In this document: in pieces, positions 1-39,180 of the stretch
Numbering within the stretch: the stretch's first letter is position 1
Layout of the letters: each line of letters starts with the position of its first letter
Assembly (NCBI GenBank): GCA_014381465.1
Contig: JACNLP010000077.1
Coordinates: 1-39,180 of the forward strand
DNA from: Flavobacteriales bacterium
Lineage (GTDB): Bacteria; Bacteroidota; Bacteroidia; Flavobacteriales; BACL11
Length of the DNA stretch: 39,180 nucleotides
Direction of reading: 5' to 3'
Notes under the pieces: model-generated
What the model was told of the DNA's origin: nothing
The model's database searches: none
Seen by the model: the letters and a program-made list of their open reading frames with translations, nothing else
Position numbers and translations under genes: made by a program

Positions 1-2
1 TA

Positions 3-920
3 TGCAGCACTGGTGATGAGATTATAAGCAGCCGTACAATTTATGGTGGTACTTACGCTTTTATGAAGAACTATTTACCAAAGTTTAACATTAAAACAAC
101 TTTTGTAAACACTACTAATTTAGCACAAATTGAGGCTGCAATTACTAAAAATACTAAAGTTATTTATTGCGAAACTATGAGTAATCCTTTATTGGAAGTT
201 TCTGATATTAATGCCATTGCAAAAGTGGCTAAAAAGCATGGAATTAAATTAGTGGTAGATAATACTTTTACTCCTATGATTTTCTCCCCTTCAAAAATGG
301 GTGCTGATGTAGTAATTCATTCGCTAACTAAATTCATTAATGGTACTTCCGATACTGTTGGTGGAGTAGTTTGTTCTGATGAAGAATTTATTGGCAGTTT
401 GATAGATGTAAACTCAGGAAGTGCTATGCTTTTAGGACCAACAATGGATGCATTTCGTGCTGCAAGTATTCTAAAAAATATCCGTACGCTTCATTTAAGA
501 ATGAAAAAACATTCTGAGAATGCTATGTACTTAGCAAAAGTATTTCAGAAAGATGGATTAAGAGTAATTTATCCGGGATTAGAAAATCATCCTCAACATG
601 AAATGATGAAAAATAGTATGAATGATGGATTTGGATATGGAGGAATGTTTGTAATTGATACTAAAACAAAAGAAAAAGCAAATCAATTAATGGAAGAAAT
701 GCAAAATAATAATCTAGGATATTTAGCAGTTAGTTTGGGTTTCTATAAAACATTATTTTCTGCTCCTGGTTTATCTACTTCATCTGAAATACCTGAACAG
801 GAAAGAGAAATAATGGGGCTTTCTGATGGATTAGTCCGTATCTCTATTGGTCTTGATAACGATATTGAAAGAACTTACAACACAATGGTGGATTGCATGA
901 AAAAGGTTGGGGTGTTGTAA
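3..920 (+). CDS. PLP-dependent trans-sulfuration enzyme (methionine gamma-lyase / cystathionine gamma-synthase family), 5' end outside window
   Basis: The frame is open from the first bases of the window, so the gene starts upstream and only about 305 C-terminal residues are visible. The product is a Cys/Met-metabolism PLP enzyme that would act in the cytoplasm on cysteine, homocysteine, cystathionine or methionine. Visible family features are the SSRTIYGGTYAF stretch near the left edge, VVDNTFTP (about 20 residues before the cofactor lysine), and SLTKFINGTSD, whose Lys is the expected Schiff-base residue. The C-terminus (SDGLVRISIGLDN) is typical of the family. The internal ATG at 63 is not a credible start because the conserved core continues upstream of it. 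Lyase and synthase members cannot be separated without the missing N-terminus. The family call is safe; the exact substrate is not. Confidence 0.88.
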   Translation, partial: CSTGDEIISSRTIYGGTYAFMKNYLPKFNIKTTFVNTTNLAQIEAAITKNTKVIYCETMSNPLLEVSDINAIAKVAKKHGIKLVVDNTFTPMIFSPSKMGADVVIHSLTKFINGTSDTVGGVVCSDEEFIGSLIDVNSGSAMLLGPTMDAFRAASILKNIRTLHLRMKKHSENAMYLAKVFQKDGLRVIYPGLENHPQHEMMKNSMNDGFGYGGMFVIDTKTKEKANQLMEEMQNNNLGYLAVSLGFYKTLFSAPGLSTSSEIPEQEREIMGLSDGLVRISIGLDNDIERTYNTMVDCMKKVGVL

Positions 921-935
921 TATTTGCATCTAAAT

Positions 936-1607
936 TTAATACATACCCAACCTAAACCTTAAATAAGTAATTGGCATGCCTTTATCTAAATAGATTTGTT
1001 CGTAATGCGTTTTAATTTCCATGTGCTCACGCTTAACTGGGGAAGCATATAAATCATGGGTGCTATCCTCCAAAATATGATTTTCACCCGTAATAATTCC
1101 CAGTGTAAAACCATGTAAAAATTGACTATCTGTTTTTAAATGAATGGGCGCATCTTCTTTTAATATGTGCTTATATCTTTTTAAAAACCCAGGGTGTGTT
1201 AAACGCTTTGTTCCTCTCCTTCTTTTCATCTGAGGATCAGGGAAAGTAATCCAGATTTCATCAACCTCCCCTTTTGCAAAGCAACTTTCAATCCAATCAA
1301 TTCTGATGCGTAAAAACCCAACATTTTTCATTTCTTTTTCAAGCGATTCTGTTGCTCCTTGCCAAATTCTAGCCCCTTTAATATCTACCCCAATAAAGTT
1401 TTTATTTGGGCTCTTTTCAGCCAATCCTACACTGTATTCTCCCATCCCACATCCTAACTCCAACACCAAAGGGTTGTCATTCTTAAAGAACTCTTTTTTC
1501 CATTTTCCTTTTAAATGAAAACCTTCTTTCATTTCCTCCAAAGTAGGCTCCTCAACATGAGGGTAATCTTTCATCTGCACAAATTTTCTTAACTTATTTT
1601 TTGCCAA
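936..1607 (-). CDS. trmB: tRNA (guanine(46)-N7)-methyltransferase TrmB
   Basis: This is an SAM-dependent methyltransferase that forms m7G46 in the variable loop of tRNAs. The 223-residue length is normal. The SAM-binding loop is LELGCGMGEYS at residues 49-59, followed by GVDIKGARIW at 73-82. The family signature TFPDPQMKRRR lies at 121-131, with HLKTDS at 156-161. The start used is a TTG at 1607, giving MAKNKLRKF, which resembles the M-(G/A)-KNKL start common in Bacteroidota homologues; the next ATG is at 1574 and would remove that segment. The gene is divergent from the glycosyltransferase, with 48 bp between the start codons, and the 3' end sits 15 bp from the convergent PLP enzyme. Function is secure; the start codon is less so. 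Confidence 0.92.
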   Translation of the reverse strand: MAKNKLRKFVQMKDYPHVEEPTLEEMKEGFHLKGKWKKEFFKNDNPLVLELGCGMGEYSVGLAEKSPNKNFIGVDIKGARIWQGATESLEKEMKNVGFLRIRIDWIESCFAKGEVDEIWITFPDPQMKRRRGTKRLTHPGFLKRYKHILKEDAPIHLKTDSQFLHGFTLGIITGENHILEDSTHDLYASPVKREHMEIKTHYEQIYLDKGMPITYLRFRLGMY

Positions 1608-1643
1608 AACTTATATTTTTATGCAAAACTACTTTGTTTTAAG

Positions 1644-1651
1644 TATTTTTG
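1644..1651 (+). promoter_or_regulatory. -7 promoter element TATTTTTG ahead of the glycosyltransferase
   Basis: This is an exact match to the Bacteroidota sigma-A -7 consensus TAnnTTTG. It ends only 4 nt before the GTG start at 1656, which suggests a leaderless or nearly leaderless transcript. No convincing -33 TTG is seen. Confidence 0.55.
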
Positions 1652-1655
1652 GCCT

Positions 1656-2714
1656 GTGAAATCAAAAAAACGAATATTAGTTGCCCCACTAGATTGGGGA
1701 ATTGGGCATGCTACAAGATGCATACCAATAATCAAACAATTAATAGCACATAATTTTGAAGTAATTATTGCTGCAGATGGCAGACCATTACACCTTTTAA
1801 GTACAGAATTCCCTAACTTGGAAATGGTGCGTTTTAGCGGATACAATATAAAATATCCCAAGTATTTACCCATGAGTATTAGTATGCTTTTGCAAACGCC
1901 AAAACTTTTGTGGAGCATAAAAAAAGAAAATACTGCCCTTGCTGAAATCATTAAGGATTATAATATTGATGGCGTAATTTCTGATAATCGTTTTGGATTA
2001 TATTCCAACCAAGTGCCTTGTGTTTTTATTACCCACCAACTGCAAATACAAACGCCTTATTTTACTGATAGTATTCAGGGTTTCAATTACAAATACATCA
2101 ACAAGTATTCTGCTTGCTGGGTAATGGATGATGAGGAAAATAATTTAGCAGGAGAACTTTCCAAACCAAATAGCTTGCCCAACAACACTAAATATATAGG
2201 TGTGCAATCTCGTTTTGAAAAACAAGAAACAATAAAAAAATATGATTTCCTAGCTATTGTTTCAGGGCCTGAACCCCAAAGAACAATTTTAGAAAAAGGA
2301 TTGATAAAAGCATTGAAAAATAGACAAGGAAAATCATTAATTGTATTAGGGAAGCCTGAGTTAAATTCCAAAGAGGAAATAGGGAATTTGAGTATTTACT
2401 CTCATATGAATGCTACTGAACTAAATACTGCAATTCTAGAATCAGAACTTATTATTTGTAGGCCTGGGTATTCCACAGTTATGGATTTAGCAAAGCTTGA
2501 GAAAAAGGCATTTTTCATTCCTACACCAGGACAAACCGAACAAGAATACTTAGCTGATAATTTTAAGCGAAATGGGACTTGTTACTCACAAAATCAAAGT
2601 GATTTTGATTTGGAAGAAGCAATAGAAGAAAGTAAAAATTACTCAGGATTTACAGCATTAAAAACAGCAACAACAAATTGGACTGAATTATTTCGCCTTT
2701 TTGAGGGTGAATGA
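1656..2714 (+). CDS. MurG-like / family 28-type glycosyltransferase of unknown acceptor
   Basis: This 352-residue protein has the two-domain layout of GT-B glycosyltransferases. The N-terminal strand and glycine-rich loop (ILVAPLDWGIGHATR, residues 7-21) resemble the MurG/MGDG-synthase nucleotide-sugar transferases. In the C-terminal half, VSGPEPQRT and CRPGYSTVMDLAKL followed by PTPGQTEQEYLA match the usual donor-binding region. There is no signal peptide, so a cytoplasmic or membrane-peripheral enzyme is likely. The start is GTG at 1656, immediately after a strong -7 element. The last 27 bp overlap the 3' end of the convergent histidine kinase gene. The substrate cannot be assigned: MurG itself is normally found in a cell-wall cluster, and nothing here supports that role. 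Confidence 0.75.
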   Translation: MKSKKRILVAPLDWGIGHATRCIPIIKQLIAHNFEVIIAADGRPLHLLSTEFPNLEMVRFSGYNIKYPKYLPMSISMLLQTPKLLWSIKKENTALAEIIKDYNIDGVISDNRFGLYSNQVPCVFITHQLQIQTPYFTDSIQGFNYKYINKYSACWVMDDEENNLAGELSKPNSLPNNTKYIGVQSRFEKQETIKKYDFLAIVSGPEPQRTILEKGLIKALKNRQGKSLIVLGKPELNSKEEIGNLSIYSHMNATELNTAILESELIICRPGYSTVMDLAKLEKKAFFIPTPGQTEQEYLADNFKRNGTCYSQNQSDFDLEEAIEESKNYSGFTALKTATTNWTELFRLFEGE

Positions 2715-3680
2715 AAAAGTAGAACCTACCCCAACCGTGCTTCTGATATTTAAAGTTTGTTTGTGCGATTCTATAATGTGTTTTACAATAGAAAGCCCTA
2801 GACCTGTACCTCCTTTTTCACGAGAACGACTTTCTTCAACCCTAAAAAATCTTTCAGATAATCTTGGTAAATGGATTTCATCAATTCCTATTCCATCATC
2901 AGAAACCTCAACAAGAATGTTTTCAACCATATCATAAAAACGGATTTTTGTTAAACCGTTTTCATTTCCGTACTTAATAGAATTATCAACCAAATTGGTT
3001 AATACTTGATTGATTTTCATTTTATCCGCTACAACAAAAATAGGACTGTATTCTTTATCAAAAACAAGAGAGATATTGCTTTTCTTTGCCTTATCCTCCA
3101 ATGAGTCTTGAACATTTTTACACAATTCAACTATATCAAATTTTTCAATTTTTAAGTTTTTTTCTTCATGTTCCAAAGTAGAAATACTTTCCAAATCTTC
3201 CACTATGGAAATCATACGCTCCACACTTTTTTGTGTTCTTTGCAAGTACTTTTTATTGATTTGCTCATCTTCAAGAGCCCCCTCTAATAATGTAAGCACA
3301 TAGCCCTGAATGTTGAAAATTGGTGTTTTTAACTCATGTGATACATTCCCTAAAAAATCTCTTCTAAATTTTTCAGTATCTTTTAGATGTTCAATCTCAG
3401 CTTGGCGTTCACTCACCCATTTTTTCACATCTTCTTCTGATGATTCTAAATCAAAATGTTGTTGACTTTTTATCTTCTGGTTTTGAATAATACGATATAA
3501 TGTTTTTATTCTTTTTTCAATGTATTGTTTTATTACAAAATAAGCCAGTAGGAATACTACTATAAAAAGAAATACAAAGGACAGTATTGAAAGAGTTACA
3601 TGAGATATTGCTATGATAAGCCACAAGCAAAGAACTGCAATAAAGGCAATAAAAAATGCTATTTCTTTATTACTTTTCAT
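2688..3680 (-). CDS. phoR: PhoR-type sensor histidine kinase
   Basis: This is a 330-residue membrane histidine kinase, the likely sensor for the adjacent PhoB-type regulator. Two hydrophobic segments (about residues 8-25 and 29-50) form the N-terminal anchor, with almost no extracytoplasmic loop, as in PhoR proteins that sense through the Pst/PhoU complex. The H box is FLGNVSHELKTP with His115. The N box VDNSIKYG lies at 231-238, the G1 box DDGIGID at 261-267 and the G2 box GGTGLGLSIVK at 290-300. No PAS domain is evident between membrane and H box. It overlaps the regulator gene by 11 bp, so the two are translationally coupled. The phosphate role is inferred from its place next to the pst operon; the kinase call is certain. 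Confidence 0.88.
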   Translation of the reverse strand: MKSNKEIAFFIAFIAVLCLWLIIAISHVTLSILSFVFLFIVVFLLAYFVIKQYIEKRIKTLYRIIQNQKIKSQQHFDLESSEEDVKKWVSERQAEIEHLKDTEKFRRDFLGNVSHELKTPIFNIQGYVLTLLEGALEDEQINKKYLQRTQKSVERMISIVEDLESISTLEHEEKNLKIEKFDIVELCKNVQDSLEDKAKKSNISLVFDKEYSPIFVVADKMKINQVLTNLVDNSIKYGNENGLTKIRFYDMVENILVEVSDDGIGIDEIHLPRLSERFFRVEESRSREKGGTGLGLSIVKHIIESHKQTLNIRSTVGVGSTFSFTLKKAK

Positions 3681-4344
3681 TCAATCGGTATCCTACCCCT
3701 TTTATGGTTTCTATAATATCATCACCTAGTTTCTCTCTTAATTTTCTGATGTGAACATCAATAGTTCTATCTCCAATAAATACATCTGCACCCCAAACAG
3801 TGTTCATGATTTCATCACGAGTAAAAACTTTTCCAATCTCAGAAAAAAGCAATTGCAAAAGCTCAAATTCTTTACGAGCAAATTTTAACTCAACCCCATC
3901 TTTTAGCACTTTATATTTATTGGAATCAAGTTCAATCCCTTTAAATGAAAGAATTGAAACTTCTTTTTTTCCTTCCAATCTTCTTAGTAATGACTTTACT
4001 TTACTCAATAAAATTTTTGGTTTTACAGGTTTTGTTATGTAATCATCTGCTCCAGCATCAAGCCCTGCAATCTGAGAATAATCCTCACTTCTTGCAGTTA
4101 AAAAAGTAATAAGAGTTTTACTCAACTCAGGAATTTCTCTAATTTCAGAACAAGCCTCTATCCCATCCATATTGGGCATCATTACATCTAAAATAATTAA
4201 ATGTGGTTGATGTTTTTTAGCTTGTTCAATAGCTATAATACCATCCTCAGCAGTAAAAATTTCATAACCTTCTTTCTTCAAATTATATCCTATAATTTCT
4301 AAGATATCTGGTTCATCATCAACTAATAATATTTTATAACTCAT
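3670..4344 (-). CDS. phoB: PhoB-type response regulator (OmpR family)
   Basis: This is a 224-residue two-domain regulator. The receiver domain (residues 1-120) has the acidic pair D9/D10, phosphoacceptor Asp53 in LIILDVMMPN, the switch residue in LTAR and Lys105 in DYITKPVKP. The C-terminal winged helix (about 130-222) has the OmpR/PhoB layout, including GDRTIDVHIRKLREKLG and the closing IKGVGYRLN. It would bind direct repeats, and 11-bp repeats are indeed present upstream of three nearby genes. It is the first gene of a minus-strand pair with the kinase and is divergent from pstS with a 237-bp regulatory gap. A -7 match lies only 4 nt before the ATG. Regulator family is certain; the phosphate assignment is strong from context. 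Confidence 0.9.
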   Translation of the reverse strand: MSYKILLVDDEPDILEIIGYNLKKEGYEIFTAEDGIIAIEQAKKHQPHLIILDVMMPNMDGIEACSEIREIPELSKTLITFLTARSEDYSQIAGLDAGADDYITKPVKPKILLSKVKSLLRRLEGKKEVSILSFKGIELDSNKYKVLKDGVELKFARKEFELLQLLFSEIGKVFTRDEIMNTVWGADVFIGDRTIDVHIRKLREKLGDDIIETIKGVGYRLNEK

Positions 4345-4348
4345 ACTG

Positions 4349-4356
4349 CAAAAATA
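4349..4356 (-). promoter_or_regulatory. -7 element TATTTTTG ahead of phoB
   Basis: Read on the minus strand, this is an exact TAnnTTTG match ending 4 nt before the phoB ATG (4342-4344). Transcription from it would begin at or next to the start codon. Confidence 0.5.
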
Positions 4357-4391
4357 AGCACAAAAAGCGAGTAAAATACGGCCATATAAAG

Positions 4392-4410
4392 ATTTAACAC
4401 AAAGTTAACA
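4392..4410. promoter_or_regulatory. Candidate Pho box near phoB (two TTAACA repeats 11 bp apart)
   Basis: TTAACA occurs at 4394-4399 and 4405-4410 on the plus strand, exactly 11 bp apart. Because GTTAAC is self-complementary, the minus strand also reads TTAACT and TTAAAT 11 bp apart, so the site could serve phoB. It lies about 40 bp upstream of the phoB -7 element. Autoregulation of phoBR is inferred from this position. Confidence 0.5.
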
Positions 4411-4483
4411 TTACAATAAGTTCTAGCTAACCTAAAGAATCAGATACTAAGTTAATATTGCATTATGATTAAGAAAACAACTG

Positions 4484-4511
4484 TTTACAATTTCTTAACA
4501 CTATCTTAAAT
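4484..4511 (+). promoter_or_regulatory. Candidate Pho box of pstS: three hexamers at 11-bp spacing
   Basis: TTTACA (4484), TTAACA (4495) and TTAAAT (4506) are direct repeats exactly 11 bp apart. They start 59, 48 and 37 bp upstream of the -7 element at 4543. PhoB-family winged-helix proteins are known to bind 11-bp direct repeats, and the same pattern recurs at 8990 and 10836. Confidence 0.7.
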
Positions 4512-4542
4512 TTCTCTTTACTCAACAGCCAATAGTTCGTTC

Positions 4543-4550
4543 TATTTTTG
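4543..4550 (+). promoter_or_regulatory. -7 promoter element of pstS (TATTTTTG)
   Basis: Exact TAnnTTTG match, 31 nt between its end and the pstS ATG. No good -33 element is seen, which fits an activator-dependent promoter. The 19 nt from 4543 are identical to those at the porin promoter (10884). Confidence 0.7.
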
Positions 4551-4581
4551 CCCCATAATTAATCACGAAAATAAAATCAAA

Positions 4582-5529
4582 ATGAAAAAAACAATGAAAA
4601 CATTATTATTTGCAACTGCTACTATATTATTAGTAAGTTGTGGAGGTAGCTCAGAAGAGGCAGCTACAACAAACGAACTAAGTGGTTCAATCAAAATTGA
4701 TGGTTCATCAACAGTTTACCCAATTACTGAGGCAATAGCTGAGGAGTTCAGAGCAGTAGAACCAAAAGTAAAAGTAACAATAGGAGTATCAGGAACAGGA
4801 GGTGGTTTCAAAAAGTTCGGAAGAGGAGAAACGGATATTTCAGATGCTTCAAGACCAATAAAAGACAAAGAAGCAAAAATTTGTGCAGAAAATAATATTA
4901 CTTATGTAGGGTTAACTGTTGCTTATGATGGATTAGCAGTATTAGTAAATCCTGAAAATACTTGGGTAGATTACTTTACTGTAGAGGAATTAAACACAAT
5001 TTGGAATCCATCAGCACAAAACACTATTATGTACTGGGATCAAGTTCGTGAAGGATGGCCACATGAAGAATTACACCTTTTTGGACCTGGAACTGCATCT
5101 GGAACTTATGATTATTTCTCTGAAGCAATTTGCGGAAAGAAAGTAGGAACAAGAGGAGATTACACTGCTTCAGAAGATGACCATGTATTAGTACAAGGAA
5201 TTGCAGGAGACAAGAATGGTTTAGGATTTTTCGGACTGGCTTACTATGAAGAAAATAAAGACAAACTTAGATTGGTTGGGGTTGATAACGGAAATGGAGC
5301 AATTGCACCTACTATGGAAACTGTTGGGAACGGAACTTACGCACCACTTTCTAGACCAATATTTATCTATGTAAATAGTAATGCAAAAACAAGAACGGAA
5401 GTAAGCACATTTGTTTCTTTCTACTTAGATAATGCTGCTGAACTAGTAAAAGATGTTGGTTATATTCCATTACCATCTACTGAGTATGATGCAGAAAAAG
5501 AGAAATTCAACAATTTTTTAAATAACTAA
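4582..5529 (+). CDS. pstS: Phosphate ABC transporter substrate-binding lipoprotein PstS
   Basis: This is the high-affinity phosphate-binding component of the Pst importer. It has 315 residues, with a lipoprotein signal peptide ending in LLVSC and lipidated Cys20, so it would be anchored to a membrane facing the periplasm. The mature protein begins its binding domain with [14 protein letters not shown], the phosphate-loop region of the family. [26 protein letters not shown] and the [15 protein letters not shown] segment carry the Ser/Thr/Gly residues that normally bind the oxyanion. The C-terminal region (YIPLP) is typical. It is the first gene of the pst operon, driven by a promoter with a candidate Pho box, and would be induced by low phosphate. 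The start is well supported by the signal peptide. Confidence 0.95.
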
Positions 5530-5643
5530 ATGGAGAAAACTATAGTAATAATTATGCTAGCTAGCTTTGTGCTATCCGTTTGCTTAATGGTTAAAAAAGA
5601 TAGAAAAGAATACTTTGAAATTTTAAAAAATAGCACAAAATAA
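5530..5643 (+). CDS. Small membrane protein (37 aa) between pstS and pstC
   Basis: This short open frame starts at the base right after the pstS stop codon and encodes MEKTIVIIMLASFVLSVCLM followed by a charged tail rich in Lys, Glu and Arg. The N-terminal 20 residues would form one transmembrane helix. Zero spacing to pstS suggests translational coupling. I do not recognise a family. Many bacterial transporters have single-span micro-proteins as partners, so a modulator of PstSCAB is conceivable, but this is inference. Its last bases overlap the first strand of the RNA leader that follows, so it could instead act as a leader peptide. It may also be a chance open frame. Confidence 0.45.
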   Translation: MEKTIVIIMLASFVLSVCLMVKKDRKEYFEILKNSTK

Positions 5644-5778
5644 TTAGAGGTCTGATTGATTTGTTAGTAGGATAAAGCCCCGAAAATAAATATTCAGATT
5701 CCTAATTGATAAGATGAGTAGGCCTGGGTTAACACAGGTTCAAAGACAAAATACTGTTCCGAAAACTTATCACAATTA
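5642..5778 (+). ncRNA. Structured RNA leader upstream of pstC with mutually exclusive stems
   Basis: The 189-bp gap between the micro-ORF and pstC is highly structured. Stem A pairs 5642-5655 with 5694-5707: 14 positions, with 11 Watson-Crick pairs, two G-U pairs and one mismatch. Stem B pairs 5702-5708 (CTAATTG) with 5773-5779 (CAATTAG) and 5709-5713 (ATAAG) with 5766-5770 (CTTAT). Inside stem B is a hairpin CCTG-8nt-CAGG (5723-5738). Stems A and B both need 5702-5707, so they cannot form together, as in an attenuator or riboswitch. No known riboswitch class was recognised. A simpler role is setting PstS expression above that of the permease genes. Confidence 0.5.
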
Positions 5779-5817
5779 GTAAAGCCGACTGCATTTGCAG
5801 TTCGGATTTTACTTTTT
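5779..5817 (+). terminator. Intrinsic-terminator-like hairpin just before pstC
   Basis: GTAAA (5779-5783) pairs with TTTAC (5808-5812), and CCGACTGC (5785-5792) pairs with the GCAG...CGG strand at 5797-5805 with a one-base bulge, closing a 4-nt loop. A run of five T follows (5813-5817). It ends 15 bp before the pstC ATG, so it would need read-through or antitermination for pstCAB expression. Confidence 0.6.
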
Positions 5818-5832
5818 AAAATAAAAAAGCAA

Positions 5833-6705
5833 ATGAAGAAAGAAAAAATAATAGAAGGATTACTCAAATTCTCAGCCCTTGTAACTATACTTACAACAGT
5901 TGGGATTTTGTATGTTCTACTTTCTGAAAGCATCTCCTTCTTTAGTGAAGTTTCAATTTGGGAATTTATCACTGACAAAGAATGGACTCCCCTTTTTGTA
6001 AACAAACATTTTGGAATAATGCCACTAGTAATGGGAACACTGCTCACTACTTTTATTGCTGTGGCAGTGGCACTTCCTATTGGAATTACAATAGCCATTT
6101 ATTTAAGTGAATATGCACCAAAAAAATTCAAGAAAATTGTAAAACCACTTTTGGAAATACTAGCAGCAGTACCAACTGTTGTTTATGGTTTTTTTGCATT
6201 AATGGTAGTTACTCCATTTTTGCAATCTTTCATTCCTGGAATGTCAGGTTTTAATTCCCTTTCAGCAGGAATTGTAATGGGAATTATGATTATTCCTTAT
6301 GTAAGTTCACTAAGTGAAGATGCGCTTTCAGCAGTGCCAAAATCTTTAAGAAATGCATCTTATGGAATGGGAGCTACAAGGCTGCAAACAGCATTTAAAG
6401 TAATGGTCCCTGCAGCATCTTCAGGTATTATTGTATCGGTAATTTTAGCCTTTTCTCGTGCAATTGGGGAGACTATGATTGTAGCAATAGCAGCAGGGCA
6501 ACAACCAAGATTAACTGCAAACCCATTGGTTCCTGTAGAAACAATTACAGCTTATATTGTGCAAGTAAGTTTGGGAGATGTTGCTCATGGCACATTAGAA
6601 TACAAAACAATATTTGCAGCAGGAATTACTTTATTCATCTTTACATTTATACTTAACAATATTAGTTTTTATATCCGTAAAAAATTCAAAGAGCAATATG
6701 ACTAG
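5833..6705 (+). CDS. pstC: Phosphate ABC transporter permease PstC
   Basis: This is one of two membrane subunits of the Pst importer, 290 residues, with about six predicted transmembrane helices: one near residues 13-33, then segments around 62-90, 108-133, 150-170, 200-225 and 260-280. The cytoplasmic coupling region that contacts PstB is seen in SLRNASYGMGATRLQTAFKVMVP, matching the EAA-loop consensus, and FSRAIGETMIVAIAAGQQP is the conserved permease motif that follows. It lies downstream of the RNA leader and terminator-like hairpin, so its expression may be tuned separately from pstS. The pstA start lies inside its last 8 bp. PstC rather than PstA is assigned by gene order and by the MIVAIAAGQQP motif. 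Confidence 0.94.
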   Translation: MKKEKIIEGLLKFSALVTILTTVGILYVLLSESISFFSEVSIWEFITDKEWTPLFVNKHFGIMPLVMGTLLTTFIAVAVALPIGITIAIYLSEYAPKKFKKIVKPLLEILAAVPTVVYGFFALMVVTPFLQSFIPGMSGFNSLSAGIVMGIMIIPYVSSLSEDALSAVPKSLRNASYGMGATRLQTAFKVMVPAASSGIIVSVILAFSRAIGETMIVAIAAGQQPRLTANPLVPVETITAYIVQVSLGDVAHGTLEYKTIFAAGITLFIFTFILNNISFYIRKKFKEQYD

Positions 6706-7555
6706 AGGGCAAATAAATAGACTAAAAGATCAAGCATTTGCTTATTTTGGTATTTTCTGTACCTTAATTGGTTTAGTAATACTTGCATTTTTTATTGGAA
6801 ATATCTTTTATGATGGTATGACAAGAATTGATTGGGATTTCCTCACAAACTTACCATCACGAAAAGCAGAAAAAGCAGGAATACTTACTGCTTGGGCTGG
6901 TTCAATATGGATTGTGATTTTTACTTTCCTAATTGTAGTTCCCTTAGGAGTTGCAGCAGGAATTTACTTGGAAGAATACGGTAAAAAATCAAAAATAGCA
7001 GAATTATTGGAAGTAAATATTTCTAACTTAGCAGGAGTACCATCTGTAATTTACGGGCTTTTAGGATTAGAAATTTTTGGAAGATTATTTGGAATGGGGA
7101 ATAGTATTTTAGCAGGAAGTGCAACACTTGCTCTGCTTGTTTTACCTATTGTAATTGTAGCAACTCGTGAAGCACTAAAGGCAGTTCCCCCATCAATCAG
7201 AGCTGCATCATTTGGTTTAGGAGCTACAAAATGGCAAACCATTTGGTATCAGGTTTTACCTGCTTCATTTGGGGGAATTTTAACAGGAGTAATTTTAGCA
7301 ATTTCTCGTGCAGTAGGGGAAACTGCCCCACTTATTGTAATTGGTGCTTTGGCTTATGTTCCCTTTACTCCAAGTTCACCAATGGATGAATTTACAGTAC
7401 TTCCAATTCAGATTTTTAATTGGATTTCACGACCACAGCATGAATTTAGCATAAATGCGGCAGCAGCAATTATAGTATTATTACTCATCACATTTGTGAT
7501 GAACGGAATAGCGGTTTATTTCAGAAATAAATGGCAGAAAAAAATAAATTGGTAG
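6698..7555 (+). CDS. pstA: Phosphate ABC transporter permease PstA
   Basis: This is the second Pst membrane subunit, 285 residues from the ATG at 6698. That start overlaps the pstC stop by 8 bp, a typical coupling arrangement. The frame is open further upstream to 6614, but this part lies fully inside pstC and adds residues not usual for PstA. A first transmembrane helix lies near residues 18-42, then about five more. Family motifs include [18 protein letters not shown], the EAA loop [23 protein letters not shown], and [16 protein letters not shown], the last being characteristic of PstA. pstB begins 1 bp after the stop. Confidence 0.94.
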
Positions 7556-7556
7556 T

Positions 7557-8312
7557 ATGGAAAATAAATTAGAAGCAAAAAATGTAAGTGTTTTTTATGG
7601 CGAATTTCAAGCTCTAAATAACATAAATATGAAATTTAAAGAAAATGCAGTTACTGCATTAATCGGACCATCAGGTTGCGGTAAATCAACCTATTTAAGA
7701 CTCTTTAATAGAATGAATGATTATGTAGATTCATTCAGAATGGAAGGAGAAATTTTAGTTGACGGGAATGACATTTACAACAAAGATGTTTTAGTTGATG
7801 AACTCAGAAAAGGAATAGGAATGGTATTTCAAAAACCAAACCCTTTTCCTAAATCTATATTTGAAAATGTAGCTTACGGACTTAAAATTCAAGGAATAAA
7901 GAACAAAGCCGTTTTAAAAAATAGAGTTCGTAAAGCATTGCAACAAGCAGCACTTTGGGATGAAGTTAAAAATGACTTAGACAAATCGGCACTTGAACTA
8001 AGTGGAGGGCAGCAACAAAGAGTTTGCATTGCAAGAGCTTTGGCAGTAGAACCTTCAATAATTTTAATGGATGAACCTACCTCAGCACTCGACCCAATTG
8101 CAACCGCAAAAGTGGAGGAACTCATACATGAATTAAAGAAAGATTACACCATAATCATTGTAACTCATAATATGCAACAAGCAAGTAGAATTTCCGATTA
8201 CACCGCTTTTTTCTATATGGGAGATTTGATTGAATACAATAAAACAGACATTATATTTACTAACCCAGAACACGAAAGAACTCAGAATTATATTACTGGG
8301 CGTTTCGGTTAA
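7557..8312 (+). CDS. pstB: Phosphate ABC transporter ATPase PstB
   Basis: This is the ATP-hydrolysing subunit of the Pst importer, 251 residues, on the cytoplasmic face of the membrane. All ABC ATPase motifs are intact: Walker [10 protein letters not shown] at 37-45, Q-loop Gln92 in [12 protein letters not shown] (the PFPKSI segment is distinctive of PstB), signature LSGGQQQR at 148-155, Walker B IILMDEP at 168-174 with the D-loop SALDP, and switch His204 in VTHNMQQ. The C-terminal ITGRFG is also typical. It follows pstA by 1 bp and precedes phoU by 11 bp, so the genes form one transcription unit. The active importer would be PstS with PstC, PstA and two PstB. Confidence 0.97.
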
Positions 8313-8323
8313 AATCAATAACT

Positions 8324-8986
8324 ATGAATAATTTAGAACAAGAAATTTCAGGACTTAAAAGAGAACTTTTAAAAATGTTCCAACTAGTAGAAAAACAATG
8401 GAGAAAAAGCAGCATTGCTATTTTGGAATTTGATCAAGATATTGCTGAGGAAATTTCCTCCACTGAAAATAGAGTAAACGCAATGGAAATTGCAATTGAT
8501 AGAGAATGTGAGAATATCCTAGCTCTTTTATCTCCTGTTGCAATTGATTTACGCTTTGTGCTTTCTGCCTATAAAATAAATCATGAACTAGAAAGAGTAG
8601 CTGATATTGCTGACAGTATTGCAAATTATGTTTCTAACAATCAAACTGCATATCCTTCAAAAGTAGTAGCTGAATTAAATTTGGAAGACATGTTAAATCA
8701 ACTGCTTTCAATGCTTTCTGATATTTCTGATGCTTTTGAATATGAAGACACAAAAATTGCACGAAAAATTTTCAAAAAGGATAAAAAACTAAACCAATAT
8801 AATGCAGAAGCTACCTCTATAATATTGAATAATATGGATGATTTTGAAAGAGAAAACCTGATGTATTTACTCTCAACTATTCGTAAAATTGAGAGAGCAG
8901 GAGATTCAATAAAAAACATTGGAGAAGAAATTATTTTTCATCAAGAAGCCAGAATAGTCAAACACAAAAAAGCAGACAAAAAATAA
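8324..8986 (+). CDS. phoU: Phosphate signalling protein PhoU
   Basis: This is a 220-residue, all-helical protein with the two repeated three-helix PhoU domains (about residues 5-95 and 110-205). Each has the acidic metal-binding motif pattern: ELERVADIADSIANY in the first repeat and IERAGDSIKNIGEEI in the second. PhoU links the phosphate state of the PstSCAB importer to the PhoR kinase and keeps the Pho response off when phosphate is plentiful. It is the last gene of the pst operon, 11 bp after pstB. The next gene, the Na+/phosphate cotransporter, carries its own promoter starting 4 bp after the phoU stop. The length and layout are standard. Confidence 0.93.
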   Translation: MNNLEQEISGLKRELLKMFQLVEKQWRKSSIAILEFDQDIAEEISSTENRVNAMEIAIDRECENILALLSPVAIDLRFVLSAYKINHELERVADIADSIANYVSNNQTAYPSKVVAELNLEDMLNQLLSMLSDISDAFEYEDTKIARKIFKKDKKLNQYNAEATSIILNNMDDFERENLMYLLSTIRKIERAGDSIKNIGEEIIFHQEARIVKHKKADKK

Positions 8987-8989
8987 GTC

Positions 8990-9017
8990 TTAACAATTCC
9001 TTAACATTGCGATAACA
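8990..9017 (+). promoter_or_regulatory. Candidate Pho box of the Na+/Pi cotransporter gene
   Basis: TTAACA (8990), TTAACA (9001) and ATAACA (9012) are direct repeats exactly 11 bp apart, starting 37, 26 and 15 bp upstream of the -7 element at 9027. The phase relative to the -7 element is the same as at pstS and the porin. Confidence 0.7.
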
Positions 9018-9026
9018 TTTAAAATA

Positions 9027-9034
9027 TATTTTTG
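9027..9034 (+). promoter_or_regulatory. -7 promoter element of the Na+/Pi cotransporter gene (TATTTTTG)
   Basis: Exact TAnnTTTG match 23 nt before the ATG at 9058. It shows that the cotransporter can be transcribed independently of the pst operon. Confidence 0.65.
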
Positions 9035-9057
9035 CAGAAATTTTAAAAATATAAAAA

Positions 9058-10767
9058 ATGGAATTCGGAATTTACGAACTATTAAGATTAATTGGAGCAC
9101 TTGGTTTCTTCATCTATGGGATGAAAGTAATGAGTGATGGAATCCAGAAAGCAGGAGGAAGCAAAATGCGTCAAATACTAGGAGGAATGACTTCTAATAG
9201 ATACTTTGGTGTAATGACAGGTTTCTTAATTACTGCAATTGTACAATCATCATCAGCAACTACAGTAATGACGGTAAGTTTTGTAAATGCAGGATTACTT
9301 ACTTTAGTAGAATCGGCAGGGGTAATGATGGGAGCCAATATTGGAACAACTGTTACTGCTTGGATTATTTCTATATTAGGGTTTAAAGTAAAAATGTCAG
9401 CTATTGCATTACCAATTATTGCTTTTGGTATGCCAATGATGTTTGCCAGAAAAACTAAAACTAAAAACTGGGGAGAATTCTTAGTTGGTTTTGCACTTTT
9501 ATTTATCGGACTTTCTGAGTTAAAACATGCAGTTCCTGATGTAAAGAACAACCCAGAAATATTAAACTTTTTAGCTGGTTTTGCTGATATTTCATTTTTA
9601 TCAAGATTAATGTTTGTTGGTGTAGGTACACTTTTAACTATTGTAGTTCAATCTTCTACTGCAGCAATGGCACTTACTTTAGTACTTTGTAATACTGGAG
9701 TAATTCCTTTTGAAGTTGCAGCAGCAATGGTATTAGGTGAAAATATAGGGACAACAATTACTGCAGAACTTGCATCATTAGTAGGAAATGTACATGCTAA
9801 GCGTTCTGCAAGAATACATTCCATGTTCAATATTATTGGGGTTACTTGGATGTTGATTTTAATGCCTTACGCACTTGATATTGTTAATTATTTAGTGTTA
9901 AATTATACTGATATGATTTCACCTTATACTCCTGTAAATGAGTGGGGAGACAACATGTCTCCAGTACCGATTGCCTTATCATTTTTCCACACAGGGTTTA
10001 ATGCATTAAATGTACTTTTACTTATTTGGTTTGTACCTGCACTAGTAAGAGTTGCGGAAAAATCAGTTAAATCACAAGGGGATATGGATGAAAAATTTCA
10101 CTTGGAACATATCGGTACAGGGCTTATGCAAACAGCTGAACTTTCAGTATTAGAAGCAAATAAAGAAGTAGCTAAATTTGGGGAAATTACTAGCCGATTA
10201 CTCGATATGATTCCTGAATTATTAAAGGAAACTGATGATAAAAAATTTGGCAAACAAATGGCTCGCATCCGTAAGTATGAAGATATTACTGATAGAATGG
10301 AGGTGGAAATTGCTGATTACCTAGCAAAAGCATCTCAAGGTGAAATGTCTGATTCTGCTTCCATTAAAGTTAGAAGTATGATTTCAATGATTAACGATAT
10401 GGAAAGAATTGGAGATATTTGCTATCAAATGTCAATTTCAGTAGAGCGTAAAAACGAGCAGAAAGCGTACTTTACTCCTGAACTAAGAGAAAGTCTTGAC
10501 CAAATGATTACTGAAGTTCAAAAAGCAATGGTTATTATGAATAAAAACCTAGAATCTTCTTACTCTCAAGTTACAATTACTGATGCTAATGAGGCTGAAA
10601 TAATCATCAATAAGGTGAGAAATAAGTTGAGAAAAACTTACTTACAGAAAATTGAAAAAGGAGAAGTGAAAATGCAAACTGCTATGATTTACAACAATAT
10701 GATACACTCATTAGAAAAAGTGGGTGATCATATTTTCAATATTACTGAAGCAATTACAGGAAATTAA
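9058..10767 (+). CDS. Na+/phosphate cotransporter with C-terminal PhoU domain (NptA/YjbB type)
   Basis: This 569-residue protein has two parts. Residues 1-330 are an Na+/Pi-cotransporter (SLC34-like) membrane domain with two inverted QSS repeats: AIVQSSSATTVMT around residue 65 and IVVQSSTAAMALT around 202, each followed by a GxNIGTT motif (MGANIGTTVTAWI and LGENIGTTITAEL). Residues from about 360 form a helical PhoU-like domain (NDMERIGDICYQ and LEKVGDHIFNI). The protein would move phosphate across the inner membrane in a sodium-coupled way; in some bacteria family members export phosphate. It sits directly behind phoU with its own Pho-box promoter and is followed by a strong terminator. Direction of transport cannot be read from the sequence. 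Confidence 0.9.
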   Translation: MEFGIYELLRLIGALGFFIYGMKVMSDGIQKAGGSKMRQILGGMTSNRYFGVMTGFLITAIVQSSSATTVMTVSFVNAGLLTLVESAGVMMGANIGTTVTAWIISILGFKVKMSAIALPIIAFGMPMMFARKTKTKNWGEFLVGFALLFIGLSELKHAVPDVKNNPEILNFLAGFADISFLSRLMFVGVGTLLTIVVQSSTAAMALTLVLCNTGVIPFEVAAAMVLGENIGTTITAELASLVGNVHAKRSARIHSMFNIIGVTWMLILMPYALDIVNYLVLNYTDMISPYTPVNEWGDNMSPVPIALSFFHTGFNALNVLLLIWFVPALVRVAEKSVKSQGDMDEKFHLEHIGTGLMQTAELSVLEANKEVAKFGEITSRLLDMIPELLKETDDKKFGKQMARIRKYEDITDRMEVEIADYLAKASQGEMSDSASIKVRSMISMINDMERIGDICYQMSISVERKNEQKAYFTPELRESLDQMITEVQKAMVIMNKNLESSYSQVTITDANEAEIIINKVRNKLRKTYLQKIEKGEVKMQTAMIYNNMIHSLEKVGDHIFNITEAITGN

Positions 10768-10775
10768 TAAAGGTA

Positions 10776-10811
10776 AAAACTAGTGTACCAAAAGTTACAC
10801 TAGTTTTTTTT
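10776..10811 (+). terminator. Intrinsic terminator after the Na+/Pi cotransporter gene
   Basis: AAACTAGTGTA and TACACTAGTTT form an 11-bp stem closing an 8-nt loop, followed by a T run through 10811. It separates the cotransporter from the porin. Confidence 0.85.
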
Positions 10812-10835
10812 AAAGGCCATTTATTTGCAACATAA

Positions 10836-10863
10836 TTAACTTTAACTTAACACAAACTTAACA
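10836..10863 (+). promoter_or_regulatory. Candidate Pho box of the porin gene
   Basis: TTAACT (10836), TTAACA (10847) and TTAACA (10858) are direct repeats exactly 11 bp apart, starting 48, 37 and 26 bp upstream of the -7 element at 10884. This matches the geometry at pstS and at the cotransporter gene. Confidence 0.7.
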
Positions 10864-10883
10864 CGAGTACTTTTAGCTGTTGT

Positions 10884-10891
10884 TATTTTTG
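10884..10891 (+). promoter_or_regulatory. -7 promoter element of the porin gene (TATTTTTG)
   Basis: Exact TAnnTTTG match, with 31 nt between its end and the ATG, the same spacing as at pstS. The 19 nt from 10884 are identical to the pstS promoter from 4543. Confidence 0.7.
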
Positions 10892-10922
10892 CCCCATAAT
10901 TATTAACTTAAAAAATATTAAA

Positions 10923-11882
10923 ATGAAAAAAACAATTTTAGCACTTAGTGCTGCACTTTTAACAGTAATCTCTGTTAATGCTCAAGAAGGAAAACCTTCA
11001 GTAAAAATCTTCTCAAACTTCAACTATGATTTATCAGCTGAAGAAGGAGAAAATGCTTTTAAAGCATTTGAAATTAAAAGATCTTACCTAGGTTATTCTT
11101 ACAAATTTGATGAGAAATTCTCAACAAAAATAACTTTTGATGTTGGTAGTAATGATGGAGGGTCAGCTTATACTGCTTATTTAAAAGTAGCTACTTTACA
11201 ATGGAAAGCTACTGATAACTTAACTTTGAATATTGGACAACAAGGAGTAAAAAACTTTAAGTTTATGGAAAAAGCTTGGGGGAAAAGATACATTGCAAAA
11301 TCTGCACAAGATAAATACAAATGGTCAAGTTCATCTGACCAAGGTGTAACGGCTGACTATAAATTATCTGATAAATTAAGCTTTGATGCTCAAGTATTAA
11401 ATGGTGAAGGATATAAAAAATCACAAGATAATACTGGATTAATGAGAGGTGGTTTAGGTATGACATATAAAGCAATGGACAACTTATCTTTAAGATTACA
11501 TCATGATATTACTCCAAGAGCTACTTATACTGAAAATGATGCATCACAAAGCATTACTACTATTGCTTTTGCTTATAGTGGGAACAACTTTACTTTAGGT
11601 GGAGAGAAGAACTTAATGAAAAATGTAGGGAATGTTTTAGATGCAGAGAATGACATGATGAGTGTATATGGCGCATATAACTTAACAGACAAATACACTT
11701 TGTTTGCTAGATATGATGATGCTTCAGAAACTGCTAAAGCTGGAACTTATACAGTTTATGGAATTGAAAGACAAATGACTAAAGGAGTTACTGTGGCTTT
11801 AAATATGCAATCATGGACAGATGCTGCTGAGGGATCAGAAGCTGAAAATACTTTATACTTAAATTTAGAATACAAGTTTTAA
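10923..11882 (+). CDS. Outer-membrane porin, probably phosphate-induced
   Basis: This 319-residue protein has a cleavable signal peptide (MKKTILALSAALLTVISVNA, cut before Gln21). The mature part alternates amphipathic beta strands, with many aromatic and Gly residues and a C-terminal strand ending in NLEYKF, the terminal aromatic expected of outer-membrane beta barrels. Segments such as FEIKRSYLGYSYKFDEKFSTKITFDVG and YTVYGIERQMTKGVTVALNMQSW are typical porin strands and turns. The promoter carries three Pho-box-like repeats, and the gene directly follows the phosphate transport genes, so phosphate or phosphorylated-solute uptake across the outer membrane is the best inference. It may relate to the OprP/OprO porin family, but the sequence is short for that family and I cannot confirm it. 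Confidence 0.8.
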   Translation: MKKTILALSAALLTVISVNAQEGKPSVKIFSNFNYDLSAEEGENAFKAFEIKRSYLGYSYKFDEKFSTKITFDVGSNDGGSAYTAYLKVATLQWKATDNLTLNIGQQGVKNFKFMEKAWGKRYIAKSAQDKYKWSSSSDQGVTADYKLSDKLSFDAQVLNGEGYKKSQDNTGLMRGGLGMTYKAMDNLSLRLHHDITPRATYTENDASQSITTIAFAYSGNNFTLGGEKNLMKNVGNVLDAENDMMSVYGAYNLTDKYTLFARYDDASETAKAGTYTVYGIERQMTKGVTVALNMQSWTDAAEGSEAENTLYLNLEYKF

Positions 11883-11901
11883 TTAACAAATGAATTATAA
11901 T

Positions 11902-11932
11902 AAAAAGGCGATACTATGGTGTCGCCTTTTTT
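11902..11932 (+). terminator. Intrinsic terminator after the porin gene
   Basis: AAAAAGGCGATAC pairs with GTGTCGCCTTTTT around a TATG loop (one G-U pair), with further T residues after it. The A tract on the 5' side also allows it to act on minus-strand transcripts of the lipoprotein gene. Confidence 0.88.
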
Positions 11933-11984
11933 ATTGCTGTAATTTTGTAATATGAAAATGATTGAGATTAGCAGTAAAACAGCA

Positions 11985-12470
11985 TTACTCTATAATGATT
12001 AGCCCACTGCTCACCCAATCACTTTCATTTAAGGCTCTATCAAAAAGTTTGAGTTCAAATTTTATACTGTCCGAATTCCGATAAGTAATATCCACATCAT
12101 ATTTTAAATCCACTTTTAAGGATTTGTTTTGTCCTGTTGGTGTTAAATTTGGAATACGGATATGATAAGGAGGATCCGTATTAATAATTTGTAAATTACC
12201 ATTAATCATTTCATAATAATTGACAAAAAGATTATATTCAAAAGGTGGAATCGTATCCTGTTCAAACAGCCCAATATCCCCATCTCCATCAGTAAAATGA
12301 AGGTGTAATTCGCAAAGTTTTGTAATATTTCCAAGTGCATCCACACTGTCTTTTAATTCAAATTTTGTAAATTCTAAATATGGTATTTCGGAAAAAGATT
12401 CGCTTTTTTTGCAAGCACAAAAAAGCGTAAGCAATACAATAAATAATACTATTTTTGAGGATGCATTCAT
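11985..12470 (-). CDS. Small lipoprotein of unknown function
   Basis: This 161-residue protein starts with a lipoprotein signal peptide (IVLFIVLLTLFCAC, with the lipidated Cys at about position 20 followed by KKSES). The mature part contains LHFTDGDGDIGLFEQDT, an acidic DGDGD loop that could bind calcium, and is otherwise predicted to be beta-rich. It resembles small immunoglobulin-like lipoproteins common in Bacteroidota, but I do not recognise a named family. Its start codon overlaps the divergent acyl-protein synthetase gene region (the ATG codons at 12468-12470 and 12461 face each other), so the two promoters must lie within each other's coding sequence. Surface localisation is likely; function is unknown. 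Confidence 0.75.
   Translation of the reverse strand: MNASSKIVLFIVLLTLFCACKKSESFSEIPYLEFTKFELKDSVDALGNITKLCELHLHFTDGDGDIGLFEQDTIPPFEYNLFVNYYEMINGNLQIINTDPPYHIRIPNLTPTGQNKSLKVDLKYDVDITYRNSDSIKFELKLFDRALNESDWVSSGLIIIE
12450..12457 (+). promoter_or_regulatory. -7 element TATTTTTG ahead of the acyl-protein synthetase gene
   Basis: Exact TAnnTTTG match ending 3 nt before the ATG at 12461, again implying a leaderless transcript. It lies within the first codons of the opposite-strand lipoprotein gene. Confidence 0.5.
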
Positions 12471-13453
12471 TTGAAGATATTGAGCAGGTCAAAAGTAAGA
12501 TTTTTAACATTAATAATGATACTGAATTTGAAAATTTAGCATTATCCATTTTTGATTATCAAATGGAAAATAATCCTGTTTATGCGCCTTATGCTTCACT
12601 AATACTAAAAGGAAAAACACCAAATAATATTTATGAAATTCCTTTTTTACCAATTGAATTTTTCAAACATGAACAAATTATTTGCAAAGGACAGGGAATA
12701 GAAGAGGTCTTTTTAAGCAGTGGAACAACTGGTGAGCAAAGTAAACACCTTGTAAGTGATGCCTCAGTTTATGAATCTTCATATATTAAAACCTTTAAGC
12801 AGTTTTATGGCAATATTGAAGATTACTGCATACTAGCATTACTTCCAAACTATCAGGAAAGAGAAGGTTCATCACTCATTTATATGGTGGATGATTTAAT
12901 AGGGAAAAGTAAGCACCCTAAAAGCGGATTTTATTTAGGCAACCTTAATGAACTTTCAAAAACGATACAAGAACTAGAAAGCAAAGGGCAAAAAACAATT
13001 TTGTTTGGCGTAACTTATGCACTACTTGATTTGGCGAAAGAGTTTCCTCAAAAATTAGAGCACACTATTATTATGGAAACAGGTGGCATGAAAGGGAAAC
13101 GAAAAGAAATGCTAAAAGAACAACTACACGAAATACTTAAAAAAGCATTTTCTATTGAAAAAATCCATTCAGAATATGGTATGACAGAACTCTTGTCGCA
13201 AGGTTATTCCAAAGGGAAAAATATTTTTAAATCGCCACCATGGATGAAAATAATGATACGAGATGTAAATGATCCGCTATCAATAATTAGCAATAAAACT
13301 GGAGGCATAAATGTAATTGATTTGGCAAATATTTATTCTTGCCCTTTTATTGCCACACAAGATTTAGGGCGTACTTTTGATGACGGCAGTTTTTCAGTTT
13401 TAGGAAGGTTTTCCAATGCTGATATTAGAGGGTGTAATTTACTTATTCAATGA
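12461..13453 (+). CDS. LuxE-like acyl-protein synthetase / acyl-adenylate family protein
   Basis: The 330-residue product resembles the LuxE family of long-chain-fatty-acid protein ligases, which activate carboxylic acids as acyl-AMP. The adenylate-forming signature is FLSSGTTGEQSKH (about residues 86-98), followed by the LuxE-like ALLPNYQEREGSSLIYM. HSEYGMTELLSQGYS near residue 240 matches the YGxTE motif of adenylate-forming enzymes, and QDLGRTFDDGSFSVLGR is the expected C-terminal Asp/Arg region. There are no luxCDAB genes nearby, so bioluminescence is not implied. The ATG at 12461 is chosen over an in-frame TTG at 12455, which lies inside the -7 element. The stop overlaps the next gene in ATGA, so the two are coupled. 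The acyl substrate is unknown. Confidence 0.78.
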   Translation: MHSFEDIEQVKSKIFNINNDTEFENLALSIFDYQMENNPVYAPYASLILKGKTPNNIYEIPFLPIEFFKHEQIICKGQGIEEVFLSSGTTGEQSKHLVSDASVYESSYIKTFKQFYGNIEDYCILALLPNYQEREGSSLIYMVDDLIGKSKHPKSGFYLGNLNELSKTIQELESKGQKTILFGVTYALLDLAKEFPQKLEHTIIMETGGMKGKRKEMLKEQLHEILKKAFSIEKIHSEYGMTELLSQGYSKGKNIFKSPPWMKIMIRDVNDPLSIISNKTGGINVIDLANIYSCPFIATQDLGRTFDDGSFSVLGRFSNADIRGCNLLIQ

Positions 13454-13953
13454 TAATACGAAAAGCAACAATAGCCGATTTGGATGGTATAATGGACATG
13501 TACATATCATGCGTAAAAGGAATGATTGCAAACGGGATTGACCAATGGGATGAAACCTACCCAAATGCTGAGGTAATTAAAGAAGATTTAATTGCCCAAA
13601 CTTATTTTATTGCCATTGAAAAGGGAATTATTATTGGAGGAATAAATATTGACCAAAAGCAAGATCCCACTTATTTAGCAATAGATTGGCAAGATAAAAC
13701 AAATCAATTTTTAGTTGTTCATAGGTTAGCCGTAAAGGCAGAATACTGGAAAAATGGAATTGGAAAATCGCTTATGCTATTTACAGAAAACCTAGTTATT
13801 GAGAAAGGCTTAAATTCTATCAGACTGGACACCTATTCTGGCAACCCAAAAGCTTTGGAGTTCTATAATAAACTAGGATATACCGAACTAGGAACTATTT
13901 ATTTGAAAGAAGGAAAAAATGAGTATTATTGCTTTGAAAAAATTATCAGATAA
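13450..13953 (+). CDS. GNAT family N-acetyltransferase
   Basis: This 167-residue protein has the GNAT fold. The N-terminal strand MIIRKATIADLDGIMDMY is typical. The acetyl-CoA-binding segment is VHRLAVKAEYWKNGIGKSLM, with the R/Q-x-x-G-x-G/A equivalent at KNGIGK. The C-terminal part SIRLDTYSGNPKALEFYNKLGYTELG matches the closing strands and helix of the family. The start overlaps the stop of the acyl-protein synthetase gene by 4 bp, so the two enzymes probably work on a related substrate or protein. The acceptor cannot be inferred. There is no signal peptide, so it is cytoplasmic. Confidence 0.87.
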   Translation: MIIRKATIADLDGIMDMYISCVKGMIANGIDQWDETYPNAEVIKEDLIAQTYFIAIEKGIIIGGINIDQKQDPTYLAIDWQDKTNQFLVVHRLAVKAEYWKNGIGKSLMLFTENLVIEKGLNSIRLDTYSGNPKALEFYNKLGYTELGTIYLKEGKNEYYCFEKIIR

Positions 13954-14215
13954 ATATTTGTCGTCCTGAATATATGAAGGATTTCGTTTTTGAGATGTTT
14001 GGCTTTGCCGATTAAACATCAATTCGACTAACGCTCAAAAGGGCAAAAAAGCAAATAGATCTAAATCCAAAATCAGGAAATCATTTTTAACTTACATACT
14101 TCTGTGGGTTAGTTCCAAATAACTTTACATCTTTAATGGAGAAAAATTTTAAAATAAGTTTGCAGAGAGTCAAAATAAATTAAAATCGCTTTTTTGTATC
14201 TTGCACTTTTTTATA
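13954..14215. other. Non-coding gap with a hairpin and possible repeat remnant
   Basis: No gene is seen in these 262 bp. A stem of GATGTTT (13994-14000) and AAACATC (14014-14020), with an inner GGC/GCC pair, forms a stable hairpin without a T run. The preceding CGTCCTGAATATATGAAGGA (imperfect dyad) recalls short dispersed intergenic repeats of Bacteroidota, but no second copy was seen in the window. Confidence 0.35.
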
Positions 14216-14647
14216 ATGAAAAACATGACCGACACAAAACAAATTAAATACGACAATGCATACATGAGAATGGCATTGGAGTGGGCAAAACTATCACATT
14301 GTAAACGCAAACAGGTGGGAGCCCTTATTGTAAAAAATAGAATGATAATTTCAGATGGATACAATGGAACACCATCAGGATTTGAGAATTGCTGTGAAGA
14401 TGAAAACGAAAAAACAAAATGGTATGTATTACATGCAGAAGCAAATGCCATACTCAAAACAGCCAGCTCAACACACAATTGTAGCGGAGCAACTCTTTAT
14501 TTAACCATGTCACCATGTAAAGAATGTAGTAAATTAGTGCATCAATCAGGCATAAAACGATTGGTTTATTTAAATGGCTATAAAGACACTTCAGGATTGG
14601 AATTTCTAGAAAATGCTGGGGTGGAAATAACTCAATTATCTTTATAA
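14216..14647 (+). CDS. Deoxycytidylate (dCMP) deaminase family protein
   Basis: This 143-residue zinc-dependent deaminase would convert dCMP to dUMP for thymidylate synthesis. The zinc site is complete: HAEANAI with His73 and the proton-shuttling Glu75, and PCKEC with Cys101 and Cys104. The GALIVKNRMIISDGYNGTPSGFENC segment (residues 35-59) is characteristic of the dCMP/ComEB subgroup rather than of cytidine deaminases. ATG 14216 is used; an upstream in-frame TTG at 14201 would add HFFI-like residues that do not resemble the family, and a second ATG at 14225 is also possible. The S41 protease gene starts 3 bp after the stop, so the two are co-transcribed, though the products have no evident shared pathway. 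Confidence 0.88.
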   Translation: MKNMTDTKQIKYDNAYMRMALEWAKLSHCKRKQVGALIVKNRMIISDGYNGTPSGFENCCEDENEKTKWYVLHAEANAILKTASSTHNCSGATLYLTMSPCKECSKLVHQSGIKRLVYLNGYKDTSGLEFLENAGVEITQLSL

Positions 14648-14650
14648 AAA

Positions 14651-16198
14651 ATGAACAGACTCAAAAAACAATACCAACCAATTGCTTTCTCCATTGTTTT
14701 AATTATTGGTGTTTTAATTGGAGATTTTCTTAATAATACTAATAATGGAATTAGTAATTTTCAAATTCACCAAAATTCAAAAATCAATACTATTTTACAG
14801 CTTATTCAACAGGATTATGTGGACACAATAAACCCAAAAAAAATAGAAGAAAGTGCCATAAATTCTATTTTAAAAGAACTAGATCCGCACAGCACATATA
14901 TAAACACTAAAAAAATAAAAGGAGTGAATCAGGAAATGGAAGGAAGTTTTGGGGGAGTTGGTGTGGAGTTCAATATCCAAAATGATAGCATAGTAGTAGT
15001 TTCTCCTATTTCTGGTGGGCCATCCCAACGGCTTGGTATAAAATCGGGTGATAGAATTGTGCTAGTAAATGATGAAAATGTGGCTGGAATTGGGATTGAA
15101 AACCAAGGAGTAATTGACCGACTTAGAGGAGAAATAGGCACAAAAGTGAAAGTGGGGATAAAAAGAAAGAATGAAAAGGAAATCATTGATTATTCCATTA
15201 CTAGAGGGGAAATTCCACTTTTTAGTTTGGATGTAAAACTAATGCTAACAAATGATATTGGCTATATTAAACTCAACCGATTTTCTGGCACTACTACTGA
15301 TGAATTTATGGAGGCAACACAATTGCTTTTATCTAGCGGAATGCAAAATTTGATATTGGATTTAAGAGGGAATCCTGGGGGATATTTACAAGAGGCAATC
15401 AATATTAGTAATGAATTTTTAGATAGAGGAAAAATGATTGTTTTCACAAAAGGAAGAAACAGAAAAAAACAAGAATTTTATGCTAATAAAAGCGGGCTAT
15501 TAACCAAAATGAAAGTGGTAGTTTTAGTAGATGAGGGCTCGGCTTCTGCCTCAGAGATTGTTGCTGGGGCCTTGCAAGATAATGATAGAGCAAAAATTAT
15601 TGGTAGAAGAACTTATGGCAAAGGATTAGTGCAAGAGCAAATTCCTTTAATGGATGGTTCGGTGGTACGACTTACTACCCAACGCTACTACACCCCAACT
15701 GGCAGAAGCATACAAAAACCATACGAAAAGGGGAAAGATGAAGATTACTTTTTGGAAGTGTATGAAAGAGAAAAAGAAGATACTATAAGTATTGTCGATT
15801 CTTTTGTTTTTACAACTCCAAAAGGAAAAAAGGTGTATGGAGGTGGTGGCATTACGCCCGACTATCTTGTGCCGATTGATACTATTTTGGATAGTAAAAA
15901 AATGAGTATTTTTTTTAGAAAAAACTGGATTTTTGATTTTTGCTTTGATTATGCAGACAGGCACAGAGAAACTTTGACAAAAAAACAACTTTTGAAAAGG
16001 AATGTTTATTTGGATTTTGTAAGTTTTGTAAATGATAAAACTACTGAATTTGTATTTGATTTGAATGGAAACGAAATTGCTTATTTGGAAAAACAAATTA
16101 GAGCAAGTATAGGCAGAAACCTTTTTGGGAATGAATTTTTTTACAGCATTTTACTGCAAAAAGATAGATTTGTAGAAAGGGCAATAAAGGAACTGTAA
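14651..16198 (+). CDS. S41 family C-terminal processing peptidase (CtpA/Prc-like)
   Basis: This is a 515-residue periplasmic protease that cleaves proteins near their C-terminus. One N-terminal transmembrane or uncleaved signal segment (about residues 10-28) is followed by a helical region, a PDZ domain (about 100-185) with GSFGGVGVEFN and the ligand loop, and the peptidase core. The catalytic Ser lies within GSASASEI (296-303) and the general-base Lys in TYGKGLVQ is Lys324. LILDLRGNPGGYLQ (234-247) is the conserved S41 strand. The C-terminal 110 residues are helical and of unknown use. It is co-transcribed with the dCMP deaminase and followed after 1 bp by a purT-like fragment. Length and domain order are typical of Bacteroidota CtpA proteins. 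Confidence 0.93.
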   Translation: MNRLKKQYQPIAFSIVLIIGVLIGDFLNNTNNGISNFQIHQNSKINTILQLIQQDYVDTINPKKIEESAINSILKELDPHSTYINTKKIKGVNQEMEGSFGGVGVEFNIQNDSIVVVSPISGGPSQRLGIKSGDRIVLVNDENVAGIGIENQGVIDRLRGEIGTKVKVGIKRKNEKEIIDYSITRGEIPLFSLDVKLMLTNDIGYIKLNRFSGTTTDEFMEATQLLLSSGMQNLILDLRGNPGGYLQEAINISNEFLDRGKMIVFTKGRNRKKQEFYANKSGLLTKMKVVVLVDEGSASASEIVAGALQDNDRAKIIGRRTYGKGLVQEQIPLMDGSVVRLTTQRYYTPTGRSIQKPYEKGKDEDYFLEVYEREKEDTISIVDSFVFTTPKGKKVYGGGGITPDYLVPIDTILDSKKMSIFFRKNWIFDFCFDYADRHRETLTKKQLLKRNVYLDFVSFVNDKTTEFVFDLNGNEIAYLEKQIRASIGRNLFGNEFFYSILLQKDRFVERAIKEL

Positions 16199-16199
16199 A

Positions 16200-16325
16200 A
16201 TGGTTTTAAAACCAACTACTCGCCCGTACAGAAGAATGGCAGTTGGTTTAGCACATGGTAACGAAAGTACTACTGAATTAGTAGAAAAAGCAAAAGAGGT
16301 TGCTGCTAAAATAAAGGTTGATTAG
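16200..16325 (+). pseudogene. C-terminal remnant of purT (GAR transformylase 2)
   Basis: A 41-codon open frame encodes MVLKPTTRPYRRMAVGLAHG and continues with LVEKAKEVAAKIKVD. This matches the C-terminus of formate-dependent phosphoribosylglycinamide formyltransferase (PurT), where a (F/L)-(G/L)-KP...RRMGVALA segment is followed by an A-K-x-A-A-x-(K/V)-(I/V)-x-V tail. The ATP-grasp body is absent: a stop codon lies in frame 5 codons upstream, inside ctpA. The piece sits 1 bp after the ctpA stop and overlaps the ispG 3' end by 4 bp. It looks like a leftover of deletion or rearrangement. Survival as an intact short ORF is notable but does not prove function. Confidence 0.6.
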
Positions 16326-18235
16326 TTCCTATCCACCCAATCTCCATGTTCTTTTATAAGGTCAATTAAGGCAGTTACTGCCTTTTCTTCAGAGATATTT
16401 TTTTCTACAACAGTTTGTTCTTTGTAAAGGGTGATTTTTCCTTTTCCGGTACCCACATAGCCATAATCGGCATCTGCCATTTCACCAGGTCCGTTTACAA
16501 TACAACCCATAATTCCTATTTTTACTCCTTTCAAATGATCGGTTTCTTTCCTGATTTTTGCAGTAGTTTCTTGTAAGTCAAAAAGAGTTCTTCCACAACT
16601 TGGGCAAGAAATATATTCTGTTTTAGAAATTCTTGTTCTGCTGGCTTGCAATATTCCGAATGCTAAGGAATTTACAGACTGGTCAGGACCACAATTTTCT
16701 GCTGCAATAAATATTCCGTCTCCTAATCCATCTAACAATAAAGCTCCAAAATCAGCACTTGCTGAAAGTTGTAATTGTTCGGAAGATAAATCGCCATAAG
16801 CCCTCCCAATTACTACAGGAGTTTTTATTCCATTATTCATTAATTCTGTGAAGATTTTTCTTTGCTCGGCTATACCATTTTCGTTATAAGTATCTATCAT
16901 CAAAACAGCTGTTGTATCTGTTTTTAGTTTGGCAAAAAGTTCCTCACTCAAATCCGAAAGACATACATAAACTACATTCAAATTATCAGATAATTCCGTT
17001 TCATCTAAATAATCATTTATCGTTAAAAACGGATATCCTTTTTTGTGTTCTAACCATTTTTTATAATTGTAAATAATCCCTAAACTTCCAGGTACTTCAA
17101 AATCTACCTCATGATTCCCAACAAAAACATAATCGGCCGCCATATCGGTAAGGTGCCATTTGTCCAAAGGAACAGAATAGTTAGAACCAATTCCAAAAAA
17201 GGATGCTGGAGTAATTTTTTCTTTTAGGCAGAAATCTGCCATTACAATAGGAACATTTTTACCTCCAATATTTAGGACTTCATTAGTTTCCCTTCTTTTA
17301 TAATCAAAAGAATGAAGTGGGTTTTCTGTTATTTCTGCTACTTTATCTTGCTTTTCTATTTCATCAAAATGTTTGAGTAAATTCTGTGCTACAGGAATTT
17401 CAAATTCAGGGGCTTCTGTTAAAGAAACTCTTATTGTATCTCCTAGTCCATCTGCTAAAAGTGTACCTATTCCCACTGCTGATTTTATCCTTCCATCTTC
17501 TCCTTCTCCTGCCTCTGTTACGCCCAAATGAAGTGGGTAATCCATTCCTTCTTTTATCATTTCAGCAACTAATAAACGATAGGCTTGCACCATTACTCTA
17601 GTGTTAGAAGCTTTCATGGAAAGAATAATCTCGTGATAATCTTCATCACGGCAAATACGCAAAAATTCCATTGCCGATTCTACCATTCCTTTTGGAGTAT
17701 CTCCATATCTGGAAAGGATTCTATCAGAAAGTGAACCATGATTGGTTCCAATTCGCATTGCAGTACCGTGTTCTTTACAAATTTTTACAAGAGGAGTAAA
17801 TTTTTCTCTTATTCTATCTATTTCTGCATTATAAGTTTTCTCAGTGTATTCTATGTTTTCAAACTTCTTTTTATCGGCATAGTTACCTGGGTTTACCCTT
17901 ACTTTTTCAATGATAGTAGCAGCAATTTCTGCTGCATTTGGGGTGTAATGTATATCAGCAATTATAGGAGTATCATATCCTCTTTTTTCGAGTTCCTCTT
18001 TAATGTTTTTAAGGTTAAGCGCTTCTTTTTTTGAGGGAGCAGTAATCCTTACTAACTCACAACCAGCTTCTATCATTCTTATGGATTCGGCAACTGTTGC
18101 TTGGGTATCCATAGTATCGGTAGTTGTCATGGATTGAATTCGGATAGGATTATCCCCACCAATTCCAATATTTCCTACTTTAACTTCTCTACTTTTAAAA
18201 CGAGAATAATTTGTTAATGAATTACAATATTTCAT
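16322..18235 (-). CDS. ispG: 4-hydroxy-3-methylbut-2-enyl diphosphate synthase IspG (long form)
   Basis: IspG (GcpE) converts MEcPP to HMBPP in the methylerythritol phosphate isoprenoid pathway, using a [4Fe-4S] cluster. This 637-residue protein is the long three-domain type found in Bacteroidota, Chlamydiae and plants. The N-terminal TIM barrel carries GGDNPIRIQSMTTTDT (about 26-41), RITAPS and RIGTNHGSLSDRIL. A central insert (about 290-500) separates it from the C-terminal reductase-like domain, which holds the cluster cysteines in CPSCGRTLFD and GIMGCIVNGPGEMADADYGYVG. All key residues seem present. It is directly abutted by the upstream PNGase F-like gene (no gap), so the two are probably co-transcribed, though functionally unrelated. 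Confidence 0.95.
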   Translation of the reverse strand: MKYCNSLTNYSRFKSREVKVGNIGIGGDNPIRIQSMTTTDTMDTQATVAESIRMIEAGCELVRITAPSKKEALNLKNIKEELEKRGYDTPIIADIHYTPNAAEIAATIIEKVRVNPGNYADKKKFENIEYTEKTYNAEIDRIREKFTPLVKICKEHGTAMRIGTNHGSLSDRILSRYGDTPKGMVESAMEFLRICRDEDYHEIILSMKASNTRVMVQAYRLLVAEMIKEGMDYPLHLGVTEAGEGEDGRIKSAVGIGTLLADGLGDTIRVSLTEAPEFEIPVAQNLLKHFDEIEKQDKVAEITENPLHSFDYKRRETNEVLNIGGKNVPIVMADFCLKEKITPASFFGIGSNYSVPLDKWHLTDMAADYVFVGNHEVDFEVPGSLGIIYNYKKWLEHKKGYPFLTINDYLDETELSDNLNVVYVCLSDLSEELFAKLKTDTTAVLMIDTYNENGIAEQRKIFTELMNNGIKTPVVIGRAYGDLSSEQLQLSASADFGALLLDGLGDGIFIAAENCGPDQSVNSLAFGILQASRTRISKTEYISCPSCGRTLFDLQETTAKIRKETDHLKGVKIGIMGCIVNGPGEMADADYGYVGTGKGKITLYKEQTVVEKNISEEKAVTALIDLIKEHGDWVDRN

Positions 18236-20452
18236 TTATTGTTTTACTACCTTCTTTACTATATTACTCTCTGAATTTGTAATCTGAATAAAATAAATGC
18301 CTTTTGATAAATTATCAATATCTATAGTTTTAGAAATAAATCCTGAATTAGAATTTTGAGTGTTTATTATTGTTTTTCCTAAATTATCCCTAACAGTAAT
18401 TTGTATATTACTTTCTGAAAATCCTTCAATAATAAGATTATCTTTAGTAGGATTAGGATAAATAGTCCAATTATTTAATAAGTTAATAGAGGTAGTATTT
18501 TGAGGGTATCCAACGGTAAACTGATGAATAATATTAGTTCCAAAATCAGTATTAAAACTTTGTAACCAACCGGCCCCAACATCACGAAAACGAACTAATC
18601 CTCCTCCATCATTATTTGCCCAAAAATTAAGCCCATCTTCATCTGTATCTTCAACCACAAAAGTATAGCACCCATTTGTAAAAGTGAGAGTATCTCTGTA
18701 GGGCGTGTTGCTATACAAATTCCCAGATGAAAAAACAGAATTACCATTATCAGTAAAAAATTCCCAAGAAGTTTCAGATACTTGAGTAAGTGTATTTGTA
18801 ACCCCTGCATTTGTAGTAAGCCAAAGAACAAATGTATTCGGATATTCAGGCACTTTATCATATAGAGTTTTCATACTATTATTGTCAGAATAATCATCAG
18901 CTTGTCCATTAGGATTTTTAAGTGTTACTTCAAAAATTTGAGCTGTACCTGACCAATTTGTTAAGTTTGGCAATTCCACTTCTTCTGTTTCCAAAAAAGC
19001 TAAATTTCCTATCCAATTAAAAGTGTGCGTGCTTCCTCCCGTTACCTTGTACTGAATTTCTAAAGAAGATAAAGTGGTGCTCCCATAATTTCTTATAACG
19101 ATTAAAGGTTTTCCACAAATTGGATTTTTTCGGCTATGTTCATCTTTTAAAGATGGCTTTATTATGTCAATTATTTCTGCTGAATTTACAAAATTAGCAC
19201 TTTCATATTGAAATAATTGGCACTCAACTATATAAGAAGGAGTTTGTGTTCCACTCCAATTATAACTTTGAAAATCAATATTAATTTCAACTGAATCTCC
19301 TGAGGTAATAAATGGAGTTATTTCATGGTTAAAAGCTTGTGCTCTTTTCCCAGGGCACCAGTTTGCCCTGTCATAAATCCAAGTACCACCTTGTGGATAA
19401 ATAGGGTTTTCTCCACAATCAGCATCCCAATTATATTGAGTATGTGTGAGTACTCCATCTATATTTAAATAATAATTTATTGGCTTAAACTCTGCTGCTG
19501 ATTGGCTATTATCAAAACCATGTCCTGTTGTAGTCATTTTTATCATAGCATTGCTGCTGTTTTGCTCAATCCAAAACTTTTTTGGATATAATTTATTAGC
19601 TTCAAAATCAGTTGTGGAGGTGTAGCTGTACCCACCACTATAAATATTTTCAACTTTTACTACTTTCCTTGGGGGAGTTCCTTCTATAAACTCAAAATCC
19701 AAGGTAGCACTAAAGCCAGATGACCAGCCACTATAATGACATCTAATTTCTACAGAATCTCTTAAAATCTGTACAAAATCGGTTATATCAAAAGTGTGTG
19801 TAAATTCCCAATTATTAGCTAGCCCACTACCGTAAGGAGTAATTACTCTAGCTAATTCAAAATCTTCAATTACATCAAAAGGCGTGTACCAATTATAGTA
19901 ATTCACAATCCATGAAGTATCTGCAATAAAATAAGTTGTATCGGTAATACTACCTAAGGAATCAAAAGAAAAAACTTCCAAATTGGATTGCCAAAACCAA
20001 AGCGTATCAGTTGGAGTGGTTGGATTGTTTTGGTCATTGTAACGAATAATCTGTATAGAATCAGATAAAGTAGAATCAACACTACTGTTTATACTGTCCC
20101 AAAAATATATTATTACAGGATTTGCAGAAAAGAAAACGGTATCTATTACACTTCCGTTTACAGTAAAACTTGGGGCAGTTTGTAAAGTAGAATCTATCTC
20201 TCCTGTTCTGTGGCGAACAATGATTTTTGAAGTATAGTCCCAATCCGAACAACCTCCTGTTGCACAGCCCATTGTATAATGTAAATATATTTTTTGATAA
20301 GTTAAGCTATCGCTTGGCAACTCTCCCCACTCATCATAATTTCCGTACCAAGTCATGTCGGTATGGTCGTGAATACGAACAGTTGTTGTATCTCCTGCAA
20401 AAATTGTATTTGCAAATGCAAAAAGCAGTGAAAGTAGTAGTAGTTTTTTCAT
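18236..20452 (-). CDS. Secreted PNGase F-like protein with T9SS sorting domain
   Basis: This 738-residue protein has a signal peptide (MKKLLLLSLLFAFANTIFA). The next region resembles peptide-N-glycosidase F, which removes N-glycans from glycoproteins: CSDWDY at 68-73 aligns with the CDEWDRY motif holding catalytic Asp60, here Asp72. Later, SAAEF has Glu321 at the place of Glu206, and DRANWCPG at 361-368 matches the family's DRAGWCPG. The position of PNGase F Glu118 seems to be Tyr or Ser here (segment IRCHYSGWSSG). The C-terminal 80 residues (WTIYPNPTKDNLIIEG to KGIYFIQI) are a type A T9SS sorting domain. ATG 20452 is preferred over a TTG at 20473, which would put polar residues before the signal peptide. 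Activity on glycans is plausible, not shown. Confidence 0.78.
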   Translation of the reverse strand: MKKLLLLSLLFAFANTIFAGDTTTVRIHDHTDMTWYGNYDEWGELPSDSLTYQKIYLHYTMGCATGGCSDWDYTSKIIVRHRTGEIDSTLQTAPSFTVNGSVIDTVFFSANPVIIYFWDSINSSVDSTLSDSIQIIRYNDQNNPTTPTDTLWFWQSNLEVFSFDSLGSITDTTYFIADTSWIVNYYNWYTPFDVIEDFELARVITPYGSGLANNWEFTHTFDITDFVQILRDSVEIRCHYSGWSSGFSATLDFEFIEGTPPRKVVKVENIYSGGYSYTSTTDFEANKLYPKKFWIEQNSSNAMIKMTTTGHGFDNSQSAAEFKPINYYLNIDGVLTHTQYNWDADCGENPIYPQGGTWIYDRANWCPGKRAQAFNHEITPFITSGDSVEINIDFQSYNWSGTQTPSYIVECQLFQYESANFVNSAEIIDIIKPSLKDEHSRKNPICGKPLIVIRNYGSTTLSSLEIQYKVTGGSTHTFNWIGNLAFLETEEVELPNLTNWSGTAQIFEVTLKNPNGQADDYSDNNSMKTLYDKVPEYPNTFVLWLTTNAGVTNTLTQVSETSWEFFTDNGNSVFSSGNLYSNTPYRDTLTFTNGCYTFVVEDTDEDGLNFWANNDGGGLVRFRDVGAGWLQSFNTDFGTNIIHQFTVGYPQNTTSINLLNNWTIYPNPTKDNLIIEGFSESNIQITVRDNLGKTIINTQNSNSGFISKTIDIDNLSKGIYFIQITNSESNIVKKVVKQ

Positions 20453-20462
20453 CTTATATTTT

Positions 20463-21014
20463 TTAGTTGTCAATCTCGGTTACTCCACCAGATACTATGA
20501 GTTTCATAATTTCAGAAGAATTTGCAGTTATAGGGGTGATGTATGAGCGTTCAGCTACAAAAAGCATTCCTGAAAAGTTGTAGGAATCAGGGCAATATAC
20601 TAAGACTTTTCCATCTTTAATTCCTAATGAACTTAAATCTTCATTTGTGATAAAACCGATACGCTCAATAGTTGAATTTTCATAAAGTCTGACAAGTACA
20701 GCTTGATTAAACCCCTTCTTTTTCCCAACAAAAGTGTTCATTAAATCTTTCATGGAAGAATAGATGATTTGCAATAATGGAGCTCTTTTTAATAATTTTT
20801 GAAAAAATAAATTGATAGGGCTAGCAATTATTGCAGATCCAACAAAACCAATGAATGTGATAAGCGAGATAATTACAATTAAACCTAGTCCTGGGAACTG
20901 AAAAGGTAAAATTCCGTCAATTGTTTTAAATGTTAAATAGACTACATAAAACATTACGGATATAGGTACTATGTACAATAACCCTTGTAAAAAGTAATTT
21001 ATAATTTTTTTCAT
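20463..21014 (-). CDS. DUF502 family membrane protein
   Basis: This 183-residue protein has two transmembrane helices: about residues 6-28 (FLQGLLYIVPISVMFYVVY) and 42-68 (LGLIVIISLITFIGFVGSAII). Between them is a short loop with a Pro/Phe-rich LPFQFPGLG. The soluble C-terminal half includes SSMKDLMNTFVGKKKGF and CPDSYNFSGMLFVAERSYI, which fit the conserved DUF502 family. The biological role of this family is not established. It lies 10 bp upstream of the PNGase F-like ATG on the same strand, so the two are likely co-transcribed with ispG. A near match to the -7 element (TACTTTTA) lies about 30 bp upstream of its ATG. Confidence 0.85.
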   Translation of the reverse strand: MKKIINYFLQGLLYIVPISVMFYVVYLTFKTIDGILPFQFPGLGLIVIISLITFIGFVGSAIIASPINLFFQKLLKRAPLLQIIYSSMKDLMNTFVGKKKGFNQAVLVRLYENSTIERIGFITNEDLSSLGIKDGKVLVYCPDSYNFSGMLFVAERSYITPITANSSEIMKLIVSGGVTEIDN

Positions 21015-21130
21015 ATCTTTAAACTCTTATTAATTTTTGAAGTCATAAAAGTACTAATCTTAAATAACAATAACCATAAAAAAAATGATTTTAATTATTA
21101 TTCATATAAGCTTTACCAATAAAATTATTA

Positions 21131-21149
21131 GTTCAAAACATATTTGAAC
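21131..21149. promoter_or_regulatory. Perfect 7-bp dyad GTTCAAA-5nt-TTTGAAC upstream of the ASST-like gene
   Basis: The two arms are perfect inverted repeats, 57 bp before the -7 element at 21206 and within the 231-bp divergent gap that otherwise holds no gene. This could be an operator for a dimeric regulator; no regulator gene is adjacent. Confidence 0.35.
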
Positions 21150-21205
21150 AAATAAGATTATATTGTAAAATTAAGTAGATTAAACCTTTTGAGTTATTAT
21201 ACGTC

Positions 21206-21213
21206 TACTTTTG
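21206..21213 (+). promoter_or_regulatory. -7 promoter element of the ASST-like gene (TACTTTTG)
   Basis: Exact TAnnTTTG match 32 nt before the ATG at 21246. It is likely the promoter for the three-gene secreted-protein unit. Confidence 0.6.
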
Positions 21214-21245
21214 TGTCATACTAACTAATTTAAAAAATAAAAATC

Positions 21246-22802
21246 ATGAATAAAATACTTATTGCTTTTACATTGTTTACTACAGTAATTTTTGTAAAAG
21301 CACAAAACTTTAATGGATTTGCTTTATACAACCCTCAAGGGCAAACAACTACTTACCTAATTGATGAAAATGAAAACATTGCTCATACTTGGAATATGAA
21401 TACGGAATGTAACTATACTGTAGCACTAAAAGAAAATGGAAATTTAGTGAGAGGTACTAAAAATAATGGAAATCAATTAAGTGGTGCTGCTGATGCAGGG
21501 AGAGTTCAGGAGATAGACCCTCAAGGTAATATTGTTTGGGATTATATTTATTCTACTGCTAATTATTTGAGTCATCATGATTTAACTTTGGTGGGCGATA
21601 ATGTTTTAATTACAGCTTGGGAAGTAAAAACCTCAATTGAGGTAAATAATATGGGGTATGATAATGCTACATCTGATAAATGGCCTACTCATTTTGTAGA
21701 ACTTGCAGATGACGGAAATGGAGGAGCAAATATAGTATGGGAATGGCATATTTGGGATCATATGATTCAAGATACAGATGCTAGTAAACCTAATTATGGA
21801 GTAATTTCAGATAATCCTCAATTAATAGATATTAATATGATTCAAGGAGGTGGAGGAGATTGGTTTCATGTCAATGGAGTAGATTATAATGAGGATTTAG
21901 ATCAAATTGTTTTTTCTTCTCGTTTTGCATCTGAAATTTATATTATTGACCACAGTACAACTACTGCTGAGGCCGCTTCACATTCTGGAGGTAATTCAGG
22001 GATGGGTGGTGATATTATGTACAGATGGGGAAACCCTTCTAATTACAATATGAGTGGTGCACAAATAATTGATAATGCTGTACATGATGCTAGATGGATC
22101 ACTGATGATGGAAGACCAAATGGTGGATTTTTACAAATATTCAACAATAGTGGTGTGAGCAATAATCAATCGGCAATTGATGGTATTCAAACGCCATGGG
22201 ATGCAACGACTTCTACTTATTTAAGAACTCCAGGACAAGCATTTGGTCCTGCATCATATACAACAAGATATGCTTGTGCTTATTCTGCTTCTGGTCAATC
22301 AGCTTCTGACAGGATGTCAAATGGGAATATCTTTGTGAATGCTTCAAGCGGACAAGGAGGGGCAGGAGTGATGTATGAGGTGGATTCTTTAGGAACAATT
22401 ATTTGGGGGCCTTATAATGCACAATCTCAAAAAGGATTTAGATATGAATGTGATTATCCAGGAATTATTGCTTTAGAACAATATATGATTTCTACAGCAA
22501 CTACTTCTTGTTTTACTGTTTCATCAATAGGAAATGAAATAACTTCTGGACAGATTTCTATTTATCCTAACCCTACAAAAAATGTGGTTACAATAAAATT
22601 TGAGTCAGTTGAATTGCAAAATATTGATATTCGAATTATCAACTCTATAGGACAAAATGTATATAGTAATTATCTTAATAATTATATGGGGTCAGTAAAT
22701 GAAAAAGTAGATTTATCTTTTTTTTCGGAAGGGCTTTATTTTGTGAAAATTACTACCGATAAAGGGCAGTCAGTTACTGAGCGAATAGCTCGTATAAAAT
22801 AG
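21246..22802 (+). CDS. Secreted arylsulfotransferase (ASST)-like protein with T9SS sorting domain
   Basis: This 518-residue protein has a signal peptide (residues 1-19, cut near VKAQ). The main part resembles arylsulfotransferase-type six-bladed beta propellers: repeated short blades such as TYLIDENENIAHTWN, RVQEIDPQGNIVWDY and YEVDSLGTIIWGP, and the family-type motifs SHHDLTL (His110/111) and GGGDWFHVNGVDY (His208). Classical ASST uses a His as the sulfo-acceptor; which His here is catalytic cannot be fixed by eye. The C-terminal 80 residues (ISIYPNPTKNVVTIKF to FFSEGLYFVKI) are a type A T9SS sorting domain, so the protein is exported to the cell surface or medium. The next gene starts right after the stop, so an operon with the CotH-like gene is likely. 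Confidence 0.78.
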   Translation: MNKILIAFTLFTTVIFVKAQNFNGFALYNPQGQTTTYLIDENENIAHTWNMNTECNYTVALKENGNLVRGTKNNGNQLSGAADAGRVQEIDPQGNIVWDYIYSTANYLSHHDLTLVGDNVLITAWEVKTSIEVNNMGYDNATSDKWPTHFVELADDGNGGANIVWEWHIWDHMIQDTDASKPNYGVISDNPQLIDINMIQGGGGDWFHVNGVDYNEDLDQIVFSSRFASEIYIIDHSTTTAEAASHSGGNSGMGGDIMYRWGNPSNYNMSGAQIIDNAVHDARWITDDGRPNGGFLQIFNNSGVSNNQSAIDGIQTPWDATTSTYLRTPGQAFGPASYTTRYACAYSASGQSASDRMSNGNIFVNASSGQGGAGVMYEVDSLGTIIWGPYNAQSQKGFRYECDYPGIIALEQYMISTATTSCFTVSSIGNEITSGQISIYPNPTKNVVTIKFESVELQNIDIRIINSIGQNVYSNYLNNYMGSVNEKVDLSFFSEGLYFVKITTDKGQSVTERIARIK

Positions 22803-25055
22803 ATGTTGGCAAGGCGCTACATATTTCTATTTCTATTCTTTTTGCTGCAGTTTAATTCTTTTTCGCAAAGCAGTTTTTATGCAGTAGATTCCCTTAGAGA
22901 AATCCGTATTTATTTTTATGCTACTGATTGGGATAAGCAGTTAGACAGCCTTTATGTAGTTGGCGATAATGATAGAATTTTAGCAGATATTACAATTGAT
23001 GGCGATTCTTACGATAGTGTTGGTGTGCGTTACAAAGGCTTTAGCTCAGTTTCGGTCAATCGCCTTAAAAACCCGTTTAATATAAAATTAGATTACATCA
23101 TTGACGGACAAGATCATCAAGGGATTGACAAATTAAAACTATCGAATGTAATACAAGATCCTTCTTTTATTAGGGAGGTGCTTACTTATGAAATTGCTGC
23201 CCATTACATGCCCTCAGCACAAGCAAACTTTGCGAATGTTTTTATTAATGATACGCTTTGGGGATTATATACTAATGTACAAGCGGTAAACAAATCATTT
23301 CTTAACGAGCATTTCGATAATAAGTATCATCCCTTTTTTAAATGCAATCCTGAGAATCTGAATATTAATCCAGGTGGGGAGAATTCTAATTTGAGTGATA
23401 CTCACGGAACTGATAGTTTGGACTATGAACCCTATTATAATCTAAAATCTGATTATGGATGGGAAGATTTGTATCATTTGATTGACACATTAAACAATCA
23501 TATTGATAGTATTGAAAATATTTTAAATGTAGATAGAACTCTTTGGATGCACGCTATAAATTATACACTAATCAACTTTGATTCTTATATTGGTTATGGA
23601 CAAAATTATTATTTATTCAAGGATGTAACTGGGCAATTTAATCCAATTCTTTGGGATTTAAATATGTCCTTTGGAAGCTTTCAATTAACAGATGCTTCTT
23701 CACTTTATTTTAACGGATTTGACATTTTGCAAGCCCAAAATATGGATCCTTTAGTCCATCATTCTGAGATTTCTATTGCCCCAAGACCACTGCTCAGAAA
23801 TTTATTTCTTAGCGAAAGAAACAGAAAAATGTATTTAGCACATATCCGAACTATTATTCAAGAACACTTTGCAAATCAGCATTATTCTTCAAGAGGGCAA
23901 GCTCTTCAAAACTTGATTGATTCTTCTGTGCAAAACGATACCAATAAGTTTTATTTATATTCCGATTTTACGACAAATCTGACTAATCAAGTTGCACTAG
24001 TTACAGCAGATTGCCCAGGAATTACTCAATTGATGGATGCTCGAACTACTTATTTGAGTAATTATACTGGCTTTAGTGGCGAGCCAACAATTGCTAATAT
24101 CTCAAATAGTCCTCAAAATATTATTTTGGGGAATGATGTTTGGATTTCTGCTGAAATTAATGATGCTACTGATGCAATTTTAGCTTATAGATTTGGGAAG
24201 AATATGGCTTTCAAAAAAACTATTATGTATGATGATGGATTGCATAATGATGGAATTTCAAATGATGGAATTTATGGTGGAAAAATTCCGAATGCAGCAA
24301 ATTCTATTGACTATTATTTGTATGCTGACAATGATTCTGCTGGAGTTTTTTCCCCTGTGAGAGCCGCTTATGAATTTTTTACCTTGCAAGCCCAATTGCA
24401 AGTAGGAGATGTGGTGATTAATGAAGTAATGTCTAATAATACAAATACAGCAACAGATGGAAGTGGAAATTTTGAAGATTGGATTGAACTTTATAATACT
24501 ACTAATTCTCCTGTTTCAACTAATGGATTATTTTTAACAGATACTGCTGGTATTTTACAAAAATGGGAATTACCATCTTATACAATTCCTGCTAATAATT
24601 ACTTGGTTATTTGGGCAGATGAAGATGGAAATCAAGGAGGTTTACATTCCAATTTTAAACTATCAAATCTTGGTGAAGAACTTATTTTAACCAATGCTGA
24701 TAGTGTGTTAATTGATTCAATAACTTTCCCTCCACAAGGAGCAGATACTGCTTATGCACGAGTGCCAAATGGAAGCGGACCTTTTATTTTACAGTTACCA
24801 ACATTTGATGCCAATAACGATTTTATTAGTTCAGTTCAAGAAAATTTTGAGGAAATAAAAATTTATCCTAATCCTTTTATAGATGTTTTGCTTTTAGAAA
24901 ATAAAGATGATATTATTGTACGAAATGTACTGGGAAAAGAAGTTTTTCGAGCAATTAATATAAATAGAATAAATACATCAAATTGGAAAACAGGAGTTTA
25001 TTTCATACATTTGAAAGCAAAAAACAAAACTACTAAAGCAATTAAAATTAATTAA
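22803..25055 (+). CDS. Secreted CotH-kinase-like protein with lamin-tail and T9SS domains
   Basis: This 750-residue protein starts with a signal peptide (about 1-22). Residues about 30-400 match the CotH family, protein kinases with an unusual fold: VGVRYKGFSSVS, NPFNIKLDYI, KLKLSNVIQDPSFIREVLTYEI and PILWDLNMSFGSF, the last resembling the Asp-containing metal-binding motif. A variable region with Ca-binding-like DDGLHNDGISNDGIYGG follows. A lamin-tail (LTD) domain lies at about 530-650 (VVINEVMSNN, EDWIELYNTTNSPV, LSNLGEELILTN). The C-terminal 75 residues (IKIYPNPFIDVLLLEN to WKTGVYFIHLKAK) form a T9SS sorting domain. The start abuts the stop of the ASST-like gene and the next gene begins 2 bp after it. 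The substrate is unknown. Confidence 0.82.
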   Translation: MLARRYIFLFLFFLLQFNSFSQSSFYAVDSLREIRIYFYATDWDKQLDSLYVVGDNDRILADITIDGDSYDSVGVRYKGFSSVSVNRLKNPFNIKLDYIIDGQDHQGIDKLKLSNVIQDPSFIREVLTYEIAAHYMPSAQANFANVFINDTLWGLYTNVQAVNKSFLNEHFDNKYHPFFKCNPENLNINPGGENSNLSDTHGTDSLDYEPYYNLKSDYGWEDLYHLIDTLNNHIDSIENILNVDRTLWMHAINYTLINFDSYIGYGQNYYLFKDVTGQFNPILWDLNMSFGSFQLTDASSLYFNGFDILQAQNMDPLVHHSEISIAPRPLLRNLFLSERNRKMYLAHIRTIIQEHFANQHYSSRGQALQNLIDSSVQNDTNKFYLYSDFTTNLTNQVALVTADCPGITQLMDARTTYLSNYTGFSGEPTIANISNSPQNIILGNDVWISAEINDATDAILAYRFGKNMAFKKTIMYDDGLHNDGISNDGIYGGKIPNAANSIDYYLYADNDSAGVFSPVRAAYEFFTLQAQLQVGDVVINEVMSNNTNTATDGSGNFEDWIELYNTTNSPVSTNGLFLTDTAGILQKWELPSYTIPANNYLVIWADEDGNQGGLHSNFKLSNLGEELILTNADSVLIDSITFPPQGADTAYARVPNGSGPFILQLPTFDANNDFISSVQENFEEIKIYPNPFIDVLLLENKDDIIVRNVLGKEVFRAININRINTSNWKTGVYFIHLKAKNKTTKAIKIN

Positions 25056-25057
25056 TT

Positions 25058-26227
25058 ATGAAACGATTTAAGTTCACGAATACAAATAATAAAATAGCTA
25101 CTGTGAGTAAAAAAATAATGTTACTTTTAATAAGTGCAATTTCTTTGCAAATTGGAGCTCAAACTATTACAAATTTCACAACTGCTGATGGCTTAATAAA
25201 TGATGCAATAAATTGTGTAGCAGTAGATGCTAATGATAATATTTGGCTAGGAACTTCTAGTGGAATTTCTAAATTTGATGGTGTGAATTGGACAACTTAC
25301 ACCACTGCTGATGGTTTGGTAAATGATAATGTAAAAGCAATTACTGCTACTGCAAATGGAAATATTTGGGTAGGAACAGATTTTGGCGTTTCAAAATTTG
25401 ATGGTGTGAATTGGACAACTTACACCACTACTGATGGTTTGGCTATGAATCAAGTTGCGCATATTGCCCAAGCACCAAATGGTGATTTGTGGTTTGCGCA
25501 TGCTTCTTTTTCTGCTGGAGTAAGTCGACTTGTTGGAACTACTTGGACCACTTACAGTAGCCCAGATTTGCCAATTAGTGGAGTAGCCGCTACTGCTTTT
25601 GATGCTAATGGAGATAAATGGTTTGCCACTCCACTTGATGGAACAGTACATTATGATGGTACAACTTTTACAACTTACACTATAAACAATGGTTTAGTAA
25701 GTAATTATAGCACTGCTATATTGTGTGATAATAACCAAAAATGGATAGGGACTTCTAGTGGAATGTCTGTTTTAGATGCTACAAATACAAGTGTAACTAA
25801 TCATACGCAAATGTATATTTTACCCCCTCCAGATACCTTAAATCCTGTAGTCGATATTGCACAAGATGGTTTTGGTAGAATTTGGACTACTATATATGTT
25901 GGTTATTTAGCTGAAGGTGGTGTAGCTTTTTGGAATGGAACTAAATGGGAAGATTTTGATGTTTCGGATGGATTAGCAGGGCCAAATGTAAGAGAATTAG
26001 CAATTGATTCAGATGACAATGTTTGGGTAGCTACTTCAACAGGACTATCTAAAATAGTGTCAATTCCATCTTCTTTTGAAGAGCTAATAAATAACAAACA
26101 GCAAAATTCTACAAAAAAACTCATTTCTGTAATAGATTTTTTGGGGAGAAAAACAAAAAACACCAATCAAATTCAATTGTACATTTATGAAGATGGAACT
26201 GTGGAGAAAATAATTTTTGTAGAGTAA
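25058..26227 (+). CDS. Secreted two-component-regulator-type beta-propeller protein
   Basis: This 389-residue protein has an N-terminal signal or anchor segment (about 19-34, IMLLLISAISLQIGA). It then has about seven blades of the Reg_prop type found in hybrid two-component sensors: N-x-IW(L/V)GTSxGISKFDGVNWTTYTTADGL. Two adjacent units at about residues 72-90 and 113-131 are almost identical in DNA (from 25271 and from 25394, 123 bp apart), a recent internal duplication. There is no kinase or DNA-binding domain, so this is a stand-alone propeller. The C-terminus (KLISVIDFLGRKTKNTNQIQ, ending DGTVEKIIFVE) resembles a short T9SS-type tail. It forms the end of the unit with the ASST-like and CotH-like genes. 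Ligand unknown. Confidence 0.8.
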   Translation: MKRFKFTNTNNKIATVSKKIMLLLISAISLQIGAQTITNFTTADGLINDAINCVAVDANDNIWLGTSSGISKFDGVNWTTYTTADGLVNDNVKAITATANGNIWVGTDFGVSKFDGVNWTTYTTTDGLAMNQVAHIAQAPNGDLWFAHASFSAGVSRLVGTTWTTYSSPDLPISGVAATAFDANGDKWFATPLDGTVHYDGTTFTTYTINNGLVSNYSTAILCDNNQKWIGTSSGMSVLDATNTSVTNHTQMYILPPPDTLNPVVDIAQDGFGRIWTTIYVGYLAEGGVAFWNGTKWEDFDVSDGLAGPNVRELAIDSDDNVWVATSTGLSKIVSIPSSFEELINNKQQNSTKKLISVIDFLGRKTKNTNQIQLYIYEDGTVEKIIFVE

Positions 26228-26294
26228 TTTCCCTTTCCCCATTTTCCTGTTAATAAGTAAATAATTTACTTTAAATCTAAGGCAAGTGTATTTG

Positions 26295-26302
26295 TAATTT
26301 TG
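26295..26302 (+). promoter_or_regulatory. -7 promoter element of the OmpA-like lipoprotein gene (TAATTTTG)
   Basis: Exact TAnnTTTG match with 26 nt to the ATG at 26329. A TTG-containing -33 element is not evident. Confidence 0.55.
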
Positions 26303-26328
26303 GGAATCTAAAAGAAAATCAGAAACCC

Positions 26329-27327
26329 ATGAAAAATACAATCGTTCTTTTTTGTTCTATTTTACTTATTCTTTCTTCTTGCGTTACCCCAAAAATGCAC
26401 AATGCGTTACATACCCAATATGATAATGCAGAGCTGCAAATTGTAAAAAAAGATAAAAAAATCATTTCTTTAAGCGAGAAAGTAGAGGAGTTAGAAGGAA
26501 ATGTTGCAAACATCAAAAAACAATTAGATGCCATGCGAAACGATTCTATTCAGAATGGAAAAGCATTGGTGTTGTTGCAAAATACTTATGATGAGCTAAG
26601 CAGTGCTTACGATTTGTTGGCAAGTAAAAACAGTAGAAATATGGCGGAAAAAGCCAAAGAAACCAAAGCGCTTTTAAAGCAGTTAGAAGAGGCACAAAAT
26701 AACCTTTTAACAAAAGAAGATGAGCTGAATAATTTATCTAATTCCTTAGCTGAAAAACAATTGGCACTTGAAAATGCCCAAAAAGAATTAGAAGCGCGTT
26801 CTGCCAGAGTTGCCGAATTGGAGTCCATTATAAACAAAAAAGATTCCATAGTTACCGCCCTAAAACAAAGGATTTCTAAAGCACTTATTGGTTTGGAGGG
26901 AGAGGGGCTTACAGTGGTGCAAAAAAATGGAAAAGTATATGTATCATTAGAAGAAGATTTACTTTTTGCTTCTGGGAAATATCAAGTAGGAACTGCTGGT
27001 ATTTCAGCATTGAATAAACTTTCAGCTGCATTAGCTGGCCAAAAAGACCTAGAAATTTTAGTAGAAGGGCATACCGATAGCATTCCACTGAGCGGAAAAT
27101 CTGCTGTAAAAGACAATTGGGATTTGAGCGTGTTAAGAGCAACAGCTGTGGTGAAAGTCCTTATGAGTAATCCTAATTTAAATCCTACTCAGCTTACAGC
27201 TGCCGGAAGAGGGGAATTTATGCCCTTTAAAAGTAATGCTACCGCTGAGGGAAGATCAGCCAACAGAAGAATTGAAATTATCTTAGCGCCTAATTTAGAT
27301 GATTTGTTCGATTTGCTAGAAGAATAA
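26329..27327 (+). CDS. OmpA-family peptidoglycan-associated lipoprotein with coiled coil
   Basis: This 332-residue protein has a lipoprotein signal (ILLILSSC, lipidated Cys18). Residues about 30-180 form a long coiled coil of Lys/Glu/Leu heptads (SLSEKVEELEG, LEEAQNNLLTKEDELNNLSNSL). The C-terminal OmpA domain (about 200-325) has VEGHTDSIPL, the DxSxxRA element (NWDLSVLRATAVV) and RSANRRIEIIL, whose Asp and Arg normally hold diaminopimelate in peptidoglycan. The protein would tether the outer membrane to the cell wall, with the coiled coil spanning the periplasm. It has its own promoter and is convergent with radA, sharing 12 bp at the 3' ends. Family is safe; partners are unknown. Confidence 0.88.
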   Translation: MKNTIVLFCSILLILSSCVTPKMHNALHTQYDNAELQIVKKDKKIISLSEKVEELEGNVANIKKQLDAMRNDSIQNGKALVLLQNTYDELSSAYDLLASKNSRNMAEKAKETKALLKQLEEAQNNLLTKEDELNNLSNSLAEKQLALENAQKELEARSARVAELESIINKKDSIVTALKQRISKALIGLEGEGLTVVQKNGKVYVSLEEDLLFASGKYQVGTAGISALNKLSAALAGQKDLEILVEGHTDSIPLSGKSAVKDNWDLSVLRATAVVKVLMSNPNLNPTQLTAAGRGEFMPFKSNATAEGRSANRRIEIILAPNLDDLFDLLEE

Positions 27328-28674
27328 ACGAAAAACTTCCTCAATTTTTCCGCATTGCTTGATGCTGATTTTGAAATCTTTTTTGCTGAGTTTAGAATGT
27401 TTTGAAATAACGATTTGCTTATAGCCCAACTTCTCAGCTTCCAAAATTCTTTCTTCAATTCTGGTAACTGCACGCAATTCTCCGGACAAACCAATTTCAG
27501 CAGCAAAACATACTTCCATTCCCAAAGGGACATTTTTATCAGAAGAAAGTACAGAACAAATAACCGCCAAATCGGTAGCGGTATCGTCAATTTTTATGCC
27601 GCCAGTAATGTTCAGGAAAACATCTTTTGCGCCAAGGCGAAAGCCACATCTTTTTTCCAAAACTGCCAAAAGCATATTCAGTCGCTTGCCATCATAACCG
27701 GTAGCTGACCTTTGAGGCGTGCCATAAACGGCAGAACTTACCAAGGATTGAATCTCAATAAGCAATGGACGAGCTCCTTCCATAGTTGCTGAAATAGCCA
27801 CTCCACTTGTGGGTTCATCTCTCTGGGAAATTAAAATCTCACTTGGGTTAGATACTTGCCTTAATCCACCTTGCCCCATCTGGTAAACTCCTAATTCGGA
27901 GGCAGAACCAAAACGATTTTTAATAGTCCTTAAGATTCGATAAACATGATTTCTATCGCCCTCAAATTGTAAAACAGTATCTACCATATGTTCCAGAATT
28001 TTTGGACCTGCTAATGAGCCATCTTTGGTAATGTGTCCAATTAAGAAAACTGCCGTTCCTGTTTCTTTGGCAAATTTTAAAAGCTCGCCAGTGCAACTCC
28101 TAATTTGAGAAACACTTCCAGGAGTAGAATCAATCATAGCGGTATGCAAAGTTTGAATGGAGTCTGCAATTAAAATATTGGGCTGTAACTTTTCAATTTG
28201 CTGAAAAATATTTTGAGTGGAAGTCTCGCACAAAATAAAGCAGTTTTCGCTCGTTTGGCTTATTCTGTTTGCTCGCATTTTTATTTGTTTTTCACTTTCT
28301 TCCCCTGTGACATAAAGCACTTTTTTGGTTTTCATTTGCAATGCCAATTGCAAAAGTAAAGTAGATTTTCCAATGCCTGGGTCACCACCCAAAAGCACAA
28401 TAGAACCAGGAACAATGCCTCCTCCCAAAACTCTGTTTAGTTCTTTATCAGGAGTGTCAATTCGTTTTTCGTTTGTAAAATCAATTTCCGAAATTAAGGA
28501 AGGCGTATTTGTTTTACTATTTTTCCCAGTCCAACTTTTTGTCTTTTCTTCCCTGTTTATCACCTCCTCCACATAAGTGTTCCACTCATTACATTGAGGG
28601 CATTTACCCAGCCATTTTGGCGATTGGGTGCCGCAATTCTGGCAAAAAAATGCTGATTGAACTTTTTTAGCCAT
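27316..28674 (-). CDS. radA: DNA repair protein RadA
   Basis: RadA (Sms) is a RecA-related helicase that promotes branch migration in recombination. The 452-residue product has a complete layout: an N-terminal zinc finger with Cys11, Cys14, Cys25 and Cys28 (CQNC and CPQC), Walker A GGDPGIGKST at 96-105, Walker B ILIADSIQTL near 170, the RadA-specific KNRFG motif near residue 250, and a C-terminal Lon-like domain (FLNITGGIKIDDTATDLAV, where the usual Lon catalytic Ser is not needed). The 3' end overlaps the convergent OmpA-like gene by 12 bp, and the start overlaps the 3' end of the rfaE2-like gene by 8 bp, so it belongs to the minus-strand operon panC to radA. Confidence 0.97.
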   Translation of the reverse strand: MAKKVQSAFFCQNCGTQSPKWLGKCPQCNEWNTYVEEVINREEKTKSWTGKNSKTNTPSLISEIDFTNEKRIDTPDKELNRVLGGGIVPGSIVLLGGDPGIGKSTLLLQLALQMKTKKVLYVTGEESEKQIKMRANRISQTSENCFILCETSTQNIFQQIEKLQPNILIADSIQTLHTAMIDSTPGSVSQIRSCTGELLKFAKETGTAVFLIGHITKDGSLAGPKILEHMVDTVLQFEGDRNHVYRILRTIKNRFGSASELGVYQMGQGGLRQVSNPSEILISQRDEPTSGVAISATMEGARPLLIEIQSLVSSAVYGTPQRSATGYDGKRLNMLLAVLEKRCGFRLGAKDVFLNITGGIKIDDTATDLAVICSVLSSDKNVPLGMEVCFAAEIGLSGELRAVTRIEERILEAEKLGYKQIVISKHSKLSKKDFKISIKQCGKIEEVFRLFF

Positions 28675-29158
28675 TCTTTATTTTGTCAATAATATTAGTG
28701 GTGGAATAACCTTCTGTAAGTGCAATGGTGACTACCTGACCACCATTTTTCTGCACAATGTCATGTCCAACGATTTCCGTAATTTGATAATCCCCACCTT
28801 TTGCTAAAATATCAGGGTTTATTTCTGCAATTAAATCATAAGGTGTTTCCTGAGAAAAAAGAACAATAACATCAACAAAGCTGAGTGCAGCAAGTAAAAG
28901 AGCTCTTGAATCCTCCTCAACAATTGGTCTATTTCCCCCCTTTAAATTTTTAATAGAAATATCCGAATTTAGTCCAATGATTAGGCGATTTCCTAAATCG
29001 GCAGTTTTTGCCAATACCTCAACATGTCCTTTATGAAGAATATCAAAACAACCATTAGTAAAAATAACTTTTTCACCATTTGCTTTCCAACTTTCCAATC
29101 TAGATTTTAACTTTTCCAAACAAAGGATTTTATTGTTTATTTCTTTAAGATGTGACAT
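28667..29158 (-). CDS. rfaE2: RfaE2-like D-glycero-beta-D-manno-heptose 1-phosphate adenylyltransferase
   Basis: This 163-residue cytidylyltransferase-fold enzyme would attach AMP to heptose 1-phosphate in ADP-heptose synthesis for lipopolysaccharide core. The nucleotide-binding motif TNGCFDILHKGHVEVL has the HxGH signature at 42-45. RLIIGLNSDISIKNLKGGNRPI and SQETPYDLIAEINPDILAKGGDY match the RfaE2/HldE C-terminal domain. There is no kinase domain, so it is the stand-alone adenylyltransferase. It overlaps the LPG-synthase-like gene upstream by 14 bp and radA downstream by 8 bp. Heptose kinase partners are not in the window. Related glycerol-3-phosphate cytidylyltransferases are an alternative, but the GGDY motif favours RfaE2. 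Confidence 0.87.
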   Translation of the reverse strand: MSHLKEINNKILCLEKLKSRLESWKANGEKVIFTNGCFDILHKGHVEVLAKTADLGNRLIIGLNSDISIKNLKGGNRPIVEEDSRALLLAALSFVDVIVLFSQETPYDLIAEINPDILAKGGDYQITEIVGHDIVQKNGGQVVTIALTEGYSTTNIIDKIKNG

Positions 29159-30182
29159 GTTTTTTCTTTTTGGTTAAAAACAAAATTAACAAAGAGATAG
29201 ACCCCATAATAATAGCTACTAATGTTTGTGCAACATGCACAATTGTAGGGAACACTAAAGCAGGATTATAATCGGCTGACTGAGAGTTCAAATCTATAAA
29301 TCCTACCCCTAATACAGCTAAGCCAATCATAACAATTGCATGGTAAGAACCAATACCTCCAGGAGTTGGGATTACCATACCAATCCCTCCAAGAACTAAA
29401 AGGAATAATCCGTCAGAAATTCGTAAATGAGTTGTTTCATTCATGCTAAAAAAACAAACATAAGTCATTAAAAAATACATAATCCAAATACTAAAAGTAT
29501 GCGTCCAAAAAGCAGATTTAGATTTCATATTTTTTATACTTTTAAAACCTTCTTTCAAGCCATCAATAAATTGTAAAATCCTTTCGTAAAATTTTGATTT
29601 GATTATCCATCTTTTAATTAAAAAATATGCAATTATAAGGCCAATAAGTAATCCAGTATAAAAAGCATAATTTGTACTTTCGGTTGTGTCGGTAATTTGT
29701 TGTGCTTTTAGGGTAGTGTAAAATTTAAAAATAGTTGGGAATTTTAATACGATAGTAAGAAGAATTAACCCAAACAGGAATGCAAAATCAATCACTCTTT
29801 CAATCAAAATAGTGCCGAAAAGTTTATTTACCGGTATTTTTTCTACCCTATTTAATGCGGTGCATCTTGAAATTTCGCCAGCTCTTGGAATAAATAAGTT
29901 AGTAAAATAACCAACCGAAACAGAAGTAATACTATTCATTTTGGTAGAATTATACCCTAAAGAATCAATTAAAACTATCCATCTGAGCCCCCTACTTACA
30001 TAAGCCCAAGCCCCAAAAATCATAGAAAGAATTACCCATTTTGTATCTACTTTTCTTATTTCTTCTATAAGTTTAATAGGGTCTTGATTTCTGAAAAGAA
30101 AATATAAAATAAAAAAAGCAAATGCAAAAGAAACTACATACTTTAAAAGTTTTAAAAAATAATTCGCATTGTTTTTTACCAT
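29145..30182 (-). CDS. Lysylphosphatidylglycerol-synthase transmembrane-region / flippase-like protein
   Basis: This 345-residue integral membrane protein has about eight hydrophobic segments (for example 12-29, 48-66, 126-146, 173-191, 234-250 and 318-337). It matches the UPF0104/LPG-synthase TM family: SVSVGYFTNLFIPRAGEISRC has the conserved N-x-x-x-P-x-R-x-G-E motif, and GGIGMVIPTPGGIGSYHAIVM has the PTPGGIG motif. It lacks the cytoplasmic tRNA-dependent aminoacyltransferase domain of MprF, so it is probably a lipid flippase-like or unknown membrane protein. It sits 9 bp after panC and overlaps the rfaE2-like gene by 14 bp. The position beside an LPS-precursor gene is suggestive only. Confidence 0.85.
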   Translation of the reverse strand: MVKNNANYFLKLLKYVVSFAFAFFILYFLFRNQDPIKLIEEIRKVDTKWVILSMIFGAWAYVSRGLRWIVLIDSLGYNSTKMNSITSVSVGYFTNLFIPRAGEISRCTALNRVEKIPVNKLFGTILIERVIDFAFLFGLILLTIVLKFPTIFKFYTTLKAQQITDTTESTNYAFYTGLLIGLIIAYFLIKRWIIKSKFYERILQFIDGLKEGFKSIKNMKSKSAFWTHTFSIWIMYFLMTYVCFFSMNETTHLRISDGLFLLVLGGIGMVIPTPGGIGSYHAIVMIGLAVLGVGFIDLNSQSADYNPALVFPTIVHVAQTLVAIIMGSISLLILFLTKKKKHVTS

Positions 30183-30191
30183 GGCGTAAAA

Positions 30192-31031
30192 CTAAAAAAT
30201 TATATTATCAATAAGACGAACGCCTCCTACAAAAGCTGCAATGCAAATAGTATTCTTCCCTTTTTCTTGAAAAGAAGATATAGTTTGTAAGCTATTTGCA
30301 CTTGCAAATTCAAAATATTCAAGGGTGATATCATCATAGTTTGAAAATTGAGTATGAATTATTTTTTTCAATTCAGCAATTGTTTTAGTTTCTTTATTTT
30401 CTTTACAGAAAAACAAAGATTTATAAAGCAAAGAAGCTCTCTTTAATTGCTCTTTATTAAGCAATTTATTTCTAGAGCTCATGGCTAAGCCATTTTTTTC
30501 TCTAACGGTATGAACACCAATAATTTCAACAGGAAAGTTAAGTTTTTTTGTAAGTGCTTTTACAATCAAAAGTTGTTGCAAATCTTTTTGTCCAAAGAAA
30601 GCTTTTTGGGGCTTTATTAGTGTAAAAAGCTTTTCAATAATGGTAGCTACTCCATCAAAATGCCCTTTACGATATTTGCCTTCCATTTCATTTTCTAAAC
30701 CATTAAAATCAAAGTGCTTTGCCTTTTCTTCACTTCTGTACAAATCTGAAGTATCAGGATTGTAAAGTACATCACAATTTATTTTTTCAAGCTGCGTTAT
30801 ATCAGCCGAAAGTGTATTAGGATAATTATTGAAATCTTCTTTACTGTCAAATTGAGTTGGGTTTACAAAAATGCTACAAACTACAACAGAACATTGCTTT
30901 TTTGCTTGTAATAATAGAGCTAAATGCCCTTTGTGTAAAGCCCCCATTGTTGGTACAAATCCTATTGAAAATTTTGAATTTAAACCAGACAAATAAGAAG
31001 TAAGTTCGTTTTTAGTTTTTAAAATAATCAT
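30192..31031 (-). CDS. panC: Pantoate--beta-alanine ligase PanC
   Basis: PanC joins pantoate and beta-alanine to make pantothenate, the precursor of coenzyme A. The 279-residue length is normal. FVPTMGALHKGHLALL (25-40) holds the HxGH nucleotide site, SIFVNPTQFDSKEDFNNYPNT is the conserved pantoate-binding region, FFGQKDLQQL (about 140-149) is the adenylate-binding loop, and MSSRNKLL (about 178-185) is the KMSKS equivalent. It is the first gene of the minus-strand operon. A weak -7 match (TTTATTTG on the minus strand) lies 4 nt before the ATG, as at other leaderless candidates. It is divergent from the GT5 protein, an arrangement often seen in Bacteroidota. Confidence 0.96.
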   Translation of the reverse strand: MIILKTKNELTSYLSGLNSKFSIGFVPTMGALHKGHLALLLQAKKQCSVVVCSIFVNPTQFDSKEDFNNYPNTLSADITQLEKINCDVLYNPDTSDLYRSEEKAKHFDFNGLENEMEGKYRKGHFDGVATIIEKLFTLIKPQKAFFGQKDLQQLLIVKALTKKLNFPVEIIGVHTVREKNGLAMSSRNKLLNKEQLKRASLLYKSLFFCKENKETKTIAELKKIIHTQFSNYDDITLEYFEFASANSLQTISSFQEKGKNTICIAAFVGGVRLIDNIIF

Positions 31032-31094
31032 TTTGCAAATAAAAATGAAACGACAAAACTAAAGCAATTGCTTGATAAAAATCATATATTTTCG

Positions 31095-31102
31095 TAAATT
31101 TG
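31095..31102 (+). promoter_or_regulatory. -7 promoter element of the GT5 gene (TAAATTTG)
   Basis: Exact TAnnTTTG match with 18 nt to the ATG at 31121. It would drive the GT5 gene and probably the DUF4270 gene and glmS. Confidence 0.55.
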
Positions 31103-31120
31103 CATACTTAATATAAAATT

Positions 31121-31969
31121 ATGGGAAAGAAAAAAGTATTATTCGTATCACAGGAGATATATCCTTATTTGCCTGAAACCGAAATGTCGTTAATTGGCAG
31201 GCATCTTCCACAGAAAATCCAAGAAGATGACAAAGACGTTAGAATTTTTATGCCAAGATTTGGAGTAATTAATGAAAGAAGGCATCAATTACATGAAGTA
31301 ATTCGCCTATCTAGAATGAATTTGATTGTAGATGATTTTGATCATCAGCTTATTATTAAGGTGGGCTCTATTCAATCCGCTAGGATGCAAGTTTATTTTA
31401 TAGATAATGAAGATTATTTTCCAAAAAAGAAACATTTTCATGATGAAAATGGAGAGTTCTTTTCTTATAATGATGAAAGAATGATATTCTTTTGCAAGGG
31501 CGTAATTGAAACGGTTCGAAAATTAGGATGGTCGCCAGATATCATACATTGTCATGGATGGATATCTTCATTAGTCCCCCTTTATATCAATAAATTATAT
31601 AATGAAGACCCTTTATTCTCTAAGGTAAAAGTGATTTATTCTGCTTATGATACTGATTTTAAGGGAGAATTAAGTAATAATATAATCGAAAAACTTTTGT
31701 TTGAAAGCAGATTAAATGAAAAAGATATTGAGGTTTTGAAAAAACCAGATTGCTTATCTCTTAATAAATTAGCTATTGATTATGCGGATGCTATAATTAA
31801 AGTTGGTAATAAAATTGATAAAAGAATTCTAAAACATATTGATGCTTGCAAAAAGCCAGTAATGATACACCCTGGTGGAGAAGATGGAGAATACGCTAGA
31901 GAGTATGCTAGTTTTTATGAGGAACTTTATGAAGATGTTGAAGAGGGTGAGCTAGAACTAACGGATTAA
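31121..31969 (+). CDS. GT5-like glycogen/starch synthase N-terminal domain protein
   Basis: The 282-residue protein matches the N-terminal catalytic domain of bacterial glycogen synthases (glycosyltransferase family 5). VLFVSQEIYPYLPET (5-19) corresponds to the start of the GT-B fold, and WSPDIIHCHGWISSLVPLYI near residues 137-156 matches the DVVHxHDW motif. The C-terminal donor-binding domain of a full synthase (about 480 residues) is absent, and the C-terminus ends in an acidic tail (YEELYEDVEEGELELTD). Homologues of this short form near panC are common in Bacteroidota, so this is probably a family trait and not a truncation here. Whether it can make glycogen is doubtful. The DUF4270 gene starts 4 bp later. 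Confidence 0.8.
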   Translation: MGKKKVLFVSQEIYPYLPETEMSLIGRHLPQKIQEDDKDVRIFMPRFGVINERRHQLHEVIRLSRMNLIVDDFDHQLIIKVGSIQSARMQVYFIDNEDYFPKKKHFHDENGEFFSYNDERMIFFCKGVIETVRKLGWSPDIIHCHGWISSLVPLYINKLYNEDPLFSKVKVIYSAYDTDFKGELSNNIIEKLLFESRLNEKDIEVLKKPDCLSLNKLAIDYADAIIKVGNKIDKRILKHIDACKKPVMIHPGGEDGEYAREYASFYEELYEDVEEGELELTD

Positions 31970-31973
31970 GTAA

Positions 31974-33245
31974 ATGAACAAATACATAAGCACTTTTTAT
32001 TTTTGTGCAATAACTCTTATATTTTCCTGTACCGACCCAAACTTAATTGGACTTGAAGTTCAACCGCCATCAGATGGGATTAGCGTATCGCTAACTTCAA
32101 ACAAAAACAACCTAAAACTAAGCACTATTTCTGAGGATTCATTACGCTCAGATGAGGCAAGCACTTTACTTTTAGGAGCAATTAATGATCCAGTATTTGG
32201 CAATAATCAAGGCTTTTTTTTAACCCAAATACTACTATCAGGAAATAGTATTGATTTGGGAGATTATTCTCAAATAGTGGTGGACTCTTCTTTCATTACT
32301 TATAATTATTCAGGTTATTATGGGGCTATTAATAATCAGGTTGATATTGGTATAAGAGAGTTGGAAAGACCCATTAATACTTGGGATTTTCAAGGAATAT
32401 TTAAAGATTCAGTGTATTATTCTAATTTCTCTAATTGGGATTCAAATCCTGGCGAATGGGTTGAATCATATTCGATCATTGATGAAGATACGATAAGCCC
32501 TATACTCAAGATTAAGCTTCATAATTTGAAAATAGAAGAATTTTTGTACAATGCTATTGGATTGGGGGAAAATAATTTTATTGACAATGAAACATTTTTA
32601 AATCATTTTTCTGGTTTAATGGTTTGGGCTAGCTCATGGAATAATACAATACTTTACTTAAATCCAACAGGAACAAATTCAAAAATGAGCATTTATTACC
32701 ATAATATTAATGATGCTGATTCGGTATTAAGTTTAGATTTTTCTCTTTCAGGAGATGCGGCAAGAGTTAATCTTTTTAATGATAAAGATATGTCGCAATT
32801 ATTGCAACAAGCCGATACTTCTACCAATACTTATGTTCAATCCATGGCTGGTTATAAAACAGTAATTGAAATTCAGCATTTGGATACACTAAAAACATTT
32901 TTCAAAAATAAAGCCATTAACAGAGTGAATTTAAGTTTTGAATTAGATGGCACTGATACTATGAATTATTCCGCTCACAACAAATTATTTTTAGTAAGAG
33001 TAGATGAAAATGGGAAGGACTTTTTTCTCTCTGACCTTATTTTAGAAGGAGAAGAGTATTTTGGTGGTAAATTAGAAAATGGAAAGTACACTTTCAATAT
33101 AACTAGATATTTTTATCAACTTTTAAATAATGAGGATTATACCAATAAATTATATTTAGTAGCTTCAGGTGGGGCAATAAATGCCAGCCGAACTATTTTA
33201 CCGAAAAATAAAATAAGTTTCAATATCATTTATACCGATTTATAA
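31974..33245 (+). CDS. DUF4270 family lipoprotein
   Basis: This 423-residue protein has a lipoprotein signal peptide (STFYFCAITLIFSC, lipidated Cys about 19). It resembles the DUF4270 family of Bacteroidota: the start TDPNLIGLEVQPP is typical, followed by beta-rich segments such as EASTLLLGAINDPVFGN and MAGYKTVIEIQHLDTL, and a C-terminal GGKLENGKYTFNITRYFYQLL. It would be attached to the outer membrane; its role is not known. It starts 4 bp after the GT5 gene and its TAA stop overlaps the glmS start by one base (TAATG), so the three genes are probably one transcript. Placement before glmS is often seen in the phylum. Confidence 0.85.
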   Translation: MNKYISTFYFCAITLIFSCTDPNLIGLEVQPPSDGISVSLTSNKNNLKLSTISEDSLRSDEASTLLLGAINDPVFGNNQGFFLTQILLSGNSIDLGDYSQIVVDSSFITYNYSGYYGAINNQVDIGIRELERPINTWDFQGIFKDSVYYSNFSNWDSNPGEWVESYSIIDEDTISPILKIKLHNLKIEEFLYNAIGLGENNFIDNETFLNHFSGLMVWASSWNNTILYLNPTGTNSKMSIYYHNINDADSVLSLDFSLSGDAARVNLFNDKDMSQLLQQADTSTNTYVQSMAGYKTVIEIQHLDTLKTFFKNKAINRVNLSFELDGTDTMNYSAHNKLFLVRVDENGKDFFLSDLILEGEEYFGGKLENGKYTFNITRYFYQLLNNEDYTNKLYLVASGGAINASRTILPKNKISFNIIYTDL

Positions 33246-35086
33246 TGTGTGGAATTGTAGGATATGTAGGTGGCCAGCAGGCCTATCCAATTGTAGTAAA
33301 AGGACTACATAGATTGGAGTATAGAGGTTATGATAGTGCTGGAATTGCCATCACAACTGAAAATCATTTAAACATTTACAAACAAGCTGGCAAAGTTTCT
33401 GATTTAGAAGATTTTGTAAAAGGTAAAAATATTGATGGAAATATCGGAATTGGACATACTAGATGGGCAACTCATGGAGTGCCAAATCAAATAAATGCAC
33501 ATCCACATAAGTCGGGTGACAGTAATTTAGCACTTATACATAATGGGATTATTGAAAATTATGATTCTTTAAAAAAAGCTCTAATAAAAAGAGGGCATAT
33601 ATTTGAAAGCGAAACAGACACAGAAGTGCTTGTACATTTGATTGAAGAAATTAAGAAAAAGGAAAAAGTAAATTTGTTTGAAGCGGTTCGTTTGGCACTT
33701 AATGAAGTAGTTGGGGCTTATGCTATTCTAGTAATTGATAAAGGAAATAAAGAGGAAATGATAGCAGCTAGAAAAGGAAGTCCACTTGTAATTGGGATTG
33801 GGAAAGGCGAGTATTTTGTAGCTTCTGATGCTACGCCAATTGTAGAATATACTAGGAATGTTGTTTATTTGGAAGATGAGCAAATTGCGAGAATCAATAA
33901 AGGTGAGGAATTGGAAATCAAAACCATTTCTAACATTAAAAAAACGCCTTATATTGATGAGTTAGAGCTTAGCTTAGAAGCCATTGAAAAAGAAGGGTTT
34001 GAGCATTTTATGCTCAAAGAAATTTTTGAGCAGCCAAAATGTATTTTAGATACCATGCGTGGGAGAATCAATGCTAAAACTGGCGAAATTACTTTGGGTG
34101 GAATTCTGGATTATGAAAAGAAAATATTGAATGCTGAGCGTATTATTATTGTGGCTTGTGGTACTTCTTGGCATGCCGGTCTTATTGGAGAATATTTGTT
34201 TGAAGACTTGGCAAGAATTCCGGTTGAGGTGGAATACGCCTCAGAGTTCCGATACAGAAACCCTATTATAACTGAAAAAGATGTGGTTTTGGCTATTTCT
34301 CAATCGGGGGAAACAGCAGATACCATGGCAGCATTGGAACTTGCCAAACAAAAAGGAGCTACTATTTTAGGGATTTGTAATGTGGTTGGCTCCTCTATTC
34401 CAAGATTAACAGATGCCGGAAGTTACACTCATGCTGGCCCGGAAATAGGGGTGGCATCTACCAAAGCATTTACCACACAAGTGGTGGTGCTTACCCTTAT
34501 GGCACTCAGGATTGCAAAAGAAAAAGGCACACTTTCCGCTACCGAGTATCGCCAAATTATTACCGAACTGGAACTCATTCCTGAGAAAGTGCAAAAGGTA
34601 TTAAAATCAGATGATATGATTAAAGAAATAGCAGCTGAATTTAAAGAGGCAACTAATTTTTTATATTTAGGTAGGGGTTACAATTTCCCAGTTGCTTTGG
34701 AGGGAGCACTGAAACTTAAAGAAATTTCCTACATACATGCAGAAGGCTATCCAGCAGCAGAAATGAAGCACGGCCCAATTGCACTTATTGATGAGCACAT
34801 GCCCATTGTGGTGCTTGCCACTCGCAAAGGGAATTATGAAAAAGTAGTTAGCAATATACAAGAGGTCAAAGCAAGGGGAGGACGACTGATTGCCATTGTA
34901 ACAGAAGGAGATAAAACAGTAAAAGAAATAGCTGATTATTGCATTGAAATTCCATCTTGTTTTGAAGAGTTGATGCCACTCCTTTCCATTATTCCATTGC
35001 AATTGCTCTCTTACCATATTGCAGTAATACGAAATTGTAATGTGGATCAGCCAAGAAATTTGGCAAAGTCGGTAACGGTTGAATAG
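33245..35086 (+). CDS. glmS: Glutamine--fructose-6-phosphate aminotransferase GlmS
   Basis: GlmS makes glucosamine-6-phosphate from fructose-6-phosphate and glutamine, the first step to UDP-GlcNAc. The 613-residue product is complete. The N-terminal glutaminase domain starts MCGIVGYVGG with nucleophile Cys2, then RLEYRGYDSAG and HTRWATHG. The C-terminal half has two SIS domains: CGTSWHAGLIGEYL, SQSGETADTMAAL, GPEIGVASTKAFTTQ, GRGYNFPVALEGALKLKEISYIHAEGYPAAEMKHGPIAL. The C-terminus NVDQPRNLAKSVTVE is canonical, so the gene is not interrupted. The last 40 bp are shared, in antisense, with the recombinase ORF, marking this as the attachment site of the element to the right. No glmS ribozyme is present, as expected for the phylum. 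Confidence 0.97.
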   Translation: MCGIVGYVGGQQAYPIVVKGLHRLEYRGYDSAGIAITTENHLNIYKQAGKVSDLEDFVKGKNIDGNIGIGHTRWATHGVPNQINAHPHKSGDSNLALIHNGIIENYDSLKKALIKRGHIFESETDTEVLVHLIEEIKKKEKVNLFEAVRLALNEVVGAYAILVIDKGNKEEMIAARKGSPLVIGIGKGEYFVASDATPIVEYTRNVVYLEDEQIARINKGEELEIKTISNIKKTPYIDELELSLEAIEKEGFEHFMLKEIFEQPKCILDTMRGRINAKTGEITLGGILDYEKKILNAERIIIVACGTSWHAGLIGEYLFEDLARIPVEVEYASEFRYRNPIITEKDVVLAISQSGETADTMAALELAKQKGATILGICNVVGSSIPRLTDAGSYTHAGPEIGVASTKAFTTQVVVLTLMALRIAKEKGTLSATEYRQIITELELIPEKVQKVLKSDDMIKEIAAEFKEATNFLYLGRGYNFPVALEGALKLKEISYIHAEGYPAAEMKHGPIALIDEHMPIVVLATRKGNYEKVVSNIQEVKARGGRLIAIVTEGDKTVKEIADYCIEIPSCFEELMPLLSIIPLQLLSYHIAVIRNCNVDQPRNLAKSVTVE

Positions 35087-35088
35087 TT
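35047..35088. other. Putative attachment site at the 3' end of glmS
   Basis: The end of glmS (codons RNLAKSVTVE plus stop) coincides with the end of the recombinase gene on the opposite strand. glmS remains intact, while the recombinase borrows its stop from glmS, as expected for insertion into a gene end. The second attachment site should be a repeat of these bases beyond 39180 and cannot be seen. The same glmS end is the classic Tn7 target, but no Tn7 genes occur here. Confidence 0.55.
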
Positions 35089-36912
35089 AGAAAGGGTAAT
35101 TTGTGAAGATACCTTTTTTCTGTTCTGATTGTGAATGTAATTTTCATCACTCCATTTATATTCTTTTCTATCAATTTTAGTAGGTGGAATAGTATAACTA
35201 TTCTCACCTTTTCTAATTATAAACTTCCCATTCTTATTCTTATATCTGATATCGTTTATAATTGGTTTTTTAAATATGATTTTAAATGTATGTAGTTTAG
35301 TTTCTTTATCCCAAACTACTTCTATTTTATCTAAAAATTTATTCAGAAAATCTTTTCTCTTTTTGAGTTCTGTTAGTTCTGATAATTCGTGATATTCTTC
35401 ATCAAATATATTTAACCATTCAATCCATTTTTTATCATCTACTAACTCATCAATTACTAAACTAATTTCATGAAGTTTCTGATTATTTGTAGATATATTT
35501 TCTTGAAGTTTACTCTTTAATTTCTCGTATTTATCTTTACTAACATTTCCCTCATAATATTCATCTTCTAAATCACTAATTAACCCATTATACTTATCAA
35601 TACTTCTTAAAATATAACTTCTAGAATTTTCTTGTTTACGAATACTACCATTAATATCCATTCCATTTCTATCTGAAATAACTTTATCTATTATTTCTTT
35701 TTTAAATTCTTCCTTTATTAAATAACTGTTCTTCCAAACCTCTAATATTGAATCCCAAATTAGATTGTCTGTTTTATCAGTATTCATACTTTTATTTGAC
35801 TTACATTTTGGATGTTTTTTCGGATTATTCCAATATCTCTCAACTGTCCGACAAACATAATTACTCATCTCATTTCCATTCTTATTTTTCCTTTTCTTCC
35901 TACCCATTAATTTACCACAACCATTACAAACTAAATATGTAGTTAAAAGAGTTTCATTATCTCTAACTCCACCATTAATCATCTTATCTAAACTTCTACT
36001 ATTCTTAATTTTATTCTGAACTCTTTTCCATAAATCAGTTTCTATAATTTTAGGAAATATATATTGGTGTTTATATTCGTTTCCATTAACATCATTAAAT
36101 ACATAATCTGTATATCCTATATAGGATGTTTTTTTAAGTAAACTAACAATTGATCCTCTATTCCATATATCATTTCCTCTTCTTGTTTTCACACCATTTT
36201 TAAATAATTCTGATTGAATATATTTTAGAGTTTTTTTCTCGTCATACCATTCAAACATCTTCTTAACCCATTTACTTTCTTTTCTATCTTCTAATATTTT
36301 TCCATCTTTAACTTTCCACCCAAAACCAATCATACCACCACACCATTCTCCATTCTTTACTTTACTCAACTTTCCTAATACACTTCTCATTCTTCTAATA
36401 CTATTTTCGTGTTCTGAAAATAATGATAGAACACCAAACATTAATCTGTCATTTGGACTTGAAAAATTATACTTTCCACTCTTTTCAAATAACCTAACAT
36501 CATTCTTTCTTAATTCCCATTTTAATAAATTACTAACATTTTCATTTCTACTTAATCTACTCATATCTTGTATGAATAAATTTTTCACTTTACCTGATTT
36601 AATTCTGTTATATAATTGATTAAGAACCGGTCGATTATTTATAAATTCTGAATTAGATGATTTTCCTTTTTCATTCCAAATAATTGTAAGAGGAAAACTC
36701 ATTTTACTACCTAATTCCATTCCTAACCTTTTCTGATTATCTAAACTATAATTATCTTCTTGATTTCTTGTTGAAACTCTTATATAAACATGTAATAAAT
36801 CTTGTTCTCTAAACCCACTTCCAGACTTCTTTAAAAGAAAGTTAATCTTATCTTCATACTCATTCAGATTGTCTGAACTAATTTCTATACTACTTATTTT
36901 ACTCTTTTTCAT
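35047..36912 (-). CDS. Large serine recombinase / site-specific integrase
   Basis: The 621-residue product is a large serine recombinase. The resolvase N-terminal domain (about 38-185) has YIRVSTRNQ with the nucleophile at Ser47 and DMSRLSR (116-122) with catalytic Arg. An unusual 38-residue extension comes before it. The Recombinase domain (about 190-300) carries GGMIGFGWKVKDG and RGSIVSLLKKTSYIGYT. A zinc ribbon follows with Cys329, Cys332, Cys354 and Cys370, then a coiled coil (about 405-490). The last 12 codons and the TGA stop (ending YSTVTDFAKFLG) are read antisense from the 3' end of glmS, so this C-terminus was acquired on integration. The start overlaps the next gene upstream by 14 bp. 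Confidence 0.9.
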   Translation of the reverse strand: MKKSKISSIEISSDNLNEYEDKINFLLKKSGSGFREQDLLHVYIRVSTRNQEDNYSLDNQKRLGMELGSKMSFPLTIIWNEKGKSSNSEFINNRPVLNQLYNRIKSGKVKNLFIQDMSRLSRNENVSNLLKWELRKNDVRLFEKSGKYNFSSPNDRLMFGVLSLFSEHENSIRRMRSVLGKLSKVKNGEWCGGMIGFGWKVKDGKILEDRKESKWVKKMFEWYDEKKTLKYIQSELFKNGVKTRRGNDIWNRGSIVSLLKKTSYIGYTDYVFNDVNGNEYKHQYIFPKIIETDLWKRVQNKIKNSRSLDKMINGGVRDNETLLTTYLVCNGCGKLMGRKKRKNKNGNEMSNYVCRTVERYWNNPKKHPKCKSNKSMNTDKTDNLIWDSILEVWKNSYLIKEEFKKEIIDKVISDRNGMDINGSIRKQENSRSYILRSIDKYNGLISDLEDEYYEGNVSKDKYEKLKSKLQENISTNNQKLHEISLVIDELVDDKKWIEWLNIFDEEYHELSELTELKKRKDFLNKFLDKIEVVWDKETKLHTFKIIFKKPIINDIRYKNKNGKFIIRKGENSYTIPPTKIDRKEYKWSDENYIHNQNRKKVSSQITLSNYSTVTDFAKFLG

Positions 36913-37468
36913 CTATATCTTTTTTATGTTTTTTCAATTCTTGAATTCGAAATGGAATAACTAATTTTTTATTACAATCATCACAACATCTTCCTTTTTG
37001 AATAGGTTGAGAATTATTTCCCCAATCCTTAATTTCTTTACTACAAAACACACATTCCTTAACACTATATACTAATCTATTTGTTAGTGATGTATGAGTT
37101 TTGTTTACATATAAATCAAACCAAACATACTGTAGATACTGAAATCGTTTATTACTGTATTCTAATTCTTCTTCTAATTGTTTTACTTTTTCTGTTGTGT
37201 CTAACTTTAATATTTTTTCTTCATTTTTATTTATCATTTTCTTTACTAATTTCCTTAATCTATCAATGTACTTCGTCATATAAATACATTCGTGAACCAA
37301 TTCTGAATGTCCATGACATTCCCAACTTTCTAATAGTGAATATTCTATTTCTCCTTCACCCTCATCAATTAGATATTGTTCATTTTCACTTAAGTCACTA
37401 TATCTATTAAGTAATTCATTTAATTGTTCTCTTTCATTTTTTGTTTCTTTTTCCATTTTTGTTTTCAT
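36899..37468 (-). CDS. Zinc-ribbon protein of the mobile element, function unknown
   Basis: This 189-residue protein has an N-terminal Glu/Lys-rich helical and coiled-coil region (about 1-125, with HGHSELVHECIYMTKYIDRL). A C-terminal zinc ribbon follows: CVFCSKEIKDWGNNSQPIQ, GRCCDDCN and KKLVIPFRI. The GNN-x(3)-P(I/L) and GRCCDDCN elements resemble small proteins of unknown role in phages and plasmids. The four Cys that would bind zinc are the pairs in CVFC and CDDC. It overlaps the recombinase start by 14 bp and is likely its operon partner; regulation of recombination is conceivable. The start could be 37468 or the ATG four codons later. Family resemblance is by eye only. Confidence 0.7.
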   Translation of the reverse strand: MKTKMEKETKNEREQLNELLNRYSDLSENEQYLIDEGEGEIEYSLLESWECHGHSELVHECIYMTKYIDRLRKLVKKMINKNEEKILKLDTTEKVKQLEEELEYSNKRFQYLQYVWFDLYVNKTHTSLTNRLVYSVKECVFCSKEIKDWGNNSQPIQKGRCCDDCNKKLVIPFRIQELKKHKKDIDEKE

Positions 37469-37478
37469 TTTTTTAATT

Positions 37479-37509
37479 TTTATTATGATTAATTCTTTAT
37501 CATAATAAA
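37479..37509. promoter_or_regulatory. Perfect 11-bp dyad in the divergent promoter region
   Basis: TTTATTATGAT (37479-37489) and ATCATAATAAA (37499-37509) are perfect inverted repeats with a 9-nt spacer. The site is just upstream of the recombinase operon start and could be an operator for an element-encoded repressor, such as the divergent 166-residue protein. Confidence 0.5.
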
Positions 37510-37517
37510 GATAAGAA

Positions 37518-37563
37518 AAGTTCTATTCTCTCTAAAAATATAAAATTTTCTATAGTAGAACTT
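37518..37563. promoter_or_regulatory. Second dyad AAGTTCTA / TAGAACTT, 30-nt spacer
   Basis: Perfect 8-bp inverted repeats at 37518-37525 and 37556-37563 lie between the first dyad and the plus-strand gene. The 30-nt spacer fits looping or two bound dimers better than a single operator. Confidence 0.35.
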
Positions 37564-37569
37564 ATTTCG

Positions 37570-37577
37570 TATATTTG
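37570..37577 (+). promoter_or_regulatory. -7 element TATATTTG ahead of the 166-aa gene
   Basis: Exact TAnnTTTG match ending 4 nt before the ATG at 37582, so this gene too may be leaderless. Confidence 0.5.
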
Positions 37578-37581
37578 TTTT

Positions 37582-38082
37582 ATGAAAAACTTTGAATATA
37601 TAGATGAAATCACATTTGTAAAACTCTCATCTGAACAACAAAAAGAAATATTAGAATACCGTTCTATAAATGGATTGATAAAAAGAAAACTTAATAGTAT
37701 TGATAGAAAAAGAGAACAAATTAAACTCCAACAACATGAAGTTAAACAACTAAAAAAAGAACACACTAAACTTTTGAAAAAGGTTAAGGTTTATTCTAAA
37801 AGTTATAATCCAATAATTTCAATTGTTCCAAATATTAAAAAAGGAAATATCTATTGGAATTGTAATGTTAAAGTAAGAGGTAATTTAAAATCGATTTATT
37901 TAGGGAGTGATAAATTAGTTAGGAAGTATCTACAAGAACAATATTCAACAAGATTGAATATTAGTAAAACGAAATTGAAGAAATTAATTGATTTTGAAGT
38001 AAGAGATAAAATTACTGATATGATAATTGATAATTACAAGAAGTTTCAAAACACTACTTTACGACTTGAGGATTTAGTATGA
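37582..38082 (+). CDS. Basic coiled-coil protein of the mobile element with integrase-like DNA-binding segment
   Basis: This 166-residue protein is divergent from the recombinase operon. An N-terminal helical part and a Lys/Gln-rich coiled coil (about 33-75, RKREQIKLQQHEVKQLKKEH) are followed by NIYWNCNVKVRGNLKSIYLGS (about 90-112). The last resembles the short beta-sheet arm DNA-binding domain of tyrosine integrases and AP2-like proteins (YWxxxVxxxGKRKxxYLG). The rest is helical and basic. It is likely a DNA-binding protein; in this position it could be a repressor or a recombination directionality factor, but no named family is recognised. A -7 match lies 4 nt before the ATG, and a bidirectional terminator follows. 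Confidence 0.65.
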   Translation: MKNFEYIDEITFVKLSSEQQKEILEYRSINGLIKRKLNSIDRKREQIKLQQHEVKQLKKEHTKLLKKVKVYSKSYNPIISIVPNIKKGNIYWNCNVKVRGNLKSIYLGSDKLVRKYLQEQYSTRLNISKTKLKKLIDFEVRDKITDMIIDNYKKFQNTTLRLEDLV

Positions 38083-38150
38083 TTTTTAGAATTTAAATTA
38101 GTTCATTTAAAGAACTGTGGTATTAGAGTTATATAATTTATCCAAACAAA

Positions 38151-38175
38151 AAAGAACATTAAAATAATGTTCTTT
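38151..38175. terminator. Bidirectional terminator between the 166-aa gene and the hsdR remnant
   Basis: AAAGAACATT and AATGTTCTTT form a perfect 10-bp stem around a 5-nt loop, with A residues on one side and T residues on the other. It lies between two convergent genes, so it can stop both. A smaller AGTTC/GAACT hairpin lies at 38100-38116. Confidence 0.75.
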
Positions 38176-38195
38176 AAATATGGTTAAATGTTTAA

Positions 38196-39149
38196 TTAAA
38201 TAGATTTACTATGATGTTTTTTATACTCTCTATACATGTGGTCCATTAACACTCCAAAAACTTCAGGTTTAATAACCTTTTTATAAAAATCTATTTTATC
38301 ACCATAAAAACCACTTACTTCATTTTTTAGTTTATCGTTAAACTCTTTCTTTTTATCATCTTCTGTATTATTTCCAATCATTACTTTTTGTAATTCTTCA
38401 TCGGAATTTATTCTAGTCTGAATTTTACTTAAGTCAAGTAAATCTTCTTCTTTAAGTTCTACACCATAAACCTCATTAACTCTTTTTATGATTTCAGAAA
38501 GTAGTTCGGTTTCTTCCTCTTCTTTAGTTTTTCCAGTTCCATCATCTGAAGGTGGATCCAATGAACCAACCTCATCAGTCAACCCTAAATTAGATTCTCC
38601 AATCATTTGGATTCTTAATGAATCTAGATTTACTGAATCTGAGATATCAATTCTTTCAGATTTACCTTTCGGTAAAAACTTGTTTAAGTATTTGAGAAAA
38701 ATAAATAGTTTCTCCCATTCGACTTCATTAAAAGTAACAATCTGAGATATGTAAGAATACAACCTACAAAAAGATTGAATTTTTGATTTGAATTCATCTC
38801 TTTGTTTATCTTCTTCAAGATTTCTCCAATTTTCTACAACTTGATTTAGAATTGGTTGAAGTTTTTCATCAGTTTCAGTTTGTTTGTAAAACTCAACACA
38901 AAATTCATCAACATGATTTTGAGTAAATACATTAAATTCATTTATCTCATATTGTAAGTCGTACAGTTTATCAGGTTCTGTTTCTCCACTTAATTCAGTT
39001 GATGTGAAGTAAGGTTGGAATGATTCTAATATACTTTCAGTATCGTTAACAAAATCTAAAACAAAAGTATCTGTCTTTCCACTTTTTGTTCTGTTAAGTC
39101 TTGATAATGTTTGAACACACTGAACTCCACCAAAAATAAACCTACTCAA
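38196..39149 (-). pseudogene. 5'-truncated type I restriction enzyme R subunit (HsdR) C-terminal part
   Basis: The 317-residue frame resembles the C-terminal third of HsdR, the ATP-dependent translocase and nuclease subunit of type I restriction systems. It opens with VQCVQTLSRLNRTKSGKTDTF (helicase motif VI with Arg fingers) and VLDFVNDTESILESFQPYF, followed by HsdR-like C-terminal helices (DKLYDLQYEINEF, EFYKQTETDEK). The acidic linker DDGTGKTKEEEETELLSEII is also typical. The nuclease domain and helicase motifs I to V are missing. Every frame upstream meets a stop codon between 39150 and 39180, so it is not merely cut by the window edge in the same frame. The start codon would be TTG at 39149. 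It is probably a remnant, unless an assembly error lies at the palindrome. Confidence 0.65.
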
Positions 39150-39161
39150 TTGAGTGGGTTT
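39138..39161. repeat. 24-bp near-perfect palindrome at the hsdR break
   Basis: AAACCTACTC and GAGTGGGTTT flank a central AATT, with one G-T pair. Followed on the plus strand by TTTTTATTTATT, it looks like an intrinsic terminator. It lies exactly where HsdR similarity stops, so it may mark a terminator, a rearrangement junction or a fold-back assembly artefact. Confidence 0.6.
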
Positions 39162-39180
39162 TTATTTATTCAAAAATTAT

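Follow-up and report, generated by a model that had tools for sequence, protein, structure and literature searches.

A TTAACA-type 11-bp direct repeat in register with the −7 element: a candidate Pho box of Flavobacteriales

In the window analysed here, the whole 39,180-nucleotide stretch of contig JACNLP010000077.1 from a Flavobacteriales bacterium, the promoters of pstS, a Na+/Pi cotransporter gene and a porin gene each carry three TTAACA-like hexamers 11 bp apart, all placed on one 11-bp lattice relative to the −7 element. We regard it as very probable that the adjacent PhoB-type regulator uses these repeats as its operator (Pho box), acting through the mechanism proposed below. The arrays and their associated elements are:

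4484..4511, + strand: candidate Pho box of pstS, with TTTACA at 4484, TTAACA at 4495 and TTAAAT at 4506, lying 59, 48 and 37 bp from the −7 element
4543..4550, + strand: −7 element of pstS, TATTTTTG, of consensus TAnnTTTG
8990..9017, + strand: candidate Pho box of the Na+/Pi cotransporter gene, with TTAACA at 8990, TTAACA at 9001 and ATAACA at 9012, lying at 37, 26 and 15 bp
9027..9034, + strand: −7 element of the Na+/Pi cotransporter gene, TATTTTTG
10836..10863, + strand: candidate Pho box of the porin gene, with TTAACT at 10836, TTAACA at 10847 and TTAACA at 10858, lying at 48, 37 and 26 bp
10884..10891, + strand: −7 element of the porin gene, TATTTTTG
4394..4410, + strand: extra exact dimer TTAACAcaaagTTAACA in the phoB–pstS intergenic region, candidate phoB autoregulation site
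4349..4356, − strand: −7-like TATTTTTG of the divergent phoB, read from the sequence

Distances run from the first base of a repeat to the first base of TAnnTTTG, which is given as the flavobacterial sigma-A −7 consensus in the available part of PMC9723704. Every hexamer (nine), −7 element (three) and distance (nine) described by a previous, sequence-only reading of this DNA was recovered exactly. Mismatches to TTAACA number 1, 0 and 2 in the pstS array, 0, 0 and 1 in the Na+/Pi array and 1, 0 and 0 in the porin array; a C precedes six of the nine hexamers (4495, 4506, 8990, 9001, 10847, 10858), and seven end in CA (4484, 4495, 8990, 9001, 9012, 10847, 10858). When the window was searched for three hexamers spaced by 11 bp, with at most four mismatches (at most two per hexamer) and a TAnnTTTG within 85 bp, only these three arrays were returned; the pstS array, read on the reverse strand, gives two further matches within the mismatch limit, both without a −7 element. 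The dimer at 4394, one of three exact dimers and the one overlooked by the earlier reading, lies 38-54 bp upstream of the −7-like element of phoB, in the orientation opposite to phoB. An Rfam search of the window yielded nothing at gathering score.

The genes of the locus are the following:

2688..3680, − strand: phoR-type histidine kinase (Pfam HisKA, HATPase_c)
3670..4344, − strand: phoB-type response regulator, receiver plus winged helix (Pfam PF00072, PF00486)
4582..5529, + strand: pstS (TIGR02136 above cut-off)
5833..6705, + strand: pstC (TIGR02138 above cut-off)
6698..7555, + strand: pstA (TIGR00974 above cut-off)
7557..8312, + strand: pstB (TIGR00972 above cut-off)
8324..8986, + strand: phoU (TIGR02135 above cut-off)
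9058..10767, + strand: Na+/Pi cotransporter with a C-terminal PhoU-like domain (PF02690, PF01895; TIGR00704 above cut-off)
10923..11882, + strand: outer-membrane beta-barrel porin (PF07642 BBP2, 26.2 bits, just at cut-off)

The best NCBIfam model for the regulator is PhoB TIGR02154, at 218 bits and under its equivalog cut-off of 296, and for the kinase the PnpS and PhoR models rank first, under their equivalog cut-offs.

Conservation was assessed with a blind scan of 4,096 hexamers at 19 spacings, made without reference to the finding. At no more than one mismatch, TTAACA at 11 bp ranks first in four sets of upstream regions: relatives of pstS (8/12), pstS across the phylum (11/27), Na+/Pi orthologues (5/14) and porin orthologues (11/25). 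At up to two mismatches a dimer is present in 15 of the 27 phylum-wide pstS upstreams and absent from 12. The pstS relatives leave out seven weak or partial places (L027–L033), and, the window's own place apart, the phylum-wide set consists of 27 of the 28 places reaching 39% identity, the second one in G413 being omitted; C-terminal pieces (L124, L127, L130) are left out of the Na+/Pi set. The porin set omits L155, L157–L160 and a further two places that have no locus, and in it L141 offers no more than some 50 bp of upstream sequence. The pstS slots 59/48/37 recur in five relatives (L016, L017, L020, L021, L023), the dimer at 4394-4410 is kept in L016 and L017, the Na+/Pi box in L115 and the porin box in L132. 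Conservation in orthologous loci, on which the sequence-only reading had staked its proposal, is found upstream of all three genes and in the same phase. As in Pho boxes of PhoB/PhoP/SphR-type regulators, a core of 6–8 bp occurs in two or more direct copies with an 11-bp period, and the elements lie, though not universally, at promoters of pst and of further genes for Pi acquisition. The PhoX family, tried as an independent target, mostly lacks a close dimer upstream: 6 of 30 carry one at 11 bp with at most one mismatch, all from genus g20.

An out-of-sample promoter class, that of a transporter-like gene X, shows the same lattice and phase. A dimer with at most one mismatch at 11 bp precedes 18 of 21 copies (the second piece of G013, L297, is left out of the set), against 0–2 of 21 for every other spacing between 7 and 16. 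The 15 box/−7 pairs, which come from 13 of these upstreams, are all in phase 4 (12) or 3 (3). Gene X has no PDB relative and no NCBIfam match; Pfam PHO4 is reached at E 0.014 in only two of 11 members, and the predicted structure has a mean pLDDT of 51. The candidate Pho box here draws attention to an unannotated transporter-like family.

The register to the −7 element extends beyond these loci. With the window and its nearest relative left out, 35 promoters have 41 hexamers in phase 4 and 19 in phase 3, with 1–6 at each of the other phases. Among 41 promoters the slots 26, 37, 48 and 59 are used 14, 11, 16 and 12 times and slot 15 three times; the 37-bp slot singled out earlier is indeed common to the three window promoters, but since slot 15 is rarely used and the other four are all common, it is not a special position. 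In half of the boxed promoters (25 of 50) the chosen box had no −7 element within range; these include pstS of the window, where the dimer at 4394 scores best. Searching 395 genomes of the order without regard to genes returned at least 150 sites, 127 of those listed at phases 3–5. Of the 150 listed, 97 were phased individually and 53, chiefly of genus g17, were left out as near-duplicates by eye; from their coordinates, these fall at phases 3 (21), 4 (29), 5 (1) and 6 (2). We found no description in the literature of a grammar of four slots locked in phase to the Bacteroidota −7 element, the core of the box being already known.

The upstream regions are AT-rich, and similar arrays could arise by chance or from curvature of the UP-element kind close to promoters. 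The loose-consensus scan advocated earlier (TTAAMA, run in the near form TTWAMA-N5-TTWAMA) does not discriminate, with 90 places against 77 in the control. Six of the 86 places outside the locus (L273–L278) were picked by hand and rejected, none having a TAnnTTTG in range; four of them lie inside open frames. Triples with at most three mismatches occur at 11 places in the whole genome, five in the locus and six elsewhere, against 17 in the control, and one of the five is the pstS array read on the reverse strand. Against chance, the phase count of TTAACA (58) is first among its 60 letter permutations, period 11 gives a max/mean of 5.6 versus 1.6–2.9 for the rest of the periods between 7 and 16, and none of 5,000 jitters reaches the observed phase count, so that we hold this explanation to be extremely improbable.

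The 19 bp from the −7 element on, TATTTTTGCCCCATAATTA, are identical in the pstS and porin promoters. The two may thus share ancestry, and the register evidence they give is not fully independent; a core promoter could have been copied and its register inherited rather than functional. The arrays, however, are shifted by exactly 11 bp (59/48/37 versus 48/37/26), the Na+/Pi promoter keeps the register without the shared block, and so do promoters of other genomes. These block-free promoters largely refute duplication as the source of the register, which we find scarcely credible.

The mechanism we favour, with the repeats as PhoB operator, is as follows. Under phosphate limitation PhoR would phosphorylate PhoB, and PhoB protomers would occupy the TTAACA half-sites in tandem, head-to-tail, one per 11 bp and on one face of the helix, as is suggested by likeness to E. 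coli PhoB (PMC4415409, in its accessible part). Relative to the sigma-A −7 element the array would keep one helical register, at 26, 37, 48 or 59 bp and in some cases one base less, so that bound PhoB would always face RNA polymerase alike. Binding would activate pstSCAB-phoU, and probably the porin gene and phoB itself. For the Na+/Pi gene the sign, activation or repression, is less sure because its third repeat occupies slot 15, inside the core promoter.

Expression data from relatives bear on these genes. In the available part of PMC3547664, B. fragilis PhoB is reported to bind the pstC promoter and to be required for pst expression; at low phosphate, porin O BF0375 changes by +3.55 in the wild type and −2.70 in the phoB mutant, a second porin O, BF2289, drops 3.16-fold, and the Na+-dependent phosphate transporter BF4351 drops 101-fold in a PhoB-dependent manner. 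OprP of F. johnsoniae, encoded in the PhoBR cluster, is reported as not induced (−1.3, p 0.25). Low-phosphate regulons have been measured in both species, and the accessible portions of those sources showed no operator mapping. With the box and the register rule, Pho regulons could be predicted in Bacteroidota, uncultured genomes included, and the register would offer a direct test of response-regulator contact with RNA polymerase at the unusual Bacteroidota promoter.

A further question is whether the box belongs mainly to PhoB or is a generic operator of the OmpR/PhoB family, real and phase-locked, read by other or several regulators such as an RprY-like one. The same box, in the 59-bp register, stands upstream of a DUF1573-type gene with an RprY-like regulator nearby in five genomes, which belong to four families (DUF1573 is assigned by Pfam for one of the five, and RprY is the best model for one). 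Outside the window's own family the order-wide sites adjoin varied genes, one of eight fetched loci (L321–L328) being at a Pi gene. The TTAACA box is not exclusive to PhoB; beyond the family, box and register also precede other genes. Within the window's own genome (1,976,464 bp), on the other hand, the exact TTAACA-N5-TTAACA occurs three times, only at the phoB/pst/NaPi/porin locus (reversed control 2), and in the family 22 of 24 order-search sites, among the matches listed, stand at Pi-type genes, often divergent from phoB. Moreover, Na+/Pi orthologues have the box in seven of nine genomes with a PhoB of at least 50% identity, two lacking it, and in none of five without such a PhoB (Fisher p 0.021, for a grouping picked after the data were seen). 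We consider the generic reading unlikely for this locus; phosphate specificity holds in the genome and largely in its family, but not across the order.

The recognition helix was tried as a marker of specificity and rejected. RTIDVH(I/V)R(K/R)(L/I)R is found in regulators of nine relatives' loci and in five PhoB of other families, GRS(L/M)DVFIS(R/K)LR in five regulators near DUF1573-type genes, and ERTVDVHIRRLR in gammaproteobacterial PhoB (found in five of 25 loci); since two different helices accompany one core, no specificity residue is assigned. Tentatively, and with slightly less than even confidence, we suggest a Flavobacteriales promoter code in which OmpR/PhoB-family regulators (PhoB, RprY-like) share a TTAACA 11-bp array in discrete slots, at about 26/37/48/59 ±1, before TAnnTTTG. 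If true, helical register to polymerase and not absolute distance would be what is conserved, so that throughout the order regulated promoters could be recognised directly in the sequence.

The core departs from that of E. coli, as had been stated, yet it resembles other known motifs. In the available part of PMC9603813, the DAP-seq motif of PhoP from the flavobacterium Riemerella anatipestifer (583 peaks) has TTTAACA as its most conserved portion, PhoP binds in vitro by EMSA, its own promoter included, and PhoP/PhoR are reported as upregulated in phosphate starvation. Its authors stress aerotolerance and liken the motif to that of E. coli ArcA, by their description a similar operator of an OmpR/PhoB-family regulator, though ArcA is a redox regulator; the main text does not use the terms 'direct repeat', '11-bp', 'Pho regulon' or 'PstS'. 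The cyanobacterial SphR box, as given in the accessible part of PMC1906773, consists of three 8-bp repeats CTTAACCT with 3-bp linkers and shares the 11-bp period and the CTTAAC core; TTAAC is followed here mostly by A, not C, and phylum and promoter type differ. The E. coli Pho box, in the parts of PMC4415409 and PMC1906773 available, likewise has 11-bp direct repeats, a PhoB-type regulator, pst promoters and a fixed promoter distance, with the core CTGTCA instead of TTAACA.

A scan of PstB loci (60 of 80 named loci, spacings 7–16, the remaining loci being from other phyla) reproduces this division. In Gammaproteobacteria, the positive control, TGTCAT at 11 bp occurs in 12 of 25 loci and CTGTCA in 11, while in Bacteroidota TTAACA at 11 bp occurs in 9 of 14 and CTGTCA in none. 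In Firmicutes TTTACA at 11 bp is joint first (7/11). The PhoP box of Bacillus subtilis is built of TTAACA-like repeats with a period of about 11 bp, and by this familiar consensus the present arrays have the Bacillus PhoP/SphR-type core, TTAACA- or CTTAACCT-like at 11 bp, the register to TAnnTTTG being a feature that does not apply to the Bacillus box. For the gamma loci, the peak of a TATAAT-like hexamer lies 17 bp downstream of the start of the last CTGTCA repeat, a weak yardstick that gives a register of 17+11n (phase 6) against the 15+11n found here, where slots 26–59 are used.

The 11-bp arrays of TTAACA-like hexamers are a real and conserved operator, phase-locked to the promoter element TAnnTTTG (-7), and at the three promoters of the window this operator is very probably that of the neighbouring PhoB-type regulator. 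The elements concerned, with the boxes obtained by sequence reading and scripts, are:

4484/4495/4506: pstS box, TTTACA/TTAACA/TTAAAT
8990/9001/9012: Na+/Pi cotransporter box, TTAACA/TTAACA/ATAACA
10836/10847/10858: porin box, TTAACT/TTAACA/TTAACA
4543, 9027 and 10884: starts of the -7 elements (TATTTTTG) of pstS, Na+/Pi and porin
4394–4410: an extra exact dimer between phoB and pstS
1656-2714: glycosyltransferase (PF04101) adjoining phoR

From repeat start to -7, the distances are 59/48/37 bp for pstS, 37/26/15 for Na+/Pi and 48/37/26 for the porin. All coordinates and distances of the sequence-only reading were reproduced in the window by reading and scripts, and its gene calls (phoB and phoR types, pst genes, Na+/Pi cotransporter, porin) hold as well: pstS-C-A-B and phoU score above the NCBIfam cut-offs, the phoB- and phoR-type genes below their equivalog cut-offs, the cotransporter has a PhoU-like tail and the porin is a beta-barrel. 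From the -7 on, pstS (4543-4561) and porin (10884-10902) share 19 identical bases, which suggests a duplicated core promoter or a common transcript start.

Within the 1,976,464-bp genome, the exact dimer TTAACAN5TTAACA occurs at 3 places, all in the phosphate locus, and its reversed control at 2. The triple repeat with up to 3 mismatches is present at 11 places, 5 in the locus and 6 elsewhere; since the control gives 17, the places outside the locus are not above chance. A relaxed TTWAMA-TTWAMA consensus matches 90 places versus 77 for the control, and none of six hand-picked other candidates has a -7 in range.

We assessed conservation upstream of orthologues of pstS (match in 13/60 genomes; 12 upstreams used, the window among them), Na+/Pi (15/60; 14 upstreams), porin (31/60; 25 upstreams) and a phylum-wide pstS set (191/296; 27 upstreams, identity ≥39%). 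These four sets overlap in genomes, and the first three contain both the window's genome and G012, a close relative. When all 4,096 hexamers at spacings 7–25 were scanned over the last 220 bp of the upstreams, TTAACA at 11 bp came top at ≤1 mismatch in every set (8/12, 5/14, 11/25 and 11/27, respectively). At ≤2 mismatches it is present in 11/12, 7/14, 16/25 and 15/27, ranking joint first for pstS and below first in the other three. Upstreams of the PhoX family are mostly without a ≤1-mismatch dimer at 11 bp (present in 6/30).

Of greater interest than the operator itself is the general register rule. Among promoters with a ≤2-mismatch box and TAnnTTTG 20–75 bp downstream (25 boxed promoters without such a -7 were dropped), the phase, that is the distance from repeat start to -7 modulo 11, is 4 in 18/25, 3 in 6/25 and 5 in 1/25. 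A second test needs no choice of box: it takes 41 promoters in which the start codon follows TAnnTTTG by 15–80 bp, and counts hexamers matching TTAACA at ≥5/6 positions. Slots 26, 37, 48 and 59 bp are occupied in 14, 11, 16 and 12 promoters, slots 15 and 70 in 3 and 2; period 11 reaches a max/mean of 5.6, and the remaining periods 7–16 at most 2.9. Once the promoters of the window's genome and of G012 are set aside, 35 remain, with 41 hexamers in phase 4, 19 in phase 3 and 1–6 in each other phase; at slots 25–59, 19/35 carry a phase-4 hexamer and 9/35 a phase-3 one. None of 5,000 random -7 jitters reached 41, although these counts are not strict probabilities because orthologues are not independent.

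In many relatives, chiefly those without a close pstS, the porin is preceded by a gene which we call gene X (itself matched in 21/60 genomes, including L279:1501-2694; no match in the window's genome). It encodes a membrane protein of ~380–400 aa, is divergent from phoB in several genomes and has its box ~155–350 bp upstream. In the 450-bp upstreams the ≤1-mismatch 11-bp dimer is present in 18/21, compared with 0–2/21 at each remaining spacing 7–16 and 0/21 for the reversed word at 11. Box/-7 pairs 10–75 bp apart (15 in 13 upstreams) fall in phase 4 in 12 cases and in phase 3 in 3. The protein carries PVSTT and PMSTT motifs, which are reminiscent of PiT transporters, and is a candidate divergent phosphate transporter family. 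This function is a guess, since no Pfam or NCBIfam match exceeds its cut-off and Pfam PHO4 appears at E 0.014 in 2/11 members only.

When 395 genomes of the order were searched, regardless of gene context, for the exact dimer with a TAnnTTTG downstream of it, 142 had matches, against 15 for the reversed pattern (tallied by eye). Among the 150 matches listed, phases 3/4/5/6 account for 31/76/20/6 and the seven remaining phases for 17 together; clustering 97 of them into 77 groups leaves 36 in phase 4 (7.5 expected), 14 in phase 5 and 9 in phase 3. The specificity of the box for phosphate genes is only partly upheld. In its favour are the exact dimers of the own genome and the own-family matches listed (26 rows, 24 distinct sites), of which 22/24 lie at phoB, pstS, gene X, Na+/Pi or porin genes, every one in phase 3–5; the two elsewhere are in G010 (phase 0) and G007 (phase 4). 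On the other hand, only one of eight loci fetched outside the family (L321–L328) is a Na+/Pi gene (L321, genome G059), and the other seven are not phosphate genes, or not recognisably so. In five genomes of four families the box stands at 59 bp, phase 4, before a DUF1573-type gene that has a different response regulator in its vicinity:

L333:2284-2350 and L334:2274-2340: boxes before DUF1573-type genes (also loci L335-L337)

Pfam confirms DUF1573 for the one gene checked, and RprY is the best model (251 bits, cut-off 370) for the one regulator checked; the ORF between gene and regulator is presumably a kinase. Array and register thus look like a broader OmpR/PhoB-family device. Family f16, whose genomes in the list are for the most part 0.2–0.6 Mb in size and endosymbiont-like, showed no box–promoter match there when read by eye.

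Is the operator linked to PhoB? Na+/Pi orthologues have a ≤2-mismatch box near their start in 7/9 genomes with a regulator ≥50% identical to the window PhoB and in 0/5 genomes without one (Fisher p 0.021, for groups drawn after the data were seen). In B. fragilis, according to the accessible text, PhoB is required for pst expression and binds to a pstC promoter fragment of 512 bp, in which that text reports no mapped site; one porin O gene tracks PhoB (+3.55 in wild type, −2.70 in the mutant), a second decreases (−3.16), and a Na+-dependent phosphate transporter drops 101-fold at low phosphate only with PhoB (PMC3547664). By analogy with this PhoB-dependent drop, PhoB may repress the Na+/Pi gene, whose promoter is the only one of the window's three with an array extending to slot 15. 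Genes of F. johnsoniae that rise at low phosphate include phoB and, from its PhoBR cluster, a PF04101 glycosyltransferase but not OprP, as far as the consulted part goes (PMC8115612); the window glycosyltransferase resembles this one, and no phase-4 box was seen by eye upstream of the window gene. The nearest direct binding evidence in the sources as consulted concerns another species' regulator, PhoP of R. anatipestifer: its DAP-seq motif has TTTAACA as the most conserved bases and is likened to ArcA by its authors, EMSA included its own promoter, and this flavobacterial PhoPR is said to rise in phosphate starvation (PMC9603813).

The operator at the three promoters is a variant on the known Pho-box design, with which it shares the 11-bp direct repeats. 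In intergenic DNA around PstB of named genomes (spacings 7–16), gammaproteobacterial loci, the positive control, return the E. coli-type core (TGTCAT 12/25, CTGTCA 11/25), Bacteroidota TTAACA at 11 bp (9/14), Firmicutes TTTACA at 11 bp (7/11, equal to its shift TTTTAC) and Alphaproteobacteria no 11-bp word (10 loci). The CTGTCA core, tried on the Bacteroidota loci, was not found. The register differs too: in gammaproteobacterial loci a TATAAT-like hexamer is most frequent 17 bp downstream of where the last repeat begins, a weak peak (26 clusters, some spurious), versus 15+11n here. The Bacillus PhoP core resembles TTAACA. A similar core is that of cyanobacterial SphR, CTTAACCT, in the part of the source seen (PMC1906773). 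In the literature searched, which leaves out most subscription journals, we found no published Bacteroidota Pho box sequence or register; a marine study, in its available text, shows Pho boxes predicted by bioinformatics for the plcP clusters of various groups (PMC4796936).

Finally, the pstS–pstC intergenic RNA (window 5644-5832) folds better than shuffled versions (z −3.3) and has no Rfam match. Judged by eye, the gap in relatives holds a short terminator-like hairpin; in the window and G012 it contains an additional stretch of >100 nt.

Follow-up and report, generated by a model that had tools for sequence, protein, structure and literature searches.

What lies between pstS and pstC in this Flavobacteriales genome, and does it control the genes behind it? 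The window, that is, the whole stretch of 39,180 nt that was analysed, carries a spacer that an initial annotation had read as an attenuator or riboswitch, with two stems competing ahead of a terminator and separating the level of PstS from that of PstCAB. That reading missed three things: the conserved core of the RNA is the inner part of the proposed stem B, the micro-ORF behind pstS is part of the same unit, and this unit recurs elsewhere. The locus is laid out as follows.

4582-5529, + strand: pstS, the phosphate-binding protein gene, with Pho-box-like repeats in its promoter (best site TTTACAATTTCTTAACACTATCTTAA; this promoter is itself among those that built the motif)
5530-5643, + strand: transmembrane micro-ORF of 37 aa, MEKTIVIIMLASFVLSVCLMVKKDRKEYFEILKNSTK, starting directly 3' of the pstS stop; its KDRKEY is common to the RNA-adjacent micro-ORFs of relatives
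5642-5707, + strand: stem A of the initial annotation, found only in the two pst copies
5702-5779, + strand: stem B of the initial annotation (5702-5713 with 5766-5779), of which the six outer pairs are in competition with stem A and stay unformed in the prediction
5711-5769, + strand: conserved RNA core of 59 nt, defined by covariance models and alignment
5778-5817, + strand: terminator-like hairpin with T run; hairpins also stand in the spacers of eight relatives
5833-6705, + strand: pstC

Both stems exist as possible pairings. Stem A (5642-5655 with 5694-5707) is 14 nt long and 79% complementary, and stem B has 12 bp with 5772-5773 bulged. The hairpin before pstC is likewise real, with a T run reaching 5817, 15 bp from pstC, but its exact span is 5778-5813 and it shares two bases with stem B, A5778 as well as G5779, rather than G5779 only. 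The region folds at -47.9 kcal/mol, below all 200 dinucleotide shuffles (z -3.99), and a close relative, G012, folds still better than the window (z -6.3). What fell away is the competition between the stems, for which the predicted energies give no real basis. In equilibrium predictions without loop-E energies, run on 5600-5832 and on shorter transcripts, stem A has a pair probability of 0.90-0.98 (about 0.97) and the complete terminator hairpin one of 1.00, while the competing extension of stem B stays at 0.00-0.07 at every transcript length tried. These pair probabilities reveal no mutually exclusive stems that decide terminator formation. The attenuator reading is unsupported because the prediction has stem A and hairpin forming together and leaves the extension of stem B unpaired, and because no copies but the two in pst have stem A at all.

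The spacer itself points to a different origin. It measures 303 and 299 nt in the two pst copies (window and G012), whereas those of eight other relatives measure 83-121 nt and hold one plain hairpin each. Since all eight have this hairpin, it is an ordinary part of the pstS-pstC spacer, and the core and micro-ORF are extra and lie upstream of it, which marks them as an added module. The most economical history has micro-ORF and RNA inserted upstream of a pre-existing hairpin, and it illustrates that an attenuator-like spacer can in fact consist of an ordinary hairpin with a module inserted ahead of it.

Further copies were sought with DNA, covariance and pattern searches. A DNA search of 52 genomes of the family returned a single close copy. 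It lies in G012, matches 5642-5780 at 96% identity and occupies the same place between pstS and pstC. A covariance model built from the window and G012 (R1), run against 395 genomes of the order, added two short matches, in which conservation is confined to the inner part of stem B; its antisense match in G012 arises from inverted repeats there and was discarded. From five rows a second model (R2) was built. In the order sample it picked out nine places, one of them the window, spread over eight genomes that all belong to a single uncultured Flavobacteriales family, each with E<1e-12; its other matches there, at E 1e-3 or worse, were judged by eye to be chance. Across 395 phylum genomes, the same model gave nothing clear except the window. 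With nine rows in the model (R3), the same nine places came back from the 52 family genomes, and only the window at E 0.001 from 395 genomes of the class. The covariance searches used Infernal's stricter filters and sampled genomes, and absence elsewhere is for this reason not proven.

A pattern scan of viral contigs uncovered one true phage copy (L052), and a further scan a second (L126) on a 232-kb contig, with covariance scores of 72 and 68 bits. INPHARED phages and PLSDB plasmids gave no matches, and the relatives of phage L052 that were traced through its large protein are without the core. Several candidates were set aside: L042, the other place where the 21-base pattern matched a genome, lies within a coding gene and is chance; L053, L080-L086 and L125 from the viral scans are chance by sequence and structure; and L124 was dismissed by eye, as were the non-family matches with E between 1e-3 and 0.05.

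The core folds as a three-way junction in which the 8-nt loop of P2 holds a palindromic hexamer. All parts lie on the + strand.

Within 5711-5769: P1
5717-5720 opposite 5761-5763: AGUA opposite GAA, a loop-E-like motif recognised from the letters
5721-5722 with 5759-5760: P1b
5723-5726 with 5735-5738: P2, with loop GGUUAACA
5739-5744: UUCAAA, between P2 and P3
5745-5748 with 5755-5758: P3

The conserved sequence of inner stem B runs AGUAGGCCU, loop, AGGUUCAAA, P3, CCGAAAA, and its AGUA/GAA apposition can be read as a loop-E (bulged-G) motif. A covariation search in relatives had been suggested as a check, and it yielded both conservation and covariation. Paired cells make up 93.8% of the ten-row alignment against 76.3% when shuffled, and the covariation score is 0.606 against 0.236 (0 of 500 shuffles as high; slid controls at most 0.133). 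Each of P1, P1b, P2 and P3 has at least one pair changed on both sides. The structure was drawn from the first five rows, so the fit is favoured on those; L058-L061 and L126 joined later and fit. Independent sequences are few, about six lineages, since the window and G012 are near-identical, as are L059-L061. RNAalifold alone recovers P2 and P3 but not P1, and in the window P1 pairs poorly, the energy model preferring a different register that leaves P1b unformed. For this limited set of relatives, the core is a well-supported new structured RNA family. L058-L061 may also have an outer helix and an extra hairpin, as read by eye.

That the initial annotation recognised no known class agrees with our comparisons. 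At the window and at eight loci with relatives, no family other than tRNA scored at or above its Rfam 15 gathering cut-off. Searches below threshold were also run, and the retron RT-14 family (RF02921) scored 21.2 bits (E 0.9) where its cut-off is 48.1. It matched stem A and not the core, the likeness being limited to UAGUA opposite GAA, and no reverse transcriptase gene was recognised by eye among the listed ORFs of the window.

The P2 loop hexamer takes the forms GUUAAC, GUAUAC and GUGCAC, staying palindromic while its letters change, in three distinct forms only (alignment A9). No second copy of the hexamer lies within -250 to +200 of the core start. By analogy, such a loop may let two copies of the RNA kiss and dimerise. 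Only a small number of natural RNAs have been found to act as homodimers (PMC7357161). The dimerisation initiation site of HIV-1 presents a six-base palindrome in an apical loop (GUGCAC itself), and oskar has a six-base palindromic loop in its mRNA 3'UTR (PMC7357161). The palindromic apical loop is alike, but these RNAs are unrelated to ours, an analogy and not a homology; the core further differs in that its loop closes an arm of its three-way junction and its dimer is hypothetical. GOLLD, ROOL and OLE are also structured bacterial RNAs, and form homo-oligomers (PMC12286853); they are much larger than the core, which has no Rfam match. A palindromic loop that changes its letters in this way offers a cheap and direct test of the homodimer idea.

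Outside pst, the core always lies at or just behind the stop codon of an ORF, with P1 beginning at or within about 15 nt of that codon. It follows a TonB receptor gene plus micro-ORF at four loci (L057, L058, L059, L073), a micro-ORF preceded by what remains of a lost TonB gene, its last codons, at two (L060, L061), and phage micro-ORFs at two more (L052, L126). All of these ORFs are transmembrane micro-ORFs; the exception is L054, where there is no micro-ORF and the core comes straight after a porin-like gene that has a phoU-like gene upstream. A terminator hairpin, read by eye, follows every copy outside pst. Because these copies end transcripts, behind an ORF and before a terminator, the RNA is not generally a 5' leader, and relatives do not show it in such a position before regulated genes; its 3' position outside pst is well supported. 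In the two pst copies, between pstS and pstC, stem A sits between micro-ORF and core, with a distance of 68 nt from the stop codon to the core. Inside stem A, positions 5660-5690 resemble the core in abbreviated form (AGUA/GAA, GG/CC; 19.1 bits, E 0.009).

The bacterial micro-ORFs mostly share KDRKEY; the phage micro-ORFs lack it and have a common KID-TP-LY stretch. At L093 and L098 (genomes G017 and G026), a TonB-type gene is followed by a KDRKEY micro-ORF without the RNA core. In phage L103, a relative of L052, Pho-box-like repeats and micro-ORF are retained, and another sequence, containing GGTTCAAA, stands where the RNA would be (about 6569-6800). Because L060 and L061 keep only the end of the TonB gene, a mobile element was considered, and was rejected when no element boundaries were found. 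At these two loci, as at L097 and L099, the TonB gene is reduced to its last codons beside an intact micro-ORF, RNA and terminator, and L061 has a tRNA gene just downstream. Near another broken TonB gene (L096, 1464-1491), a small AGTAG...CTGAAAA hairpin scores 18.3 bits with R2 and recalls stem A of the window.

The promoters may tie several of these transcripts to phosphate. With a motif of 11-bp repeats built from eight pstS promoters, sequence scores show Pho-box-like repeats clearly before the pst, porin and phage transcripts and marginally before the TonB-linked ones. The phage micro-ORF promoters score 14.9-17.9 and the L054 porin promoter 13.9, while the TonB-linked micro-ORFs score 7.3-11.4, with 1 to 28 of 200 shuffles as good. 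Only 6 of the 131 ORFs scanned reach 8.7 or more, four of them being pstS (twice, both used in building the motif), an Na/Pi gene and a porin. The micro-ORF of the window has no Pho box of its own (4.3 bits; 24 of 200 shuffles). Elsewhere in the window, an Na/Pi cotransporter gene (9058-10767) and a porin-like gene (10923-11882) have Pho-box-like repeats upstream, scoring 17.6 and 16.2 bits.

The element therefore looks new and linked to phosphate rather than an on/off switch: micro-ORF and RNA recur together beside other phosphate-related genes of related uncultured bacteria, as well as in two large phages, and fit no known RNA family. We propose, with a probability of roughly 0.6, a phosphate-linked module in which a transmembrane micro-ORF is coupled to a three-way-junction RNA at the 3' end of the message, before a terminator-like hairpin. 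Here the module would have been inserted between pstS and the older hairpin, and would thus end a shorter pstS-micro-ORF transcript. Some polymerases would read on into pstCAB, the hairpin terminating only partly. The earlier suggestion that PstS and PstCAB levels are separated survives in part: the hairpin behind the structured RNA could set PstS above PstCAB, without a switch of alternative stems. The RNA may serve as a 3' domain that protects the message or binds a protein or another RNA, and a structured 3'-end domain of phosphate-starvation messages is its most likely identity. The parts are nonetheless separable, which counts against a module: the porin copy L054 has no micro-ORF, L093 and L098 have no RNA, and L103 has a different 3' sequence.

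Other functions deserve weighing. Core and terminator might act as a small RNA, either released from the message or produced on its own, and pair with or sequester other molecules during phosphate starvation, the micro-ORF turning it into a dual-function RNA. Core plus terminator do come to about 110 nt and stand in short transcription units that have promoter-like sequences of their own, and phages carry the core, but no conserved single-stranded seed was noticed, the pst and porin copies are part of a long transcript, and we hold this trans-acting role to be possible though improbable. Control of pstCAB by an attenuator or riboswitch, as first proposed, has on its side a structured RNA and a terminator-like hairpin 15 bp upstream of pstC, with possible stems that overlap; the lack of predicted stem competition, the absence of stem A from other copies and the 3' position of those copies make it unlikely. 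The proximity of P1 to the stop codon outside pst would suit a cis element acting on translation or stability of the upstream micro-ORF, with the terminating ribosome melting P1, and a small-molecule aptamer in the 3' UTR would suit the loop-E-like and junction motifs, which are common in aptamers. Either is quite doubtful, with one core following a porin gene and the pst cores 68 nt from the stop.

Could the spacer simply be an ordinary intercistronic hairpin beside a chance fold? Such a hairpin is indeed the rule in relatives, but the core turns up again in unrelated contexts, carrying compensatory changes, and this covariation largely refutes the idea, leaving it barely credible.

It is tempting to speculate that the core defines a new self-dimerising small-RNA family, placed 3' in the messages of micro-genes for phosphate starvation and common to an uncultured Flavobacteriales family and large phages that would use host PhoB to express it and so act on the host phosphate response; we offer this only tentatively. 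The available part of one report describes cyanophage genes with Pho boxes run by host PhoBR and reports no structured RNA (PMC10976474); Pho boxes are alike in our phage copies, though phages and hosts are different. A covariation-supported RNA without an Rfam match, tied to phosphate genes and a membrane micropeptide, is present in phages and bacteria. Near the phage copy L126 lies a polyphosphate kinase 2 gene (2623-3471), adjoined by UvdE and tRNA nucleotidyltransferase genes. In the window, a recombinase-like ORF seen by eye (35047-36912) overlaps the 3' end of a GlmS-like gene and is perhaps an inserted element.
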